NCBI RefSeq assembly: GCF_005960665.1
Contig: NZ_CP040676.1
Coordinates: 1,002,501-1,066,500 of the forward strand
Direction of reading: 5' to 3'
From: Exiguobacterium mexicanum
Lineage (GTDB): Bacteria; Bacillota; Bacilli; Exiguobacteriales; Exiguobacteriaceae
Length of the DNA: 64,000 nt
The notes under the pieces are model-generated. The model ran no database searches. It saw nothing but the letters and a program-made list of their open reading frames with translations, and was not told the origin of the DNA. Below, one piece after another: positions 1 through 64,000 of the stretch. Within the stretch, counting starts at the first letter, position 1, and each line of letters opens with the position of its first letter. The translations under genes were made by a program, and so were the position numbers.

Positions 1-1
1 T

Positions 2-1726
2 GTCGAGTACGTGTTCGCAGACCGTCACGAGTCAGGTCAGGCGACGAGCACGCTGCTTCCGGCACTCGAAGACGTCGTCCGTGGTATGACGTTCCCGAAA
101 AACATGAAGTGGGGCACGAGCAGTCTCCGCTACATGCGTCCGATTCGTTGGCTCGTCGCGTTATTCGGTGCCGAGCAAATCGATTTTGAAATCGAAGGCG
201 TAAAGACAGGAAACGTGACACGTGGTCACCGCTTCTTGAGTAAAGGTGACGTCACGATCGCCGAGCCGGCCGCCTACGCCGAGACGCTCGAACGTGAATT
301 CGTCGTCGCGTCATATGAAGACCGAAAGGCCCGCATCGAACGTCAAATCGACGAGTTGGCTTCTGAGCAAGGGTGGACGGTTCCGCTCGACGCGTCGTTG
401 CTCGAGGAAGTGACAAACCTCGTCGAATGGCCGACTGCGCTGTTCGGTGAATTCGATGCAAGCTATCTCGAACTTCCGGAAGAAGTATTGATCACGACGA
501 TGAAAGAACATCAGCGCTATTTCCCAGTTTATATCGGTGAAACGCTCAAAAACTATTTCGTGACCGTCCGTAACGGAAATGCTGAACACCTTCAAAACGT
601 TGCCAAAGGGAACGAGAAGGTCATCCGGGCTCGCTTGGCAGATGCCGTCTTCTTCTATGAGGAAGACCAAAAGACGAAGATTGACGATCAACTCGTCCGT
701 CTCGACCGCATCGTCTTCCATGAGAAGTTGGGGACGACGGGAGACAAGGTCCGTCGGGTGGAACAACTCGCCGGAACGCTGGCGCCATTGTTCAATGCGG
801 ATGCAACCAAAGTCGCCCGGGCTGGAGCTATCCATAAGTTCGACCTCGTCAGCCAAATGGTGTATGAGTTCACAGAACTCCAAGGGGTGATGGGTGAGAA
901 GTATGCGCTCCAACAAGGTGAGGACAAAGAAGTGGCCGCAGCCATCCGTGAACACTATATGCCACGCTTTGCGGGCGACGCGTCACCATCGACGCCAACG
1001 GGTGCGGTTCTCGCACTCGCCGATAAATTGGATTCGATCGCTGCATTCTTCGGAATCGGCATGATTCCGAGCGGTTCGCAAGACCCGTTCGCGCTTCGTC
1101 GTCAAGCCCAAGGGGTCGTCCAAATTCTAGCGGATTGGAAGATTGCGCTCCCACTCGACAAATTACTTTCACAAGTTGTCGATTCGCAACTTCAGGCAGG
1201 ACTTTATGATGCCGATAAAGAACAAGTCAAGGCGCAACTAAAAGACTTCTTCATGCTTCGCCTGAAGTATCGTCTCCAAGAACGGCAAGTCCGTTATGAC
1301 GTCATCGACGCCGTATTAACGACAGAGCTCGCCATCAACCGGCTCGATGCCCGAGCGGACGCGGTTCAAGCCATGCTCGCAAACGATGCGAAACTACTCA
1401 TTGAGCAATTGACGCGTGTCGTCAATATCGCCAAGAAAGGTGAGGCTGGAGAGGTCGATCCGGCATTGTTCGAAAACAAAGAAGAGAACGAACTCCATGT
1501 CGCCATCGAAGCGACGCTACCGGAAACGGAGCGAGCCGTCGAAAATGGGGATTATCATCAAGCGATCGCGTCATTGCGCGTATTGGAACAACCGATTAGC
1601 GCTTATTTCGAAAATACAATGGTCATGAGCGACGTTGAAGCGATTCGCGAGAACCGTCTGCGCGAGATGAAACGACTCGCCATGACAATCGAGAGCGTCG
1701 CCGACTTTAGCGCGCTCGTACTCTGA
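2..1726 (+). CDS. glyS: Glycyl-tRNA synthetase beta subunit (5' end outside window)
   Basis: Beta chain of the bacterial alpha2-beta2 glycyl-tRNA synthetase, which charges tRNA-Gly in the cytoplasm. The frame is open from the first bases of the window, so the N terminus (roughly the first 100 residues of a family normally about 690 residues long) lies upstream, and the GTG at 11 is not the real start. Recognisable GlyS stretches include KWGTSSLRYMRPIRWLVALF near the beginning and KEHQRYFPVY and RNGNAEHLQNVAKGNEKVIR after it; an anticodon-binding-like all-alpha region forms the C terminus. It would follow glyQ. Its stop codon is 21 bases before the ccpN start, with no terminator between, so glyS and ccpN are probably co-transcribed. 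Confidence 0.96.
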   Translation, partial: VEYVFADRHESGQATSTLLPALEDVVRGMTFPKNMKWGTSSLRYMRPIRWLVALFGAEQIDFEIEGVKTGNVTRGHRFLSKGDVTIAEPAAYAETLEREFVVASYEDRKARIERQIDELASEQGWTVPLDASLLEEVTNLVEWPTALFGEFDASYLELPEEVLITTMKEHQRYFPVYIGETLKNYFVTVRNGNAEHLQNVAKGNEKVIRARLADAVFFYEEDQKTKIDDQLVRLDRIVFHEKLGTTGDKVRRVEQLAGTLAPLFNADATKVARAGAIHKFDLVSQMVYEFTELQGVMGEKYALQQGEDKEVAAAIREHYMPRFAGDASPSTPTGAVLALADKLDSIAAFFGIGMIPSGSQDPFALRRQAQGVVQILADWKIALPLDKLLSQVVDSQLQAGLYDADKEQVKAQLKDFFMLRLKYRLQERQVRYDVIDAVLTTELAINRLDARADAVQAMLANDAKLLIEQLTRVVNIAKKGEAGEVDPALFENKEENELHVAIEATLPETERAVENGDYHQAIASLRVLEQPISAYFENTMVMSDVEAIRENRLREMKRLAMTIESVADFSALVL

Positions 1727-1747
1727 CCAAACTTGAGGGGGTTGGCT

Positions 1748-2377
1748 ATGCAGCTGAATGAACGCCAACAGAAGATCGTTGAGATCGTCAGGGTCAATGG
1801 ACCGATCACGGGTGAGCAGATCGCGCAAGAGCTGTCGCTCACTCGCGCCACGCTCCGCCCGGACCTGGCCATCTTGACGATGACTGGAATACTAGAAGCC
1901 CGGCCACGTGTCGGCTACACGTTCGTCGGCAAACGAAACTCATCCCTGCTTCGGGAAAAATTGGATTCATTGACGGTCGGCGACTTCATGTCGTCCGCGA
2001 AAGTCGTCAGTGACGAGATGACGGTGTATGACGCCGTCGTGACCTTGTTTTTAGAAGACGTCGGTTCGCTGTTCGTCGTCGGCAAGGACAACGAGCTCGT
2101 CGGTGTCTTGTCACGTAAAGACTTACTTCGGGCCGCCATCGGCAATCAAGACTTGGATCAATTGCCGGTCAACGTCATCATGACCCGCATGCCGAACATC
2201 ACGGTGTGCGAGAAGAGTGAGACGTTGATTCGGGCCGGGATGAAGCTGATCGAGAAACAAATCGATGCCATGCCAGTCGTCGAAGAGAAAGACGGCAAGC
2301 TGATCGTGCTCGGTCGCATGACGAAGACGAACATGACGAAAGTATTGATCGCACTCGCCAACGATGAGTCGTTCTGA
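1748..2377 (+). CDS. ccpN: CcpN-type transcriptional regulator, HTH plus CBS pair
   Basis: Repressor of gluconeogenic genes (gapB, pckA) in Bacillus, active when glycolytic substrates are present. Residues 1-60 form a winged helix (RQQKIVEIVRVNGPITGEQI is the first part), and two CBS domains follow (about residues 75-130 and 140-200), which in the family sense nucleotides. I chose the ATG at 1748, preceded by GAGGGGG, over the in-frame TTG at 1733, which lies in front of that ribosome binding site. The next gene is ppsR, and ccpN (yqzB) and ppsR (yqfL) are neighbours in B. subtilis as well. The stop codon overlaps the Shine-Dalgarno region of ppsR, suggesting translational coupling. Confidence 0.92.
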   Translation: MQLNERQQKIVEIVRVNGPITGEQIAQELSLTRATLRPDLAILTMTGILEARPRVGYTFVGKRNSSLLREKLDSLTVGDFMSSAKVVSDEMTVYDAVVTLFLEDVGSLFVVGKDNELVGVLSRKDLLRAAIGNQDLDQLPVNVIMTRMPNITVCEKSETLIRAGMKLIEKQIDAMPVVEEKDGKLIVLGRMTKTNMTKVLIALANDESF

Positions 2378-2390
2378 GGAGGAATCTGGT

Positions 2391-3212
2391 TTGACACTGA
2401 CACAAAAACAACTCGTATTTGTCGTGAGCGATTCGGTCGGGGAGACGTGTGAACTCGTCGTCCGCGCCGCGAGCATCCAGTTCCACGAGAATGCGATTGA
2501 GACGCTTAGAATTCCGTTCGTGGAAGATGAACAGACGATTCACGATGTCGTGACACAAGCGCGTGCCCAAGGAGCGGTCATCGCCTTCACGTTGGTCAAC
2601 GAAGAGCATCGGGCCCTCCTCGTCCAACTCGGACGAGCGCATGACGTGAAGACGGTCGACTTGCTCGGCGACTTACTCGACGTGCTCGCCGGTCAACTCG
2701 GAGAGAGTCCGCGCGAGAAACCGGGACTCATCTATCGTCTCGATGAGGATTACTTCCGGAAAATCGAAGCGATGGAGTTCGCGGTCAAGTACGACGACGG
2801 ACGTGACCCAAGAGGCTTGAAAAAAGCTGATATCGTCCTCGTCGGCGTATCACGCACATCCAAGACGCCACTCTCACAATATTTGGCGTTGAAGCGGTAT
2901 AAGGTCGCCAACGTACCGCTCGTGCCGGAATCACGCCCGCCGGAAGAACTGTTCGATCTGCCGCCTGACAAGTGCGTCGGGTTGATCATCTCGCCGGATA
3001 AGTTGATTTCGATTCGGATGGAACGGTTGAAGTCGCTCGGTTTGAAACCGGAGGCCGACTACGCCCAACTCGAACGCATCAATCGTGAACTCGAGTATGC
3101 CCGAGGGATTTACGAACGAATCGGTTGCGAGGTCATCGACGTGACGAACAAAGCCGTCGAAGAGACGGCAGGCATCATTTTACGGATGCTCGACCAATCG
3201 AAAGACGATTGA
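2391..3212 (+). CDS. ppsR: Pyruvate, phosphate dikinase regulatory protein (bifunctional kinase/phosphorylase, DUF299)
   Basis: This DUF299/YqfL-family enzyme uses ADP to phosphorylate, and phosphate to release, a threonine on pyruvate phosphate dikinase or PEP synthetase, switching off or on the step from pyruvate to PEP. The P-loop-like GVSRTSKTPLSQYLA sits around residue 150. The start is TTG at 2391: AGGAGG at 2377-2382 lies 8 bases before it, whereas the ATG at 2364 lies upstream of that site, inside ccpN. The protein is 273 residues, a normal length for the family. Pairing with CcpN makes a small module controlling the glycolysis/gluconeogenesis switch. The dnaG promoter begins immediately after the stop. 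Confidence 0.9.
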   Translation: MTLTQKQLVFVVSDSVGETCELVVRAASIQFHENAIETLRIPFVEDEQTIHDVVTQARAQGAVIAFTLVNEEHRALLVQLGRAHDVKTVDLLGDLLDVLAGQLGESPREKPGLIYRLDEDYFRKIEAMEFAVKYDDGRDPRGLKKADIVLVGVSRTSKTPLSQYLALKRYKVANVPLVPESRPPEELFDLPPDKCVGLIISPDKLISIRMERLKSLGLKPEADYAQLERINRELEYARGIYERIGCEVIDVTNKAVEETAGIILRMLDQSKDD

Positions 3213-3221
3213 GTACTCGGA

Positions 3222-3251
3222 TTAGTAATCGACTGGTGTTAACGGTATAAT
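3222..3251 (+). promoter_or_regulatory. Probable SigA promoter for dnaG-sigA
   Basis: A perfect -10 hexamer TATAAT lies at 3246-3251, with a weak -35 (TTAGTA, 3222-3227) 18 bases upstream. It starts just after the ppsR stop and would give a leader of about 70 bases before dnaG. Confidence 0.6.
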
Positions 3252-3270
3252 AGAGTACTGACATTACAGT

Positions 3271-3299
3271 GAAACGGAACGTGGTGAGCGTTCCGTTTC
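3271..3299 (+). promoter_or_regulatory. Leader hairpin upstream of dnaG
   Basis: Perfect 11-bp inverted repeat GAAACGGAACG / CGTTCCGTTTC with a 7-base loop (TGGTGAG). No T-run follows, so it is not a standard terminator. It lies inside the predicted dnaG leader, about 30 bases before the start codon. Confidence 0.6.
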
Positions 3300-3328
3300 G
3301 TTGCGAGTTTGGATAGGGAGTGGTCGAG

Positions 3329-5140
3329 TTGCCGCGAATACCGGATGAAGTCATTGCGGAAGTGAAACAAGCCACAGATATCGTTGATTTAATCAGTGAA
3401 CGCGTTGAATTGAAGAAGCAAGGCCATCGCCTCGTCGGTCTCTGTCCGTTCCACTCGGAGAACAGTCCATCGTTCTCCGTGTCCCCGGAAAAAGGGATGT
3501 ACCATTGTTTTGGATGTGGAGCCGGCGGGAACGTATTTACGTTCGTCATGGAGACAGAAGGTTTGTCGTTCCCTGAGACGATTGAACGTCTCGCGACGCG
3601 GGCGAACATCGCCATCGAGGGCGGGGTTTCTGGCGATGAGGAGTTGTCACGAGACCAAGTCATTCGTAAACAGATGCGCGATGCCCATCGTGTCGTGGCG
3701 GATTTGTATCATGAAGTGTTGATGAAGACCGAAGCGGGCGAAGTCGGATTGACGTATTTGCAAGCGCGCGGTCTACAGGAGACGACGATCGGACAGTATA
3801 AGATCGGTTATGCGCCTGATCATCGCCGTTTTACCGTTGATTCACTGGAACGAAGAGGTTTCGACCTCGAAGTCATGGTGGAGGCGGGGTTGATTTCTAA
3901 GTCGAGGTCCGGTGAATATTTTGACCGGTTTGAAGGCAGAGTCGTCTTTCCGATTGCGGATCGAGACGGCACCATCGTCGGATTTAGCGGACGGGCGATC
4001 GATGAGCGACAGCCAAAGTACGTCAACACGGCGGATACGCCCTTGTTCAACAAGAGTGAACTCCTCTTCGGCTTTTCACAGGCACGGGCCACGATGCGAA
4101 AGCAAAAACGGGTCGTGCTCGTGGAAGGGAACGTCGACGTCTTGCAAGTCGCGCAAGCCGGGACGAAGGAAGTCGTCGCGTCGCTCGGGACGGCGTTTTC
4201 GACGCAGCATGCCCGTGCGTTAGCACGCATGGTCGAAGAAGTGATCATCTGTTATGACGGTGATACGGCCGGACAGGAAGCGACGATGAAAGTCGTCCGC
4301 TTGCTCGAGGGCTATCCGCTCGATGTCCAGGTGCTGATGTTACCTGAGAAGACCGACCCGGATGATTATATTCGGACGAACGGGGCGGAGCAGTGGCACA
4401 GACTTGTCGAATCGGAGCGTTTATCCGTCCTCGATTTCATGAACCGGACGCTACGGCGTGGGAAAAATATGAATCGAGAAGGAGAACGGATTCGTTTTAT
4501 TGAATCTATGCTTGTGGAAATCAGTAAAACGGACAATTCGATTCGACGTGATTTATATGTGAGAAAGTTGGCCGACGAATTTGAGATTCCAGTCGAGACA
4601 TTGTTGTCACGGATGCCCTCGACAAGACCGAAAGAAATCGCACCCCAACGAGTGCCGGAGGCTGAACCGGTTCGCCGGCGTTCATCTAAAACGAATGAAC
4701 CGCGTTATGTCAAAGCCGAAAAGCTGTTGCTTCGGGCCATGCTGAGTGGTCCGGAGCGGGTCCGCTTCGTCAGGGACCGCCTCGGGCTAGCCTATCAGGA
4801 CGAAGTGCATCGCATGCTGGCGACGGCCCTCTATGAGATCGTCTCGGAGGACATGACGCATGAAGAATTCGAACAAGTGGCGCCCCCGTTCATGGAGCGC
4901 TATTGTGACCAACGTCCGGACTATGCGAATCGGTATGCCGAGATTCGGCTCATGTCCGCACCGGACGAACTGACCGAAGAGGTTTTAGATGAATACATTA
5001 AGGTCATAAACAGTTATGAGGAACAGCGTCAAATCGAACGAGCGAAAAGGGAAATCGGACAAGATGCCGAAAGTATAGTAGACCAGGCATCCAAGTTACA
5101 AGAATTGATTACCCGGAGTCGTCGTCTTCGTGAACGATGA
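3329..5140 (+). CDS. dnaG: DNA primase
   Basis: Makes RNA primers for the replication fork. Domains in order: the CHC2 zinc-binding domain with C39, H42, C60 and C63; the catalytic RNA-polymerase core with a TOPRIM fold (VEGNVDVLQ and ICYDGDTAGQEA, around residues 260-320); and a C-terminal helicase-interacting region after residue 430. The start is TTG at 3329, 8 bases after AGGGAG, giving MPRIPDEV, which matches the usual RIPDEI beginning of Bacillales primases; the GTG at 3320 overlaps that ribosome binding site. At 603 residues it has normal length. It is followed by sigA after 35 bases, the classic macromolecular synthesis operon without rpsU in front. Confidence 0.96.
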   Translation: MPRIPDEVIAEVKQATDIVDLISERVELKKQGHRLVGLCPFHSENSPSFSVSPEKGMYHCFGCGAGGNVFTFVMETEGLSFPETIERLATRANIAIEGGVSGDEELSRDQVIRKQMRDAHRVVADLYHEVLMKTEAGEVGLTYLQARGLQETTIGQYKIGYAPDHRRFTVDSLERRGFDLEVMVEAGLISKSRSGEYFDRFEGRVVFPIADRDGTIVGFSGRAIDERQPKYVNTADTPLFNKSELLFGFSQARATMRKQKRVVLVEGNVDVLQVAQAGTKEVVASLGTAFSTQHARALARMVEEVIICYDGDTAGQEATMKVVRLLEGYPLDVQVLMLPEKTDPDDYIRTNGAEQWHRLVESERLSVLDFMNRTLRRGKNMNREGERIRFIESMLVEISKTDNSIRRDLYVRKLADEFEIPVETLLSRMPSTRPKEIAPQRVPEAEPVRRRSSKTNEPRYVKAEKLLLRAMLSGPERVRFVRDRLGLAYQDEVHRMLATALYEIVSEDMTHEEFEQVAPPFMERYCDQRPDYANRYAEIRLMSAPDELTEEVLDEYIKVINSYEEQRQIERAKREIGQDAESIVDQASKLQELITRSRRLRER

Positions 5141-5175
5141 ACGTGAAGGAAGTTTGGAAGGAGTTGAACTGCTAG

Positions 5176-6270
<1,095 letters not shown>

Positions 6271-6305
6271 TTGTGTTTTTGAATAAAATGTGAAGTTTTA
6301 GAAGA

Positions 6306-6350
6306 AAGGAAGGAAAATGAGTGATTTTCCTTCCTTCTTTATTATTTTTT
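6306..6350 (+). terminator. Terminator after sigA
   Basis: 13-bp perfect stem (6306-6318 with 6324-6336), 5-base loop GAGTG, then a T-rich tail (CTTTATTATTTTTT). Confidence 0.88.
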
Positions 6351-6402
6351 GAGTAAAATAGTGATGGGTAGAAATTTGGAATGAACATGAGGGGGAAATA
6401 CA

Positions 6403-6741
6403 ATGCGTAATCCATTGTTACCGTTTGCAGCGATCGCGATCGTCGCAATCATTGCCATGGTCTCATTATCGTATTTTGGCGTGAACCAAGCTCAGCAGGC
6501 TGCTGAAGGTCCGTCGGTCACTGAGATGAACCCGGAAGACTTGTATGCGGCGAAAGGCTGCACAGGTTGCCACGGTGGAAATCTCGAAGGTGGCGTCGGT
6601 CCTGCGTTGACAGGCGTCGGCGAACGTTTATCGGCGGAAGAGATCACAAACATCATCGTCAACGGTAAAGGTGCAATGCCAGCCGGTCTCGCGACTGCCG
6701 AAGAAGCAGACGTACTCGCGACTTGGTTGCTCGAACAATAA
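6403..6741 (+). CDS. cccA: Membrane-anchored cytochrome c550
   Basis: Small electron-transfer cytochrome c facing the outside of the membrane. One N-terminal transmembrane helix (about residues 6-25) serves as an uncleaved anchor. The class I haem site is C53-TG-C56-H57, and M92 in KGAMPAG is the likely sixth haem ligand. The protein is 112 residues, close to the 120 of B. subtilis CccA, which also lies next to sigA. The ATG follows GAGGGGG. Haem attachment needs a cytochrome c maturation system that is not in this window. Confidence 0.93.
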   Translation: MRNPLLPFAAIAIVAIIAMVSLSYFGVNQAQQAAEGPSVTEMNPEDLYAAKGCTGCHGGNLEGGVGPALTGVGERLSAEEITNIIVNGKGAMPAGLATAEEADVLATWLLEQ

Positions 6742-6746
6742 GGGTG

Positions 6747-6777
6747 AAACGTACTCCTTCTGGGGTACGTTTTTTAT
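6747..6777 (+). terminator. Terminator after cccA
   Basis: Stem AAACGTAC.../...GTACGTTT (6747-6757 with 6762-6772) followed by a T-run. Confidence 0.85.
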
Positions 6778-6838
6778 TGTCCTGGATATAAATATTCGTT
6801 ACCCTAATAGTGAAGAAGTAGAAAAAGGAGTTGTCCCT

Positions 6839-7555
6839 ATGCAAGAACAAGTGACGTTAGACCGCCGACTGAAGCAAGTCGTCGATTTCATTCCGAAAGG
6901 CAGTGTAGTGGCGGACATCGGCTCTGACCACGCCTACGTGCCATGCTATCTCGTTCAGCAAGGCATCGTCGACCGCGCCATCGCAGGCGAAGTGAACCGT
7001 GGACCGATGGAAGCGGCCAAAGCTCAAGTCGAGCTCATCGGAGCGACCGAAAACATCGACGTCCGTCTCGGTGACGGGCTCGCCGTCCTCGAAGCAGATG
7101 AGGCGACATGCATCTCGATTTGCGGGATGGGCGGAAGTTTGATTCGGTCGATTTTAGAGAGCGGCCGTGACAAGTTAGGTGCTGTCGAACGGCTCGTCCT
7201 GCAACCGAACGTGGACGGGCAACATGTCCGCGAATGGTTGCTCGACGCAGGATTCGTCCTAGTCGCGGAATCAATCGTTGAAGAGAATGACAAAGTATAC
7301 GAGATTCTTGTCGGCGAACGTGGCACGGAGACATGCTATAGCCTAGATGACACAGAACGCGCGTGGCAGCTCATGTTCGGACCGTACTTGCTCACGACAC
7401 GCCCAGAGGCGTTCAAAATGAAATGGGGCCGCGAGGCGGACAAGCTCGATTATGTGCTCGGTCAGATGGCAGCAGGTGCCCAAACCGAAGCGCTCATCCG
7501 CAAACAGGAGGAGTTCAAGACGCTACGTGACAAAATGAGAGAGGTGAGCAACTGA
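6839..7555 (+). CDS. trmK: tRNA (adenine(22)-N1)-methyltransferase
   Basis: SAM-dependent Rossmann-fold methyltransferase that makes m1A at position 22 of tRNAs. The SAM-binding motif I is VVADIGSDHAYVP (about residues 21-33), and SICGMGGSLIRSILE (about residue 95) contains the family's CGMGG catalytic loop. The start is the ATG at 6839 with AAGGAG at 6825-6830; the longer in-frame opening from 6671 runs across the cccA gene and its terminator. The 238-residue length matches TrmK/YqfN. It overlaps nif3 by one base (TGATG), as in Bacillus where yqfN and yqfO are paired. Confidence 0.94.
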   Translation: MQEQVTLDRRLKQVVDFIPKGSVVADIGSDHAYVPCYLVQQGIVDRAIAGEVNRGPMEAAKAQVELIGATENIDVRLGDGLAVLEADEATCISICGMGGSLIRSILESGRDKLGAVERLVLQPNVDGQHVREWLLDAGFVLVAESIVEENDKVYEILVGERGTETCYSLDDTERAWQLMFGPYLLTTRPEAFKMKWGREADKLDYVLGQMAAGAQTEALIRKQEEFKTLRDKMREVSN

Positions 7556-8667
7556 TGGCGAACGGAAATCATGTCATTCAATTGTTTGAGGAGTTCGCCC
7601 CGAAACATCTCGCGGTCGAGGGCGATAAAATTGGTCTTCAAATCGGTACGTTGAATAAACCGGTACGACGAGTCATGGTGACGCTAGACGTGCTCGAGTC
7701 GGTCGTTGATGAAGCAATCGAGCGAGACGTCGATTTGATTATCGCCCATCACCCACCCATTTTCAGCGCGCTTGCGCAAGTGAACGATCGCAGTGCCGCT
7801 GGCCGGATTGTTATGAAATGCATTCGGCATGACATTGCCGTCTATGTCGCCCATACGAACTTGGACGTCTGTCAGGGCGGGGTCAACGATTGGATGAGTC
7901 AGGCACTTGGACTCGTCGACCCGATGGTACTCATTCCAACTTATGAAGAACCGGTGTATAAGCTGTCCGTCTTCGTCCCGACGACGCATCGGCAAGCCGT
8001 GTCGGAGGCGCTCGGCCGGGCCGGAGCCGGTCGTCTCGGAGATTATGGGGACTGTCAGTTCACCGTCTCGGGAGAAGGTCAGTTCACACCACTCGAAGGG
8101 TCGGACCCGTATCTAGGCCAACACGGCAAGACGGAACATGTCGAGGAAGTGAAAATCGAGACGATTGTCACGGAGAGCCAAAAGAAAAGAGTGCTTAAGG
8201 CGATGACGGACGCGCATCCATACGAAGAGGTAGCCTACGATTTGATTCGTGACGACATTGACGGGCCCGTGTTCGGCCTCGGTCGTATCGGACGTCTCGA
8301 GGTGCCTCTCACACTTGAGTCGTTCGCCGAACACGTCAAGACGAGCTTTGACGTCGAAGCCGTCCGTGTCGTCGGCGATCCGAACCGGATCATCGAGAAA
8401 GTGGCGGTGCTCGGCGGGGACGGGAATAAATACGTATCGGCAGCCCATTTCAAAGGTGCGGATGCGTATGTGACGGGCGACCTGTACTTCCATGTGGCCC
8501 ACGATGCAATGGCGCTCGGACTTTCTGTCGTCGACCCGGGTCATCACGTGGAGAGCGTGATGAAGCAAGGCGTCGTCGACGTGATGCGCGAGAAGTGTGA
8601 ACGTGCGAAACTCGATGTCGAATTGTTTGTTTCGGAAGCCGATACAAACCCGTTCCGCTTCTACTGA
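7555..8667 (+). CDS. yqfO: Nif3-like dinuclear metal centre protein (YqfO family, DUF34)
   Basis: Nif3/DUF34 protein, annotated in databases as GTP cyclohydrolase 1 type 2 homolog although its physiological role is unsettled. Metal ligands are visible in IIAHHPPIFS (about residue 65), VAHTNLDVCQGG (about residue 100) and, near the C terminus, GDLYFHVAHDA and DPGHHVES. The central region (about residues 135-235, ending near AHPYEEVAYDL) is the CutA/PII-like insert found in the 370-residue Bacillus form. It is translationally coupled to trmK through a one-base overlap, and a terminator shared with convergent ispH follows. Confidence 0.92.
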   Translation: MANGNHVIQLFEEFAPKHLAVEGDKIGLQIGTLNKPVRRVMVTLDVLESVVDEAIERDVDLIIAHHPPIFSALAQVNDRSAAGRIVMKCIRHDIAVYVAHTNLDVCQGGVNDWMSQALGLVDPMVLIPTYEEPVYKLSVFVPTTHRQAVSEALGRAGAGRLGDYGDCQFTVSGEGQFTPLEGSDPYLGQHGKTEHVEEVKIETIVTESQKKRVLKAMTDAHPYEEVAYDLIRDDIDGPVFGLGRIGRLEVPLTLESFAEHVKTSFDVEAVRVVGDPNRIIEKVAVLGGDGNKYVSAAHFKGADAYVTGDLYFHVAHDAMALGLSVVDPGHHVESVMKQGVVDVMREKCERAKLDVELFVSEADTNPFRFY

Positions 8668-8680
8668 TGATTAAACGAAA

Positions 8681-8712
8681 AACCCCCGGACCTCATGAGA
8701 GGACGGGGGTTC
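8681..8712. terminator. Bidirectional terminator between nif3 and ispH
   Basis: ACCCCCG (8682-8688) pairs with CGGGGGT (8704-8710), with an A-tract on the left serving the minus strand. It lies between two convergent genes. Confidence 0.78.
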
Positions 8713-8715
8713 ATG

Positions 8716-9669
8716 TCATTTACGGAGCGCCTTCACTTTCGGAAGAATGCTGCGCAGTTCAAGATATGGCGTCTTATCGTGCGTGCTCAAATCGAGCGGG
8801 TCATATTGGGTCAAGAAGTCGATGACTTTTTTTGTGATTGGTGTCGGTGTCGACGCGCCTGACGTGACGGCGACCGTTTCGACACCTTCGAGCCAAGTCA
8901 GGTCGAGTTCGCTCAAGTCGCCGATGCGGTAGGCGTTCGTGCCTGCAATCTCTTTCGAAACCTGGGCTAAACGGTTCGAGTTGTTCGACTTCGGGTCACC
9001 GACGACGATCAATAGTTCACAGTCACCGGCTTGTTCAGCGACAGCTTCTTGCCGGACTTGGGTCGCGTTACAGATCTCGTTGTGGACCTCGACATGAGGA
9101 TACCGTTCTTGAATCATCTCAATCAAGGCCGCGACGTCCCATTGGCTCATCGTCGTCTGGTTCGTGACGAGAATTTTTGCATCATACAGGTGAGCCGGGA
9201 GCGCCTCGAAGTCACTCTCGTATTGGACGAGGTGAACTTTTCCTGGAGCGACGCCCATCGCGCCTTCCGGTTCCGGGTGGCCATGCTTGCCGATGTAGAT
9301 GACTTCATAACCGACAGCCGTCTTTTCGCGAATCAAATCGTGGGTGACCAGTACATCCGGGCACGAGGCATCGACAATCGTCAAGCCTTTCTCAATGGCA
9401 CGCTTACGCACGAGCGGCGAGATGCCGTGGGCGGTAAAGACGACCGTTCCACGATCAATTGTCTCGAGTGCTTTCATTCGATCCTCACCGTCGACCGTCT
9501 TGACGCCGAGTTCCTCGAATGCTTGGGTGACATGACGGTTATGGACAATCATGCCAAGTATATGGATAGGACGCGGTAAATCTGGGTTGGCCACAGCTTC
9601 GTTGGCGAGCTTCATGGCATCGACGACGCCGTAGCAATATCCGCGTGGACTAATTTTTTTTACTTTCAT
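8716..9669 (-). CDS. ispH: 4-hydroxy-3-methylbut-2-enyl diphosphate reductase
   Basis: Last enzyme of the MEP pathway, reducing HMBPP to IPP and DMAPP with an iron-sulfur cluster. The three cluster cysteines are visible in GYCYGV (C12), DASCPDV (about residue 103) and [10 protein letters not shown] (about residue 200). TSGASTPTP near the C terminus is the conserved substrate-binding segment. It begins at the ATG read from 9669 on the minus strand, 12 bases after AAAGGAG. The length of 317 residues is as expected. The preceding MEP enzyme, ispG, is also in this window (25599-26720), but the two are not in one operon. Confidence 0.95.
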
Positions 9670-9755
9670 TTTGTAAGGAACGCTCCTTTCGCGATGCTTT
9701 CATACGTATTAGTCTAACATTGTTTCGAAAATACGAAAAGATTTCCGTGTATTCA

Positions 9756-9764
9756 TGCTATAAT
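9756..9764 (+). promoter_or_regulatory. Extended -10 promoter element for the histidine kinase operon
   Basis: TGC directly followed by TATAAT (9759-9764), the extended -10 form, 26 bases before the GTG start. No good -35 is visible. Confidence 0.55.
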
Positions 9765-9789
9765 CTTAAGGTTAGAAAGGAGGGACACC

Positions 9790-11553
9790 GTGGAACGCCT
9801 AAGAACATTGCTTGAAGTTCGAAAATCGTACTTCTTTCAGATTACATTTATTATCTTCATTATACTAGGACTTGTCATCTCTTCATTAGCCTTCTCTGCC
9901 GACCGCGTGACGGTGTCCCGCGCGGAAGAACTGGCGAAAGAACAATTCGACTACGCGATTGACGGGAGTATCGAAAACCTGGAGACGCGACTCGGTAAAC
10001 TCTACGAAGACTTGGTCTATCTCGGTGCTTACGTCGGGAATGAGACGTATATCGAAGAGCGGATCCGCACCGGTTATTTGAATCAGCGGACGAGCTTCAC
10101 CTCGATTTTTTATTACGATTTAGAAGGCGATGCGTTCACGTGGTACTCGCAACGCCAAGTACCGGCGCTGACGCTCAAGAGTGATCCGAAATTTAAAGAG
10201 GTGCTCACCGGCGGCAGGAACGACTTGTTTATGAGTGACCCGATTTCGATTTCGGGTGACGTCGGGACGTATTTATACGTGCCGGTGCTTGAAGACAACC
10301 GGATGATCGGGATGTTCGGCGGTAGTATCAGCGTGCTCAATTCCGATTTATATCGTCGGATGCTTGAATCGGCGAATGATGACATGATTCTTTACTTGTT
10401 GAATGAACGGGGCGAAGTATTGTCGACCTCGTTCAATCTCGTCACGGACGCAGAACGGCGTTTGTCCCGGTCCATCATCGAAGCGACGGACGCCTACGAC
10501 GTCCGTTCGGTGTTCAGCACGAAAGACGATGTCCTCATGTTTGAGCCCGATGCGCGTGTCAACGGATGGAGCGTCCTCGCAAAGCATAGTACCGATTCGG
10601 TCTACGAAGCGGTGTACGCGACGCGATGGCAATACTTGATGATTACGCTCGTGACATTCTTCTTGAGTATCATGGTCGGTCTACTGTTGTCGAAGACGTT
10701 GACAAGTCCGCTGCTCGAACTTGTGCAAAACATCAAGAAACAACAGTCGCTCGAACCGATCCAACTCGAACGGACCGGCTCCAAAGAAGTCGAGACGCTG
10801 CTCGATACGTACAACGATTATTCCCGCCGCATGGAGACGGCCCGACGCGAACAGCTCAGTCAACAGCAACTATTGTTGCAGCAAGAGAAGCTCGCCTCGC
10901 TCGGACAGCTCGCGGCAGGGATTGCCCACGAGATTCGCAATCCGCTCACGCCGGTCCAAATCACGTTGCAGATGGTGAAAGAAGGGCACAGTAGCAGCGA
11001 CATGCTCGATCTCGCGCTTTCAGAACTTGATCGGGCCAACCATTTGATCACGACGATGCTCACGCTCGCGAAGCCCGACCAGGCGAAGCTACAAGAAGAG
11101 TGGCTCGACATGACCGAGTTTGCGAAACGCCTCGAATTCTTGCTCGACGCCGAATGCTATAAGCGGGTCACGAACTGGGAGTTGAACGTCCCGAACGATA
11201 TGCCGCCGTTTTACTGCTCGAACGACATGCTCGTCCAAATCATCTATAACTTGTTCAAAAACGCGGTCGAGGCCGTCGATACGAAAGGTGCCGACGGCGT
11301 CGTGACGGTCACGATTCAATTCACGGAACGGGACTACCGCTTCTTGATCGAAGACAATGGGATCGGGATGACCGAATCTCAAGTCAAGTCGGTCGGGTCC
11401 GCGTTTTATACAACGAAAGAGAACGGCAACGGCTTAGGGCTCTACATGATTCGGGAATACTTGAAAGCCGTGAACGGTCACATGGAAATTGAGAGTGTTG
11501 AAGGAGAAGGTACGGCCATGATGATTAAAATTCCAAGGCGGTCACACCCATGA
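9790..11553 (+). CDS. Sensor histidine kinase with extracellular cache-like domain, no adjacent response regulator
   Basis: Membrane histidine kinase. Helix 1 spans about residues 17-37 and helix 2 about 282-302. The roughly 240 residues between them resemble a double-cache (PDC) ligand-binding domain, an inference from size and pattern. A HAMP-like linker and a glutamine-rich coiled coil (355-368) lead to the HisKA domain with the phosphorylated H380 in GIAHEIRNP. The HATPase domain shows the N box (NLFKNAVEAVD), G1 box (EDNGIGM) and G2 box (GNGLGLYM). The GTG at 9790 follows AAGGAGG. The downstream gene, a binding protein, overlaps by 4 bases, so it is probably the sensory partner. No receiver protein is encoded nearby, so the output partner is unknown. 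Confidence 0.88.
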   Translation: MERLRTLLEVRKSYFFQITFIIFIILGLVISSLAFSADRVTVSRAEELAKEQFDYAIDGSIENLETRLGKLYEDLVYLGAYVGNETYIEERIRTGYLNQRTSFTSIFYYDLEGDAFTWYSQRQVPALTLKSDPKFKEVLTGGRNDLFMSDPISISGDVGTYLYVPVLEDNRMIGMFGGSISVLNSDLYRRMLESANDDMILYLLNERGEVLSTSFNLVTDAERRLSRSIIEATDAYDVRSVFSTKDDVLMFEPDARVNGWSVLAKHSTDSVYEAVYATRWQYLMITLVTFFLSIMVGLLLSKTLTSPLLELVQNIKKQQSLEPIQLERTGSKEVETLLDTYNDYSRRMETARREQLSQQQLLLQQEKLASLGQLAAGIAHEIRNPLTPVQITLQMVKEGHSSSDMLDLALSELDRANHLITTMLTLAKPDQAKLQEEWLDMTEFAKRLEFLLDAECYKRVTNWELNVPNDMPPFYCSNDMLVQIIYNLFKNAVEAVDTKGADGVVTVTIQFTERDYRFLIEDNGIGMTESQVKSVGSAFYTTKENGNGLGLYMIREYLKAVNGHMEIESVEGEGTAMMIKIPRRSHP

Positions 11554-12488
11554 TGAAAGGATTCAAACATTACTGGCTTTGGCTGCCGATCGTCTGGGCG
11601 CTGTCGATTCTATTGATCACATCGATTCAATTACCGGAACGGACGATCGAAAACAATGAAGTCGGTTTCGTGTTCGTCAGTGAAAAGCATGAGCATGCCA
11701 ATAAACTGTTGGCCGCGTTCGTCCGGACGGCGAATCAAAAAGGTTTTATCCCTGTCCCGACGACGAGTGAGGATTCCCGTGTCCTGGAGAAAGAAAAATT
11801 GGACGCGCTGATCGACCGCGGGGTCGAAGCGATTTTCGTGACGACGCTCGATGAAGCATTCATCCGGCCATCGCTCGAACGGGCCGAACGGGAGGGTATT
11901 CCGATTATCGCCATCGATCGGATGATCGACCATGACAGCGTCTTGACGTCGGTCATGTCCGATAACGTCGAGATCGGCCGGATGGCAGCGAACTATATCG
12001 CCGCCCAACACGCTGGGCTCGACCGTCCGATTCGTGTCGTCGAAGTGAGAGGGACCGCCAAAGTCCGTTCGACGATCGATCGGAGCCTCGGGTTGACGGA
12101 ATATGACAAGGCCAACGACAACCTGCAAGTCGTCGCCTCGATCACGGGTAATTACGACACGTTCCAAGCCGAGATCGAGATGTCTCGGTGGCTCGATGCC
12201 GGTATTCCGTTCGATGCCGTCTTTTCTCACAATGATGACAATACGTTCGGTGTCGTCCGGGCCCTCGAAAGCCATGGCCTCAGTGACAAAACGCTCGTAT
12301 CGGTCGACGGTGTGACCGGCATTTATCCGCTGATTCATAGCGGGAAAGTCGATGCGACCGTCGTCCAATCACCGAACGAAATGATCGAGGTCGGATTCAA
12401 GGCGCTCGAACATCATTTGAACGGCAAGAAAATTGCGTCACACTACTATTCATCGAGCTATTTGTACGAAGGGCTCGCAAAAGATTAA
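11550..12488 (+). CDS. Membrane-tethered sugar-type periplasmic binding protein
   Basis: Peripla_BP_4 (ribose/galactose-binding, LacI-type) fold. It has a single N-terminal hydrophobic helix (about residues 10-26), no lipobox cysteine and no clear cleavage site, so it is probably anchored by its N terminus outside the cell. Family-typical segments are EVGFVFVSEKHEHANKL at the start, AREGI-type linker sequence near residue 112, DNVEIGRMAANYI (about residue 142) and SHNDDNTFGVVRALESHG (about residue 225). No ABC permease or ATPase accompanies it. The 4-base overlap with the kinase gene upstream supports a co-sensor role in which the protein presents a ligand to the kinase, as LuxP does for LuxQ. 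The ligand is unknown. Confidence 0.82.
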   Translation: MMKGFKHYWLWLPIVWALSILLITSIQLPERTIENNEVGFVFVSEKHEHANKLLAAFVRTANQKGFIPVPTTSEDSRVLEKEKLDALIDRGVEAIFVTTLDEAFIRPSLERAEREGIPIIAIDRMIDHDSVLTSVMSDNVEIGRMAANYIAAQHAGLDRPIRVVEVRGTAKVRSTIDRSLGLTEYDKANDNLQVVASITGNYDTFQAEIEMSRWLDAGIPFDAVFSHNDDNTFGVVRALESHGLSDKTLVSVDGVTGIYPLIHSGKVDATVVQSPNEMIEVGFKALEHHLNGKKIASHYYSSSYLYEGLAKD

Positions 12489-12516
12489 TTGACAAATGAT
12501 TAGATTCCGCTATGCT
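12489..12516 (+). promoter_or_regulatory. Promoter for the DEAD-box helicase
   Basis: Consensus -35 TTGACA (12489-12494), a 16-base spacer and TATGCT (12511-12516). It begins right after the stop of the binding protein. An in-frame ATG at 12496 lies between the two hexamers and so cannot be the start. Confidence 0.72.
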
Positions 12517-12549
12517 AGGAAAAGTGGAAAGAAACAGGAGGTGTATCGA

Positions 12550-13893
12550 TTGAACAGCTTCCAACAGTTCAAATTGTTACCGTTTATCGTCGATGCCTTG
12601 ACAGAAAAGCGCATCACAGTACCGACGGACATTCAAGCCCGGATTATTCCGGCTGCGATGAATGGCCGCGATATCATTGGGAAATCACAAACCGGGACGG
12701 GGAAGACGCTTGCGTTCCTCTTACCTATTTTAGAAGCAATTGATCCGAAAGAAGAATCGGTCCAAGCCATCGTCGTCGCACCGACGCGCGAACTCGCTTG
12801 GCAGATTCACGAAGAGTTGAAAACGCTCCTCGTCAAACAGCCGGACTATATTAAAACAAGTTTGATTGTCGGAGGAACTGACCGGGAACGACAAATCGAC
12901 AAGATGAAAAACCCACCACAACTGATCATCGGGACACCAGGTCGTCTACTCGACTTGATGAAAGTCCAAGCATTATTCCCGCACAAAGTTACACACTTCG
13001 TCGTCGACGAAGCCGACCAAATGCTCGACATGGGCTTCTTGCCTGAAGTCGACCGCATCGCGCAGGCGTTGCCAGAGAAACTTCAAACGATGGTTTTCTC
13101 AGCGACGATTCCTGAGAAGCTGCAACCGTTCTTGAAGAAATATTTGCATGACCCGCGTTACGCCGAGGCGAGTGAAGAGCACCGCGTCGTTCCGAAAATC
13201 AAGCATCACGTCATCCCGGTCCGACATCGTGACCGCAAGGCGTTGACGGTCGAGATCGCAAAAGCGATCAACCCGTTCGTCTGTCTCGTGTTCACGAACA
13301 CGAAACAAGATGCGGATGAGTTGGAGACGTCGTTCCGCGAGGCGGGACTCAACGTCGGTACGCTTCATGGGGACATGCAAGCCCGTCGCCGGAAGCAAGC
13401 GATCAAAGACATCAACGACGCGAAATATCAGTTCGTGATCGCCACCGACTTGGCGGCGCGCGGCATCGATATTAAAGGTGTGTCGCACGTCATCAACTTC
13501 GGGATTCCGAAAGACCTCGACTTCTATACGCACCGTGTCGGCCGAACGGGCCGCGCTGGTGAGACGGGTGAAGCGTACACGTTGTACGAAGATCACGAGA
13601 ACGGTCCGATCAATCGACTCGAAGAGCGTGGTTTCACGTTCAAACATGTCGATGTGAAAAACGGATCACTTCAAGAGATCAAGACACGCAAACGCCGCAC
13701 GACCGACCGGAAGATGAAAGTCTCGCAAACGGCGCATAGCCGGATGGCGGGCGAAATCAAGAAGGCGAAGAAAAAGGTCAAGCCTGGTTACAAGAAGAAG
13801 TTCAAATACAAATTGAAAGAGACGGCCTCACGTGAGCATATGCAGAGCCAACGTAAGGAACGTCGCGAAGTTCGTAAAAAGAACCGACGCTAA
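12550..13893 (+). CDS. cshB: DEAD-box ATP-dependent RNA helicase (CshB-like)
   Basis: RNA helicase, probably acting in cold adaptation and RNA decay or ribosome assembly. Motifs in order: Q motif (IQARIIPAAMNG), I (SQTGTGKT), Ia (APTRELAWQ), Ib (TPGRLLD), II (VDEADQMLD), III (SAT), V (ATDLAARGID) and VI (HRVGRTGRAG). The C terminus (from about residue 385) is a lysine/arginine-rich tail, likely RNA-binding. I place the start at TTG 12550, 6 bases after AGGAGGTG at 12536-12543, giving 447 residues. In B. subtilis the yqfR (cshB) helicase gene also precedes nfo (yqfS), which supports the name. A strong terminator follows. Confidence 0.9.
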   Translation: MNSFQQFKLLPFIVDALTEKRITVPTDIQARIIPAAMNGRDIIGKSQTGTGKTLAFLLPILEAIDPKEESVQAIVVAPTRELAWQIHEELKTLLVKQPDYIKTSLIVGGTDRERQIDKMKNPPQLIIGTPGRLLDLMKVQALFPHKVTHFVVDEADQMLDMGFLPEVDRIAQALPEKLQTMVFSATIPEKLQPFLKKYLHDPRYAEASEEHRVVPKIKHHVIPVRHRDRKALTVEIAKAINPFVCLVFTNTKQDADELETSFREAGLNVGTLHGDMQARRRKQAIKDINDAKYQFVIATDLAARGIDIKGVSHVINFGIPKDLDFYTHRVGRTGRAGETGEAYTLYEDHENGPINRLEERGFTFKHVDVKNGSLQEIKTRKRRTTDRKMKVSQTAHSRMAGEIKKAKKKVKPGYKKKFKYKLKETASREHMQSQRKERREVRKKNRR

Positions 13894-13895
13894 GC

Positions 13896-13935
13896 AAAAG
13901 AAGAATCGACTTCGTGGAGTCGATTCTTCTTTTTG
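13896..13935 (+). terminator. Terminator after the DEAD-box helicase
   Basis: 16-bp perfect stem (13896-13911 with 13918-13933), 6-base loop TCGTGG, A-tract on the left and T-tract on the right. Confidence 0.9.
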
Positions 13936-13974
13936 TGTACACTAAGGACAGATGAGAATGAAGGAGAAATGACT

Positions 13975-14877
13975 ATGTTAAAAATTGGTTCCCACGTTTC
14001 TGTATCCGGTAAGAAAATGTTGCTCGCTGGCAGTGAAGAAGCCGTCTCATACGGCGCTAACACGATGATGGTATATACGGGTGCGCCCCAAAACACACGG
14101 CGCAAGCCAATCGAGGATTTGAATATCGAGGCGGCGCTCGCCCATATGGCGGCGCACGACATCAACGAGATCGTCGTCCATGCCCCGTATATCATCAACT
14201 TGGGCAACACGACGAAACCGGAGACGTTCGAACTCGCCGTCTCGTTTTTGGCCGCCGAAATCAAACGGGCCGAAGCGCTCCAAGTCGCACGTCACGTCGT
14301 CCTTCACCCGGGCGCGCATGTCGGTGCAGGGGAAGACGTCGGCTTGGCCCGCATCATCGAAGGCTTGAACGAGGTGCTCACCGGTGACGAGACCGTGAAA
14401 ATCGCACTTGAGACGATGGCCGGAAAAGGCAGCGAACTCGGCAAGACGTTCGAAGAACTGGCAACGATCATCGACGGGGTGACGCACAACGACCGGCTCT
14501 CGGTCTGTTTCGACACATGTCACGTTCATGACGCGGGTTATGACCTCGTCGGCGATTTGGACGGTGTCATTGAACAGTTCGACCAAATCGTCGGACTGGA
14601 CCGTCTCGGCGTCATCCACGTCAACGATTCGAAGAACGTGCGCGGCGCGAAAAAAGACCGTCACGAGAATATCGGCTATGGCGAAATCGGCTTCGACACG
14701 TTGAACCGGATCATCCACCACGAGGCGTTCACCCACTTGCCAAAAATTTTGGAGACGCCGTATATCCCGATCAGTGAGAAAACGAAAGTGGCACCATACA
14801 AACAAGAGATCGAGATGTTCCGGGCGAACCGATTCGATGCCGAATGGCGCGAACAGTTCACGCTCGCGCACCAGTAA
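13975..14877 (+). CDS. nfo: Endonuclease IV (AP endonuclease)
   Basis: Cleaves DNA 5' of abasic sites in base-excision repair, using three zinc ions. Metal-binding segments are visible: [10 protein letters not shown] (about residue 67), HPGAHVG (about 108), [11 protein letters not shown] (about 144), [13 protein letters not shown] (about 178), HVNDSKN (about 215), [12 protein letters not shown] (about 229) and ETP (about 260). The ATG at 13975 lies 8 bases from AAGGAG; the nearer ATG at 13969 has only a 2-base gap. The 300-residue length is typical. The next gene starts one base after the stop, so the two are probably translated together. Confidence 0.95.
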
Positions 14878-14878
14878 G

Positions 14879-15442
14879 ATGAACATCATCCGAATCGATC
14901 CGAACGAGTATGATGTCTGGTCCGCGCTCCCGATCTACTTTCAGGAAGCGAGCCCGTTCTATGTGGAAGGCCGGCTCGAAGAGGGGACAGCTTGGATTGA
15001 GATTCTCGGATACGGTATCGTGGCTGAAGTCGAAGTCATGCTCGTCGAGATGACCAAGCGCCCGGCCGACCGCTATTGGCGGACGGAGGCGGGACCAGAG
15101 ACGAAGGCGTATAGCCTCGTCGACGTGGTCGGTCTTGATTTCCATCATCCGTTGCTTCAATCAGGTATGTACGAGGAAGACACGGACGCTGTCATCCGCA
15201 CCAAATGGGAGCAAGGGTACCGCGTCCCGTCTGCCAAGTGGACCCGGGAGACGTTCACTGCTCACTTGACCGAAGAGCAGGCAGTGTCACAGCTCGCCCC
15301 GACGGCCATCTGTGAAGCGTGCGGGGATGACATGAACCGTTTCGGGCCGACCGGGATTCGTTTGATGGAGTATCATCTCGAAGCAGGGAGTGGCACGTGG
15401 CTCTGCCCGACGTGTCACAAAGCGAGACATTATGATCTATAA
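14879..15442 (+). CDS. Uncharacterised protein with C-terminal HNH-like zinc motif
   Basis: I do not recognise the family of the N-terminal 135 residues, which are acidic, mixed alpha/beta and without membrane segments. The C-terminal 45 residues contain C145-EA-C148, then EYH (H166), then LCPTCHKARH (C176, C179, H180, H184). Two CxxC knuckles with a central histidine and a final CxxCHxxxH resemble the beta-beta-alpha-metal fold of HNH nucleases. The central VHH of active HNH enzymes is reduced to EYH here, so catalysis is uncertain. The ATG lies one base after the nfo stop without a clear ribosome binding site, indicating coupling to nfo. A DNA repair or processing role is inference from this position only. 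Confidence 0.75.
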   Translation: MNIIRIDPNEYDVWSALPIYFQEASPFYVEGRLEEGTAWIEILGYGIVAEVEVMLVEMTKRPADRYWRTEAGPETKAYSLVDVVGLDFHHPLLQSGMYEEDTDAVIRTKWEQGYRVPSAKWTRETFTAHLTEEQAVSQLAPTAICEACGDDMNRFGPTGIRLMEYHLEAGSGTWLCPTCHKARHYDL

Positions 15443-15472
15443 AAAAAACGAAGCCCGCGGGCTTCGTTTTTT
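15443..15472. terminator. Bidirectional terminator between the HNH-like gene and xapX
   Basis: Near-continuous palindrome AAAACGAAGCCCG / CGGGCTTCGTTTT (centre at 15457/15458) with A- and T-tracts on the two sides, between convergent genes. Confidence 0.82.
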
Positions 15473-15475
15473 GAA

Positions 15476-15646
15476 TTAAAATGGCCAGTTCGCGAGTGCG
15501 AATTGATATACTTTCATCCCAAGAAACACACCGAAGATGCCGATGACGCCCGGTAAGACCGGCGGGGCAGGGAGCGGCAACTTCAAGGCCGTGAAAATCA
15601 TGCCACAAATGAGACCAGCGAGCAATGACAATAGGATTTCTTGCAT
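15476..15646 (-). CDS. XapX-domain small membrane protein (DUF1427)
   Basis: A 56-residue protein with two predicted transmembrane helices joined by a proline-rich turn (LKLPLPAPPVLPG), the signature of the XapX/DUF1427 family. Its function is unknown; in E. coli a member accompanies xanthosine transport genes, which is not the case here. The start is the ATG read from 15646, 9 bases after GGAGG; the ATG read from 15661 overlaps that ribosome binding site. It stands alone between a terminator and the polyphosphate operon, on the minus strand. A cre-like sequence (15670-15683) lies upstream of it but is imperfect. Confidence 0.82.
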   Translation of the reverse strand: MQEILLSLLAGLICGMIFTALKLPLPAPPVLPGVIGIFGVFLGMKVYQFALANWPF

Positions 15647-15738
15647 GAATGATTCCTCCATAATCGAAATGAAAACGCTTAACTAACAGGTAACCGAGTT
15701 CATTATACAATGTTCATTCTCGTTTGAGAAGTCTAACA

Positions 15739-17904
15739 TCAGTCATCTGTCATTTTCTCGTTTTCGGCTCGCAAGCGGAGGACTTCCCGTTCGGCCCAGT
15801 TCGACGGTTCGCGCTCAAACACGCTCGGGATGTTGTTCCAACGTCCGCCCGTGTATTGATGGATGATGATTTGTGATTGGATGCGCTCTTGTCCGGCCTC
15901 TTGTTTCAAATAGACGTAACTGCCGTCAGCACGCTGGATTCTCGCTTTCACGTTATCGACGAGTTGCAGCGCGAGCATATCTTTGATGTATGACTTGTGT
16001 CCCGCGTCAAGAATCGGGAAGAGGATCTCGATCCGTTTGCGCATGTTGCGCGTCATCCAGTCGGCCGATGAGCAATACAAGTCTTCTTTCCCGTTTTGAT
16101 AGAAGTAGAAGATGCGCGAGTGCTCCAAATACCGGTCGATGATGGACACGACGCGGATATTATCCGAGATGCCTTTAATCCCGGGACGTAAACAACAGAT
16201 GCCACGGATGATCAAATCGATTTTGACCCCGGCCTGTGAGGCGTCATACAGTTTTGTGATGATCGGCTTGTCGGTGATCGAGTTCATCTTGGCGACGATG
16301 CGACCGTTCCCGTATTTCTCATGCAGTTTAATCTCTTCGTCAATCTTTTGAAGGAAGAAGTCGTGCATGTCGTCCGGTGACGTCTCGAACTTGTGCCATG
16401 ACGGGCGTTCGCCGTAACCGGAGAGCCAGTTGAAGAAGTTGGTCGCATCTTCGGCGAGTTCTTCATTTGTTGTCAACAAACCGATGTCTGTGTACAGTTT
16501 GGCGGTCGAGTCGTTATAGTTGCCGGTACCGAGATGAACGAACCGCTGCAGCACCCCGCCTTCTAAGATGCGGACGACGAGCGTGATCTTCGAGTGTGTC
16601 TTCAACTCCTTATAGCCATAAATGACGTGGGCGCCGGCCTTCTCGAGCTGCTTCGCCCATTGGATGTTCTTCTCCTCGTCGAACCGGGCCTTCAATTCGA
16701 CGAGAACGGTCACTTGTTTCCCGCTCTCGGCGGCGTCGGTCAACGCCTTGATAATCGGTGAGTCACCAGAGACACGATAGAGCGTCTGCTTGATGGCGAG
16801 CACGTTCGGGTCTTTGGCGGCTTGGGCGATGAAGCGGACGATCGGGTCGAACGAATGGTACGGGTGGTGGAGCAAATAGTCGCGTTTGAGTAACGCTTGG
16901 AACAAGTCTTTCCCCGGCTCGAGTCCTTCTGGGACGAACGGGATGAGCGTCTCATTGATCATGTCATCGTATTCGATACCAATCTTGTTATACACCCCAA
17001 ACAGGAACGTCAAATCGATTGGGCCGTCGACGAGGAAGATGTCGCGGTCATGCAAGTCGAGCACGTCTTGAAGCATGAACAATAGCTCTTTACTGAGCGA
17101 CCGTTGCTGAACCTCAAGGCGTATCGCGACACCATAACGCCGTTTCTTCAACTCTTTTTCAATCTGTTTAAGGACGTCGCGGCTTTCTTCCTCATGGAAC
17201 GGCATATCCGCGTTCCGTGTGATCCGGAACGGCATCGTCGACTCGACTTCAAAACCTTTGAACAGCGAGTCGATGAACTGGATGATGACGTCCTCGAGCA
17301 ACATCAAATCGGTATGGTCCTCGTCCTCTGTCGGCAATTCGAGATAACGCGGCAACACGGCAGGTACCTGGACGAGGGCGAGCCGTTTTTTGCCTTCATC
17401 GGTCGAGGCGATCTCGACGGCGATATTGAGTGATTTGGACAACAGCATCGGGAACGGTCGATAAGCGTCGACGGCAATCGGCGTCAACACCGGGAAGACG
17501 TGAGTCCGGAAGTATAACTTGACGAAGTCGAGCTGTTCTTTGTTCAAATGTTTCGGGCGTAGGAAGCGGACGTTCTCCGAGGCGAGCTGTTTGACGATTT
17601 TCTTATATGTCGCGTACTGGACCTCCACGAGTTCCTGAGCTTTGATAGAGATGGCTTTGATTTGCTGTTTCGGTGTCAATCCGGCCTTGTCTTCCGGACG
17701 GTTGAAGCCGGCGAGCACTTCATCTTTCAATCCGCCGAAACGGACCATGTAAAACTCGTCGAGGTTCGAACTGAAGATGCCGAGAAACTTCAACCGTTCC
17801 ATGAGCGGGTTGCGTTCGTCCATCGCTTCTTGGAGGACGCGTTCGTTGAAGCTCAGCCAACTGAGCTCGCGGTTATTGAAATGTTCGGGTAAGTAGATGG
17901 TCAT
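15739..17904 (-). CDS. ppk: Polyphosphate kinase 1
   Basis: Reversibly polymerises the gamma-phosphate of ATP into long polyphosphate chains. It has the four-part PPK1 architecture: N domain (from FNNRELSWLSFNERVLQEA), head domain, and two phospholipase-D-like catalytic domains. The autophosphorylated histidine is expected in RFVHLGTGNYNDSTAKLYTD (about residue 430), with the second histidine in LEHSRIFYF (about residue 590). The 721-residue length is normal. The start overlaps the end of ppx by 4 bases, so synthesis and degradation of polyphosphate are encoded in one operon, ppx first. Confidence 0.95.
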   Translation of the reverse strand: MTIYLPEHFNNRELSWLSFNERVLQEAMDERNPLMERLKFLGIFSSNLDEFYMVRFGGLKDEVLAGFNRPEDKAGLTPKQQIKAISIKAQELVEVQYATYKKIVKQLASENVRFLRPKHLNKEQLDFVKLYFRTHVFPVLTPIAVDAYRPFPMLLSKSLNIAVEIASTDEGKKRLALVQVPAVLPRYLELPTEDEDHTDLMLLEDVIIQFIDSLFKGFEVESTMPFRITRNADMPFHEEESRDVLKQIEKELKKRRYGVAIRLEVQQRSLSKELLFMLQDVLDLHDRDIFLVDGPIDLTFLFGVYNKIGIEYDDMINETLIPFVPEGLEPGKDLFQALLKRDYLLHHPYHSFDPIVRFIAQAAKDPNVLAIKQTLYRVSGDSPIIKALTDAAESGKQVTVLVELKARFDEEKNIQWAKQLEKAGAHVIYGYKELKTHSKITLVVRILEGGVLQRFVHLGTGNYNDSTAKLYTDIGLLTTNEELAEDATNFFNWLSGYGERPSWHKFETSPDDMHDFFLQKIDEEIKLHEKYGNGRIVAKMNSITDKPIITKLYDASQAGVKIDLIIRGICCLRPGIKGISDNIRVVSIIDRYLEHSRIFYFYQNGKEDLYCSSADWMTRNMRKRIEILFPILDAGHKSYIKDMLALQLVDNVKARIQRADGSYVYLKQEAGQERIQSQIIIHQYTGGRWNNIPSVFEREPSNWAEREVLRLRAENEKMTDD

Positions 17905-19433
17905 GAATCTCTCTCCTCTACACGTAACTCGATAGTTTGGTCGATGGCACGTTCCAAATGTTTTTTATGACGGATGCCGCGCTGGACTTCAAAACGCGGC
18001 GAGCTGTGCGTATGAAGCGTGAAGACGAGTCCCTCGTCCGTCGAAGAGACGTCGATGTCCTCGACGACTTGACGTTCGGTCAAATCGAGCGCATCGACGA
18101 GTTTGACGATCGAGCCGAGCAGCTCTAAGCTCTTCAACATCTTCGAGTCGAACCATTCCGGGAAGCCCTCGATGTGTTGTTCGAGCAGGCGGCGCGATTT
18201 ATATGACGTCACCAAGGCGAGTGCGAGCCGGTCCTCATTGTTCATCCCTTTAAAGTCGTTCGTCGTGATCAAGTGGAACGTGTGGTCACTCTTGTTGTTA
18301 TGGTCGATGTATTCCCCGACGTAGGCGAGGCGACAGGCCCCTTCTAACAGGCTGGGTTCGAACGGTTTCGGTTTGATCGTCTTTGTTTCAATCAGGCCGG
18401 TATAAATTTGACGGGCCAAGTGAATCAAATGTTTGTGCCGGATTGGGTCGACGTCATACTGTTTCTCGAAGTGACGGAAACTTTCTTCTTTGACGTCACC
18501 GAAACGGACCAGATTGTTTTCCTTTAAGTAGTACTCATAGAACAAGCCCTCGCGTAGTCCGTTATTGCTCATCATGAACTCAGGCACTTTCAAATATTTC
18601 GCCAGTTCATCGATGGCGGTCACAGCCGGGGCGATGATATCGATTCGGTCTTTCGACAACCCGTCAAGCCGGCCCAACTGTTTACTCGACATATCGATGA
18701 GCTCATCGACGACTTCATGCAAGCGGTCGGCTCCGATCGTGTATTGATGGATGCCTTCGAGCGGGAACAACGATAGCGACTGTTCGACCCGGACGAGGTT
18801 TCGAGCGGTCCCTCCGACTCCGACGAGCGGAATGCCATGCGGCACGAGCCAGTCGATGTCTTTGAACGACTTCTTCAAAAACGACGTCAGTTGCTTGCGC
18901 TCGTCTTTTGAGAGCGTGTCACCTTTCATGAAGTCTTCGGTCAACGTGACGGCGCCGAATGGAAAACTGTGATAGAAGACGAGTTCACGGTCTTTGAAGT
19001 ACGTCACTTCCATCGAACCGCCGCCGATGTCGACCGAATAGCCATCCTCGATATACGTCGAATTGACGATGGCTGAATAGCCGTAAAAGGCTTCTTCATA
19101 ATCGCTCAACAGTCGAATCTCCATCCCTGTCGCCTGTCGCACTTCCTCTAAGATGGCTTCAGAATTGCTGGCGTTACGGATGGCGGCTGTCGCGACCGGC
19201 AGTACTTCTTTAACTCCATGATGATCGTTCAACCAGCGGAAATGGTTGAGCGTCTCGATGAGCGCCTCGATGCCGGAATCGGACAGTTCATTGTCGTCGG
19301 TAATATGACTCGATAACCGGGCCACTTCTTTTACGTTCAGTCGTTCGAAATATTGGCCGTGCCCGTTCACTTCAAAGATGACGTTTCGAATCGAGTTCGA
19401 TCCGATATCGATGACTGCTAGCTTTTTCTCCAC
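17901..19433 (-). CDS. ppx: Exopolyphosphatase (Ppx/GppA family)
   Basis: Releases orthophosphate from the ends of polyphosphate; some members also hydrolyse pppGpp. The actin-like ASKHA ATPase fold is evident from DIGSNSIRNVIFE (residues 9-21), SVDIGGGSMEVTYF (about residue 137) and LVGVGGTARNL (about residue 205). An HD-like helical domain follows (RHKHLIHLARQIYTGL). The start is GTG read from 19433, preceded by GAGGGGG. The 510 residues match the long form of the family. It is first in the ppx-ppk operon. I saw no convincing promoter in the 100 bases upstream, and no PhoP-box repeats. Confidence 0.93.
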   Translation of the reverse strand: MEKKLAVIDIGSNSIRNVIFEVNGHGQYFERLNVKEVARLSSHITDDNELSDSGIEALIETLNHFRWLNDHHGVKEVLPVATAAIRNASNSEAILEEVRQATGMEIRLLSDYEEAFYGYSAIVNSTYIEDGYSVDIGGGSMEVTYFKDRELVFYHSFPFGAVTLTEDFMKGDTLSKDERKQLTSFLKKSFKDIDWLVPHGIPLVGVGGTARNLVRVEQSLSLFPLEGIHQYTIGADRLHEVVDELIDMSSKQLGRLDGLSKDRIDIIAPAVTAIDELAKYLKVPEFMMSNNGLREGLFYEYYLKENNLVRFGDVKEESFRHFEKQYDVDPIRHKHLIHLARQIYTGLIETKTIKPKPFEPSLLEGACRLAYVGEYIDHNNKSDHTFHLITTNDFKGMNNEDRLALALVTSYKSRRLLEQHIEGFPEWFDSKMLKSLELLGSIVKLVDALDLTERQVVEDIDVSSTDEGLVFTLHTHSSPRFEVQRGIRHKKHLERAIDQTIELRVEERDS

Positions 19434-19536
19434 GGAAAAACCCCCTCTGCGTTATCTCTAGTGTACAACGAAGATCCTGAAAAGACATATGCATTTCATA
19501 CGGACGGACCGACCATCCTCTCTCATCGCCTCATAC

Positions 19537-19600
19537 TTGAAGCCTCGCCTGATATTCTGTATAATACAGACGCCAAGCAAGTAGAAATGATTACGATTTA
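19537..19600 (+). promoter_or_regulatory. Promoter and Zur-box for znuC-znuB-zur
   Basis: -35 TTGAAG (19537-19542), 17-base spacer, -10 TATAAT (19560-19565). Immediately downstream, 19582-19600 reads TAGAAATGATTACGATTTA; the right half ATTACGATTTA is the half-site of the Bacillus Zur operator, while the left half is degenerate. Binding there would block the start of transcription when zinc is plentiful. Confidence 0.72.
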
Positions 19601-19622
19601 TAACACGAGAGAAGGGTAGCTT

Positions 19623-20381
19623 ATGACGACATCCGTCGTAAAATTAAATCATGTTTCCTATCACTACGATGGGACCGCCGCGCTACAGGACGTGTCCATC
19701 GATATTAAACAAGGCGACTTCGTTGCTGTCGTCGGGGAGAACGGATCCGGGAAATCGACATTGATTCGAACGATTCTCGGACTGTTATCCCCACAAACCG
19801 GGACAGTGGAACTATTTGGACGCCCTCAAGGCCAGTTCAAAGACAAGTCCCGTATCAGTTACGTTTCCCAAAAAGCGGCATCGTTTAACTCGGGTTTTCC
19901 GGTGACGGTCGAGGAAGTCGTTGCCATGGGCCGCTATGGACGGCTCGGTTTGTTCAAGCGTTTGAACATCGAGGATAAGGCGGCCATTCAAAACGCCCTT
20001 GAGACAGTCAACATGTGGCAGTTCCGGCATCGGAAGATCGGTAGCTTGTCTGGTGGGCAACAACAGCGCGTCTTTATCGCCCGGGCCATCGTCAATCAGC
20101 CGGACCTGCTGATCTTGGATGAGCCGACGGTCGGCGTCGACCAGAAGCATTTGCGCGACTTCTACGAAGTGCTTCATCTGTTGCGTGAACATACGACATG
20201 TACGTTCATTCTGGTCACCCATGACTTGAACATCGTCACCGACCTCGTCACGAAAGTCGTCCATCTCGACCATGGACGGATGGCGTGCAACTGTGGATTG
20301 AAAGAATATAGTGAACTCGGCGAATTGACCGCGATCAAGCCATATCCGGTCAAAGTGCTCGTCCATGAAGGTACGTCATGA
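19623..20381 (+). CDS. znuC: Zinc ABC transporter ATP-binding protein
   Basis: ATPase of a high-affinity metal importer (ZnuC/AdcC family). Walker A is GENGSGKST (about residue 39), the signature is LSGGQQQR (about residue 141), and Walker B is LLILDEPTVGVDQ (about residue 160); the H-loop lies in LVTHDLN. The ATG follows GAAGGG. It overlaps znuB by 4 bases (ATGA). A binding protein (ZnuA/AdcA) is missing here and must be encoded elsewhere. Zinc specificity is inferred from the Zur-type regulator at the end of the operon and the Zur-like box in front of it. Confidence 0.93.
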   Translation: MTTSVVKLNHVSYHYDGTAALQDVSIDIKQGDFVAVVGENGSGKSTLIRTILGLLSPQTGTVELFGRPQGQFKDKSRISYVSQKAASFNSGFPVTVEEVVAMGRYGRLGLFKRLNIEDKAAIQNALETVNMWQFRHRKIGSLSGGQQQRVFIARAIVNQPDLLILDEPTVGVDQKHLRDFYEVLHLLREHTTCTFILVTHDLNIVTDLVTKVVHLDHGRMACNCGLKEYSELGELTAIKPYPVKVLVHEGTS

Positions 20382-21241
20382 TTGCGGATCTGTTTACGTA
20401 CAGCTTTTTACGTTATGCGTTCATCGCAGCCGTCGTCATCGGGTTCACCGCACCGCTCATCGGCTCATTTGTCGTCGTCAGACGGATGAGCCTGATTGCC
20501 GACGCGCTATCCCACATGACGCTTGCCGGAATATCGTTCAGTCTATTTCTCGGACAGTACGTTTTACTGTTCAACGAGTTGAATCCCCTTTACCTCGGGA
20601 CGCTCGTATCCGTCCTCGCAGCACTCGGGCTGAACTGGCTTCGCGGGAAATATGTGCACTTCCAAGAGTTGTCGATTCCCATCATGATGTCGGCAGGGAT
20701 GGGGCTTAGTGCCATCTTCATCTCGCTATCGCGTGGATTTTCAATCGATTTGTCGACGCTGTTGTTCGGATCGATTTCTGCGGTCAGTCTGTCGGATATT
20801 TGGTTGATTTTGGCGGTGGCCGGTATCACCTTGCTCGTCATCGTCATGTTTTATAAACAGCTGTTGTTCTTGTCGTTCGATGAGGAACAAGCCAAAGTGT
20901 CCGGTTTGCCGAGCACGATATTGCATGTGTTGTTCATGTTCGTCGTCGCACTCGTCATCGCAGTCAGCATGCGCATCGTCGGTACGCTTCTCGTATCGAG
21001 TCTCATTACGCTGCCGGTCGCGGCTGCACTCCGGTTCACAAACAGCTTTAAACAGACGATTCTTTGGTCGATCGTCTTCGGTGAGGTTGCGACAATCGGT
21101 GGGCTCGTGCTCGCCTATGAACTTGATGTCGCCCCAGGCGGTGTCATCGTTTTGCTCGCCGTCTTGATTTTGGCCGTCGTCATGTTGGCCGAGCGATTCG
21201 GGATCGCCCGGAAAAAGGAGGTTCGCTATGAAGGAAACTGA
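20378..21241 (+). CDS. znuB: Zinc ABC transporter permease
   Basis: ABC-3 family permease forming the membrane channel for ZnuC. About eight hydrophobic helices span the 287 residues, and the motif after the first helix (GFTAPLIGSFVVVRRMSLIADALSHM, here seen in pieces) is characteristic of ZnuB/MntB permeases. It is coupled to znuC by a 4-base overlap, and zur starts 14 bases inside its 3' end. The arrangement ATPase-permease-regulator without a binding protein resembles zurA-zurM-zurR of Listeria. Confidence 0.93.
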   Translation: MIADLFTYSFLRYAFIAAVVIGFTAPLIGSFVVVRRMSLIADALSHMTLAGISFSLFLGQYVLLFNELNPLYLGTLVSVLAALGLNWLRGKYVHFQELSIPIMMSAGMGLSAIFISLSRGFSIDLSTLLFGSISAVSLSDIWLILAVAGITLLVIVMFYKQLLFLSFDEEQAKVSGLPSTILHVLFMFVVALVIAVSMRIVGTLLVSSLITLPVAAALRFTNSFKQTILWSIVFGEVATIGGLVLAYELDVAPGGVIVLLAVLILAVVMLAERFGIARKKEVRYEGN

Positions 21242-21638
21242 ACAGTTGGCCCGCTTGCAGTCCTCGTCGCTCAAAGTGACGCCGAAACGGATCGAGATGT
21301 TTGCCTTTCTCGCAGCGGAAGAACGCTATGTCAGTGCGAAAGACGTCCTCGATTATATGCGCTCAAAGCATCCGACGATGAGTTTTGACACGGTGTACCG
21401 CAACTTGAAATCGTTCGCCGAAGAAGGTCTGCTCGAGGCGACCGAGTTGAACGGGGAAAAAGCGTTCCGTGTCACCTGCGGATCGAATCATCACCATCAC
21501 CATCTCATTTGTCGAGGTTGTGGTAAGACGAAGTTGCTCGAACTCTGTCCGATGCGCTACGTCGAGACGCTCGACCCTGATTTTGAAGTCGTCGATCATA
21601 AATTCGAGATTTATGGGTATTGTAAACAATGTAAGTGA
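21228..21638 (+). CDS. zur: Zinc uptake regulator, Fur family
   Basis: Metal-dependent repressor. The N-terminal winged helix (residues 1-80) ends in the DNA-recognition segment SFDTVYRNLKSFAEEGLLE. The dimerisation domain contains the regulatory metal-binding run CGSNHHHHHLICRGCG and a second cysteine pair, YGYCKQCK, at the C terminus; the two CxxC pairs form the structural zinc site. The ATG has AAAAGGAGG upstream, within the end of znuB. Position in the zinc importer operon and the matching operator at 19582-19600 favour Zur over PerR or Fur, and B. subtilis zur (yqfV) occupies the same neighbourhood. The operon is therefore probably autoregulated. Confidence 0.9.
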   Translation: MKETEQLARLQSSSLKVTPKRIEMFAFLAAEERYVSAKDVLDYMRSKHPTMSFDTVYRNLKSFAEEGLLEATELNGEKAFRVTCGSNHHHHHLICRGCGKTKLLELCPMRYVETLDPDFEVVDHKFEIYGYCKQCK

Positions 21639-21640
21639 CC

Positions 21641-21672
21641 AAAAAGGGATTGTTCATGCAATCCCTTTTTTG
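21641..21672 (+). terminator. Terminator after zur
   Basis: AAAAAGGGATTG and CAATCCCTTTTTT around the loop TTCATG, ending in a T-run. It begins 3 bases after the zur stop. Confidence 0.9.
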
Positions 21673-21697
21673 TCGAATCACGAGAGGGGGAGTCGGA

Positions 21698-23095
21698 ATG
21701 ATTTACACGGCAGCTGAAATCAAGCAGGCCGATGAGACGGCGCTCCGACATGGCATGCCGGCTGACGTCTTGATGGAACGGGCGGCCTCGGCCTTGGCGG
21801 CACGTCTTACCTTCAAGTCGAGAACGTCCGTCCTCGTCGTCTGTGGAGCGGGCAACAATGGGGGAGACGGTTGGGTCGTGGCGCGCGAATTGGCGCAACG
21901 AGGTCATGCCGTCACTGTCTATGCCCCGTTCGGTGAACCGAAATCGACAGAAGGCAGCAGGCATGCACAGTACGCGCGACAGTTTGTCACGGTCAGCGAT
22001 GAGCCGCAAGACGCCGATCACGTCATCGATGCATTGTTCGGAGTCGGTTTCCATGGTCCGGTCACGGGTAAGGCCCGTGACGTGATCACATGGATACGCA
22101 AGCAACAAGCACCCGTCGTGGCAATCGATGTCCCGTCCGGAGTCCCGAGTGACGACGCAATCAACTTTGACGGTCACGCCGTTGAGGCGGAGATGACGTT
22201 TTCGCTCCACGGCTATAAGCGAAGCGCGTTTTTAAAACGGACCGCGCCGTATTACGGCAAGGTCGAGGTCGTTGAGATCGGACTGCCGCATACGTCAAGA
22301 TGGCGCGTGCTGACCGGATTAGACTTTGACCGCAACCTACTCGAACGGGATTCCTATAGTCATAAAAATACGTATGGCCACGGTCGCTTGATTGGCGGAA
22401 GTCGTCATTTGATCGGCGCCCCGTTCTTGGCGGCACGGTCGGCGCTCCGGACGGGAGTCGGTCTGCTCGATTTGGCCATCCCGCATGAGGCGCTCGCGCT
22501 CGCCTCGAGTTTGCCGGAGGCAATGTATTACGACATCGACGAGTTGCCGGACAAGGACTACGCTGCCACGGCGATCGGTCCTGGCCTCATCGATGACGAG
22601 CGTCTCGAGCGATTGTGGCCACTCATCAGCAATGTGAGCGCGCCGCTCATCGTCGATGCCGGAGCGCTGACGAAAGAGCGTCTCGAGGCATCTGGCCCGC
22701 TCACGCTGACTCCGCATCCGGGTGAACTGGCGCGCTTGATCGATAAATCAGTCGACGAGATCGAAGCGAATCGATTTCAGGTTGCCTCAGAATTTGCGAT
22801 GACGCACGGGGTCCATCTCATCTTGAAAGGGACGTTTACCCTCATCGTCAATCCGGATGGTACCGGGGCGGTCAATACGGTCGAGGCTTCAGCGCTCGCG
22901 AAAGGTGGTAGTGGGGACGTGTTGACGGGGATGTTGCTCGCGTTATGGGCGAGAACGGACCGCTTACAAACCGACAAGTCCCCGAATGAGCAAGCGGTTC
23001 TCTGGCATGCGCTCGCGGCGAGAAAGGCGAGCGAACAGGTTCATCCGGCGAGCGTGCTCGCGACCGATGTCATCGAAGCGATCGGACGCATCTAA
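21698..23095 (+). CDS. nnr: Bifunctional NAD(P)HX epimerase/dehydratase
   Basis: Repairs hydrated NADH/NADPH. The N-terminal YjeF_N domain (about residues 1-200) is the epimerase, with CGAGNNGGDGWVVARELAQ around residue 50 and FGVGFHGPV further on. The C-terminal ADP-dependent dehydratase is a ribokinase-like domain with TPHPGE (about residue 340) and the catalytic AKGGSGDVLTGML (about residue 405). The start is the ATG at 21698 after GAGAGGGGG; the longer frame from 21635 would run through the preceding terminator. The length of 465 residues is close to that of other fused Nnr proteins. It has its own unit between two terminators. Confidence 0.92.
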   Translation: MIYTAAEIKQADETALRHGMPADVLMERAASALAARLTFKSRTSVLVVCGAGNNGGDGWVVARELAQRGHAVTVYAPFGEPKSTEGSRHAQYARQFVTVSDEPQDADHVIDALFGVGFHGPVTGKARDVITWIRKQQAPVVAIDVPSGVPSDDAINFDGHAVEAEMTFSLHGYKRSAFLKRTAPYYGKVEVVEIGLPHTSRWRVLTGLDFDRNLLERDSYSHKNTYGHGRLIGGSRHLIGAPFLAARSALRTGVGLLDLAIPHEALALASSLPEAMYYDIDELPDKDYAATAIGPGLIDDERLERLWPLISNVSAPLIVDAGALTKERLEASGPLTLTPHPGELARLIDKSVDEIEANRFQVASEFAMTHGVHLILKGTFTLIVNPDGTGAVNTVEASALAKGGSGDVLTGMLLALWARTDRLQTDKSPNEQAVLWHALAARKASEQVHPASVLATDVIEAIGRI

Positions 23096-23130
23096 AAAAG
23101 AGGAACCCACTCGGGATTCCTCTTTTTTAG
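23094..23130. terminator. Bidirectional terminator between nnr and yqfW
   Basis: AAAAAAGAGGAA.CCC pairs with GGG.TTCCTCTTTTTT around ACTC, between convergent genes; the first base overlaps the nnr stop codon. Confidence 0.88.
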
Positions 23131-23131
23131 T

Positions 23132-23713
23132 TTAGATGGTGATCGAATTCGTCGTCTCGATGTGACGCACGATGTGTTGGGCCTCGCTCCACGTGGAGAT
23201 CCGTTTCACGCCGGTCGGCAACGGCTTACGATTATACGGGGCGTCGAACAACAGCACCGGAATCGACGTCTGTTCATGGATGGAGATCGCGTTCTCAAAG
23301 CGGTCTTCCATAAACAAGTCGAGGTCGAGCTGTTTGACGACACCGACCTTGTCATGACTCCCCGTCATGATGAGGGAGTCGAGTGGGAGTTCATGCTGTC
23401 GAATCCACTCCTCGGTGACGGCGCGCACGGCCTCGCTCCGAGCCGTGACGTAATGGAGGCGGTGCGACTTGCGCATATTCCATAAGACGGCGTTCACTTC
23501 GGAATGCGGAAGTGAGCGACGATAAATTGCTTCCTCATGACCTTGTTCAATCATGAAGCGCCAAAACGCTTCTTGTGTCATATCTGTATAAGTATGCAGC
23601 TCGTATTCGGTCGCCTGATGATAATCGATGGCGTATCCGAGCGCATCGTTCATATAATGAAAACAACTTTGCGGATCCGTGACGGTTCCGTCGAGGTCAA
23701 TTCCAATGTGCAT
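23132..23713 (-). CDS. yqfW: HAD-family nucleotidase (YqfW-like, 5' nucleotidase C type)
   Basis: HAD-superfamily phosphatase of the 5'(3')-deoxyribonucleotidase-like group. Motif I is GIDLDGTVTD (residues 4-13) with the nucleophile D6 and the acid D8; motif II is VTARS (about residue 89); the motif III/IV region includes KVGVVKQ and LFMEDRFENA (about residue 134). The start is the ATG read from 23713, after a good AAGGAGGG site. B. subtilis yqfW sits in the same interval between zur and ispG. The real substrate is unknown. The IS element ends 39 bases upstream of its start, so its native promoter region may have been altered or replaced by the insertion. Confidence 0.85.
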   Translation of the reverse strand: MHIGIDLDGTVTDPQSCFHYMNDALGYAIDYHQATEYELHTYTDMTQEAFWRFMIEQGHEEAIYRRSLPHSEVNAVLWNMRKSHRLHYVTARSEAVRAVTEEWIRQHELPLDSLIMTGSHDKVGVVKQLDLDLFMEDRFENAISIHEQTSIPVLLFDAPYNRKPLPTGVKRISTWSEAQHIVRHIETTNSITI

Positions 23714-23752
23714 ATTCGTCCCTCCTTGCTCATAACCCTTATTGTACCAAAA

Positions 23753-23769
23753 GAGGCTGGGACATAACT
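23753..23769 (+). repeat. Left terminal inverted repeat of the IS1182-type element
   Basis: GAGGCTGGGACATAACT, the perfect complement of 25576-25592. It overlaps the last bases of the transposase stop codon (23768-23770). Confidence 0.93.
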
Positions 23770-25417
23770 AGCCGGTTTTAGAGCTTTTCAATAAAAAGAG
23801 GGGTCCGGTCACCGATTTTCGGTGGCCGGACCCCTTCTTTGCACTTCCCCCGATGCCATTGGCGATGAACTTCCGTAGGTTCACCGCCATGAGGGCGAAG
23901 CCGAGCTCGCGTTTCACGCGCTGTTTTCCTCTGACGGAGAAGCGGGTGAAACCCAAATTGGCCTTCAGATATCCAAAAACTGGTTCCACGTCCGTCTTGC
24001 GGCGGGCGTAGAGGGCACCGGTTTTCTCATCCGAAAGCAGCGTTCTCGTCATATGCTTTTGTTCTTCCCAGGCCCCGTTCACGCTGACCTGGCGGTGTCT
24101 CCCCGGTTCGGCCTTCGTGCACAGCTCCCGGAACGGGCAGCCGTCGCAGCTCTCGCACTCGTACACACGGAAGTCGCGGGTGAAGCCGTTCCGGTCGGTC
24201 CTGTGGGACTCATGGCTGAACGGGAGCCGTCTCCCGTCCGGGCACGTGAACGTGTCGGTCTCGTCATCGTACGCCCAGTTCGCGATGTTGAACGGGTCCT
24301 CGCGCCATTTCTTCTTCTGTTCCTTCCGGTACATCGTATGCGGGATCAAGGGCAGGCGCCCCCGGCGCTCGAGTATGTCCGTGTAGTTCTGCTGGCTCCC
24401 GTATCCCGCGTCGGCGACGATGTGGGCGGGCAGGTCGAAGAACGTTTCGATTTCATCGAGGAACGGGATCAACGTCTTCATGTCGGTCGGGTTCGGATAG
24501 ACGTCATAGGCGAGCGTGTACTGACCTTCGGTTGCGATCTGGACGTTGTAGCCCGGCTTGAGTTGGCCGTTCTTCATGTGATCCTCTTTCATCCGCATGA
24601 ACGTCGCGTCCCTGTCGGTCTTCGAGTAACTGTTCCGTGTACCGAAGGTGGCCATGTGCCCCTCGTATCGGCGTTTCCGGGTGGCGAAGTCGGCGGCCTG
24701 TTTGTGGAGACGACGGGGCACCTTCCGTTCCGCACGCAATCGTTTCCGTTCGGCGACGTCGGTGGTCGAGGCGATCTCCTCGTCGATGGCCTCGATCTTT
24801 TCTTCAAGTCGCGCGGCGACCTGTTCGAGTTCTTGGACCGAGAGCGCGTCCGGGCTCTCCCGTTCGATCTCGGGGATGACCTGGTCGGCCATCAGTTCGT
24901 CGTACAGTTGGTTCGACTTCTCGACGAGCGCGGCGCTGTATCGCTCGACCGCCCTCCGCCAGACGAACGTATAACGGTTGGCGTTCGCCTCGATCTTCGT
25001 GCCGTCGATGAAGATCGCCTCCTCGTCGATCTCGCCGGTCTCGACGAGATGGCATCTGAAGGCGACGAACGCGGCCTTCAGGATCGGGGCGACAGCCGGG
25101 TGAACACGGAAGCGGTTGATCGTCCGATAACTCGGCTCGTGGCCCTGGGCGAGCCACATCATCCGAAGACTGTCCTTGAGTAGGCCTTCGATCTTTCGGC
25201 CCGAGAATGCGGACTGCGTGTAGGCGCAGAGGACGATCTTCATCATCATGCGCGGATGATAGGCCGGGCAGCCCGTCGTTCGCCAGAACGGCTCGAAGGC
25301 CTCGTCGGGAATCTGTTCGACAAGGTCGTGGACAGCGAAGGCGATATCGTTTTCCTGGAGACGGACTTCTAAATCTAGGGGCAAAACCAATTGGTTCATG
25401 GTATACTCTTTGTACAT
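23768..25417 (-). CDS. IS1182-family DDE transposase
   Basis: A 549-residue transposase. The N-terminal domain (PAYHPRMMMKIVLCAYTQSAFSGRKI, seen in pieces, residues 50-75) is the helical DUF772/InsH-like region that binds the ends. The DDE catalytic core begins at IFIDGTKIEANANRYTFVW (first D about residue 140), with the second D in HIVADAGYGSQQNY (about residue 320) and the final acidic residue in RRKTDVEPVFGYLKANLGF (about residue 485). A cysteine-rich insert (CESCDGCPFRELCTKAEPG) is typical of IS1182. The start is the ATG read from 25417, after GGAGGTG. The frame is intact. The last codons form part of a long hairpin and the stop overlaps the inverted repeat. Confidence 0.94.
   Translation of the reverse strand: MYKEYTMNQLVLPLDLEVRLQENDIAFAVHDLVEQIPDEAFEPFWRTTGCPAYHPRMMMKIVLCAYTQSAFSGRKIEGLLKDSLRMMWLAQGHEPSYRTINRFRVHPAVAPILKAAFVAFRCHLVETGEIDEEAIFIDGTKIEANANRYTFVWRRAVERYSAALVEKSNQLYDELMADQVIPEIERESPDALSVQELEQVAARLEEKIEAIDEEIASTTDVAERKRLRAERKVPRRLHKQAADFATRKRRYEGHMATFGTRNSYSKTDRDATFMRMKEDHMKNGQLKPGYNVQIATEGQYTLAYDVYPNPTDMKTLIPFLDEIETFFDLPAHIVADAGYGSQQNYTDILERRGRLPLIPHTMYRKEQKKKWREDPFNIANWAYDDETDTFTCPDGRRLPFSHESHRTDRNGFTRDFRVYECESCDGCPFRELCTKAEPGRHRQVSVNGAWEEQKHMTRTLLSDEKTGALYARRKTDVEPVFGYLKANLGFTRFSVRGKQRVKRELGFALMAVNLRKFIANGIGGSAKKGSGHRKSVTGPLFLLKSSKTG
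23790..23840 (-). terminator. Terminator-like hairpin inside the transposase 3' end
   Basis: About 20-bp stem (AAGAGGGGTCCGG... with ...CCGGACCCCTTCTT) around a TTT loop. On the minus strand it is followed by a T-rich run (CTTTTTATT). It lies within the last 25 codons of the transposase rather than after the stop. Confidence 0.7.
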
Positions 25418-25516
25418 AGGGGCACCTCCAAAGTTATGGTTTGGTCACTTTAACTTTATCAGAGGTCGCCCCTATCTGTTTAGTCCGAAATGCGTGCACG
25501 AACCCATAAAAATGAC

Positions 25517-25559
25517 AAGAGGCCACCTGGAGCGAACAAGTCGCTCCAGGTGGCCTCTT
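25517..25559. terminator. Long perfect hairpin at the transposase 5' end of the IS
   Basis: 19-bp perfect stem (25517-25535 with 25541-25559) and a 5-base loop, ACAAG. It lies between ispG and the transposase, both on the minus strand, so it could stop read-through from ispG or mask the transposase ribosome binding site in long transcripts. Confidence 0.7.
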
Positions 25560-25575
25560 TGTTATAAATCTACTG

Positions 25576-25592
25576 AGTTATGTCCCAGCCTC
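25576..25592 (-). repeat. Right terminal inverted repeat of the IS1182-type element
   Basis: AGTTATGTCCCAGCCTC, the perfect reverse complement of 23753-23769. Confidence 0.93.
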
Positions 25593-25598
25593 AAAGGA

Positions 25599-26720
25599 TT
25601 AGTTAGATTGGTTGGCGAGCTCTTGCTCTTCGAGTTCACGTGCGGCCAATTTTTCAGCGACGATGGCGTCGATTTCTTTTTTCAATTCTTCGACCATCGT
25701 GGCTTCGGGTACTTTCCGGATGATTTTCCCGTGACGGAAGAGAAGGCCTTCGTTGCGGGCGCCGGCGATCCCGATATCAGCTTCACGGGCTTCCCCTGGT
25801 CCGTTTACTGCACAGCCGAGAACGGCAACTTTAATGTTGACGTTGATGTTTTGGATATACTCCTCGACTTCTTTGGCGATCGAAATCAAGTCGATCTCAA
25901 TGCGTCCACATGTTGGGCATGAGATGAGTGTCGCTGCGTTAGCCGCGAGACCGAACGATTTGAGCACTTCTTTGGCGACTTTGATTTCTTCGACCGGGTC
26001 GTCAGATAGTGAGACACGGACCGTCGAACCGATACCGAGCGAAAGAATTGCCCCGAGGCCGGCAGCAGACTTGAGTGATCCTGAGAAGAGCGGGCCTGAT
26101 TCCGTGATTCCGACGTGGAGCGGGTAATCGAACGTCTTGGCTGCGAGCGTATATGCTTCGAGGGCGAGGTTTACGTCAGATGCCTTGAGCGAGATGATCG
26201 TGTTATAGAAACCGAGATCTTCCAAAATCTTGACGTGGTGCATGGCACTCTCGACCATTCCTTGAGCCGTCGGATAACCGTACTTTTCAAGGAACTGCTT
26301 TTCGAGTGAGCCGGCGTTGACACCGATTCGAATCGGGATACCTTTTGCTTTAGCAGCGTTGACGACCGCTTCGACTTTCTCGCGGCGACCGATGTTACCC
26401 GGGTTGATGCGGATTTTATCGACACCGCTCTCGATGGCTTTGAGCGCCAATTTGTAGTCAAAGTGAATATCGACGACGAGCGGGATGTTGATGCGGCTCT
26501 TGATTTCAGCGAGGGCGTCAGCCGCACGCTCGTCAGGACAAGCGACGCGTACGACTTGGCAACCCGCTTCTTCGAGACGTAAAATCTCAGCGACGGTTGC
26601 TTCGACGTCATGAGTTTTTGTTGTCGTCATCGACTGGATGACGACTTCATTGGATCCACCGATGATGAGGTTGCCGACACGGATAGGACGGGTTAATGAA
26701 CGATGCAAAATTTCTGACAT
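25599..26720 (-). CDS. ispG: 4-hydroxy-3-methylbut-2-en-1-yl diphosphate synthase
   Basis: Penultimate MEP-pathway enzyme, converting MEcPP to HMBPP with a 4Fe-4S cluster. The TIM-barrel part begins [20 protein letters not shown] (residues 9-28). The cluster ligands lie in [11 protein letters not shown] (about residue 268) and [20 protein letters not shown] (about residue 310). The start is the ATG read from 26720, 9 bases after AAGGAG, giving 373 residues; longer in-frame ATGs lack a ribosome binding site. An IS1182 element begins 6 bases after the stop, so the original terminator has been displaced or lost. The C terminus looks unaffected. Confidence 0.95.
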
Positions 26721-26937
26721 ATACGTAATCTCCTTCTTTTGGAAAGGTTCCAATCGATTTAAGATGAGTGGTTTCCTTATTATCATAACGAAATGTTTGT
26801 GAAAAAGCACCCGGCAAGCGCTTGATCGGTGTGCTCTTACAAAACGCTAACGTTATCTTAACAGATGCTTCATAATTTTCCACCGTCTCAGGACCGATAT
26901 ATTCAAAGAAATGACGTCTGAAAAGGTGGAATGTATC

Positions 26938-28238
26938 ATGTTGGAACGATTGAAACAAATATGGGGTAGGAAGCGACAGGCGGAGAAGACGATGAGCCAT
27001 CGCTTGCTATGGACGTTGATGCCGGTCATGCTCGTCCTGTTTTTAACCGTGTTCGGCTGGTTCGCTTTGAAGGCGGAACAGTTGTTGACGAGCGAGGTTG
27101 AGAAACGGCTACATCGTGAAGCGACCGTCGTCCGCGAAACGGTCAAGGCGACGTATGGGGCGTACGTTGCGAATGAGAAAGTGCTGAACCGGGCGTTGAA
27201 GTCGATGTATATGCAACAAGCTTCCATTTTATCGGCGGATGGTTTAGAAGCGAGTCAATATTTATTGCGCGACACACAAGTCGAGCAATTGAGCGGTCGA
27301 CAAGTGGAGGATCGGTTTATGAACCGTATGGATGACATCATGGCGAACAAAAAGACGTGTTTATCGTTACGGCACCGATTCCCGAGTTGAAAGCCCATTA
27401 TGCGATTGTCGTCATGAAACAGTCGGTGCTCGGCACGATGTGGAATTTAAGAGAACTTGTTTTCGTCGCAATTACGGTCATGCTCGTTATGATGATTGGC
27501 TTATTCTCGTTCATGATTCGGCGTGAAATCAAGCCGTTGACGGCATTTGCGGTCCGGCTTCGCGAATCAGTCGCCACGCGTTCGTTCTCAGAGGTTGAAC
27601 TTCACGCAAAATCGTTTGAAATGCGAAGTTTGGAACGAGAGTACAACACGTTTATCGGACTATGGAAACGTTCGTTGTTGACGATGCTCGAGACGTCGAC
27701 CGCTTTTGAATCGAGTCTACCGGTCTTTATGCGACAACTTGAAGCGAATCAACAACAAGTGACGGGGTTCAAGCAAGTTGCTGCGACCGTCGCGTCGACG
27801 AGTCAATCTTATCAGTCGTTCACGAACGAATCGACGCTGTCGGCCGTGGCTGCCATCGAAGCCATTCGCTTGGAGCGGGCCGAGATTTTCAATGAGATGA
27901 AACGCTTTGAAGAAGATATCTTTTATTTAGGCGAGACGTTGCGCCGGGTTGAAGGCGGGATTGAAACAATCGACCAGGAAATGAGAAGACAAATGACGCA
28001 ATTCCAATCCATCACCGAGCAAACGACCGCCACGGGACATCAATTACTACATATGGCGGAAGCGAATGAACAATTAAAAGAAGTCGGAGTGGCGCTCGAA
28101 CGCAAATTAGACGAATTATATGAAGGCGTTGAGGGTTGGTCGGACGTACAACAGACGTTACAAGGCGCAGGGGTCGACTTAGGCAAACAAAGTCAACGGC
28201 TTCAAACCGTATTATCTGATTTGGCACCGACGTTATAA
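26938..28238 (+). pseudogene. Two-helix membrane sensor-like protein interrupted by a -1 frameshift
   Basis: Two overlapping frames together make one protein of about 433 residues. The first (from ATG 26938, AAAGGTGG upstream) has a transmembrane helix near residues 24-42 and an extracytoplasmic segment of about 115 residues; it stops at 27390. The second frame continues from about 27354 with the end of that segment, a second transmembrane helix (VFVAITVMLVMMIGLFSFMI), a HAMP-like IKPLTAF linker and a long coiled coil. The switch is at AAC AAA AAG (27346-27354), a run of five A (27349-27353); one more A would restore a continuous frame reading NKKDVFIV. There is no methyl-accepting, kinase or cyclase domain, so the output is unknown. 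It is probably a broken gene, but a sequencing error or programmed slippage is possible. Confidence 0.75.
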
Positions 28239-28243
28239 CGATA

Positions 28244-28284
28244 GAAAGCCGGTTCAACGCAAACGTGCGTTGTCCGGCTTGTTT
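28244..28284. terminator. Bidirectional terminator between the sensor-like gene and the DUF1189-like gene
   Basis: AAGCCGG..CAACGC / GCGTTG.CCGGCTT around AAACGT (28246-28280). The minus-strand gene ends inside it at 28254. Confidence 0.72.
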
Positions 28285-28730
28285 GATGACTTCGATTTGA
28301 CGGGGATATGACGCAACGGAACAATCAAATAGACGAGGGATAAGAGAACTCCGAGCCAAGTCAATGGAGGAGCGACATGGTACAAGATAACCAGGAGGAG
28401 GACTGGAAGCATCGTCATCGCGACTGCGTACGGCCAAGCTTGGCGATACGGCCACGTCTTCTTCGTGCGCCATCTCGTGGCGAGTTGGACGAGAAGGGCA
28501 CTGAGCGCGACGAACCCCATATAGAAGAAGAAGATGGCGAAGCCATGTAAAAATATCCACATTGGCCAAAAGAAGTCAGGCTGTAATACGATGTAATCGA
28601 GCATCGTGACCACAACCGTCAAGACGAGACTCGCCAACATATAGGCGTGGAGTGGGGCGAGGCGCAACCGTAACGCCTGCTTGGACGGGAAGAGGCTGTG
28701 GCGGAGAAACTGTGACGTCGTTTTGAGCAT
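28254..28730 (-). CDS. Uncharacterised membrane protein, about four helices
   Basis: A 158-residue integral membrane protein with a short basic cytoplasmic N terminus (FLRHSLFPSKQALRLRL) followed by about four hydrophobic helices and a basic C terminus. The opening resembles DUF1189-type proteins, but I am not certain. The start is the ATG read from 28730 with TTGGAG upstream; the in-frame ATG at 28760 has no ribosome binding site. It converges on the frameshifted sensor gene and is divergent from the phosphate symporter, with no functional link visible. Confidence 0.6.
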   Translation of the reverse strand: MLKTTSQFLRHSLFPSKQALRLRLAPLHAYMLASLVLTVVVTMLDYIVLQPDFFWPMWIFLHGFAIFFFYMGFVALSALLVQLATRWRTKKTWPYRQAWPYAVAMTMLPVLLLVILYHVAPPLTWLGVLLSLVYLIVPLRHIPVKSKSSNKPDNARLR

Positions 28731-28782
28731 AAAATCAAACTCCAATCTGTTATAGTACAATTCGCATAAAACACATATAATT

Positions 28783-28849
28783 CATACAGTGGTTTAATAA
28801 AACCTTAACATTAAACCTGTTTACATCGAATGGGTGATGCGGGCATAAT
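28783..28849 (+). promoter_or_regulatory. Promoter with weak PhoP-box-like repeats upstream of nptA
   Basis: CATACA (28783), TTAATA (28794) and TTAACA (28805) are spaced 11 bases apart, as in PhoP boxes, but only the last two fit well. TTTACA (28820-28825) with CATAAT (28844-28849) at an 18-base spacing is a plausible promoter. Confidence 0.4.
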
Positions 28850-28911
28850 GAGTAGGGCAATAAAAACCAAGCAAACACAACTAATACACAATCAAAAGGA
28901 GTACAAAAATC

Positions 28912-30558
28912 GTGGAATACAATTTGCAAGAAATGTTATTCATGTTTTTTGGAGGATTAGGAATCTTCCTCTTCGGTATCAAATCGATGGGAGACGGCCT
29001 CCAAAAGTCAGCAGGTAACCGCCTGCGCGACATCCTTGATAAGTATACATCGAATCCGTTCCTCGGAGTACTAGCCGGGATCATTGTAACGGTCTTAATT
29101 CAATCATCATCAGGTACGACGGTCATCACGGTCGGCCTTGTCAGTGCCGGCTTTATGACACTCCGTCAAGCAATCGGGGTCATCATGGGGGCGAACATCG
29201 GAACGACGGTGACGGCGTTCATCATCGGTTTCGACGTCGGTGCCTACGCGTTACCGATTATCGCTATCGGTGCGATTCTCCTGTTCTTCTTTAAAAAAGA
29301 GAAATTGCAACATTTGGGTCAAATCTTCTTCGGGTTCGGGATGCTGTTCTACGGTCTTGAACTCATGGGAAGCGGAATGAAGCCGCTCCGCTCGAGCGAA
29401 TACTTCATCGACTTGACGCAATCGATGAGTGATAACCCGTTCCTCGGTGTCGTCGTCGGTACGGTGTTCACAGTCATCGTCCAATCGTCATCAGCAACGA
29501 TCGGGATTTTGCAAGAGTTGTATGCCGGTGGGTCAATCGACTTGGACGCGGCACTTCCGGTCTTGTTCGGAGACAACATCGGGACAACGATTACAGCGGT
29601 ACTCGCTTCAATTGGTGCTTCGGTCGCGGCCCGTCGTGCGGCAGCAGCCCACGTCATCTTTAACATTGTCGGGACAACGATCTTCATGATTTTGTTGATT
29701 CCGTTCACACAATATATCTTCTGGATCACAGATCTCTTAGCAATTGAAGACAAGATGCAAATCGCTTTCGCTCACGGGACGTTCAACGTCGTCAACACGT
29801 TTATCCAGTTCTGGTTCATCGGAACAATCGCATGGATCGTGACGAAATTCGTACCGGGGGAAGATTCAATCGTCGATACGAAAGCACAGCATTTGGATCC
29901 AATTTTCATCCAACAGTCGCCATCGATTGCTGTCGAGCAAGCTAAATATGAAGTCATCCGCATGGGTGATTTCGCTAAACTTGGTCTCGATGAAGCACGC
30001 AAATATATGGCAACTGGTGATAAGAAACATGCTGAGAAGTCGGCGCACATCGAAGACGCGCTCAACTCACTCAACTCAAAAATCACGGATTACCTTGTGA
30101 AGCTTGCCGCTGTCGATTTGACAGAACAAGAATCACAAGAACACAAGACACTCATGCATGCGATCAATGATATTGAACGAATCGGTGATCACGTCGAGAA
30201 CATCATCGAGTTGATCGACTATAAGACGGCAACGCGCGTCAATCTTTCGGCCGACGCTCAAAAAGAGTTGACGGAGATGTACGATTTGACTCGTGCCACG
30301 CTTGAGAAGTCGCTTCAAACGCTTGCGAGCGGCGACATGGTCGAAGCCCGTCAAGTCATCGAGATGGAAGCGAAACTCGACATGCTTGAACGTCAATTCC
30401 GTAAAAATCACGTCGTCCGCTTGAACACAGGCGAGTGCGACGGTCAAGCCGGGATGTTCTTCGTCGATATGCTCTCGAACTTGGAGCGCATCGGTGACCA
30501 CGCGATGAACATCACAGAAATCACGCTTGAAGATGCTGCCAATGAAGTAACGGTCTAA
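28912..30558 (+). CDS. nptA: Na+/phosphate cotransporter with C-terminal PhoU-like domain
   Basis: Imports phosphate with sodium. Two inverted Na_Pi_cotrans repeats are seen, each with a QSSS(G/A)T substrate motif: IQSSSGTTVITVG (about residue 64) and VQSSSATIGILQE (about residue 189). About eight to nine helices fill residues 1-310. Residues 340-540 are a helical PhoU-like regulatory domain (ERIGDHVENI and ERIGDHAMNI). The GTG at 28912 is preceded by AAGGAG. The 548-residue length is normal for the NptA/YjbB family. It lies between the polyphosphate and Pst loci and gives the cell a second, lower-affinity phosphate route. Confidence 0.93.
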   Translation: MEYNLQEMLFMFFGGLGIFLFGIKSMGDGLQKSAGNRLRDILDKYTSNPFLGVLAGIIVTVLIQSSSGTTVITVGLVSAGFMTLRQAIGVIMGANIGTTVTAFIIGFDVGAYALPIIAIGAILLFFFKKEKLQHLGQIFFGFGMLFYGLELMGSGMKPLRSSEYFIDLTQSMSDNPFLGVVVGTVFTVIVQSSSATIGILQELYAGGSIDLDAALPVLFGDNIGTTITAVLASIGASVAARRAAAAHVIFNIVGTTIFMILLIPFTQYIFWITDLLAIEDKMQIAFAHGTFNVVNTFIQFWFIGTIAWIVTKFVPGEDSIVDTKAQHLDPIFIQQSPSIAVEQAKYEVIRMGDFAKLGLDEARKYMATGDKKHAEKSAHIEDALNSLNSKITDYLVKLAAVDLTEQESQEHKTLMHAINDIERIGDHVENIIELIDYKTATRVNLSADAQKELTEMYDLTRATLEKSLQTLASGDMVEARQVIEMEAKLDMLERQFRKNHVVRLNTGECDGQAGMFFVDMLSNLERIGDHAMNITEITLEDAANEVTV

Positions 30559-30569
30559 CACATGATTGG

Positions 30570-30606
30570 TTCCTCTCGCTCATCTGAACGAGAGGGACTT
30601 TTTGGT
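30570..30606 (+). terminator. Terminator after nptA
   Basis: TCCTCTCG / CGAGAGGGA (30571-30597) followed by CTTTTTGG. Confidence 0.8.
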
Positions 30607-30622
30607 TAGATGTGACTTTTGA

Positions 30623-30651
30623 TTGACAGTGGGGACTTCATTCAGTATATT
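30623..30651 (+). promoter_or_regulatory. Promoter of the tRNA pair
   Basis: TTGACA (30623-30628), 17-base spacer, TATATT (30646-30651), 18 bases before the first tRNA. Confidence 0.82.
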
Positions 30652-30669
30652 ATTACTGTATAACAACGT

Positions 30670-30746
30670 GGCGGTGTAGCTCAGCTGGCTAGAGCGTACG
30701 GTTCATACCCGTGAGGTCGTGGGTTCGACTCCCTCCGCCGCTACCA
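30670..30746 (+). tRNA. tRNA-Met (CAT), elongator
   Basis: A 77-base cloverleaf with encoded CCA. The acceptor GGCGGTG pairs with CGCCGCT; the anticodon loop TTCATAC carries CAT; the T arm holds GGTTCGACT. The body is nearly identical to the B. subtilis elongator tRNA-Met as I recall it. The three GC pairs that mark an initiator anticodon stem are absent. Confidence 0.93.
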
Positions 30747-30750
30747 ATTA

Positions 30751-30824
30751 GGACCCTTAGCTCAGCTGGTTAGAGCAGACGGCTCATAACCGTCCGGTCG
30801 TAGGTTCAAGTCCTACAGGGTCCA
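30751..30824 (+). tRNA. tRNA with CAT anticodon, probably tRNA-Ile2 (lysidine-modified)
   Basis: A 74-base cloverleaf (acceptor GGACCCT/AGGGTCC, anticodon loop CTCATAA), without encoded CCA. The D-arm and anticodon-arm sequence (TTAGCTCAG, GACGGCTCATAACCGTC) matches the minor isoleucine tRNA of Bacillus, which becomes AUA-specific after TilS modifies C34 to lysidine. It could be read wrongly as Met from the anticodon alone. It is 4 bases from tRNA-Met and co-transcribed with it. Confidence 0.85.
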
Positions 30825-30830
30825 TTTGTG

Positions 30831-30860
30831 AACAGCTTTCAGATGAAAGCTGTTTTTTTG
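30831..30860 (+). terminator. Terminator after the tRNA pair
   Basis: AACAGCTTTC / GAAAGCTGTT with an AGAT loop (30831-30854), followed by a T-run. Confidence 0.9.
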
Positions 30861-30949
30861 TTTTCATTTTTAGTTTTCAAATCCGAAGTCCTGGGTAAAT
30901 ATCCGTTAGCATTTTGTTTTTTGAAAAATATGAAATGAGGCGAAGCGAG

Positions 30950-32419
30950 ATGGAACGAAATCATACGATGATGCAATTTTTTGAATGGCACGTCCCGGCT
31001 GACCAGAAGCATTGGAAGCGATTGAAAGAACGGGCTTCCGAGTTGAATGAAGCTGGAATCACCGCATTATGGTTGCCGCCGGTCACGAAAGGCCAGAGCG
31101 ACGAGGATACGGGATATGGCGTGTACGATTTGTATGATTTAGGAGAGTTTGACCAAAAAGGAACCGTCGCGACTAAATACGGGACGAAACAAGAACTGCT
31201 CGAGGCGACAAAACACGCGCAAGAGCTCGGCATGCAGATTTATATGGATGTCGTCTTGAACCATAAAGCCGGTGCCGATGCGACCGAGAAGTTCGATGTG
31301 CTCGAGGTCGACCCGGAGGACCGTACGAACGTACTTTCAGAAGAGCCGTTCGAGATCGAAGGATGGACGAAATTCGATTTTGAAGGCCGCAAAGATAAAT
31401 ACTCTTCATTTAAATGGAACTTCCATCATTTCAACGGGACGGATTATGACGCTGCGAACGACAAGAGCGGCATCTTCTTCATCATGGGTGAGAATAAGAA
31501 GTGGAACGATAACGTCGACGACGAGTTCGGCGTCTATGACTATTTGATGTTCGCCAATATTGACTATCATCACCCAGAAGTGAAGGAAGAGGTACTCAGC
31601 TGGGGCAAATGGTTTATCGAAGAGACGAAGTGTGACGGGTTCAGACTCGACGCGATTAAACACATCAACTATGATTTCATCAAAGAGTTCAGTCAGACGA
31701 TGAAAGCTGAAAAAGGTGAGAACTTCTATTTGGTCGGTGAGTTTTGGAAGTCAGAGCTCGAGGCATGCCGTGAGTTCCTCGACAACATTGACTATCATGT
31801 CGACTTGTTCGACGTGCCGCTCCATTACAACTTGCAACGCGCCTCGACCGAAGGAGAATCGTTCGATATGCGGACCATCTTTGACGATACGCTCGTCCAG
31901 TCCCACCCGCTCCATTCGGTGACGTTCGTCGACAACCACGATTCACAGCCAGAAGAGGCGCTCGAGTCATGGGTCGAAGATTGGTTCAAACAGATTGCTT
32001 ACGGGTTGATCTTGCTTCGCCAAGACGGTTATCCGTGTGTGTTCTACGGTGACTATTACGGGATCAACGGTCCGCATCCGGCCGAAGGGAAAAAACCGGC
32101 GATTGATCCGCTTCTTTATGCCCGTCGTGAAAAGGCATACGGCCAGCAAGATGACTACTTCGATGACGAGCACGTCATCGGCTGGGTCCGTCACGGCAGT
32201 GAAGAGATCGAGCGCTCAGGATGTGCTGTTGTGATTTCGAACAGCGAAGCAGCTGAGAAGCAGATGTTCGTCGGCGAACAACGAGCCGGTGAGAAATGGG
32301 TCGATTTGACGCAGACCGTCGATGAGGTCGTCGAGATTGACAAAGACGGAAAAGGGGTATTTAAAGTGGCGGCAGGGTCGATTTCCGTATGGGCGTTGCC
32401 GGAACAAGACGTCGAGTGA
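30950..32419 (+). CDS. Cytoplasmic alpha-amylase, GH13
   Basis: Endo-acting alpha-1,4-glucan hydrolase of the intracellular AmyA type (GH13 subfamily 5). The four GH13 regions are clear: DVVLNHKAGAD (about residue 98), GFRLDAIKHI with the nucleophile Asp (about residue 230), GEFWK with the acid Glu (about residue 263) and FVDNHDSQP (about residue 325). There is no signal peptide, so it should act on internal glucans or imported maltodextrins. The start is the ATG at 30950, preceded by GAGGCGAAGCGAG; the in-frame ATG at 30914 lacks a site. It is 489 residues long. It stands alone after the tRNA terminator and may serve storage-glucan turnover with the GH57 enzyme at 40.8 kb. Confidence 0.92.
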   Translation: MERNHTMMQFFEWHVPADQKHWKRLKERASELNEAGITALWLPPVTKGQSDEDTGYGVYDLYDLGEFDQKGTVATKYGTKQELLEATKHAQELGMQIYMDVVLNHKAGADATEKFDVLEVDPEDRTNVLSEEPFEIEGWTKFDFEGRKDKYSSFKWNFHHFNGTDYDAANDKSGIFFIMGENKKWNDNVDDEFGVYDYLMFANIDYHHPEVKEEVLSWGKWFIEETKCDGFRLDAIKHINYDFIKEFSQTMKAEKGENFYLVGEFWKSELEACREFLDNIDYHVDLFDVPLHYNLQRASTEGESFDMRTIFDDTLVQSHPLHSVTFVDNHDSQPEEALESWVEDWFKQIAYGLILLRQDGYPCVFYGDYYGINGPHPAEGKKPAIDPLLYARREKAYGQQDDYFDDEHVIGWVRHGSEEIERSGCAVVISNSEAAEKQMFVGEQRAGEKWVDLTQTVDEVVEIDKDGKGVFKVAAGSISVWALPEQDVE

Positions 32420-32503
32420 GGCATTACAATTGAGTCAGCCGTCACAAATCTGTTACATTTAAAGCGAACGTTGTTCAAACCAATTTTAAGGGGGATTTTA
32501 GTT

Positions 32504-33112
32504 ATGGCTAAATTTGAATTACCACAACTTGATTACGCATACGATGCACTTGAACCACACATTGACGCACGCACGATGGAAATCCACCACACGAAACACC
32601 ACAACACTTACGTCACGAACGTGAACAATGCACTCGAAGGAAAAGATGTGGAATACTCTTCGCTCGAAGACTTGCTCCAAAAAATCGATTCGCTTCCTGC
32701 TGACATTCAGACAGCTGTTCGCAACAACGGTGGCGGTCACTGGAACCACTCATTCTTCTGGAAATTGTTGAAGAAAAATGAGAACGGCGCACCGACAGGC
32801 GAACTCGCTTCTGCCATCGTTGAGGCGTTCGGTAGCTTTGATGCCTTCAAAGAGGAGTTCACGAAAGCAGCAACAACTCGCTTCGGCTCTGGTTGGGCTT
32901 GGCTCGTCGTGAAAAATGGTAAACTCGAAGTCACATCGACACCAAACCAAGATTCACCGATCATGGAAGGCGTTCAGCCAATCCTCGGTCTTGACGTTTG
33001 GGAGCATGCGTACTACTTGAACTACCAAAACCGTCGTCCGGATTACATCCAAGCGTTCTTCCATGTCATCGACTGGGATTACGTCGCGAAGCTCTACGCA
33101 GACGCAAAATAA
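32504..33112 (+). CDS. sodA: Superoxide dismutase (Mn/Fe type)
   Basis: Converts superoxide to oxygen and peroxide. Metal ligands are found in [12 protein letters not shown] (first His about residue 27), [10 protein letters not shown] (about residue 81), [17 protein letters not shown] (Asp and His, about residues 164-168). The wording of the last motif favours manganese. The ATG at 32504 has AAGGGGG upstream and gives 202 residues, the typical size; the longer in-frame start at 32471 has none. A single-gene unit closed by a terminator. Confidence 0.96.
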
Positions 33113-33118
33113 TGACAC

Positions 33119-33152
33119 TGTCCCGGGATTCTATTGAATCTCGGGATTTTTT
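33119..33152 (+). terminator. Terminator after sodA
   Basis: TCCCGGGATTC / GAATCTCGGGA with a TATT loop, followed by six T. Confidence 0.88.
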
Positions 33153-33221
33153 CTACATTTCATTATTTTGTAAACAAATTATGATATAGTGAAAATCGAG
33201 TCTAAAAATAGAAATATCATC

Positions 33222-33233
33222 GACATATATGTC
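33222..33233. repeat. 12-bp palindrome in the pbp leader
   Basis: GACATATATGTC, perfect, 44 bases before the PBP start. It could be an operator half-site pair or chance in AT-rich DNA. Confidence 0.35.
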
Positions 33234-33277
33234 ACCTATACTTATAGAAAGAACGAGCCAGGAAGGAGACAACTGAA

Positions 33278-35335
33278 TTGGCCAGACACCGTGTGAAAGT
33301 GCCAAAGAAACGGCGCAACCACCTGCCCTTGCGATTGAACTTATTGTTTTTCATCGTGTTCATCTTGTTCGCGACGCTCATTTTTCGTTTAGGCGTCGTT
33401 CAAATCGTCAACGGCGAGTTGATCGCCCGTGAAGTGCAAAAGACGGAATCGAGTAAAATCAAATACGAGGTGCCGCGTGGCAAGATTTACGACCGGAACG
33501 GGCAAGTGCTCGCCGATACTATCTCAAACTATTCGGTCATGTACCGTCGTTCGCAAGTGACAAAGACGGAAGAACGGCTCGATGTCGCCATCAAGCTCGC
33601 TGAGATCGTCGACGTCCCAGAGAAAGACCGCAAAGTGACGGAGCGGGACCGCAAGGATTATTGGATCGCCATCGATCCTGAGCGCTCGCAAGAACGCGTC
33701 CAAAAGCTATTGGCCGATCTCCCGGAAGAAGAGCGGGCCGCCTTGTCGAACCAAGACGTCGACCAACTGCTGCTCGATTCCATCACAGAAGCGGAAATCA
33801 CGTTCGATGATGCGACCGAGGAAATCATCGCCATCAAACATAACATGGAGTCAGGTTACGCCCTCGACCCGCAAGTCATCAAAATCGGGGCATCTCCGAA
33901 AGAGATGGCACTGATTGAAGAAAACTTAGAACTGCTCCCTGGCGTCAGCGTCGAACCGTATTATCAGCGGGATTATCCGTTCGGTGAGACGTTCCAAAGT
34001 TTCCTCGGAAGTTATCGTCAAATCCCGGCCGAGCAACGCGCCTCATATCAAGCGAAAGGCTATGGCTTGAACGACCGCGTCGGCACATCTTATCTCGAAC
34101 AACAGTATGAGGACGTGCTACGCGGAACCCCGGCCTATGACGTCTTCACGACGTATAAAGGAGAGCCGGTCGGAGAACCGACTCGTGTCAGTGGGAACCC
34201 AGGGAAAGATATCATCTTGTCGACGGACATCGAGTTCCAAAAAGAAATCGATGAGATTTTGAAGAAAGCGATTCGAGCCGGCCGTTCGGGAAGCCCGCAC
34301 TTTGACCGTGCTTTCGCCGTCGTCATGAACCCACAGACGGGTGAATTGCTCGCCCTATCGGGACAAGAGCTCGACTATGAAACGAACGAATTCAAAGATG
34401 TCTCGGCCGGGACGGTCCTGCGAGCGAGTCAAATCGGCTCGACGATCAAGGGAGCGACGGTCGCGTTCGGCCTTGAAGAAGAAGTCATCCAACCGGGTGA
34501 ATACATTTATGACACGCCGATTCGCATCGGCTCGTCGCTCAAGTCGTCGTACCGAAACATGGGGAGCATCAACGACCTGGATGCCCTCGCGTTATCATCG
34601 AACATTTATATGTTCCAAATTGCCCTGCGGCTCGCCGATTATTACTCGACCGGCCAAATCGTCGGCGACAACGTGACCGAGGCGTTCAATACGATGGAAC
34701 ATTACTACAAACAGTTTGGCCTCGGAATCGAGACAGGGATCGACCTCCCGTATGAATCAATCGGATTCCGTAGTGTACCGGACCGTGTCACGCTCCTCAT
34801 GGACATGTCGATCGGTCAGTTCATCTCGTATACGCCGATTCAATTGGCGCAGTATACGTCGACGCTCGCGAACGGTGGATACCGGATTCAACCGCATCTA
34901 TTGAAAGAAATCATCGAACCGGGTTCGCTCGACGAGTCGAACAAGCAAGTCGTCAGCACGTTCCAACCGAATGCGCTCAATAAAGTCGACATCCGTGATG
35001 AATTCATTCAACGGGCGCGCCAAGGCTTCCGACAAGGGGTCGAGAGCGGAACGTCTCGTATCCTGCAACAGACAGGAATCACGGCGGCCGGTAAGACCGG
35101 TACCGCTCAAGCGATCGCAGAAGGGCCGGATGGTCAAGCGAAGCGCAACGCGAACGGGGAACCGATCAAGACGCTCAACTCGAACCACGTCGGCTGGGCG
35201 CCGTATGATGACCCGGAAATCGCCTGGGCCATCATCATGCCAGGGCTCGAGGCAGAAGGGATCAACACCCGTGTCGCGCACGACATCATGAAGGCGTACT
35301 TTGATTTAGAAGACGTCCAAGCACAGCTCCAGTAA
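33278..35335 (+). CDS. pbpA: Class B penicillin-binding protein (PbpA/PbpH-like transpeptidase)
   Basis: Peptidoglycan transpeptidase of the elongation machinery. A basic N terminus and one transmembrane helix (about residues 20-40) anchor it. The dimerisation domain begins at VPRGKIYDRNGQVLA (about residue 67). The transpeptidase domain carries S388-TIK (active serine and lysine), SSN (about residue 440) and K606-TG. The start is TTG at 33278 with GAAGGAG upstream. The 685 residues match B. subtilis PbpA and PbpH, and in B. subtilis pbpA also lies between sodA and the pst operon. An extended -10 (TGATATAGT, 33182-33190) may be its promoter; the leader holds a 12-bp palindrome (33222-33233). 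Confidence 0.93.
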   Translation: MARHRVKVPKKRRNHLPLRLNLLFFIVFILFATLIFRLGVVQIVNGELIAREVQKTESSKIKYEVPRGKIYDRNGQVLADTISNYSVMYRRSQVTKTEERLDVAIKLAEIVDVPEKDRKVTERDRKDYWIAIDPERSQERVQKLLADLPEEERAALSNQDVDQLLLDSITEAEITFDDATEEIIAIKHNMESGYALDPQVIKIGASPKEMALIEENLELLPGVSVEPYYQRDYPFGETFQSFLGSYRQIPAEQRASYQAKGYGLNDRVGTSYLEQQYEDVLRGTPAYDVFTTYKGEPVGEPTRVSGNPGKDIILSTDIEFQKEIDEILKKAIRAGRSGSPHFDRAFAVVMNPQTGELLALSGQELDYETNEFKDVSAGTVLRASQIGSTIKGATVAFGLEEEVIQPGEYIYDTPIRIGSSLKSSYRNMGSINDLDALALSSNIYMFQIALRLADYYSTGQIVGDNVTEAFNTMEHYYKQFGLGIETGIDLPYESIGFRSVPDRVTLLMDMSIGQFISYTPIQLAQYTSTLANGGYRIQPHLLKEIIEPGSLDESNKQVVSTFQPNALNKVDIRDEFIQRARQGFRQGVESGTSRILQQTGITAAGKTGTAQAIAEGPDGQAKRNANGEPIKTLNSNHVGWAPYDDPEIAWAIIMPGLEAEGINTRVAHDIMKAYFDLEDVQAQLQ

Positions 35336-35364
35336 AGAAGTCACTTCGGTGGCTTCTTTTTTTG
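35335..35364 (+). terminator. Terminator after the PBP gene
   Basis: AAGAAGTCAC / GTGGCTTCTT with a TTCG tetraloop, followed by a T-run. Confidence 0.9.
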
Positions 35365-35366
35365 TC

Positions 35367-35427
35367 TTTACAATTCTTTTACGTTCCGTTTATTTCTCGT
35401 TAATAGTAGTTTATTAGGATGTTAATT
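35367..35427 (+). promoter_or_regulatory. PhoP box upstream of the pst operon
   Basis: Six hexamers at exact 11-bp spacing: TTTACA (35367), TTTACG (35378), TTTATT (35389), TTAATA (35400), TTATTA (35411), TTAATT (35422). This matches the TT(A/T/C)ACA-N5 repeats bound by PhoP in Bacillus. It starts directly after the PBP terminator and ends 60 bases before pstS. Confidence 0.88.
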
Positions 35428-35487
35428 GTAGGACAGAGCAAGGAAGCTACAACACAAATCAAAGCAAACTCAAGGAGGACGTCAGAA

Positions 35488-36426
35488 ATGTCTTGGATGA
35501 AAAAATCAGCTATAGTCGCTTCAATCACTTCGGTGGCCATTATCGGTGCCGCGTGTGGAAACAATGAAGAAGGAAACGGCGCAGCCGAAGGTGAAGGACT
35601 TTCAGGTAAAGTCGTCATGGATGGTTCGTCTACCGTATTCCCAATCATGGAAGCTGTAGCGGAAGAATACTCAGCTGAACAGCCAGACGTTGAAGTGACG
35701 GTCGGGGTTTCAGGTACAGGTGGCGGATTCAAACGTTTCGTCACTGGTGAGACAGACTTCTCGAACGCATCACGTGAAATCAAAGAAGAAGAAGCGGCTG
35801 AAGCCGAGAAGAATGGCGTTGAGTACACACAACTCGCTGTAGCGCTTGATGGCCTCTCGCTCGTCGTCAACCCAGAGAATGATTGGGCCCAAGATATCAC
35901 GATTGATGAATTGAACAAAATGTGGACTGATCCGAACGTGAAGACATGGAAGGACGTCCGTTCAGACTGGCCGGATGAAGAAATCTCATTCTTCTCACCT
36001 GGTAAAGATTCAGGAACGTATGACTTCTTCAACGAAGCAGTCCTTGAAGATACAGACATCCGCGAAGACGCACAATTGTCAGAAGACGATAACGTTCTCG
36101 TAACAGGTGTTGCCGGTACGAAAGGTGCGATCGGATTCTTCGGATATGCGTACTACATTGAAAACAAAGATACGCTTCGCGCATTGAACGTCGAAGGTAT
36201 TGAACCGACGACTGACACAATCAATGATCTTTCATACCCGCTCTCACGTGAAATCTACACATACGTGAACAACGCGTCGTTGAAAGATAAGCCGCAAGTC
36301 GCTGACTACACGCGCTTCTTGAATGAAAATGCAGCAGCCCTTTCAGAAGAAGTCGGATATGTCGGAATGGAACAAGCACGATACGATGAGAACGCTGAAG
36401 TGATCGACGAGATCGCTGGCGAGTAA
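35488..36426 (+). CDS. pstS: Phosphate-binding lipoprotein PstS
   Basis: Extracellular binding protein of the high-affinity phosphate ABC importer. The signal peptide ends in a lipobox (IIGAAC, Cys about residue 23), so it is lipid-anchored. Phosphate-contact loops are DGSSTVFPI (about residue 45), SGTGGGFKRF (about residue 80) and PGKDSGTYDFF (about residue 172). The ATG at 35488 is 9 bases after AAGGAGG. It is first in pstS-C-A-B-phoU under the PhoP box, and a stable intercistronic hairpin after it may keep PstS in excess over the membrane parts. Confidence 0.95.
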   Translation: MSWMKKSAIVASITSVAIIGAACGNNEEGNGAAEGEGLSGKVVMDGSSTVFPIMEAVAEEYSAEQPDVEVTVGVSGTGGGFKRFVTGETDFSNASREIKEEEAAEAEKNGVEYTQLAVALDGLSLVVNPENDWAQDITIDELNKMWTDPNVKTWKDVRSDWPDEEISFFSPGKDSGTYDFFNEAVLEDTDIREDAQLSEDDNVLVTGVAGTKGAIGFFGYAYYIENKDTLRALNVEGIEPTTDTINDLSYPLSREIYTYVNNASLKDKPQVADYTRFLNENAAALSEEVGYVGMEQARYDENAEVIDEIAGE

Positions 36427-36440
36427 TAGCGCAGAAGGCA

Positions 36441-36465
36441 GAAGGTGAGAGTCGCTCTCGCCTTC
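36441..36465 (+). promoter_or_regulatory. Intercistronic hairpin between pstS and pstC
   Basis: 11-bp stem GAAGGTGAGAG / CTCTCGCCTTC with a TCG loop and no T-run. It is suited to protecting the pstS mRNA 3' end or attenuating transcription into pstC. Confidence 0.6.
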
Positions 36466-36509
36466 TCGCCGTGCTTTCTAGTATGAAGAGGTAGGGAGCG
36501 ATACACGAG

Positions 36510-37454
36510 ATGAATCAACCAAACAAAGGGCTGTCAATTCGAGAGATGATTGAAGCCAATAAGAAAAAGAAATATAGTACGACGAACGTGTTTGATAAAG
36601 TCATGCCGTTCTTATTATTCTTGAGCGCATTCGTTTCGGTCGTCACGACGGTCGGCATCGCGTTCACACTTGGTTTTGAACTGTTCAAGTTTTTCGAGCG
36701 CGTACCGGTCGCCGAGTTTTTAGGCTCGACCGAATGGTATCCGCTTAGTGCCGATCAACGGTTCGGCGTCTGGGCCCTCGTCATGGGAACACTCCAGATC
36801 ACCGTCATTGCCATGATTGTCGCTGTCCCACTCGGTTTGGCATCGGCGATTTATTTGAGCGAGTACGCATCTGAGCGTGCCCGCACCATTTTGAAGCCGA
36901 TTCTTGAAGTGCTCGCTGGCGTTCCAACGATTGTCTTCGGATTCTTCGCTTTGTCGTTCGTTACACCGATTTTGCAAGCGTTGATTCCGGGGCTTCAAAT
37001 CTATAACGCACTCAGCCCGGGGATCGTTGTCGGAATCATGATTATTCCGATGATCGCTTCTATTTCGGAAGACTCGATGAGCGCCGTACCGAAAAAGATT
37101 CGGGATGGAGCCCTCGGCCTTGGCGCGACACGTCTCGAAGTCGCCATCAAAGTCGTCATGCCAGCCGCGCTCTCAGGGATTATCGCCTCGATCGTCCTCG
37201 GGATGAGCCGTGCCATCGGTGAGACGATGATCGTAACGATCGCTGGTGGGTCGCAGCCGAACTTCGAGTTCAACCCGCTCAACGCGATTCAAACGATGAC
37301 GGCGTATATTGTCCAAATCGCCAAAGGTGATGCAGGATACGGGACAATCGAATACTACAGTATCTATGCGGTTGGTGCGCTATTGTTCGTCTTCACCCTT
37401 GTGATGAACCTATTCGCGAACTGGGTGACGCGCCGCTTCAGAGAGGAGTACTAA
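36510..37454 (+). CDS. pstC: Phosphate ABC transporter permease PstC
   Basis: One of the two channel subunits of the Pst importer. It has six predicted helices and the EAA-type loop GALGLGATRLEVAIKVVMPA (about residue 204) that contacts the PstB ATPase. The N-terminal 30 residues are hydrophilic and cytoplasmic. The 314-residue length is typical. It starts 83 bases after pstS and ends one base before pstA. Confidence 0.95.
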   Translation: MNQPNKGLSIREMIEANKKKKYSTTNVFDKVMPFLLFLSAFVSVVTTVGIAFTLGFELFKFFERVPVAEFLGSTEWYPLSADQRFGVWALVMGTLQITVIAMIVAVPLGLASAIYLSEYASERARTILKPILEVLAGVPTIVFGFFALSFVTPILQALIPGLQIYNALSPGIVVGIMIIPMIASISEDSMSAVPKKIRDGALGLGATRLEVAIKVVMPAALSGIIASIVLGMSRAIGETMIVTIAGGSQPNFEFNPLNAIQTMTAYIVQIAKGDAGYGTIEYYSIYAVGALLFVFTLVMNLFANWVTRRFREEY

Positions 37455-37455
37455 T

Positions 37456-38367
37456 ATGGCATTGCCGAACAGTGAGTTCAAGAATACGAAGAACTTGATG
37501 GATCGTGATTCGGTTTCACAACGAATTAAACGCCGTCTTCAATTGAATGAGATTTTTAAATATATCTTCTTAGCGGGGCTCGTTTTCGCCCTGCTCGTCT
37601 TGTCGACGTTGATTTATGACGTCGTTTCTAAAGGTGGCGGCTGGGTGAATTTGGATTTTCTCCGCAACTTCCCATCCCGTCGTCCTGAACAGGCCGGGCT
37701 GTATCCTGCCTTGATTGGGACGTTTTGGTTGATGCTTCTCATCGTCCCGATGGTGTTTGTCATCGGTGTCGGTGCCGCGATTTATCTTGAAGAGTACGCA
37801 CCGAAGAACCGCATCACGTCGTTTATCGAAGTGAACATTTCGAACTTGGCCGGCGTGCCGTCAATCGTGTTCGGTTTGCTCGGATTGACCATTTTTGTAC
37901 GTGTCATGGAACTCGGGAATTCGATTATGGCCGGAGCCTTGACGCTCGGACTGATGAGTCTACCGATTGTCATCGTCGCGTCGCAAGAAGCGCTCCGCTC
38001 GGTCAAAATGGAGTTGCGTCACGCATCGCTCGCGCTCGGAGCCTCGAAATGGCAGACGACGTTCAACGTCGTCTTGCCGTCGGCGATTCCAGGGATTATC
38101 ACAGGGATCATCTTGGCCGTATCACGTGCGATTGGCGAGACGGCTCCATTGATCATGGTCGGAGCGGCGACGTTTATTTCGACGACGCCGAGCAGCGTAT
38201 TCTCGGACTTCACAGCGCTCCCGATTCAAATCTATAACTGGACGAGCCGTCCGCAAGCAGAATTCCAAAACTTGGCCGCTGCCGGTATCATCGTTTTGAT
38301 GACGATGTTGATCATCATGAACTCGGCCGCCATCTATATCCGTAACAAATATACGAACCGACATTAA
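37456..38367 (+). CDS. pstA: Phosphate ABC transporter permease PstA
   Basis: Second channel subunit of the Pst importer, partner of PstC. Six helices are expected, with the EAA loop ASLALGASKWQTTFNVVLPS (about residue 190). The 303-residue length is normal. It follows pstC immediately and precedes pstB by 31 bases. Confidence 0.95.
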   Translation: MALPNSEFKNTKNLMDRDSVSQRIKRRLQLNEIFKYIFLAGLVFALLVLSTLIYDVVSKGGGWVNLDFLRNFPSRRPEQAGLYPALIGTFWLMLLIVPMVFVIGVGAAIYLEEYAPKNRITSFIEVNISNLAGVPSIVFGLLGLTIFVRVMELGNSIMAGALTLGLMSLPIVIVASQEALRSVKMELRHASLALGASKWQTTFNVVLPSAIPGIITGIILAVSRAIGETAPLIMVGAATFISTTPSSVFSDFTALPIQIYNWTSRPQAEFQNLAAAGIIVLMTMLIIMNSAAIYIRNKYTNRH

Positions 38368-38398
38368 GTCGTAGCAGTAAACGAGGAGGACTCTCGAG

Positions 38399-39232
38399 AT
38401 GATGAAACAAAAAGAACTTAAAGGAGATCATGAAGTGAATACAACGACCACCCAACCGAACGAAACGGTGATGCAGAAAGACAGTGCCTATGTCGTGAAC
38501 AACTTGAACTTATGGTATGGTGACGATCAGGCGTTGATTGACGTCAATCTCGACATCAAGCAAAACGAAGTGACGGCCATCATCGGTCCGTCGGGTTGCG
38601 GGAAGTCGACGTTCATCAAGACGTTGAACCGGATGGTCGAGCTCGTCCCTTCGGTGCGTACGAACGGTGAGATTCTTTATCACGGACGCAACATCTTTGA
38701 CCGCGATTATCGGGTCGAAGATCTTCGGACGTCGGTCGGTATGGTATTCCAACAGCCGAACCCGTTCCCGAAATCAGTGTATGATAACGTGGCATACGGG
38801 CCGCGCACACACGGGATTAAAAACAAGAAAGTGCTTGATGAGATCGTCGAACGTTCGCTTCGCGGCGCGGCGATTTGGGATGAAGTGAAAGATCGTTTGA
38901 ACGAGAACGCCTATGGCCTCTCGGGTGGTCAACAACAACGTCTCTGTATCGCGCGTACGCTCGCCATCGAACCGGACGTCATCCTCATGGATGAACCGAC
39001 GTCAGCGCTTGACCCGATTTCGACGCTTAAAGTCGAAGAGCTCGTCCAAGAGTTGAAAGAGCAGTACTCGATCATCATCGTCACACACAACATGCAACAA
39101 GCGGCTCGTGTATCGGATAAGACGGCGTTCTTCTTAAACGGAGAAGTTGTCGAGTTCGATGCGACCGACAAAATCTTCTCGAATCCAACTGATAAACGGA
39201 CTGAAGATTATATTTCTGGCCGGTTCGGTTAA
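38399..39232 (+). CDS. pstB: Phosphate ABC transporter ATP-binding protein PstB
   Basis: ATPase driving phosphate import. Walker A is GPSGCGKST (about residue 62), the signature is [13 protein letters not shown] (about residue 175) and Walker B is [12 protein letters not shown] (about residue 195); the H-loop histidine is in [14 protein letters not shown]. Two starts are possible: ATG 38399 (GAGGAGGA 8 bases upstream) or GTG 38435 (AAAGGAG upstream). The first 24 residues are not conserved in the family, so either could be used; I list the longer form. Phosphate specificity comes from its operon. Confidence 0.94.
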
Positions 39233-39247
39233 GAAGGGGAGACAATC

Positions 39248-39910
39248 ATGGCACAAAATCGCACATTCTTTGATATGAAGTTAAACGAATTAGAAGATAA
39301 AGTCGTTCGCTTGGCGAACTTGACGATGCGCCAGACGGCGACCGCCATCGAGGTGCTTGAGAAACGTGACCTCGAGCTCGCCCAGACGGTCATCGACAAC
39401 GATAATGAGCTTGACGACCTCGAGCTCGAAATCAACGACGAGGCCATTCTATTGATCGCGAAACAGCAACCGGTCGCAACCGACCTCCGCCGCTTGATCG
39501 TGACGATGAAATCGGCGACGGACCTTGAGCGGATTGCGGACTATGCGACGAACATCGCCAAAGCCGTCGCCCGTATCGAGCACGTCCCGTACGTCCTCGA
39601 CATCAAACCGCTCAAACAGATGGCCGAGCAGTTGATCGACATGCTCGAGCTCGCGACGCGCGCTTACCGGAAGGGCGAGGTTAGCCGGGTGCGTGAATTG
39701 AATGAGATGGATAAAGTCATCGATGATTTGAACTTACAGACAATCAAACAATACATGGGATTCGTTCCGAATATGACGGTTGGAACGAACGACGTGTATG
39801 AGTTTTCGAACATCGCCCGTTATTTAGAACGGATGGGTGATCACGTGACCAATTTCGGAGAACATCTCATTTTCCTTGAAAAAGGGAAACATTATGATTT
39901 AAATCAGTGA
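39248..39910 (+). CDS. phoU: Phosphate signalling protein PhoU
   Basis: Cytoplasmic helical-bundle protein made of two PhoU repeats, with metal-binding DxxxD-type signatures around LERIADYATNIAK (about residue 93) and LERMGDHVTNFGE (about residue 197). It links the Pst transporter to the phosphate response and prevents excess uptake. The ATG follows AAGGGGAG, 15 bases after pstB. The 220-residue length is standard. It is the last gene of the pst operon and is followed by a perfect terminator. Confidence 0.95.
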   Translation: MAQNRTFFDMKLNELEDKVVRLANLTMRQTATAIEVLEKRDLELAQTVIDNDNELDDLELEINDEAILLIAKQQPVATDLRRLIVTMKSATDLERIADYATNIAKAVARIEHVPYVLDIKPLKQMAEQLIDMLELATRAYRKGEVSRVRELNEMDKVIDDLNLQTIKQYMGFVPNMTVGTNDVYEFSNIARYLERMGDHVTNFGEHLIFLEKGKHYDLNQ

Positions 39911-39918
39911 CAAGAGTG

Positions 39919-39957
39919 GTAAAGAACAACAGACCAGTTGTTCTTTACTTTTTTTTG
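39919..39957 (+). terminator. Terminator of the pst-phoU operon
   Basis: 12-bp perfect stem GTAAAGAACAAC / GTTGTTCTTTAC with an AGACCA loop, followed by a run of T. Confidence 0.93.
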
Positions 39958-40028
39958 TGCAGGAATTCACGGATAAGGAGCGAATAGTAGAACACATGGA
40001 TTTTTTTTAGGAAGGGAGCCACACATAT

Positions 40029-40796
40029 ATGGAAGAGAAAATCGTTTCCTTGAAACAACAAGGACTGACGTTAAAACAGATTGCAGAACAATTAGATATG
40101 CCAATCGGGAAAGTCCAATACGCTTGGCGTAAATGGCGTTCCCAACATGGGGAGCCGGCGAAGCCGGTAGCCGCACCAAAACGAAAGACTGAAGGGAAGA
40201 AAGCAATGACATCTAAATCGAAGCAAGTACCCGCCTCGTCTGTGAAGCAGGTCGCTTCGACACTGCAACACGAGGAGCCTGCCCAATCACCGCTTCTTGA
40301 CAAAGGTCCAGAAGGGTTCTGGAAGCTCCCAGACCGCTACGATCAAGATTTGATGCATGCGGTCGTCCAATCACCGAACGCCGTTTACGTCTTCTGGGAA
40401 GTGTCGGACAGCGTCAAAGAGACGCTCTCGATGCAATTTATGCGTCCATGGGAAGACTTGCCGAAAGCGTTCCGCATCCTTGACATCACATTGCTTGATT
40501 ACGCGAGCGGGCATGCGAACCGGGCGTATACGTTCGAATTGCCGGAGATGACGAACAGTTGGTTCGTCCGTCCGCTCGACCCGAATACGACATACGTCTT
40601 TGAGTTTGGGATTCGGACGATGGAAGGGGAATTCCTTCCGCTGCTCGCCACATCGCCGATTGACACGCCACGAGCTGAGCCGGCCGGGCACGGTCGTTTC
40701 GCTGAACCAGTGCGCCGTTGGCAGTACGGGAAAGTCGAGGCTCCTGAATTACTCGATACGTTACCAAAATATTCCGCATACCGATTCGTGCGCTGA
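40029..40796 (+). CDS. DUF4912 protein with N-terminal helix-turn-helix
   Basis: Function unknown. Residues 1-40 look like a helix-turn-helix (LTLKQIAEQLDMPIGKVQYAW). Residues 41-90 are a low-complexity, lysine- and proline-rich linker. Residues 90-250 match the DUF4912 pattern (WKLPDRYDQDLMHAVVQSPN, VYVFWEVSD, YVFEFGIRTMEGEFLPLL). Some DUF4912 proteins are annotated as possible carbohydrate- or nucleic-acid-related, without proof. AGGAAGGGAG lies 10 bases before the ATG. The next gene, a GH57 branching enzyme, begins 14 bases after its stop, so the two form one operon, and a role in alpha-glucan metabolism or its regulation is a reasonable inference. Confidence 0.78.
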   Translation: MEEKIVSLKQQGLTLKQIAEQLDMPIGKVQYAWRKWRSQHGEPAKPVAAPKRKTEGKKAMTSKSKQVPASSVKQVASTLQHEEPAQSPLLDKGPEGFWKLPDRYDQDLMHAVVQSPNAVYVFWEVSDSVKETLSMQFMRPWEDLPKAFRILDITLLDYASGHANRAYTFELPEMTNSWFVRPLDPNTTYVFEFGIRTMEGEFLPLLATSPIDTPRAEPAGHGRFAEPVRRWQYGKVEAPELLDTLPKYSAYRFVR

Positions 40797-40810
40797 GGAG
40801 GATTTTTTAG

Positions 40811-43012
40811 ATGAAACCAGGTTATTTTTCACTCGTCCTTCATGCCCACCTTCCGTACGTGCGACATGAAGAGAAACATCGATTAGAAGAGAGATGGGTG
40901 TATGAAGCCATCTCCGAGACCTATATCCCAATTTTATGGCAAGTCGACCGTCTACAAAAACCGCTCCATTGGACGGTCAGCATCTCACCACCAGTCGTCG
41001 AGATGCTCGCTGACCCGCTCGTTCAGGACCGCTACGTGGAACACTTGGATGAGATGCTCGAATTGATTGAGATCGAGCTCGCCGAAGGACGGAGCGAACA
41101 GGAAGTTGAGACGCTCCATTTTTATCGCGGGCGCTACAACGATTTGAAAACAACGTTCCTGCATTGGGAGAAAAACTTGAACCATGCGTTCCGTACATAT
41201 CGTGAGCAAGGGTTCATCGATATGGTCACGTGTACGGCGACACACGGCTTCAACCCGCATTTGTTCACGGAACAGGCCGCCCGCGCGGAAATCCGTACCG
41301 GCTTGAACTGTTTCGAGCGTCATTACGGGTTCCGCCCGACCGGAATCTGGTTACCGGAGTGTGCCTACACGCCAGGTGTCGACCGCATCTTGTATGAAGA
41401 AGGTGTCCGCTATACGTTCGTCGATGAGCACGCCTTGCTCGATGCCGATCCGACGCCGGACAAAGGCATTGGCGCTCCGGTCTACTCGCCACATGGCGTC
41501 GCCTTGTTCCCGCGTGACCAAATCATCTCCGGGAAAATCTGGAGCTCGATGATCGGGTATCCGGGCCATCCTGACTATCGCGAGTTTTATCGTGACCTCG
41601 CCTATGATCGCGACTGGGCGTATATCGAAAAGTTCATGCATCCGGAAGGCATTCGTTTCGATACGGGCTTGAAGATGCACCGCATCACGGGCGACACGGA
41701 TGAGAAGGACTATTATGTCCGTGCCTGGGCCGAACATCAAATCGACAACCACGCCCTTGATTTCGCACAGACGCTCGAAGGGCATCTCGAGGCCCACGGT
41801 GGACAAATGTTCCCGCCGTTCCTTGTGACGGCACCGTTCGATGCTGAGCTGTTCGGACACTGGTGGTTTGAAGGACCTGAATTCCTCGGCAAGGTCGCCG
41901 AGCGGCTCGAAGAGTTTGGCATCGAGACAATCACGCCAGCCTTGTTCCTCGAGCGTCACTTCCAAGACCTCGAGACGGTCCACGTATCGATGAACACGTG
42001 GGGACGTAAAGGGTACGGCGACGTCTGGATCAACGAACGCAACGAATGGATGCTACGTCACTTACACATGATGGAGACGCAACTCGTCAAAGACGTGGCC
42101 GACTATCGTCACAAGTCGCCACTCGTCGACCGGACACTGATCCAACTCATTCGCCATTACGTACTCGCTGTGTCGAGTGACTGGGCGTTTATCCTCGACG
42201 GGCAGACTACGGCCCAATATGCGGCAGAACGGTTCCGCGAGCATACGCGATTGTTCGCCGAGCTCGAGACGGCACTTTATCAAGACAAGCTATCGGACGA
42301 GTTGCTCGCTGAACATTATCGCGCGTATCCGTTCCTTGACGATGTGGACATCGACATCGACACGTTCTTGTCGCCACACGACTATTATGTGACTACGGAG
42401 CGTGGCCAAGAGGACGAGGCAATCCTCGTCTTGACGCCTGAATATACAGGCAACGTCGTCGGGGACCTCGGTCGTCGCGTCATCGACGAGGTCGAGGCAC
42501 GAGCAGCGGACGGGGAGACAGTGTACGTCTTGACACCGTTCAAAGAAGGGTTGCCGGAATATGAACGCCACAACCGTGTTCACGTGTACCGCGTTCGCCT
42601 GACGAGCCCGTTCTTGGAGCATGTGATGAACCAAGTTGCGGCTCAAAACGTGGCCTACGTCAAACTTGCACATGAGCTTGTCTCGAAAGTCACCTTCAAA
42701 GCGATTCATCAATTCGATTGGATGACGATTACAGCGGCACGTTCACTTGCGAAAGCACTACAAGTTCCGTTATACTCAACTATGTTGTCATTTGAAACGA
42801 CTCGCAATCCGCATGGACACGGCGGACTGTTCGACGCAATCCATCGAATCGAGAGCAGCATCCTCGCTGAAGCCGATACGGTCTTTATTTGCGAACAACT
42901 GTCGACCGAGGAAGTCGGAATGCGCTATCCGATTGGCGATAACGTAAAAACCTGCCTGCCGCTCGATGCTTCGCCATACGGGCAGAAACGTTTGAAAAAG
43001 AACACGAAATAA
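40811..43012 (+). CDS. GH57 1,4-alpha-glucan branching enzyme fused to a glycosyltransferase N-terminal domain
   Basis: Residues 1-530 are a GH57/DUF1957 branching enzyme: region 1 HAHLPYVRH (residues 11-19), region 2 THGFNPHLF, region 3 GIWLPECAY with the likely nucleophile E183, and region 4 TAPFDAELFGHWWFEG with the likely acid D344. It would create alpha-1,6 branches in glycogen-like glucan. Residues 535-720 resemble the N-terminal Rossmann domain of GT4/GT5 glycogen synthases (ILVLTPEYTGNVVGDLGRRV, then HQFDWMTITAARSLAK). The second GT-B half, which binds the sugar nucleotide, is missing, so this part is unlikely to transfer sugar alone. ATG at 40811 after GAGGAGG. No glycogen synthase gene is in this window. 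Confidence 0.85.
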   Translation: MKPGYFSLVLHAHLPYVRHEEKHRLEERWVYEAISETYIPILWQVDRLQKPLHWTVSISPPVVEMLADPLVQDRYVEHLDEMLELIEIELAEGRSEQEVETLHFYRGRYNDLKTTFLHWEKNLNHAFRTYREQGFIDMVTCTATHGFNPHLFTEQAARAEIRTGLNCFERHYGFRPTGIWLPECAYTPGVDRILYEEGVRYTFVDEHALLDADPTPDKGIGAPVYSPHGVALFPRDQIISGKIWSSMIGYPGHPDYREFYRDLAYDRDWAYIEKFMHPEGIRFDTGLKMHRITGDTDEKDYYVRAWAEHQIDNHALDFAQTLEGHLEAHGGQMFPPFLVTAPFDAELFGHWWFEGPEFLGKVAERLEEFGIETITPALFLERHFQDLETVHVSMNTWGRKGYGDVWINERNEWMLRHLHMMETQLVKDVADYRHKSPLVDRTLIQLIRHYVLAVSSDWAFILDGQTTAQYAAERFREHTRLFAELETALYQDKLSDELLAEHYRAYPFLDDVDIDIDTFLSPHDYYVTTERGQEDEAILVLTPEYTGNVVGDLGRRVIDEVEARAADGETVYVLTPFKEGLPEYERHNRVHVYRVRLTSPFLEHVMNQVAAQNVAYVKLAHELVSKVTFKAIHQFDWMTITAARSLAKALQVPLYSTMLSFETTRNPHGHGGLFDAIHRIESSILAEADTVFICEQLSTEEVGMRYPIGDNVKTCLPLDASPYGQKRLKKNTK

Positions 43013-43111
43013 CCTTGCTTTTTCAAATAAAACTTGGTAGGATAATTGAGTATGCTTAGACTGTAAAGCAAAAGCACTTGATACAACATCAGTAAGATGG
43101 GAGTGAAAGAA

Positions 43112-43261
43112 ATGCGCGTTAAAATCACACTAGCTTGCACAGAAACAGGCGATCGCACGTACATCACGAAGAAAAACAAACGTAACAACCCAGAGCGCCT
43201 CGAATTGCGCAAATACAACCCACGTCTCCGTCGTCACACGCTTTACCGCGAAGTGAAATAA
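43112..43261 (+). CDS. rpmG: 50S ribosomal protein L33, zinc-free type
   Basis: A 49-residue ribosomal protein of the large subunit, beginning [17 protein letters not shown]. Zinc-binding L33 has two CxxC pairs; here the first is CTET and the second position reads YNPR, so only one cysteine remains and the protein is of the zinc-independent (C-) form. The start has a GGGAG site 13 bases upstream. It is followed by a terminator and then by the yqgN-like gene, the same order as rpmGA-yqgN in B. subtilis. A candidate -10 (GATAAT, 43041-43046) lies upstream, but I see no Zur box. Confidence 0.93.
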
Positions 43262-43268
43262 TGAGACT

Positions 43269-43298
43269 GGCCGTCACTCATGTGGCGGCCTTTTTTTG
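43269..43298 (+). terminator. Terminator after rpmG
   Basis: GGCCGTCAC / GTGGCGGCC with a TCAT loop and seven T. Confidence 0.87.
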
Positions 43299-43315
43299 AA
43301 CAAGGGGGAATTGAA

Positions 43316-43870
43316 GTGATTGAAAAGAAACTACTCCGGCAAAATGTACATCGTCAAATCCGTGAACTCGACGACCGACCGGACCGGGACCGCGTCATCA
43401 TACATACATTGACCGAACTGAAGGCGTGGCGAGAGGCGGATACGGTGGCCGTCACGCTCGCCCTCGATTTAGAGATTGATACGTTGCCACTCATTCGCTT
43501 AGCTTGGCAGGCAGGAAAATCGGTGTTCGTGCCGAAAGTTACAAAACAGGGACTTACGTTCCATGAAATTCATTCGTTCGAAGACCTTGAGCCGGGCGTC
43601 ATGGGTATTTTAGAGCCGACGACGGTCGCGACGACGCGGACGATTGACGTCTGTATCGTGCCGGGACGTGTCTTTGACCGATCCGGGTATCGGATCGGTT
43701 GGGGTGGGGGGTATTACGACCGTTTTTTAGCGACGTATGAAGGTGTCACCATCTCGTTGGCCTATGACGTCCAACTGCTTGATGACATCCCGGTCGAGCC
43801 ACACGACATTCCTGTCGAATTTATCGTGACGGAAAGGGAAACGATTCTATGCTCGCCATCTTTCTCGTAA
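43316..43870 (+). CDS. yqgN: 5-formyltetrahydrofolate cyclo-ligase
   Basis: Converts 5-formyl-THF to 5,10-methenyl-THF with ATP, returning folate to one-carbon metabolism. The substrate loop is in the N-terminal half (VAVTLALDLEIDT, VFVPKV), and the family signature VPGRVFDRSGYRIGWGGGYYDRFL covers about residues 117-140 (seen in pieces). The start is GTG at 43316, 7 bases after AAGGGGG; 184 residues, normal for the family. It overlaps the DUF92 gene by 22 bases, as yqgN and yqgO-region genes are closely packed in Bacillus. Confidence 0.92.
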   Translation: MIEKKLLRQNVHRQIRELDDRPDRDRVIIHTLTELKAWREADTVAVTLALDLEIDTLPLIRLAWQAGKSVFVPKVTKQGLTFHEIHSFEDLEPGVMGILEPTTVATTRTIDVCIVPGRVFDRSGYRIGWGGGYYDRFLATYEGVTISLAYDVQLLDDIPVEPHDIPVEFIVTERETILCSPSFS

Positions 43871-44619
43871 CTTGTCTGGTAGCCTTCGCCGGCTATCGTC
43901 TGCGCTCACTGACCCGTTCTGGGGCTGTCTTGACGGTCGTGACGGGTACAGTCATTGGGTACGGATTCGGTTGGTTCGGGCTCTATTTGCTCGGTGTCTT
44001 CTTTTCGACGTCATCGCTCGCCTCGAAATACCGTTCCCGCGACAAAGAGCCTGTCGATGAGATCGTAGAGAAATCGGGACCTCGTGACTTCGTTCAAGTG
44101 CTCGCCAATGGTGGTATCGGGATGGCGACGGCGCTCGGTATGTTGCTTACACCGAACGATGCCTGGTTATTCGCGTACATCGCTTCGATTGCGGCGGCGA
44201 CGAGCGACACATGGGGCTCCGAGTTCGGGGTGCTCGCCAAACAAAAACCGCGCTCCATTTTGACGTTCCGCGAAGTGGAGCCGGGAACGAGTGGCGGGGT
44301 GTCTCCGTTCGGGACGTTCATGTCGGTCGCGGGGGCCACGGTCATTATCGTCGCTTCGTTGCCATTTATCGATATGAGCTTACGGTTCGCCGGCTTGTTG
44401 ATTGCTCTCGGGTTGACCGGAAGCGTTGTCGACACTCTCCTTGGGGCGACGGTTCAACGCAAGTTTCGCTGTCGTGTATGCGGTAAGCTGACTGAGAAGA
44501 AAGTCCATCATCACGAGCCGACGACTTACGTTTCAAGCTGGCGCTTTCTCGGCAATGACGCCGTCAACTTTTTGGCGATCGCCTCGGCGGCGGCGATTAG
44601 TTTCCTCTTGCTACGATGA
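43849..44619 (+). CDS. DUF92 integral membrane protein
   Basis: A 256-residue polytopic membrane protein (about seven hydrophobic helices) of the DUF92/TIGR00297 family, whose plant member VTE6 is a phytyl-phosphate kinase. Family motifs are SSLASKYRSRDK (about residue 53), ATSDTWGSEFGVL (about residue 117) and SGGVSPFGT (about residue 149). A polyprenyl- or isoprenoid-phosphate kinase role is an inference from that homology. CxxCGKLTEKKVHH near residue 205 may bind metal. It is translationally coupled to the cyclo-ligase gene. I see no terminator after it. Confidence 0.85.
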   Translation: MLAIFLVTCLVAFAGYRLRSLTRSGAVLTVVTGTVIGYGFGWFGLYLLGVFFSTSSLASKYRSRDKEPVDEIVEKSGPRDFVQVLANGGIGMATALGMLLTPNDAWLFAYIASIAAATSDTWGSEFGVLAKQKPRSILTFREVEPGTSGGVSPFGTFMSVAGATVIIVASLPFIDMSLRFAGLLIALGLTGSVVDTLLGATVQRKFRCRVCGKLTEKKVHHHEPTTYVSSWRFLGNDAVNFLAIASAAAISFLLLR

Positions 44620-44652
44620 GGGTAGTACAGTCAGTGAAGATGTTTCAAATGA

Positions 44653-44727
44653 ATGTGAATATTGTCACAATATTGCCAAACTGAAAACGGTTTCCCTTGT
44701 AGTGAGTGTTTGTGAATGATGTTACAA
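44653..44727 (+). promoter_or_regulatory. Two Rex-like operators upstream of ldh
   Basis: ATGTGAATATTGTCACAA (44653-44670) and TTGTGAATGATGTTACAA (44710-44727) match the 18-bp Rex palindrome TTGTGAA-N4-TTCACAA with two and two mismatches. The second overlaps a possible -35. A cre-like TGAAAACGGTTTCC (44682-44695) lies between. Confidence 0.68.
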
Positions 44728-44788
44728 TCTTTATGTAACAGACAAAACAAAAACATGAAACAGATTGTTCGAAGGGTGGAGAATCAAT

Positions 44789-45745
44789 ATGGAAACATTA
44801 AATCATGCTAAAGTAACACGCGTCGCGCTCGTCGGGGCCGGAGCGGTCGGTGCCAGCTTTGCTTACCAATTGACGACAGCTAGTCTCTGTGAGGAACTTG
44901 TGATCATCGATATCAACAAATCGAAAGCTGAAGGGGAAGCAATGGACTTGAATCACGGTGTCTCGTTTGCCTCTTCACCGATGCGCGTCTGGGCAGGAGA
45001 CTACACAGACTGTGGTGCAGCAGATATCGTCGTCATCACTGCCGGCGCACCGCAAAAACCAGGTGAAACACGTCTCGACCTCGTCGAAAAGAACGCCAAA
45101 ATCATGAAGTCGATGATTGGGGACATCATGGCATCTGGTTTTGATGGCATCATCATCATCGCCTCGAACCCGGTCGACATCATGACCCACTTGGCTTGGA
45201 AATATTCAGGATTACCGAAGCATCGGGTATTCGGTTCAGGAACGGTACTCGATACGTCACGTCTTCGCTACATGCTCGGTGATTACTTCAACGTCGATCC
45301 ACGTAACTGCCACGCTTACATTATGGGCGAGCATGGCGACACAGAGTTCGCGGCATGGAGCAACGCCCGTATTTACGGAAAATCGGTCGAACAGTTGCTT
45401 GAAGAGAATGACGAGTACACATGGGAAGACCTCGAAGATATCTATGTCAACGTTCGTGACGCAGCCTACCATATCATCGAACGTAAAGGGGCGACGTACT
45501 ACGCCATCGGTCTTGGTCTCCTCCGTCTTGTCAAAGCCGTGCTTCGCAACGAGAACACGTTATTGACGGTCGGTGCGCACTTGGACGGTGAGTACGGTTT
45601 GAACGACATCCACATCGGTGTACCAGCGATCATCAACCGTCAAGGTGTCCGTCAAGTCGTGGAAATCGAGTTATCAGAAGAAGAAAAACAAAAGATGCAT
45701 CATTCGGCAGAAGTGCTCTTGAAAACGATGCAACCTGTCTTGTAA
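44789..45745 (+). CDS. ldh: L-lactate dehydrogenase
   Basis: Reduces pyruvate to L-lactate with NADH, regenerating NAD+ during oxygen limitation. The NAD-binding [12 protein letters not shown] is at residues 17-28, the aspartate that selects NAD in [15 protein letters not shown], the active-site loop in [17 protein letters not shown], and the catalytic His in [11 protein letters not shown] (about residue 183). The ATG at 44789 follows GGGTGGAG; the in-frame upstream start at 44765 lacks one. It is 318 residues long. It forms a single-gene unit with Rex-like operators in front and a terminator behind. Confidence 0.95.
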
Positions 45746-45767
45746 AACCGAGCAATCCTTCGCTCAT

Positions 45768-45803
45768 CACCGTAGCCGGCTAACGCCGCTACGGTTTTTT
45801 TGT
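45768..45803 (+). terminator. Terminator after ldh
   Basis: ACCGTAGC / GCTACGGT (45769-45795), followed by a T-run. Confidence 0.88.
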
Positions 45804-45896
45804 CATCTGCTCTTCTCGACACGTTGCATAGAGGCTCTCTTTTGTCGCCAGCTATAATTTCCTTTAAAATAAAAGTATAGAAGGAGGTGACCATCG

Positions 45897-46949
45897 ATGT
45901 CAGAGCCAGCTTGTTTTTGGGAAGACGTATATCGTGCGGTCGAATCGGGAGGGCGCATCGAGGGCATCTTAGAGCCGTCGCGGGCACTTTTATTGTTCGA
46001 CACGAAAGCGGGGGACGTCTATCACCTCTACATACGGACAGACAAAGCCTGGGCGAACCATGTTGGCATGGACGTCGAGGCGGTCATGAACTCGTTTCGA
46101 TTGGCCCGCATCGGTCGTGAGAAGTTACACGTCCACATTTACGGCGATCCGCTTGTCGATGAGGAGCGCCTATCGTCCCTCACGTTCCCGATCGCGGCGA
46201 AAGTGAAGCTCGGCATGAGACCGTGTGGGCAAACAGAAGAGTCGTACCGACCACGGGCCGTCGCGCTCGATCAACAACGGAAGAACGAACTAAAGCAACG
46301 GTTCTCCTTCGGGAAACCACAATTCGTCTATGGACTCATGTTCGTGACGTTTCTTGTCATGTGGTTCGCCGAATCAATCGGGTCGACGCTCGACCCGAAT
46401 ACGCTCATCCGCTTCGGAGCGAAAGTGAATCCGCTCATCGACGAAGGGGAATGGTGGCGCCTGGTCACACCGATGTTTCTCCATATCGGCTGGTTCCATT
46501 TCGCGATCAATATGTTCGCGCTTTGGTCGCTCGGTCCGCTCGTTGAACGGATGTACGGTTCGTCACGCTTCGTCACCATTTATTTGTTAGCCGGCGTCAT
46601 CGCCACAGTCGCCTCTTACGCGTTCAGTGAAGCCATATCGGCCGGGGCATCGGGGGCGCTGTTCGGGCTCGTCGGGGCACTCCTCTATTTTGGCCTCCGA
46701 GACCGTTCCTTATTTATGAAGACGCTCGGTCCGCCGCTGTTTATTATGTTAGGATTAAACGTAGGACTCGCTTTCGTCCTTGGCGCTAGTTTGGACCATT
46801 CCGCACATGCGGGGGGGCTGGTCGGGGGTTTTCTGATGGCGGGAGTGGTCGGCTTGCCGGATGAGCATACGAAGAAGCGCCGCCTGTTGTTTGCGGTGAT
46901 CGTACTCGTGGCATCTGGAGCGTTATTCTGGTTCGGCTATAATCGATGA
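45897..46949 (+). CDS. yqgP: Rhomboid-family intramembrane serine protease (GluP/YqgP-like)
   Basis: Membrane protease with a 140-residue soluble N-terminal domain followed by about seven helices. The catalytic serine is S252 in SAGASGALFG and the partner histidine H304 in DHSAHAGG; the L1-loop region reads WWRLVTPMFLHIGWFHFAINM. B. subtilis YqgP has a longer form with C-terminal TPR repeats; this 350-residue protein ends after the last helix and has none. The ATG follows AAGGAGGTGA with a 6-base gap. It starts an operon with the M42 peptidase and yqgQ. Confidence 0.9.
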   Translation: MSEPACFWEDVYRAVESGGRIEGILEPSRALLLFDTKAGDVYHLYIRTDKAWANHVGMDVEAVMNSFRLARIGREKLHVHIYGDPLVDEERLSSLTFPIAAKVKLGMRPCGQTEESYRPRAVALDQQRKNELKQRFSFGKPQFVYGLMFVTFLVMWFAESIGSTLDPNTLIRFGAKVNPLIDEGEWWRLVTPMFLHIGWFHFAINMFALWSLGPLVERMYGSSRFVTIYLLAGVIATVASYAFSEAISAGASGALFGLVGALLYFGLRDRSLFMKTLGPPLFIMLGLNVGLAFVLGASLDHSAHAGGLVGGFLMAGVVGLPDEHTKKRRLLFAVIVLVASGALFWFGYNR

Positions 46950-46964
46950 CAAAGGAGTAAGGAT

Positions 46965-47987
46965 ATGATTAATACGTTGAAGCAACTGGTTGAAATTCCG
47001 AGTCCGTCCGGCATGACGGATGAGGCGATTGGCTTCGTGGAGCAAGAACTCACGAATCTCGGCGTCGCCACGAAACGCTTGAATAAAGGAGCGCTCCTTG
47101 CGACGTTTGACGGGAAATCGGATCGGGCGCGCCTGTTGACGGCTCACGTCGACACGCTCGGGGCGATGGTGAAAGAGATTTTGCCGAGTGGCCGTCTACG
47201 GTTGACACAAGTCGGCGGCTACGCCTGGACCGCCATTGAAGGGGAGAACTGTTTGGTCCATGCGGAGGCCGGTGAACCTGTCGAAGGAACGATTCTTATC
47301 CATCAATCAAGCGTCCATGTGTATAAAGACACGAACAGTGCCGAACGGACGGCATCAAATATCGAGGTACGACTGGACGCTGACGTTCATTCGGCTGAAG
47401 ACGTGCGTGCCCTAGGCATCGAGGTCGGGGACTTTGTCTCGTTCGATCCACGCTTTCGCCAGACGAACGCGGGCTATATCAAATCTCGACACCTCGACGA
47501 CAAGGCGTCCGTCGCCATTTTGCTCGACTTGGCAAAAGACCTCGTCGGCGCCGACTTGCCACATCCGGTCCATTACTTGATCTCCAACTACGAAGAGGTC
47601 GGGTTCGGGGGCAACGCCGGGATCCCGGAGGCGGTGACCGAATATATCGCCGTCGATATGGGAGCGCTCGGGGACGGCCAGCACTCGGACGAATATACGG
47701 TTTCAATCTGCGCGAAAGATTCATCAGGTCCGTACGATCTTGGATTACGCCGTCAGTTCACCGCGTTGTGCCGGGAACACGGTATCGCCCATAAAGTCGA
47801 TATTTATCCGTATTATGGATCCGACGCCTCGGCAGCAATCAGTGCCGGCTACGATGTACGCCATGCACTCCTCGGACCAGGCATCGAGTCGAGCCATAGC
47901 TATGAGCGGACGCATACAAAATCGCTCGAGGCGACACGGGAACTGCTCTATCATTACGTGCTCACGACGATGGGAGACGGACGATGA
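46965..47987 (+). CDS. M42-family aminopeptidase
   Basis: Two-metal aminopeptidase of the glutamyl/endoglucanase-like M42 group, forming large cytoplasmic tetrahedral complexes in known members. Metal and catalytic residues are visible in TAHVDTLGAMV (about residue 61), SRHLDDKASVAIL (about residue 175), NYEEVGFGGNAG (about residue 208), YIAVDMGALG (about residue 228) and SSHSYERTHTKSL near the C terminus. AAGGAG precedes the ATG. The 340 residues are typical. It overlaps yqgQ by 4 bases. Confidence 0.92.
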   Translation: MINTLKQLVEIPSPSGMTDEAIGFVEQELTNLGVATKRLNKGALLATFDGKSDRARLLTAHVDTLGAMVKEILPSGRLRLTQVGGYAWTAIEGENCLVHAEAGEPVEGTILIHQSSVHVYKDTNSAERTASNIEVRLDADVHSAEDVRALGIEVGDFVSFDPRFRQTNAGYIKSRHLDDKASVAILLDLAKDLVGADLPHPVHYLISNYEEVGFGGNAGIPEAVTEYIAVDMGALGDGQHSDEYTVSICAKDSSGPYDLGLRRQFTALCREHGIAHKVDIYPYYGSDASAAISAGYDVRHALLGPGIESSHSYERTHTKSLEATRELLYHYVLTTMGDGR

Positions 47988-48178
47988 GAAATTTTTATGA
48001 TGTCCAACAATTCTTGAAATCATTCGGGACGATCATTTATATCGGCGAACGCGATGCCGAGATTGGCCTCATGATGATGGAACTCGACGAGTTGCATGCC
48101 GGCGGGATGATTGAACAACGAGAGTATGACACGGCCAAGATCATTTTGACGCATGAATTGAAAAATTCAATAGATTGA
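47984..48178 (+). CDS. yqgQ: YqgQ-like small protein (DUF910)
   Basis: A 64-residue soluble, helical protein beginning MRNFYDVQQFLKSFGTIIYI, which matches the DUF910/YqgQ family of Bacillales. Function is unknown; a structure of a B. subtilis member shows a three-helix bundle. The start codon overlaps the stop of the M42 gene (ATGA). In B. subtilis yqgQ lies directly before glcK, as here. Confidence 0.88.
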   Translation: MRNFYDVQQFLKSFGTIIYIGERDAEIGLMMMELDELHAGGMIEQREYDTAKIILTHELKNSID

Positions 48179-48182
48179 CAGA

Positions 48183-48218
48183 AAAACCCCTAGTGCAAAG
48201 GTTTGCACTAGGGGTTTA
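48183..48218 (+). terminator. Perfect inverted repeat, probable terminator after yqgQ
   Basis: 16-bp perfect arms (48184-48199 with 48202-48217) and only two central bases. The tail is short (TTTAATAG). The right arm supplies a possible -35 TTTGCA (48202-48207) for glcK, with TAAACT (48225-48230) 17 bases later. Confidence 0.75.
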
Positions 48219-48271
48219 ATAGTGTAAACTATGGGATGAAAGCGATTTAATCGAGATGAGGAGTGGAACAG

Positions 48272-49234
48272 ATGAAGTGGTTATTAGGAATCGACATTGG
48301 TGGGACGACGGTGAAAATGGCCGTCTTAGATATGAACGGGATCATTTCTGACAAATGGGAGATCACGACGGACATTCGAGAAAACGGGGTACATATTCCG
48401 ACTGATATCGCTGCTTCATTCGAGGCTTATCTAGAAAAATCGGGCAAAGCGAAAGAGGAGTTCGCCGGTGCGGGAATCGGGGCACCTGGATTCATCAACT
48501 TCTCCGAGGGTGTCGTCGAATACTCGCCGAACATCGGTTGGAAATACTTTGCGCTCGTCAGCGAGTTTGAGAAAGCCGTGGGATTGCCGGCCGTCCTAGA
48601 GAACGACGCGAACGCCGCCGCACTCGGTGAGATGTGGAAAGGTGCCGGTGAAGGCGCGTCAGAACTCCTTGCCATTACACTCGGCACGGGCGTCGGTGGC
48701 GGTGTCATCACGAATGGAAACATCGTCCACGGGGCAGCAGGGATGGCTGGAGAGATTGGTCACATCACTGTTGAACGTGACGAGTCGAAAGCCGTCATGT
48801 GCGGTTGCGGACGCAAAGGTTGCATCGAGACGATCGCTTCGGCGACAGGTGTCGCCCGCTTGGCGCTCCAAAAACGAAAAAATCGGACGACGTCGTTGAA
48901 CGAGTTGAAAGAAGTGACGGCACGTGACGTGTTTGAAGCGTTCAAGGCGAACGATCCCGTCGCCACAGAAGTCGTCGAAGAGATGACCGAATATCTCGGC
49001 CTAACGATTTCAAATATCGCCAACACGTTGAATCCAAAGATGATCGTCATCGGAGGAGGGGTTTCGAAAGCGCGTGAAGCGCTCCTTGAACCGCTCGATG
49101 AGCAGTTCAAACGGTTCGCCCTCGAACGCGTCTACGCTTCGACCACGTTCAAAATTGCGGAACTCGAGAACGACGCCGGTGTCATCGGGTGTGCTTGGCT
49201 CGCCCGCAAACATTTCTTGCCAACCCGTGTCTAA
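48272..49234 (+). CDS. glcK: Glucokinase, ROK family
   Basis: Phosphorylates internal glucose to glucose 6-phosphate with ATP. The phosphate-1 loop is GIDIGGTTVKMAV (residues 6-18), the ROK zinc-binding signature is CGCGRKGCIE (about residue 174), and the adenosine motif is IGGGVSKAREAL (about residue 261). The start is the ATG at 48272, 8 bases after GAGGAG; the GTG at 48263 overlaps that site. The 320-residue length matches GlcK of B. subtilis, which has the same neighbours. It may take up glucose released by the alpha-amylase at 31 kb. Confidence 0.94.
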   Translation: MKWLLGIDIGGTTVKMAVLDMNGIISDKWEITTDIRENGVHIPTDIAASFEAYLEKSGKAKEEFAGAGIGAPGFINFSEGVVEYSPNIGWKYFALVSEFEKAVGLPAVLENDANAAALGEMWKGAGEGASELLAITLGTGVGGGVITNGNIVHGAAGMAGEIGHITVERDESKAVMCGCGRKGCIETIASATGVARLALQKRKNRTTSLNELKEVTARDVFEAFKANDPVATEVVEEMTEYLGLTISNIANTLNPKMIVIGGGVSKAREALLEPLDEQFKRFALERVYASTTFKIAELENDAGVIGCAWLARKHFLPTRV

Positions 49235-49245
49235 TAATTGTCCAT

Positions 49246-49278
49246 GCACGTCTGCGTCTTGACGCAGGCGTGTTTTTC
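49246..49278 (+). terminator. Terminator after glcK
   Basis: CACGTCTGCGTC / GACGCAGGCGTG (49247-49258 with 49261-49272) followed by five T. Confidence 0.87.
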
Positions 49279-49322
49279 ATATGGAACGGGTATGGGATAA
49301 TGTAAAATTTGTAATGACAGAG

Positions 49323-49351
49323 TTGATTTTTTGTTAAAAAAGGGGTAAGAT
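49323..49351 (+). promoter_or_regulatory. Promoter for ltaS
   Basis: TTGATT (49323-49328), 17-base spacer, TAAGAT (49346-49351). The leader is about 120 bases and includes an imperfect GC-rich hairpin around 49422-49453. Confidence 0.6.
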
Positions 49352-49476
49352 TTGGACTTGATACCGGACTGTTATCGTACGTGAAATGGATAACAAGCCA
49401 ATTGAACTTATAAAAAAATAGGGGGAGCGAGTTCGTTTGATCTCGTCGCCCGTTGAACAGAGGAGGAGGCCGTCAG

Positions 49477-51393
49477 ATGAAGTCATCTCAGAGCTTTTCG
49501 AAGCTTACTATGCGACTGAATGATACGGTCCGCGCTTCGTTTCAAGAATATCGGTTATTTTGGATTTTCACGCTATTACTTTGGACGAAGACGTACGTAG
49601 TTTACCAATTTTTCTTCAATATCCCGATTGAAAACACCGCCCAGGCATTCATCTTGCTGATCAGCCCGATCAGCTCCACACTTTTCTTATTCGCTTTCAG
49701 TTTCTTCTTTAAAGGAAATAAGCAGAAGTGGGTATTGTACATGCTCTATGCCGCGGCGTCATTCATCTTGTTCGCTGACGCCGTCTATTACCGCGAGTTC
49801 ACCGACTACTTGACAATGCCGGTCATCTTGCAACCTTCGAACATGGAGACGTTGTCGACCTCGTTCACCTCATTGTTGGAATGGAAGGACTTGATCATCC
49901 TCGGGGATGTGCTCGCCTTGCCGTTCATCTTACGACGCATCAATGCGAAGGCGACGGCGGCCTCTCATCAGAGAGCGCTCGTGACGTTCGCAACAGCGGT
50001 CGTCGTTTTCTTGTTCAACTTATCGCTCGCCGAAACGGAACGCCCTGAACTATTGACACGTTCGTTCGACCGGGAGCTGTTGGTCAAAAATATTGGGACG
50101 TTCAACTTCCACGTCTATGACGCGATGCTTCAAACGAAGACATCGGCCCAGAAAGCGATGGCCGATGGATCGGAACTGGCGAAAGTTGAGCAATATACCC
50201 GTCAACATTACGCGGCACCGAACCCGGACTACTTCGGGAAATATAAAGGCAAAAATGTGATCGTCGTCTCGTTCGAGTCGGCCCAAAACTTCACGCACAA
50301 CATGAAGGCCTCGAACGGCGAATACATCACGCCGAACTTGAACAAATTGATCGAAGAGTCACACTACTGGCCGAATTATTACCATACGGTCGGACAAGGG
50401 AAGACGTCAGACGCCGAGTTCGCACTCGATAACTCGCTCTACGGCCTCCCGCGCGGTGCCGTCTACTTCACGAACGCCGACAACGAGTATCAGGCGCTTC
50501 CTGAATTGATCAAGGAAGACAACTACTACTCGGCCGTGTTCCACGCCAACAACAAGTCGTTCTGGAACCGGGACTTGATGTATAAAAATATCGGTGTCGA
50601 TCAATTCTTCGACGAGAAAAGTTATGACCTCGGGAACCCCGAGGATATGACGGAGTGGGGACTTCTCGACGACAGTTTCTTCGAACAGTCGATCCCGATG
50701 CTCGAAGAGTTGCCGGAGCCGTTCTACGCGAAGTTCATCACGCTCACGAACCACTTCCCGTACACGATGCCGAGCGAAGACTATGAGCTCGTCCCGAAAT
50801 TCGAGACGAACTCGACGACGCTCAACAACTTCCCGCAGGCACTCGCGTATCAGGATTACGCGCTCGGGTTGTTCATCGATGAGTTGAAGGCGAACGGTAT
50901 GTGGGATGACACGATCTTCGTCGTCTACGGTGACCATTACGGCATCTCGACGAACCATAACGACGCGATGGCCGACCTGCTCGGGAAAGACGAGTTGACG
51001 CCATACGACGTCGCCAAGCTCCAAGCGGTCCCGTTCGCGGTCCACTTACCGGGACAAGCCAAGGGCGAAGTACATGACACGATCGGCAGTCATGTCGACA
51101 TGAAACCGACGATCCTTCACTTGCTCGGAATCGACACGTCGGACACGGTCGGATTCGGTAGCGACTTGTTATCGGAAGACCGGACGAGCCGCGCCATCTT
51201 CCGTGACGGCACCGTTATCACTGAGGAGTATGTCTGGACGCAATCGACATGCTATGACGCCTCGAGTGGTGAAGTCGTTGAGGACGTTTCACTTTGTGGA
51301 CCGGATAGTGAAGAAGCAGAGAAGATTCTCCAAATGAATGATGACTTGATTTATTCGGATCTGCTTCGTTTTAAAGAACAGACCGAACAGTAA
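49477..51393 (+). CDS. ltaS: Lipoteichoic acid synthase
   Basis: Polymerises glycerol phosphate from phosphatidylglycerol onto the glycolipid anchor outside the membrane. Five N-terminal helices (about residues 25-200) are followed by a linker and an extracellular sulfatase-like domain (about residues 255-600). NVIVVSFESAQNF contains the metal-binding Glu, GQGKTSDAEF the threonine nucleophile, and VYGDHYGIS the C-terminal metal-binding Asp and His. The start is the ATG at 49477 after GAGGAGGAGG; the frame open from 49453 has no site. The 638 residues are typical. A DUF-like linker cut site cannot be assigned with certainty. Confidence 0.94.
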   Translation: MKSSQSFSKLTMRLNDTVRASFQEYRLFWIFTLLLWTKTYVVYQFFFNIPIENTAQAFILLISPISSTLFLFAFSFFFKGNKQKWVLYMLYAAASFILFADAVYYREFTDYLTMPVILQPSNMETLSTSFTSLLEWKDLIILGDVLALPFILRRINAKATAASHQRALVTFATAVVVFLFNLSLAETERPELLTRSFDRELLVKNIGTFNFHVYDAMLQTKTSAQKAMADGSELAKVEQYTRQHYAAPNPDYFGKYKGKNVIVVSFESAQNFTHNMKASNGEYITPNLNKLIEESHYWPNYYHTVGQGKTSDAEFALDNSLYGLPRGAVYFTNADNEYQALPELIKEDNYYSAVFHANNKSFWNRDLMYKNIGVDQFFDEKSYDLGNPEDMTEWGLLDDSFFEQSIPMLEELPEPFYAKFITLTNHFPYTMPSEDYELVPKFETNSTTLNNFPQALAYQDYALGLFIDELKANGMWDDTIFVVYGDHYGISTNHNDAMADLLGKDELTPYDVAKLQAVPFAVHLPGQAKGEVHDTIGSHVDMKPTILHLLGIDTSDTVGFGSDLLSEDRTSRAIFRDGTVITEEYVWTQSTCYDASSGEVVEDVSLCGPDSEEAEKILQMNDDLIYSDLLRFKEQTEQ

Positions 51394-51394
51394 G

Positions 51395-51436
51395 CAACAG
51401 CGCCGTCCCGGCTTAGCCGGGACGGCGCTGTTTGTT
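51395..51436 (+). terminator. Terminator after ltaS
   Basis: 17-bp perfect stem (51396-51412 with 51416-51432), TTA loop, then TTTGTT. Confidence 0.85.
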
Positions 51437-51438
51437 AT

Positions 51439-51468
51439 ACAAAAAAAAGACGACCGAAGTCGTCTTCA
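51439..51468 (-). terminator. Terminator after yqgW (minus strand)
   Basis: On the minus strand GAAGACGAC TTCG GTCGTC is followed by eight T (plus-strand A-run 51441-51448). Confidence 0.87.
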
Positions 51469-51474
51469 TGCTCA

Positions 51475-51654
51475 TTAGCCTGGGATTCCACCGTAAATCA
51501 ATGTCGCGACGCCGAAAAATCCAAATACGAGTACAGTGACCGCGGCGAAAGCCAGTGGAAAGAATTGGCGTTTCTTAAACGAACGGGCCATTCCCCAGAT
51601 TGCAACGAGTGCAACGATGAGCGAGATCCATCCAAATGGTTCATACAAATGCAT
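51475..51654 (-). CDS. yqgW: YqgW-like small membrane protein (DUF2759)
   Basis: A 59-residue protein starting MHLYEPFGWISLIVALVAIW with two hydrophobic helices separated by a basic loop (ARSFKKRQFF). Size, composition and place beside the yqgX-like gene fit the DUF2759/YqgW family of Bacillus. Function unknown. The ATG read from 51654 has AAAGGGGG 8 bases upstream, and a terminator follows. It is divergent from the metallo-hydrolase gene, with a shared 158-base intergenic region. Confidence 0.8.
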   Translation of the reverse strand: MHLYEPFGWISLIVALVAIWGMARSFKKRQFFPLAFAAVTVLVFGFFGVATLIYGGIPG

Positions 51655-51812
51655 GACGAGTTCCCCCTTTATTATACGTCATGAAATTCATAAAAATTTC
51701 ACTGAAATATCATTATTATTTTATCCGATAATGTACACGCTGTCGAGCAAAGAAAGCCTCCGCTACAATTTTGCCACAATATCGATTAGAATGGGATGTG
51801 GAGGTGTTCTGA

Positions 51813-52433
51813 ATGAATATTGTAAAAATCACATCGGGCTTGGCCCAAGAGAACGGATACGTGCTCGAGAAAGACGGGACGGTCCTCATCGTCGACCCAG
51901 GTACGGACGATCCGAAATTCTTTGAGGCGGTCGAACGCTTCGGTGGCTTGAACGCCATCTTGTTGACACACGCCCATTTCGATCATATCGGTGGCATCGA
52001 TGCCCTTCGTGATCGTTACGCCGTACCGGTGTACGTCCATGAAGCAGAACGGACGTGGCTGATGGACGACGAGAAGAACGGGGCGGCGAAGTTCCATCTG
52101 CCGAGCGCATCGATGCGTCCAGCCGAACGGGTCTATCAAGGTAAAACGCTCGAAATCGGTGCCTTCACGATTGAGTTGCATCACACGCCTGGTCATTCGC
52201 CGGGCAGCGTCACGCTCCACATCCCGACGGAACGCATCGCCTTCTGTGGGGATTTGATTTTCAAACAGTCGGTCGGACGGACCGATTTATACGGTGGCGA
52301 CCAGGCCACTTTGCTCGGATCGATCGATCGGATGCGACAGCTGTTACCAGGCGAGACCGTGCTCTATTCCGGACATGGGCCAAAGACGACGCTCGAGGCC
52401 GAAATCCGGACGAATCCATTTTTCGAGCGATGA
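51813..52433 (+). CDS. yqgX: Metallo-beta-lactamase-fold hydrolase (glyoxalase II-like, YqgX)
   Basis: Binuclear-zinc thioester-hydrolase-type enzyme. The metal motif THAHFDHIGG (about residue 51) gives the HxHxDH signature, HTPGHSPGSV (about residue 131) the third-site histidine, CGDLIF (about residue 151) the bridging Asp, and YSGHGPKT (about residue 189) the last histidine. At 206 residues it lacks the C-terminal domain of classical glyoxalase II. In bacillithiol-using Firmicutes such enzymes may act on bacillithiol thioesters; the substrate here is not known. GGAGGTG lies 6 bases before the ATG. Confidence 0.9.
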   Translation: MNIVKITSGLAQENGYVLEKDGTVLIVDPGTDDPKFFEAVERFGGLNAILLTHAHFDHIGGIDALRDRYAVPVYVHEAERTWLMDDEKNGAAKFHLPSASMRPAERVYQGKTLEIGAFTIELHHTPGHSPGSVTLHIPTERIAFCGDLIFKQSVGRTDLYGGDQATLLGSIDRMRQLLPGETVLYSGHGPKTTLEAEIRTNPFFER

Positions 52434-52436
52434 ATC

Positions 52437-52472
52437 AAAAAAGATTGTCTCACGAGGAGACAATCTTTTTTT
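52437..52472. terminator. Bidirectional terminator between yqgX and yqgY
   Basis: GATTGTCTC / GAGACAATC (52443-52465) with A- and T-tracts outside, between convergent genes. Confidence 0.88.
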
Positions 52473-52734
52473 ACATTTGGAAGTTACTCCAATACGTGAA
52501 GACGACGAAGAAGACAGTCAAATATGCGCCGAACACGTATACATACGTTTTTTCAGTGAGTTTCAAGTAGCCTAGTGCGACGAAGAAAATAGTTTGAGCT
52601 AAAAAGACAAGACCCATTACGACGAAGTCACCACTATGTTCGCTACTGCTTTGATCTCCACCGAGTGCGCCTACGAAAGCAAGCGCCGCGATCAACCCAG
52701 TCCAAAAGCCTAGGACACGGAACATTCTCGCCAT
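52471..52734 (-). CDS. yqgY: YqgY-like small membrane protein (DUF2626)
   Basis: An 87-residue membrane protein, three predicted helices, starting MARMFRVLGFWTG and ending with a VYVFGAYLTVFFVVFTYW-type helix, the pattern of the DUF2626/YqgY family. Function unknown. The loop after helix 1 contains GGDQSSSEHSGD, which may be an insertion relative to the shorter Bacillus protein. The ATG is read from 52734, with GGGGGG upstream. Its neighbours (yqgX, and yqgZ/mgsR divergent) are the same as in B. subtilis. Confidence 0.82.
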   Translation of the reverse strand: MARMFRVLGFWTGLIAALAFVGALGGDQSSSEHSGDFVVMGLVFLAQTIFFVALGYLKLTEKTYVYVFGAYLTVFFVVFTYWSNFQM

Positions 52735-52858
52735 GTTAATCCCCCCATACGTGCATTATTCCATTCTCATTCACTATTTTACCAACACATTCAGAAAAAT
52801 GCTATGGAAACGTGTGAATTGAGCAAAATAATCGTGAAAAATATGTGAAATAATTAGG

Positions 52859-52930
52859 TTGCACAAACTTGTACAAAAAATTAAAAAACTTGTACAAACT
52901 ATGTACAAAACGGGTATAAGGTTGTATAAT
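52859..52930 (+). promoter_or_regulatory. Promoter with four helically phased TTGTACAA-type boxes
   Basis: TTGCACAA (52859), TTGTACAA (52869), TTGTACAA (52890) and ATGTACAA (52901) start at offsets 0, 10, 31 and 42, all close to multiples of 10.5 bp. The last box supplies a -35 (TGTACA, 52902-52907), 17 bases before a perfect TATAAT (52925-52930). This looks like a cooperative operator for an unknown regulator. Confidence 0.65.
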
Positions 52931-52982
52931 CGATTTACACACATCGAACGAATTGGTTCTCAACTTCAAAGGAGGTATTAAA

Positions 52983-53369
52983 ATGGCAAATGAATTGATG
53001 TTCTATACGTATCCGAGCTGTACCTCATGCCGTAAGACGAAAGCGTTTTTACAAGAGCAACACCTCGAGGTGAGCGAGCGCCATATCTTCCGGAACGCCC
53101 CGACGGTAGATGAGTTGATGACGCTGTTAGCGCTCAGTGAAAACGGTGTCGACTCGCTTCTTGCGACGAGAAGTCAGGCGTTCAAACAACTCGACATCGA
53201 CGTCGAAGATTTGAAGCTAAGTGAATTGCTCAAATTGATGAGCGACAACCCGAAACTATTGAAACGTCCAATCTTGACGGATGGCAACGAAGTCATTGTC
53301 GGCTATGACAAAGCGACAATCGAGGCGTATGCCCGTCGTTTCGAATCAACAACTGCAAACGTATCCTGA
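52983..53369 (+). CDS. mgsR: Spx/MgsR-like ArsC-family transcriptional regulator
   Basis: Small thioredoxin-fold protein that in this family binds the RNA polymerase alpha subunit and redirects transcription in stress. The redox switch CxxC is YPSCTSCRK (C13 and C16), and the C-terminal half contains LLKRPILTDGNEVIVGYDK, the ArsC/Spx signature. In B. subtilis the equivalent gene yqgZ (mgsR) also follows yqgY. The ATG at 52983 has AAAGGAGG upstream. It is 128 residues long, normal for the family. The promoter has phased repeats (52859-52908), suggesting strong control. It could alternatively be an Spx paralogue. Confidence 0.82.
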   Translation: MANELMFYTYPSCTSCRKTKAFLQEQHLEVSERHIFRNAPTVDELMTLLALSENGVDSLLATRSQAFKQLDIDVEDLKLSELLKLMSDNPKLLKRPILTDGNEVIVGYDKATIEAYARRFESTTANVS

Positions 53370-53371
53370 CA

Positions 53372-53405
53372 CAAGTCCACTTTCCAAGGAGTGGGCTTTT
53401 TTTTA
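53372..53405 (+). terminator. Terminator after the mgsR-like gene
   Basis: AAGTCCACT / AGTGGGCTT (53373-53398) followed by eight T. It leaves only about 23 bases before comGA. Confidence 0.87.
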
Positions 53406-53427
53406 TGCTCTTATTGAGGTGGTGGAG

Positions 53428-54234
53428 ATGAAACGAGTGATCGAGCGTGTCGTGGGAGCGGCGCGAAATTTGAATGCGAGCGATGTCCATTTTATGCCAT
53501 ACGGAGACGAGGTGATGATTCAAGTTCGCCACGGGACGCTCTTGCATCGACTGGAGTCGATGACACAGTTTGACTACGAACGGTTGACGTTACATATGAA
53601 ATATTGGTGCTCGCTAACGGAAACGGATCATCGCGTGCCTCAGTCTGGTATGTACGTCGGGACGGAGGACGCGATCCGGGTCACGTTTTTACCTTCATTC
53701 GACCATACGCTTATGTCGTGGCGACTCCCGAACGCCTCGTTTCAGTTGTCCGAGTTGCTAGACGATGAGGATGTGAACCGCTTTTTGAAGTTGGCTATGC
53801 TCCGGCAAGGATTGTTATTGATTGGCGGCGCGACGGGGGCTGGTAAGACGACGGTCCTCTACGCATTTTTGCAAAGTTTGGGCGGCCGCCGAATCGTGAC
53901 GATCGAGAACCCTCCGGAGAAGCAGGTGCCGGGAGTGATTCAACTCGAGGTCAACCCGAAAGCGGGACTTGACCATCGCAGTCTATTGAAAGAGACACTT
54001 CGGGCCGACCCAGACGTCATCGTCATCGGAGAGATCCGAACGAGCGAGGAGTTGCGGGTGGCACACGACGCGGCGCTCAGTGGCCATTTGACGATCGCGA
54101 CGTTCCACACGGCGAGTGTCGAGGACGGCGAACATCGACTCGAACAGCTCGTCGGCAAGATGGAGGTCGCCCGTCATTGGTGCATCCTGCACCGCGAAGA
54201 GGAGGTGAGCTGTTCATGGTCCGAGACCAGATGA
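53428..54234 (+). CDS. comGA: Competence pilus assembly ATPase ComGA, short form
   Basis: Secretion-type ATPase that powers assembly of the DNA-uptake pseudopilus. Walker A is GATGAGKTT (about residue 136), Walker B is DVIVIGEIR (about residue 202) and the His box is TIATFHTAS (about residue 224). At 268 residues it is about 85 shorter than B. subtilis ComGA: the C-terminal subdomain, including the usual QRLV segment, is missing, and the last 35 residues (from DGEHRLEQLV) do not resemble the family. The start is ATG 53428 with GGTGGTGGAG upstream. The stop lies 19 bases inside comGB. It may be truncated by a frameshift or be a lineage-specific short form. Confidence 0.8.
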   Translation: MKRVIERVVGAARNLNASDVHFMPYGDEVMIQVRHGTLLHRLESMTQFDYERLTLHMKYWCSLTETDHRVPQSGMYVGTEDAIRVTFLPSFDHTLMSWRLPNASFQLSELLDDEDVNRFLKLAMLRQGLLLIGGATGAGKTTVLYAFLQSLGGRRIVTIENPPEKQVPGVIQLEVNPKAGLDHRSLLKETLRADPDVIVIGEIRTSEELRVAHDAALSGHLTIATFHTASVEDGEHRLEQLVGKMEVARHWCILHREEEVSCSWSETR

Positions 54235-55193
54235 GTAAAGACTTATTCACGATCCGTCGCTTTCTCAGGCTGCAGGCCCGTGGTGTCGGATTGAAAAAGA
54301 CGTTCGAAACACTTGAGCTTCATGAACGAGGCAGAGCAAAACAAGTGATTCGAGACATGCGGCTTCAACTCGAGCAAGGTCGGCCGCTCGCCGAAGTGTT
54401 CTCGGGACTCGTCACCGACCCAAGAATGCGTGAGATGCTCGTCACGGCGGAGCGGGGCCATCACTTTTTAGAAGGGCTCGAGCAAGTGCTCGTCTTGTCG
54501 ACGATGCGCCGAAACCTGCAGCAAGAGCTCAAGCAGCTAGCGCGGTATCCGCTCGTGATTTTGACGATGCTGCTCGGACTCGGGGCGATTTATGCGCTCT
54601 ATATTTTCCCGAAATTGCTGTCGATGGTGGACGTCGAGGCGCTAGATGGGATAAACGCAATTCTGTTGTCCCGTTGGTTTTTCCCGGGTCTATTCATCGG
54701 CTTGCTCATGACCGGGGCGGCCCTCTACTGGAACGGGAGACGCGGCCGGCTTGTGCCGCTACGTGTCGTCGAACGAGGCAGGCGGCTGTACGTCACGTAT
54801 TTGTTCGTCAGTGAGCTCTCGCTCTTAAGTGAAGGGCAAGGTTCGGTCCGTCATATCATCGAGCGTTTGTCTCGGGGTGACGGGGAAGTCGCGGCCATCG
54901 CGAGACGGATCCATGAGCGTATGTCGGACGGTCTTGAACTCGAAGAGGCGGCCCGGCAAGAACGGTTGCTCGAGCATGAGGTCGTCAGTCTCTTCGGCGT
55001 CGGTACGGTGAGTGGTGAGCTGGGATCGATCATGACGTTGCATCGTGATCTCGTGTTTGAAGAGATGGAATTGTATTGGAAACAACTAATCACCAAGGCC
55101 GAGCCGGTATTATACGGATTTTTGACGATGATGGTGACAATGATTTTTTACACGATTTATTTGCCGGTCAAATTGATCATGGCCCAACTATAA
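54216..55193 (+). CDS. comGB: Competence pilus membrane protein ComGB
   Basis: Polytopic inner platform of the competence pseudopilus (type II secretion F domain, PilC/GspF family). Two F-domain repeats are separated by helices at about residues 110-135 and 155-175, with a final helix near residue 300. The start is the ATG at 54216 after GAGGAGGTGAGC; the gene overlaps comGA by 19 bases. The 325-residue length is typical. It is the second gene of comGA-GG. Confidence 0.9.
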   Translation: MVRDQMSKDLFTIRRFLRLQARGVGLKKTFETLELHERGRAKQVIRDMRLQLEQGRPLAEVFSGLVTDPRMREMLVTAERGHHFLEGLEQVLVLSTMRRNLQQELKQLARYPLVILTMLLGLGAIYALYIFPKLLSMVDVEALDGINAILLSRWFFPGLFIGLLMTGAALYWNGRRGRLVPLRVVERGRRLYVTYLFVSELSLLSEGQGSVRHIIERLSRGDGEVAAIARRIHERMSDGLELEEAARQERLLEHEVVSLFGVGTVSGELGSIMTLHRDLVFEEMELYWKQLITKAEPVLYGFLTMMVTMIFYTIYLPVKLIMAQL

Positions 55194-55210
55194 CAAGGAG
55201 GAACAACAAC

Positions 55211-55522
55211 ATGACACGATTCAAATCAGAACAAGGGTTCACGCTCGTCGAAATGGCTGCCGTCTTACTCATCATCTCGGTCTTACTGTTACTGCTCGTT
55301 CCCTCGATGTCAGACGGGAAATCCCGGGCAGATAGTGTCAGTTGTGAGGGGAGTGTGCGCATTGTCGAGTCGGAAATCAACTTGTATTATGCGGAACACA
55401 AATCCTATCCGGAGACGTTGGCGGTCATCGAACGGGCCTCGACGGAGAGTCCGCTCGAGTATAGTTGTCAATCGATGGTCTACACGTACGCCCCGACGAC
55501 CGGTATGTTGACAAAACAATGA
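55211..55522 (+). CDS. comGC: Major competence pseudopilin ComGC
   Basis: Main subunit of the DNA-uptake pseudopilus. The type IV prepilin leader ends at EQG^FTLVEMA, where ComC peptidase cleaves before F10, with E14 (position +5) conserved and a 20-residue hydrophobic helix after it. Two cysteines (in VSCEGS and YSCQSM) can form the disulphide known in ComGC. The ATG at 55211 follows AAGGAGG. It has 103 residues and overlaps comGD by 4 bases. Confidence 0.92.
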   Translation: MTRFKSEQGFTLVEMAAVLLIISVLLLLLVPSMSDGKSRADSVSCEGSVRIVESEINLYYAEHKSYPETLAVIERASTESPLEYSCQSMVYTYAPTTGMLTKQ

Positions 55523-55956
55523 GGCAAGACGGATATACGTTCGTCGAGATGGCATCCGTCCTCGTCATCTTGTCGCTCTTGCTGTTGATGACGACCCCGG
55601 TCGTCCGTTCGATGGATCGATTGGCCTTGTTTGATTTCACCGAGGCGCTTGTGAGCGATATCAACGAGGTTGGCCAATATCCATACGTTGCCGCCGATGA
55701 ATCATGTGTGCCGCGTCTACGGTGGTACATAAAAGAACGGCGCTATCAAATCGCCTGTGGGATGACGCCGATCGCATCGCGTGTTGTACCCGATGGGGTC
55801 GAGATGAGCCTCCCGGCCACAAGTGAGATCGTCTTCTCACGTACAGCGGCGACGTATGCAGGGCAGTGGAAATTTTATACGGGACCGACGATGGTGACGT
55901 TGAAGTTTAGAATGGGGACGTATGAGCCGGAGGTGCTTCGCGTTGAAGGGCGATGA
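55519..55956 (+). CDS. comGD: Minor competence pseudopilin ComGD
   Basis: Minor pilin of the competence apparatus. The prepilin motif is DG^YTFVEMASV (cleavage after G5, E at +5), followed by a hydrophobic helix. The start is ATG 55519, overlapping the comGC stop (ATGA); 145 residues. Identification depends mainly on position and the pilin leader, as the mature part is poorly conserved. Confidence 0.85.
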   Translation: MRQDGYTFVEMASVLVILSLLLLMTTPVVRSMDRLALFDFTEALVSDINEVGQYPYVAADESCVPRLRWYIKERRYQIACGMTPIASRVVPDGVEMSLPATSEIVFSRTAATYAGQWKFYTGPTMVTLKFRMGTYEPEVLRVEGR

Positions 55957-56179
55957 GAAAGGTATCACGTTTTGGGAAATCTGCCTTAGCCTGGCGCTCC
56001 TCCTGGCGTGGGTCGGGGTCGTGGCACCTTTTGTCGAGGGCGCGACGGAACGGGTCGACCGTCTCGAAACGACCGTTCGGCGTTATGAGCGGCTTCAAGG
56101 GGAGGTGTTGCACGATGCGGTCGAACCGAGCGGACGTACGGAAATCTGTGATGGCGACCTATGTCTCCCGACGCTTTGA
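55943..56179 (+). CDS. comGE: Minor competence pseudopilin ComGE
   Basis: A 78-residue pilin-like protein. The leader KG^ITFWEICLSLALL has the glycine cleavage site and glutamate at +5. I place the start at TTG 55943, 7 bases after GGAGGTG; the ATG at 55922 is upstream of that site. It overlaps comGD by 14 bases and comGF by 65 bases. Assigned by order in the comG operon. Confidence 0.75.
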   Translation: MKGDEKGITFWEICLSLALLLAWVGVVAPFVEGATERVDRLETTVRRYERLQGEVLHDAVEPSGRTEICDGDLCLPTL

Positions 56180-56597
56180 GCGGGGGTTCACGTTACTTGA
56201 AGTGAGCTTCACGTTGCTCTTGATCCCGCTGTTCGTTGGACTCACGGTTCACTTGTTGGCACTCGGCCAGGCGTTTTATGAGCAACCACGTGACATGGTG
56301 CCGACGACGCCCCAACTGATCGTGCGAAAACTTTTCGATAGCCGGGATTGCGTTGTCGAATCGGGACGTCTTATCGGCACATACGTGCGCCCGGACGACA
56401 CAACGTGGTCGTGGACGCTCAAACAGATCAATCGTAACTTGGTCATGGTCGGAGACGAGGGAGGGAATTTACTATTTTTAAGAGGAATCGAGACGTATCA
56501 GGTCGAACCGGTAGGAGAGGGTTTTCGCATCCGGTGGACCGACGCGACCGGCCCCCGCGAGAAGAGCGTGATGTGCATGCGCGCGGATACTTTGTGA
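56115..56597 (+). CDS. comGF: Minor competence pseudopilin ComGF
   Basis: A 160-residue protein with a basic leader and pilin motif RG^FTLLEVSFTLLL (E at +5), then a ComGF-type beta-rich domain (SRDCVVESGRLIG, GGNLLFLRG). The start is ATG 56115 with GGAGGTG 7 bases upstream, inside the end of comGE; the open frame further upstream is noise. The leader of about 28 residues is unusually long, and ATG 56151 would give a shorter one but has no ribosome binding site. Confidence 0.8.
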   Translation: MRSNRADVRKSVMATYVSRRFERGFTLLEVSFTLLLIPLFVGLTVHLLALGQAFYEQPRDMVPTTPQLIVRKLFDSRDCVVESGRLIGTYVRPDDTTWSWTLKQINRNLVMVGDEGGNLLFLRGIETYQVEPVGEGFRIRWTDATGPREKSVMCMRADTL

Positions 56598-56875
56598 TGT
56601 CGACGTTAATCGTGTTGACGTGGTTACTCGGCGGAGCGATGTTTTGGTATACTGATATGGAACGAACGACCGACCGACTGGCGCTCGATATTTTGGCGAT
56701 CCGCTTCGAATCACACGTCATGGTCGCCAAACGGTCCTGTGGTCCGTCCGCCGTCACGGTGACAAAACCGACCGGGACGATTAACTGTCGACCGCTCGGC
56801 AGCGGGACGGTCGAGGTCGAGATTCGCCTTGAGACCGGAGAACGACATAAAGAGGTGATTTATTTCGATGACTAA
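56573..56875 (+). CDS. comGG: Competence protein ComGG
   Basis: Last comG gene, with a short N terminus (HARGYFVMSTLIVLTWLL) that has the RG-aromatic pattern of B. subtilis ComGG followed by one hydrophobic helix. The start is probably GTG 56573, overlapping comGF; ATG 56597, which overlaps the comGF stop, is an alternative that would remove the RGY segment. About 100 residues. Two cysteines (SCGPS, INCRP) may form a disulphide. Function in the pseudopilus is inferred from operon order. Confidence 0.68.
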   Translation: MHARGYFVMSTLIVLTWLLGGAMFWYTDMERTTDRLALDILAIRFESHVMVAKRSCGPSAVTVTKPTGTINCRPLGSGTVEVEIRLETGERHKEVIYFDD

Positions 56876-57353
56876 ACCGTTTTACATCATCGGGTTTATG
56901 GGTACAGGTAAATCAAGCTTAAAACGATATCTTGAAAAATCGAATCACGTCGTTGATTTGGATGAGCTGTTCGAAATGGACGTCCAAATGGACATCCCCG
57001 CATATTTTGACCGTTACGGGGAGGAAGCGTTTCGCCTGCAAGAAAGTGAGATTTTGCGACAGGCGAGCGCTGCCTATATCGTGACAGGAGGCGGAATCGT
57101 CGAACGAGACGAAAATCTCGATTGGATGCGCGAAAACGGTGTCGTCATCGCACTTGATCTACCGTATGAGATGTGTTGGGACCGAATCAAAGACTCGGAC
57201 CGGCCTCTCGTGCGCCACGGCAAGGCGGCCGTCGAAGCGTTGTACGAACGTCGGCGGCCGCTCTACGCGCGTGCCGATCACGTGCTTGACGCCTCGCTCA
57301 GCACAGAAGCAATCGCGCATACCTTATATCGGTTGAAGGAGGAAGATACATGA
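56868..57353 (+). CDS. aroK: Shikimate kinase
   Basis: Phosphorylates shikimate in the aromatic amino acid pathway. The P-loop is GFMGTGKSS (residues 9-17), the shikimate-binding DLDELFE follows at about 33, the aspartate/arginine region is FRLQESEIL, the GGG motif is VTGGGIV (about residue 71), and the LID segment DSDRPLVR lies near residue 109. In B. subtilis aroK also follows the comG operon. The ATG has AGAGGTG upstream and the gene overlaps comGG by 8 bases. 161 residues, slightly short but complete. Confidence 0.9.
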   Translation: MTKPFYIIGFMGTGKSSLKRYLEKSNHVVDLDELFEMDVQMDIPAYFDRYGEEAFRLQESEILRQASAAYIVTGGGIVERDENLDWMRENGVVIALDLPYEMCWDRIKDSDRPLVRHGKAAVEALYERRRPLYARADHVLDASLSTEAIAHTLYRLKEEDT

Positions 57354-57688
57354 TTTGGATCAATCTCGGCATCATTGTGCTCGCACTAGTCGGGCTCGGT
57401 TTGTATGGGTTCTTATTGTACCGTAACAAGATGAAGACGGACGTGCGGCGGGTCACCCGTTTGACGGAACGTTTCCAGATTCGCGCGAACGTCATCCAAG
57501 GTCTCGTCAATGAAATCAAGCAACACGTCGATACGGTCAACGCCTCTGTGAAGCAGATGAAGGCCTATTCCGTTAACGTGAAAGACGAGACGATGGAGCT
57601 TAGGCAAGCGACGATCGGACTGACAAAAGAAATTAAACGGACAGCTGGAATCGAACGCCCAGACGTTTCCACTGAGACCAAAATATGA
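57350..57688 (+). CDS. Small membrane-anchored coiled-coil protein
   Basis: I do not recognise this gene. It encodes 112 residues: one N-terminal transmembrane helix (about residues 4-25), a short basic stretch, then a predicted coiled coil rich in V/I/L heptads and T/N/K residues, resembling DUF948-type proteins. The start overlaps the aroK stop by 4 bases (ATGA), so it belongs to the comG-aroK transcript. A terminator follows. Function unknown. Confidence 0.62.
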   Translation: MIWINLGIIVLALVGLGLYGFLLYRNKMKTDVRRVTRLTERFQIRANVIQGLVNEIKQHVDTVNASVKQMKAYSVNVKDETMELRQATIGLTKEIKRTAGIERPDVSTETKI

Positions 57689-57691
57689 AAT

Positions 57692-57734
57692 AATGAGGAT
57701 GAAAACGTTTTCGTTTTCCATCCTCTTTATTTTT
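57692..57734 (+). terminator. Terminator of the comG-aroK transcript
   Basis: GAGGATG-AAAACG / CGTTTTCCATCCTC (one bulge) followed by TTTATTTTT. Confidence 0.8.
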
Positions 57735-57835
57735 GCCCATTTTGGCTAGGCAGAGCCGCAAAAAATTGATAGAGTGGAATAGAAAACGAAATATTTCACG
57801 AAATACATTATTTACGTTCGGGATTGGGGGATAAT

Positions 57836-58909
57836 ATGGAGAAAGTATCGTTAAAACGTACGCCTTTATATGATTTGATTTCCGTAAAGGCGAAGATGGT
57901 GGATTTTGCGGGGTTTGAGATGCCGATCATGTTCTCGTCGATTAAAGAAGAACATCAGGCGGTGCGTAACGAGGTCGGCATGTTCGATGTGTCACACATG
58001 GGGGAGATTCGCATCGAAGGACCGGATGCGCTCGAGAACGTGCAACGTCTTGTCACGAACGATGTGTCAAAATTACAGATCGGTCAGGCGCAGTATAATC
58101 TGTTCTGTTTACCGAATGGCGGTGTCGTCGACGACCTGCTCGTCTATCGACTCGATGAAGATGCATTTTGGCTCGTCGTCAACGCCTCGAACATCGAAAA
58201 AGACGTGGCCCACGTTCGTCAGTATGTGACGGGTGACGTCACGGTGACCGATGAGTCCGACGCCTATGGTCAAATCGCGATTCAAGGACCGATGGCCGAA
58301 CACGTGCTGGCCCGCTTGACGGACTTGCCGCTAGCAGACATCAAATTTTTCCGGTTCATGACCGGCGACGTGGCCGGCGTGTCGACCATCGTCTCACGCA
58401 GTGGCTATACGGGAGAGGACGGATTTGAACTCTACGCCCGGGCCGAGGACGTGGCCGCAATCTGGTCGGCGTTAGAAGCAGAAAACGTCACTCCATGCGG
58501 GCTCGGGGCCCGCGATACGCTCCGTTTCGAGGCATGCTTGCCATTATACGGGCACGAGCTCGATGAGACGGTCACGCCGTTCGAGGCGAACTTGAACTTT
58601 GCCGTCAAACTCGATACCGATTTCATCGGCAAGGATGCCCTCGTGAAGCAAAAAGAAGACATCCCGCGCCGCTTAATCGGATTACGCTTGCTCGGGCGCG
58701 GCATCGCCCGTCAAGGGGCGACGGTCGAAGTTGACGGGGAGACGATCGGTGTCGTCACGACCGGCACGATGCCGCCGACGGTGAACGAGTCGATCGCCTG
58801 GGCGCGTGTCGACCGCCGTTTCGCGGAGGAGACACACTTTATCGTTGAAGTTCGGGGGAAAAAAATAGAAGCCGAACGAGTGCCGACACCGTTCTATAAA
58901 CGTAAATGA
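57836..58909 (+). CDS. gcvT: Glycine cleavage system T protein (aminomethyltransferase)
   Basis: Transfers the methylene group from the H-protein-bound intermediate to tetrahydrofolate and releases ammonia. Typical segments are FAGFEMPIMF (about residue 22), VSHMGEIRIEG (about residue 49), RSGYTGEDGFELY (about residue 188) and the C-terminal barrel with GVVTTGTMPPTVNESIA. The start is ATG 57836 after GGGGGA, and it has 357 residues. It is the first of gcvT-gcvPA-gcvPB. The leader is about 100 bases and I do not see a glycine riboswitch in it. Confidence 0.95.
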   Translation: MEKVSLKRTPLYDLISVKAKMVDFAGFEMPIMFSSIKEEHQAVRNEVGMFDVSHMGEIRIEGPDALENVQRLVTNDVSKLQIGQAQYNLFCLPNGGVVDDLLVYRLDEDAFWLVVNASNIEKDVAHVRQYVTGDVTVTDESDAYGQIAIQGPMAEHVLARLTDLPLADIKFFRFMTGDVAGVSTIVSRSGYTGEDGFELYARAEDVAAIWSALEAENVTPCGLGARDTLRFEACLPLYGHELDETVTPFEANLNFAVKLDTDFIGKDALVKQKEDIPRRLIGLRLLGRGIARQGATVEVDGETIGVVTTGTMPPTVNESIAWARVDRRFAEETHFIVEVRGKKIEAERVPTPFYKRK

Positions 58910-58925
58910 TACAGGGGGATTCAGA

Positions 58926-60272
58926 ATGAACAGAATGGAGTTTCGTTATTTACCGATGACAGAGCAAGATGAGCGTGACATGTTGCAAACGATCGGCGTC
59001 GAGTCGATTGAAAACCTACTCGAGGATATTCCAGCATCGCTCCGGGAGACGGCTTCTTTAGCGGCCATCGGTGCGCCGCTTCCGGAAGTTGACCTCGTTC
59101 GTCATATGACGAAGCTCGCCGAGAAGAACGTGCACACGAAATCGACTCCGAGTTTCCTCGGGGCCGGAATGTACGATCACCTTTCTCCGAGCGTCATGAA
59201 CCACATGCTTCTCCGTTCCGAGTTCTATACAGCCTATACGCCGTATCAGCCGGAAATCTCGCAAGGTGAACTCCAAGCGATGTTCGAGTTCCAGACGATG
59301 ATTTGCGAATTGACGGGCATGGACGTGGCCAACTCGTCGATGTACGACGGCATCACAGCCCTCGCTGAAGCAACGTATCTCGCGAGTGCCCATACGAAGA
59401 AAAAACGTGTCGTCGTCTCGGGAGCGGTCCATCCGGAAGCGAAGGACGTCATCCGGACGTATGCCGGTGGGCCAGGGCTCACGGTCGAATATACGGACGT
59501 TGACGCCGGATTGACCGACATGACAGACATCGATTTGACGGACGCCTCGTGCCTCGTCGTCCAATATCCGAACTTTTATGGACGCGTCGAGGACTTGTCA
59601 GCCCTCGCGAAAGCAGCGCACGACGCCGGCGCCTTGTTCGTCGTCTCGAGCAATCCGCTCGCGCTCGGGATTTTGGAGTCGCCGGGTGCGCTCGGGGCCG
59701 ACATCACGGTCGGTGACGCCCAACCGTTCGGGATTCCGCAAAGCTTCGGCGGCCCGTCATGTGGATACTTCGCCGTCAAAAAAACACTCATGCGTAAACT
59801 TCCGGGTCGTCTCGTCGGACAGACGGTCGATGAGGATGGCAAGCGCGGCTTCGTCTTGACGCTTCAGGCCCGAGAGCAGCACATCCGTCGTGACAAGGCG
59901 ACGTCGAATATTTGCTCGAACCAAGCGCTCAATGCGCTCGCGGCATCAATCACGATGTCCGCACTCGGGAAGTACGGGATTCGTGACATGGCCGTCCGTA
60001 ACATTCAAACGGCCCATTACATGAAAGAAACGCTCAAAGCGGCCGGCTATACGGTTATCGATGAGGGACCGATGTTCAACGAGTTCGTTGTCGACTTCGG
60101 AATCGATGCGGAGCAAGTATCGCGTCATCTGCTCGACAATGGTATCATCGGCGGTTTGCCGCTCGGGACGTATGAAACGGACCGTCAGACCCAGATGTTG
60201 CTCTGCGCGACGGAGCTTCGGACGAAAGAAGAAATCGATTTATTTGTTGAAGTGGTTGGGGGGATGAACTGA
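58926..60272 (+). CDS. gcvPA: Glycine dehydrogenase (decarboxylating) subunit 1
   Basis: First half of the split P protein, which with GcvPB decarboxylates glycine. It has the type I PLP-enzyme fold without the PLP lysine. Recognisable parts are the N-terminal [27 protein letters not shown] (about residue 78), [19 protein letters not shown] (about residue 120) and the [16 protein letters not shown] segment. The 448-residue length matches the two-gene arrangement of Firmicutes. It overlaps gcvPB by one base (TGATG). Confidence 0.95.
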
Positions 60273-61747
60273 TGCAACACGAACAAACGCTTATCTTTGA
60301 GGTGTCACGTGAGGGGCGGACTGGCTACAATTTGCCGACGCCGACGGTACCGGAAGTCGATTTAGAGACGCTCTTGCCGGCTTCGATGGTTCGACAAGAG
60401 GCGGCCGAACTGCCAGAAGTGTCTGAACTCGATGTCGTACGCCATTACACGTCGCTCTCGACACGTAACCACGGAGTCGACTCCGGTTTCTATCCGCTCG
60501 GTTCGTGCACGATGAAATATAACCCGAAAGTGAATGAAGACATGGCCCGACTTCCTGGCTTCGCCCATATTCACCCGTTGCAGCCGGTCGAGTCGATTCA
60601 AGGGGCGCTCGAGCTCATGGTCGATCTGCAAGAACAACTTGCTGAGATCACTGGCATGGATGAAGTGACCCTGCAACCTGCAGCCGGGGCCCATGGGGAA
60701 TGGACCGGTCTCATGCTCATCAAGGCGTTCCACCATCACAACGGTGATATGGAACGGACGAAAGTACTCGTGCCTGATTCGGCACACGGAACGAACCCGG
60801 CCTCGGCCGTCGTCGCCGGTTTCGAGACGGTGACGGTCAAGTCGGATGAGCGCGGGCTCGTCGATTTGGAGGATTTGAAAGCGAAAGTCGGGACGGATAC
60901 GGCAGCGCTCATGCTGACGAACCCGAACACGCTCGGTTTGTTCGAGGCTGATATTTTAGAGATTGCCAAAGTCGTGCACGAGGCCGGCGGCAAACTGTAT
61001 TACGACGGTGCTAACTCGAACGCGATTCTAGGCATCGCCCGTCCTGGGGATATGGGCTTCGACGTCGTCCACTTGAACTTGCACAAAACGTTCACAGGGC
61101 CGCACGGCGGTGGCGGTCCGGGTTCTGGTCCGGTCGGGGTGAAACGCGATTTGATTCCGTACTTGCCGACGCCAATCGCGCGCCGCTCTGAGTCTGGCTT
61201 CACGCTCGATTATGATCGCCCGCAATCGATTGGTCGCATCAAACCGTTCTATGGCAACTTCGGGATCAACGTTCGGGCTTATAGCTACATCAAGACGATG
61301 GGTGCGGAAGGGTTGACGCGCGTCTCACGCGAAGCGGTATTGAACGCCAACTATATGTTCGCCCGCTTGAAAGATGCGTTCGATGTGCCGTATGACACGT
61401 TCTGCAAGCATGAGTTCGTCTTGTCTGGAAAACGTCAGAAAGCACTCGGCGTTCGGACGCTCGATATCGCCAAACGCTTGCTCGATTTCGGTTATCACCC
61501 ACCGACGATTTACTTCCCGCTCAACGTCGAGGAGTGCATCATGGTCGAACCGACGGAGACAGAGTCGAAAGAGACGCTCGATGCCTTCTGCGATACGATG
61601 CTCCAAATCGTCAAAGAGGCGGAAGAGAATCCGGAAATCGTTCAGACGGCCCCGCATACGACGGTCGTCAAACGCCTGGACGAGACGCTTGCGGCTCGGA
61701 AACCAGTGCTCAAATACGAACGACGCCAACCGTCGTCAATCAATTGA
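60272..61747 (+). CDS. gcvPB: Glycine dehydrogenase (decarboxylating) subunit 2
   Basis: Second half of the P protein. The PLP lysine is K272 in [20 protein letters not shown]. Other marks are [20 protein letters not shown] (about residue 77) and the [12 protein letters not shown] segment (about residue 170). The 491 residues are normal. It is the last gene of the glycine cleavage operon; gcvH and lipoamide dehydrogenase are not in the window. Confidence 0.95.
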
Positions 61748-61752
61748 ATCCG

Positions 61753-61783
61753 AACCCGCTCACTATTCGTGAGCGGGTATTTT
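61753..61783 (+). terminator. Terminator after gcvPB
   Basis: ACCCGCTCAC / GTGAGCGGGT with a TATTC loop, followed by ATTTTT. Confidence 0.87.
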
Positions 61784-61791
61784 TCTGGAAA

Positions 61792-61832
61792 TAAAAAAAC
61801 GTCCCTCCTCGGAGTGAGGAGTGGACGTGGTG
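61792..61832 (-). terminator. Terminator after the rhodanese gene (minus strand)
   Basis: On the minus strand ACGTCC..CCTC / GAGG..GGACGT is followed by seven T (plus-strand A-run 61793-61799). Confidence 0.82.
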
Positions 61833-61838
61833 GGCAGG

Positions 61839-62219
61839 TCAGTCTTTCTTGACTTTCCCTTTCCAGTTTTTGAAGCCGCCATCGAGCATGTAAATGTCGG
61901 TATAACCATTTTTCATAAGCAATTTGGCCGCCTGGTTCGAACGCGACTTGCCTTGGCAATACATGAGGATCGGCTGATCTTTGCGAAGTTCTTTCATGCG
62001 TAGTTTCAATTGGCCGACCGGGATGTTACGGGCGCCGACGATGTGGCCTCCCTTATACTCGTTCGGTTCACGGACGTCGATCAATTGTCCTTTACGGAGC
62101 GACGCACGAAACTCTTCTTGTTTCATTTTCTTCAAACCGCGTGCCGGCAAGAAACGCCAGACGATGTATGCGATGAGCGCAGCCCATAGGATGATGACGA
62201 GGATAGTTTCGATTCCCAT
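61839..62219 (-). CDS. yqhL: Membrane-anchored rhodanese-like protein (YqhL)
   Basis: A 126-residue protein with one N-terminal transmembrane helix (about residues 5-23) and a cytoplasmic rhodanese domain. DVREPNEYKGGHIVGARNIP (about residues 48-67) is the first rhodanese motif, and the active cysteine is in MYCQGKSRS (about residue 86). It may carry persulphide sulfur, but the acceptor is unknown. It occupies the position of B. subtilis yqhL, between gcvPB and mntR. The ATG is read from 62219 with AGGGAG upstream. Confidence 0.9.
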   Translation of the reverse strand: MGIETILVIILWAALIAYIVWRFLPARGLKKMKQEEFRASLRKGQLIDVREPNEYKGGHIVGARNIPVGQLKLRMKELRKDQPILMYCQGKSRSNQAAKLLMKNGYTDIYMLDGGFKNWKGKVKKD

Positions 62220-62383
62220 TGATGTTCTCCCTTTCTCTATTAAGTTTCACCAACATCCATTATAAAGAATATAAGGTCATGAGACAATGATTGACTGATG
62301 GATTTACCCGTTCTGCTTTCGGTTTCTAGGTGGTTGCGTTAAAATAGAGGTTGCAGAACGGAACATAAGGGGAGGCTACGCCC

Positions 62384-62812
62384 ATGCCGACACCGAGTAT
62401 GGAAGATTACTTAGAACGAATTTATTTGCTAATGGTCGAGAAAGGATACGCCCGCGTGTCCGATATCGCCGAACATTTAGGGGTGCATCCCTCCTCTGTC
62501 ACGAAAATGGTGCAAAAGCTCGACCGGGAAGACTATTTGATTTATGAGAAATATAGAGGACTCATGTTGACGAAAAAAGGTCAAAAAATCGGGAAACGAC
62601 TCGTCGAGCGTCATGCGATGCTCGAATCATTTTTACGTTTGATTGGTGTCGACGAGGCCCATGTCTACGAGGACGTCGAAGGGATCGAGCACCATTTGAG
62701 CTCGAACACGCTTGACTGCATGACCCAGTTCGTCGAATTTTTTGATGATAAGCCCGAACTGATGGCCCAGTTTCGCGCGTTTCAAGAACTGAATACGAAC
62801 GACGATGAGTGA
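62384..62812 (+). CDS. mntR: Manganese transport regulator MntR
   Basis: DtxR-family repressor that shuts off manganese uptake when Mn2+ is bound. The N-terminal winged helix includes [20 protein letters not shown] (about residues 35-54). All metal ligands of B. subtilis MntR are present: D8 and E11 in MEDYLERIY, a histidine near position 77 and the EGIEHH cluster near 99-104. The 142-residue length is typical, without the SH3-like domain of DtxR. The ATG follows GGGGAGG. No MntH or MntABC gene is in the window. Confidence 0.94.
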
Positions 62813-62820
62813 GTCTAGAT

Positions 62821-62859
62821 GACCGCGACCGATGAATCGATTCGGGAGCGGTCTTTTTT
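62821..62859 (+). terminator. Terminator after mntR
   Basis: GACCGC (62821-62826) pairs with GCGGTC (62848-62853), with a further inner pairing, and is followed by six T. Confidence 0.78.
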
Positions 62860-62930
62860 ATCAAAACGCCTCTAGAACCGAACGATAAAACGTTTTAATT
62901 GAATTTTAGTCTGTTTTTGAGTTGTTTTTG

Positions 62931-62990
62931 TGATAGAATGGGTGCTGGTAAGAATGATAAGGGGGTGACGGCGAACAATCGCCGACATGA
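62931..62990 (+). promoter_or_regulatory. hpt promoter element and hairpin-bridged ribosome binding site
   Basis: Extended -10 TGA-TAGAAT at 62931-62939. The Shine-Dalgarno GGGGGTGA (62961-62968) lies 18 bases before ATG 62987; the gap is filled by a perfect 6-bp hairpin CGGCGA-ACAA-TCGCCG (62969-62984), which would bring the two into functional distance (2-5 unpaired bases). Confidence 0.68.
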
Positions 62991-63517
62991 TGGATATTCA
63001 AATCAAAGGGACACTGTTTGACGAAGCACAAATCAAACAGCGCGTGGCGGAACTCGCTGAACAAATCGAACGGGATGCGGCCGGGACACCAATCGTCCTC
63101 GTGGCCGTCTTGAAAGGGTCGCTCGTCTTTGCGGCTGATTTGATGAGACAGATGACGGGCAGTGTCCAACTTGATACGGTGGCGACGTCTTCTTATGGGA
63201 AGAAATCGACTTCGAGCGGGAACGTCCAACTCCGGAAAGATTTAGACCTCGATGTCGAAGGGAAGTACGTCGTCATCATCGAAGACATCATCGACACGGG
63301 ACAGACGCTTAAATTCTTGTGTCAGCATATGACGTTACATCAACCGGGGCAATTGAAGATTTGTACACTTCTCGACAAGCCGGCCCGCCGACTCGTCACG
63401 CTCGACGCCGATTACGTCGGCTTCGAGATCCCGGATGAGTTCGTCATCGGGTACGGTATCGACTACGCCGAACAGTATCGCAATCTACCGTATATCGGTT
63501 TCGTCGAAACGGACTGA
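62987..63517 (+). CDS. hpt: Hypoxanthine/guanine phosphoribosyltransferase-family protein
   Basis: Purine-salvage phosphoribosyltransferase. The PRPP loop is VVIIEDIIDTGQTL (about residue 95), the flexible loop SSYGKKSTSSGNV (about residue 68), VLKGSLVFAADL is near residue 42, and the C-terminal base-binding part is VGFEIPDEFVIGYGIDYAEQYRNL. The length of 176 residues is normal for Hpt. In B. subtilis hpt is next to ftsH, so this copy outside that locus may be a paralogue. ATG 62987 and 62990 are both possible starts, since no other start exists in frame after the TGA at 62966. The leader is unusual (see the preceding feature). Confidence 0.9.
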   Translation: MMDIQIKGTLFDEAQIKQRVAELAEQIERDAAGTPIVLVAVLKGSLVFAADLMRQMTGSVQLDTVATSSYGKKSTSSGNVQLRKDLDLDVEGKYVVIIEDIIDTGQTLKFLCQHMTLHQPGQLKICTLLDKPARRLVTLDADYVGFEIPDEFVIGYGIDYAEQYRNLPYIGFVETD

Positions 63518-63534
63518 CTTCCGAATCACGACAA

Positions 63535-63576
63535 AAAACGAACCAGGTCGCCCGTGGCGATCTGGTTCGTTTTCAC
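63535..63576. terminator. Bidirectional terminator between hpt and yqhP
   Basis: AAACGAACCAG.TCGCC / GGCGA.CTGGTTCGTTT around CGT, with A-run and T-run outside, between convergent genes. Confidence 0.87.
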
Positions 63577-63986
63577 ATGTTCGCTTTCTTTTTCTTCTTG
63601 CCTTTCTTCCCCTCGATGACGGTGAGGTGAGGGGCGTCGCTACGATGCGTCGAACGAGCCGGGCGCTTCGAGAGTTTCGTCACGTTTGAACCAGGTTTCG
63701 CTTTCTTTTTCGTCGTCGCGGACGGTTTCACTTTAGGGTTCGCACCGGGACGTTGCATCCGTTTTTTGGAAGCCTGAGCGGTCTTCCGGTACCGCATATC
63801 CTCGGCTGAGATTTTAGGAGCCATGAACACACGATAAATCACATAGAAGATTAACCCGAAAATACCGATGAAGAGCAACTGTCTGAACAAGCGACCGGGG
63901 TCGGTCGCGAGCATATGTCCGACTCCGATGAAGCCTAAGATGAACACGATCGTGGCAGCGGTCGTACCGATTCTTTGTCTGATCAT
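63573..63986 (-). CDS. yqhP: YqhP-like membrane protein with basic tail (SA1362 family)
   Basis: A 137-residue protein with two predicted N-terminal helices (about residues 8-26 and 36-55) and a 75-residue hydrophilic tail that is strongly basic and lysine-rich, ending in a KKGKKKKKANM-type stretch. The layout fits the SA1362/YqhP family, and B. subtilis yqhP lies in the corresponding region. The basic tail would face the cytoplasm and could contact RNA, DNA or acidic lipid; function is unknown. The ATG is read from 63986, with AGGAGG upstream at the window edge. Confidence 0.8.
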   Translation of the reverse strand: MIRQRIGTTAATIVFILGFIGVGHMLATDPGRLFRQLLFIGIFGLIFYVIYRVFMAPKISAEDMRYRKTAQASKKRMQRPGANPKVKPSATTKKKAKPGSNVTKLSKRPARSTHRSDAPHLTVIEGKKGKKKKKANM

Positions 63987-64000
63987 GGTGCTTTCCTCCT

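Follow-up and report, generated by a model that had tools for sequence, protein, structure and literature searches.

The gene for an Spx/MgsR-family regulator of Exiguobacterium mexicanum is preceded by an array of boxes that are real and conserved. The array is likely an operator of the CarH/LitR type, made up of four 11-bp repeats, the last of which is the -35 element of a sigma-A-type promoter, with the CarH-like protein of the genome as its regulator. A first-pass annotation of the window (the whole stretch of DNA analysed, 64,000 nucleotides) had proposed a helically phased operator upstream of this gene for a dimeric regulator that it could not name. The phased operator is supported, and its spacing is kept in relatives. 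The dimer site gives way to 11-bp direct repeats like those that CarH oligomers bind, for which a candidate regulator can now be proposed. Given the repeats, their conservation and a CarH-like gene in each genome searched, the regulator left unnamed is probably, to judge by these sequence data, the CarH-like protein. The repeats, the -35 register, the conservation, the genomic rarity, the CarH-like gene in each searched genome and the layout at a carotenoid operon are all computed results.

The array and its promoter

All four boxes, at offsets 0, 10, 31 and 42, were found where the annotation had placed them (Table 1). The overlap of the last box with a -35 element, followed 17 bp later by TATAAT, is likewise confirmed in the sequence. 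A fifth box, TTGTATAA, with one mismatch, overlaps the -10 element (52922-52929), so that the 210-bp region around the promoter holds five boxes. Among 100,000 first-order Markov copies of this region, 62 had at least four boxes and 4 had four boxes within 50 bp. As a control that weighs against the box cluster, octamers with at most one mismatch are enriched throughout the window (38 against 16.4 expected). Exact TTGTACAA occurs 24 times in the genome, against 39 for the reversed control. A search for box pairs, as the annotation had advised, gave a single TTGTACAA pair 11 bp apart with at most two mismatches in the genome, at this promoter; the reversed control also gave one. The octamer is palindromic, and a palindromic dimer site was considered and rejected. 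Direct repeats are favoured because of the 11-bp period and because, in all 29 rows compared, the TGTACA of DR3 has an A three bases ahead of it.

Table 1. Features of the promoter region and the candidate regulator gene (window positions unless a contig is given)
Feature	Position	Strand	Remarks
Box A, TTGCACAA	52859-52866	+	10 bp ahead of next box; weakly conserved
DR1 (direct repeat 1)	52866-52876	+	box TTGTACAA at 52869-52876; TGTACA core 52870-52875
dr2, degenerate A/T-rich repeat	52877-52886	+	here 1 base short of 11
DR3 (direct repeat 3)	52887-52897	+	box TTGTACAA at 52890-52897; TGTACA core 52891-52896
DR4 (direct repeat 4)	52898-52908	+	box ATGTACAA at 52901-52908; includes -35 TGTACA 52902-52907
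GGGTAT, possible SigB -10	52912-52917	+	13/19 clade-1, 0/10 clade-2 rows
-10 element TATAAT	52925-52930	+	17 bp after TGTACA 52902-52907; predicted transcription start near 52937
Ribosome-binding site AAGGAGG	52969-52975	+	from sequence
Spx/MgsR-family regulator gene	52983-53369	+	128 aa, CxxC; TIGR01617 112.4 bits (cut-off 75.05); PF03960
Divergent DUF2626 gene	52471-52734	-	PF11117, 96.9 bits
CarH-like MerR/B12 gene	G000:C4:1522202-1523056	-	single in genome; outside window; 285 aa

The downstream gene belongs to the Spx/MgsR family by its TIGR01617 score and by C-T-S-C in its translation, and the protein shares up to 99% identity with named proteins of Exiguobacterium. The gene order is a metallo-hydrolase-like gene, the DUF2626 gene, the Spx/MgsR-family gene and then genes that by eye are comG-like, an arrangement that we take to resemble the yqgX-yqgY-mgsR-comG order of B. 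subtilis. According to the available excerpts, B. subtilis mgsR is SigB dependent and positively autoregulated, and MgsR controls some 70 genes.

Conservation among relatives

The gene was found in 19/19 genomes of the genus and at 18 named loci. Eight of the named loci are identical upstream to genus rows, which leaves 29 distinct rows, 19 from clade 1 and 10 from its sister clade, clade 2. The clade-1 layout is a box, an A/T-rich gap and two boxes (DR1-dr2-DR3-DR4), and that of clade 2 is an A/T-rich stretch followed by three boxes (dr1-DR2-DR3-DR4). The second position holds a full TnnACA in 0/19 clade-1 and 10/10 clade-2 rows. Both DR3 and DR4 hold one, 11 bp apart, in 29/29 rows, and every row has TTGTACAA, or a form of it with one base changed, 11 bp ahead of the -35 repeat. 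The A at repeat position 2 is kept in 29/29 rows at DR3 and in 16/29 at DR4. In all 19 clade-1 rows, the TTGTACAA of DR1 precedes the last box by 32 or 33 bp; the 11-bp register is strict in 14 rows and shifted by one base in the remaining five, among them E. mexicanum. Box spacing in relatives had been named as a check on the annotation. It is conserved, but in 14/19 congeners boxes 2 and 3 are 22 bp apart (2 x 11) instead of 21 bp. Box A is present as TTGnACAA in 9/19 clade-1 rows.

Judged as a CarH/LitR operator, the array has two full tandem repeats in 29/29 rows and, in 24/29 (14/19 and 10/10 in the two clades), a third that is full and in register; it overlaps the promoter of its target, with DR4 at the -35 in 29/29. 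This -35 reads TGTACA across the rows, with TATACA in one (L021) and TTGACA in 0/29. A spacer of 17 bp, or of 18 bp in two rows (L016 and L017), leads to the -10, which is TATAAT in clade 1 and TATAGT or TATATT in clade 2. Conservation within clade 1 is 98-99% for the last two boxes and 71% for the spacer; the 59% of the first box comes from columns that are not realigned for the 21/22-bp gap. The clade-2 rows are nearly alike (upstream block 96%, spacer 76%) and contribute little on their own.

Two further elements lie at the edges of the array. The block TGAATTGAGCAAAATAATCGTGAAAAATATGTGAA (52813-52850), right upstream of the boxes, is strongly conserved in clade 1 and may be part of the divergent DUF2626 promoter. 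A dyad-like TGTATAA-N5-TTAYACA (52923-52941) covers the -10 and the transcription start in several clade-1 species.

Rarity within the genus

Across the 19 genus genomes, TTGTACAA-N3-TTGTACAA pairs with at most two mismatches number 50, against 29 for the reversed control. At least one such pair lies within this promoter in 19/19 genomes, and 9/9 clade-2 genomes searched have a box pair. A profile of the last two boxes, made from sequence only, was also searched, with 150 first-look candidates scored per genome. The promoter is the top match in 18/19 genomes (E up to 0.0144), and the best match elsewhere has E 0.185. The profile match is absent in G027, though the pair search found the array of that genome. 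Since the profile was made from these promoters, their high scores arise by construction, and the informative part of the search is the absence of other strong matches. A search for three exact tandem TnnACA repeats recovered the promoter in 8/8 clade-2 and 0/8 clade-1 genomes, the latter because of the gap in the array. Some other triple TnnACA matches resemble what we take to be DnaA boxes. Three TTTACA copies 11 bp apart occur in 8/8 clade-2 genomes searched; at the one locus looked at (L245:1501-1528), they lie between plsY-like and DeoR-type genes.

A general TTGTACAA regulon was rejected, as 19 of the 22 other genomic sites fall inside mechanically called frames of at least 80 aa; three (L083, L092 and L094) lie outside such frames, and one of the 19 (L091) may stand just before a true start. 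The sequence TTGTACAAAGARTTTACAA was also rejected as a second site. It recurs in 12/19 genus genomes and is taken as coding because its counterpart in the E. mexicanum genome (L004), the one genome looked at, sits in a 114-aa frame. In 7/19 genus genomes (L134, L135, L137-L141), an ltaS-like gene has TTGTACAA 71-81 bp upstream, as a TnnACA pair in six. This gene is possibly a second CarH-type target in one subclade, and the description of one strong target is therefore limited to the E. mexicanum genome, whose own ltaS-like gene (the homolog at window position 49477) has neither TTGTACAA nor a TnnACA pair upstream.

The CarH-like protein

A MerR protein with B12-binding domains is encoded once in each of 38/38 genomes of the family (E <= 1e-8). 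The E. mexicanum protein matches Thermus CarH (TtCarH, 5c8d) with E 5.7e-40 over residues 4-239, and both it and the protein at L205 carry MerR, B12-binding_2 and B12-binding domains. Its score against the curated CarH equivalog NF052513 is 172.9 bits, below the cut-off of 400, and it is therefore named CarH-like. Wx9EH and the cobalt-ligand His in ExHxxG are present in 30/30 rows examined (of 38 genomes). His132 of TtCarH, which serves the bis-His light state, is replaced by Glu in 30/30. The light signature described in the available text of PMC11796333 consists of GxxW, EH, GxxH and GxxxP. All four are found in the E. mexicanum protein; GxxW, EH and GxxxP (position assumed) are kept in 30/30 rows and GxxH in 7/30. 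Other proteins reported to respond to light have Arg, Gln or Tyr at position 132 (excerpts of PMC11796333). TtCarH H132A is mostly tetrameric in the light, where an earlier report had found disassembly (excerpts of PMC10442372).

By eye, no repeats were seen upstream of the E. mexicanum carH-like gene, which adjoins a RecQ-like frame (also by eye) and a MecA-family adaptor gene. The E. antarcticum counterpart, Eab7_1666, is described as a cobalamin-binding/MerR gene near recQ in a source whose available text does not mention MgsR or Spx (PMC6016940). In other genera (L291-L300, L302-L308), 16/17 CarH-like frames keep Wx9EH, the exception being L304, and a MecA-like start lies near the CarH-like gene in 15/17. 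TnnACA repeats stand just upstream of the gene at 3 of these 17 loci (L298, L299, L300); shuffles gave 0.03 matches per 14 kb.

The box pair elsewhere in the class

The exact pair, with a 10- or 11-bp period, occurs in 21/398 genomes of the class, 18 of them from this family; the reversed control occurs in one genome. One of the three pairs outside the family (L186) lies in a coding frame. Another (L184) has a carotenoid-biosynthesis gene on one side and a dehydrogenase gene on the other. The same place (L301, in genome G314) has the pair ahead of CruF, an acyltransferase, a glycosyltransferase and a CrtI-family desaturase, and the promoter of this carotenoid operon has TGTACA, 17 bp and TATAAT, the layout of the Exiguobacterium promoter. 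G314 also carries a CarH-like gene, whose product matches the E. mexicanum protein with E 9.5e-79. Such genes are common outside the family (89/360 genomes at E <= 1e-20, nearly all without the exact pair), and the presence of one in G314 is therefore weak evidence alone. The third pair (L185) flanks a distant CarH-like gene, whose MerR product has a B12-binding_2 domain. In G184, three repeats separate the distant CarH-like gene from the gene divergent to it. The G184 protein is without Wx9EH, has a B12-binding score under the Pfam cut-off and is outside the 127 genomes with a CarH-like match; its boxes are covered by a mechanically called frame.

The spxA2/mgsR-like promoters elsewhere in the class serve the same gene family with other elements. 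At 19 such loci outside the family (L104-L122), ACTATTGAC occurs within 260 bp upstream in 16 and the dyad ACTATTGACATAGT in 9, whereas the TGTACA array was found at none of the 19. Exiguobacterium thus seems to have swapped one control for another. The elements of these relatives resemble what we take to be the SaiR site of spxA2. Control by an Rrf2/SaiR protein was rejected for E. mexicanum, as the dyad of the relatives is absent at this promoter. The genome encodes three Rrf2 proteins over the cut-off, which by eye are NsrR-, YwnA- and CymR-like, and two more below it.

Alternative explanations

The CarH-like protein might bind the array but sense the adenosyl-B12 level or the redox state instead of light, or be constitutive. 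The Glu in place of His132 in 30/30 rows, the lack of GxxH in 23/30 and the mostly tetrameric state of TtCarH H132A in the light (PMC10442372, in the part available) all speak for this. The other motifs kept in every row, the full signature in the E. mexicanum protein and the substitutions at position 132 in proteins reported as light-responsive (excerpts of PMC11796333) speak against it, and we consider this reading unlikely. A SigB promoter at GGGTAT may overlap the array and add general-stress control in some species, a reading that is possible but somewhat unlikely. The annotation had offered this -10 together with a poor -35. In its favour, the 13 clade-1 rows that keep the motif have it at a constant distance to the -35 repeat while the adjacent spacer bases vary, and SigB dependence is described for B. 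subtilis mgsR in the excerpts available. Against it, the motif is absent from 6/19 clade-1 rows and from 10/10 clade-2 rows. The SigB -35 consensus is GTTTAA. The proposed GTACAA matches this at 4/6 positions, and the SigB pattern has 3 matches in the whole window against 2.06 expected.

The non-consensus -35, TTGACA in 0/29 rows, could instead point to an activator. Direct repeats of 11 bp that end in a poor -35 also presumably fit the geometry of an OmpR/PhoB-type response regulator. Such an activator is nevertheless improbable: clear profile matches occur at this promoter alone, unlike what we take to be the breadth of the Pho or Wal regulons, and elsewhere in the class the same sites precede a carotenoid operon in one genome and flank a CarH-like gene in another. 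The Spx/MgsR protein might also regulate its own gene together with the C-terminal domain of RNA polymerase alpha. Such autoregulation would suit the box at 52890-52897, which lies at -47 to -40, presumably about where Spx acts, and the positive autoregulation of mgsR given in the B. subtilis excerpts. It is very improbable, as the genome has no other clear profile match against the some 70 genes that the same excerpts assign to MgsR, and the array is absent from the 19 mgsR-like loci outside the family.

Proposed mechanism and implications

For the CarH-like protein as regulator, we infer binding, repression, B12 dependence and a light response at this promoter by analogy with known CarH systems. 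In the dark, an adenosyl-B12-loaded oligomer would lie on one face of the DNA, cover the repeats and the -35, and bar RNA polymerase from the promoter. Light would cleave the cobalt-carbon bond and release the oligomer, and the stress regulator would then be made. Judging from the sequences, light may thus switch on a stress regulator of Exiguobacterium directly. The array and the CarH-like gene are both family-wide, and therefore no absence tests their link. More tentatively, the B12 light sensor may have shifted from the control of carotenoid genes to that of a stress regulator of the Spx/MgsR type that binds RNA polymerase, with one strong target in the E. mexicanum genome, light as an advance cue for thiol/oxidative stress and no bis-His light state.

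If the proposal is true, light and vitamin B12 stand at the head of a stress response, and this suggests a role for the CarH-like gene that lies close to a MecA-like gene in other genera. It also bears on whether CarH-like proteins that lack His132 show a light response in vivo. A literature search for CarH, Spx and light together found no paper; subscription journals were mostly outside this search, and novelty is not established. A search for Exiguobacterium, Spx and promoter gave no title on this operator among the matches listed.

Comparison with known operators

In the available parts of PMC9304148 and PMC8156234, the CarH operator is described as tandem 11-bp direct repeats, nnnnTnnACAn or nAnnTnnACAn. 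T. thermophilus has three, one of them with the -35, and Bacillus megaterium has four, or three and a degenerate one. CarH/LitR proteins are described, in the excerpts available, as controlling carotenoid operons and other light-inducible genes. The Exiguobacterium array resembles the T. thermophilus and B. megaterium operators in its tandem nAnnTnnACAn repeats, three or four in number with one perhaps degenerate, lying over the -35. It differs from both in its target, an Spx/MgsR-family gene instead of a carotenoid operon, in its mostly TGTACA core and in the extra box 10 bp upstream in some clade-1 rows. The Class II LitR sites of Pseudomonas (PmlR2 and PplR1), as far as the available text describes them, are also TGTACA boxes over the -35, there of a light-controlled promoter. 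Their arrangement is TGTACA-N12-TGTACA, in contrast to the 11-bp period here, and the Class II LitR protein has one of the two B12 domains, whereas the Exiguobacterium protein has both.
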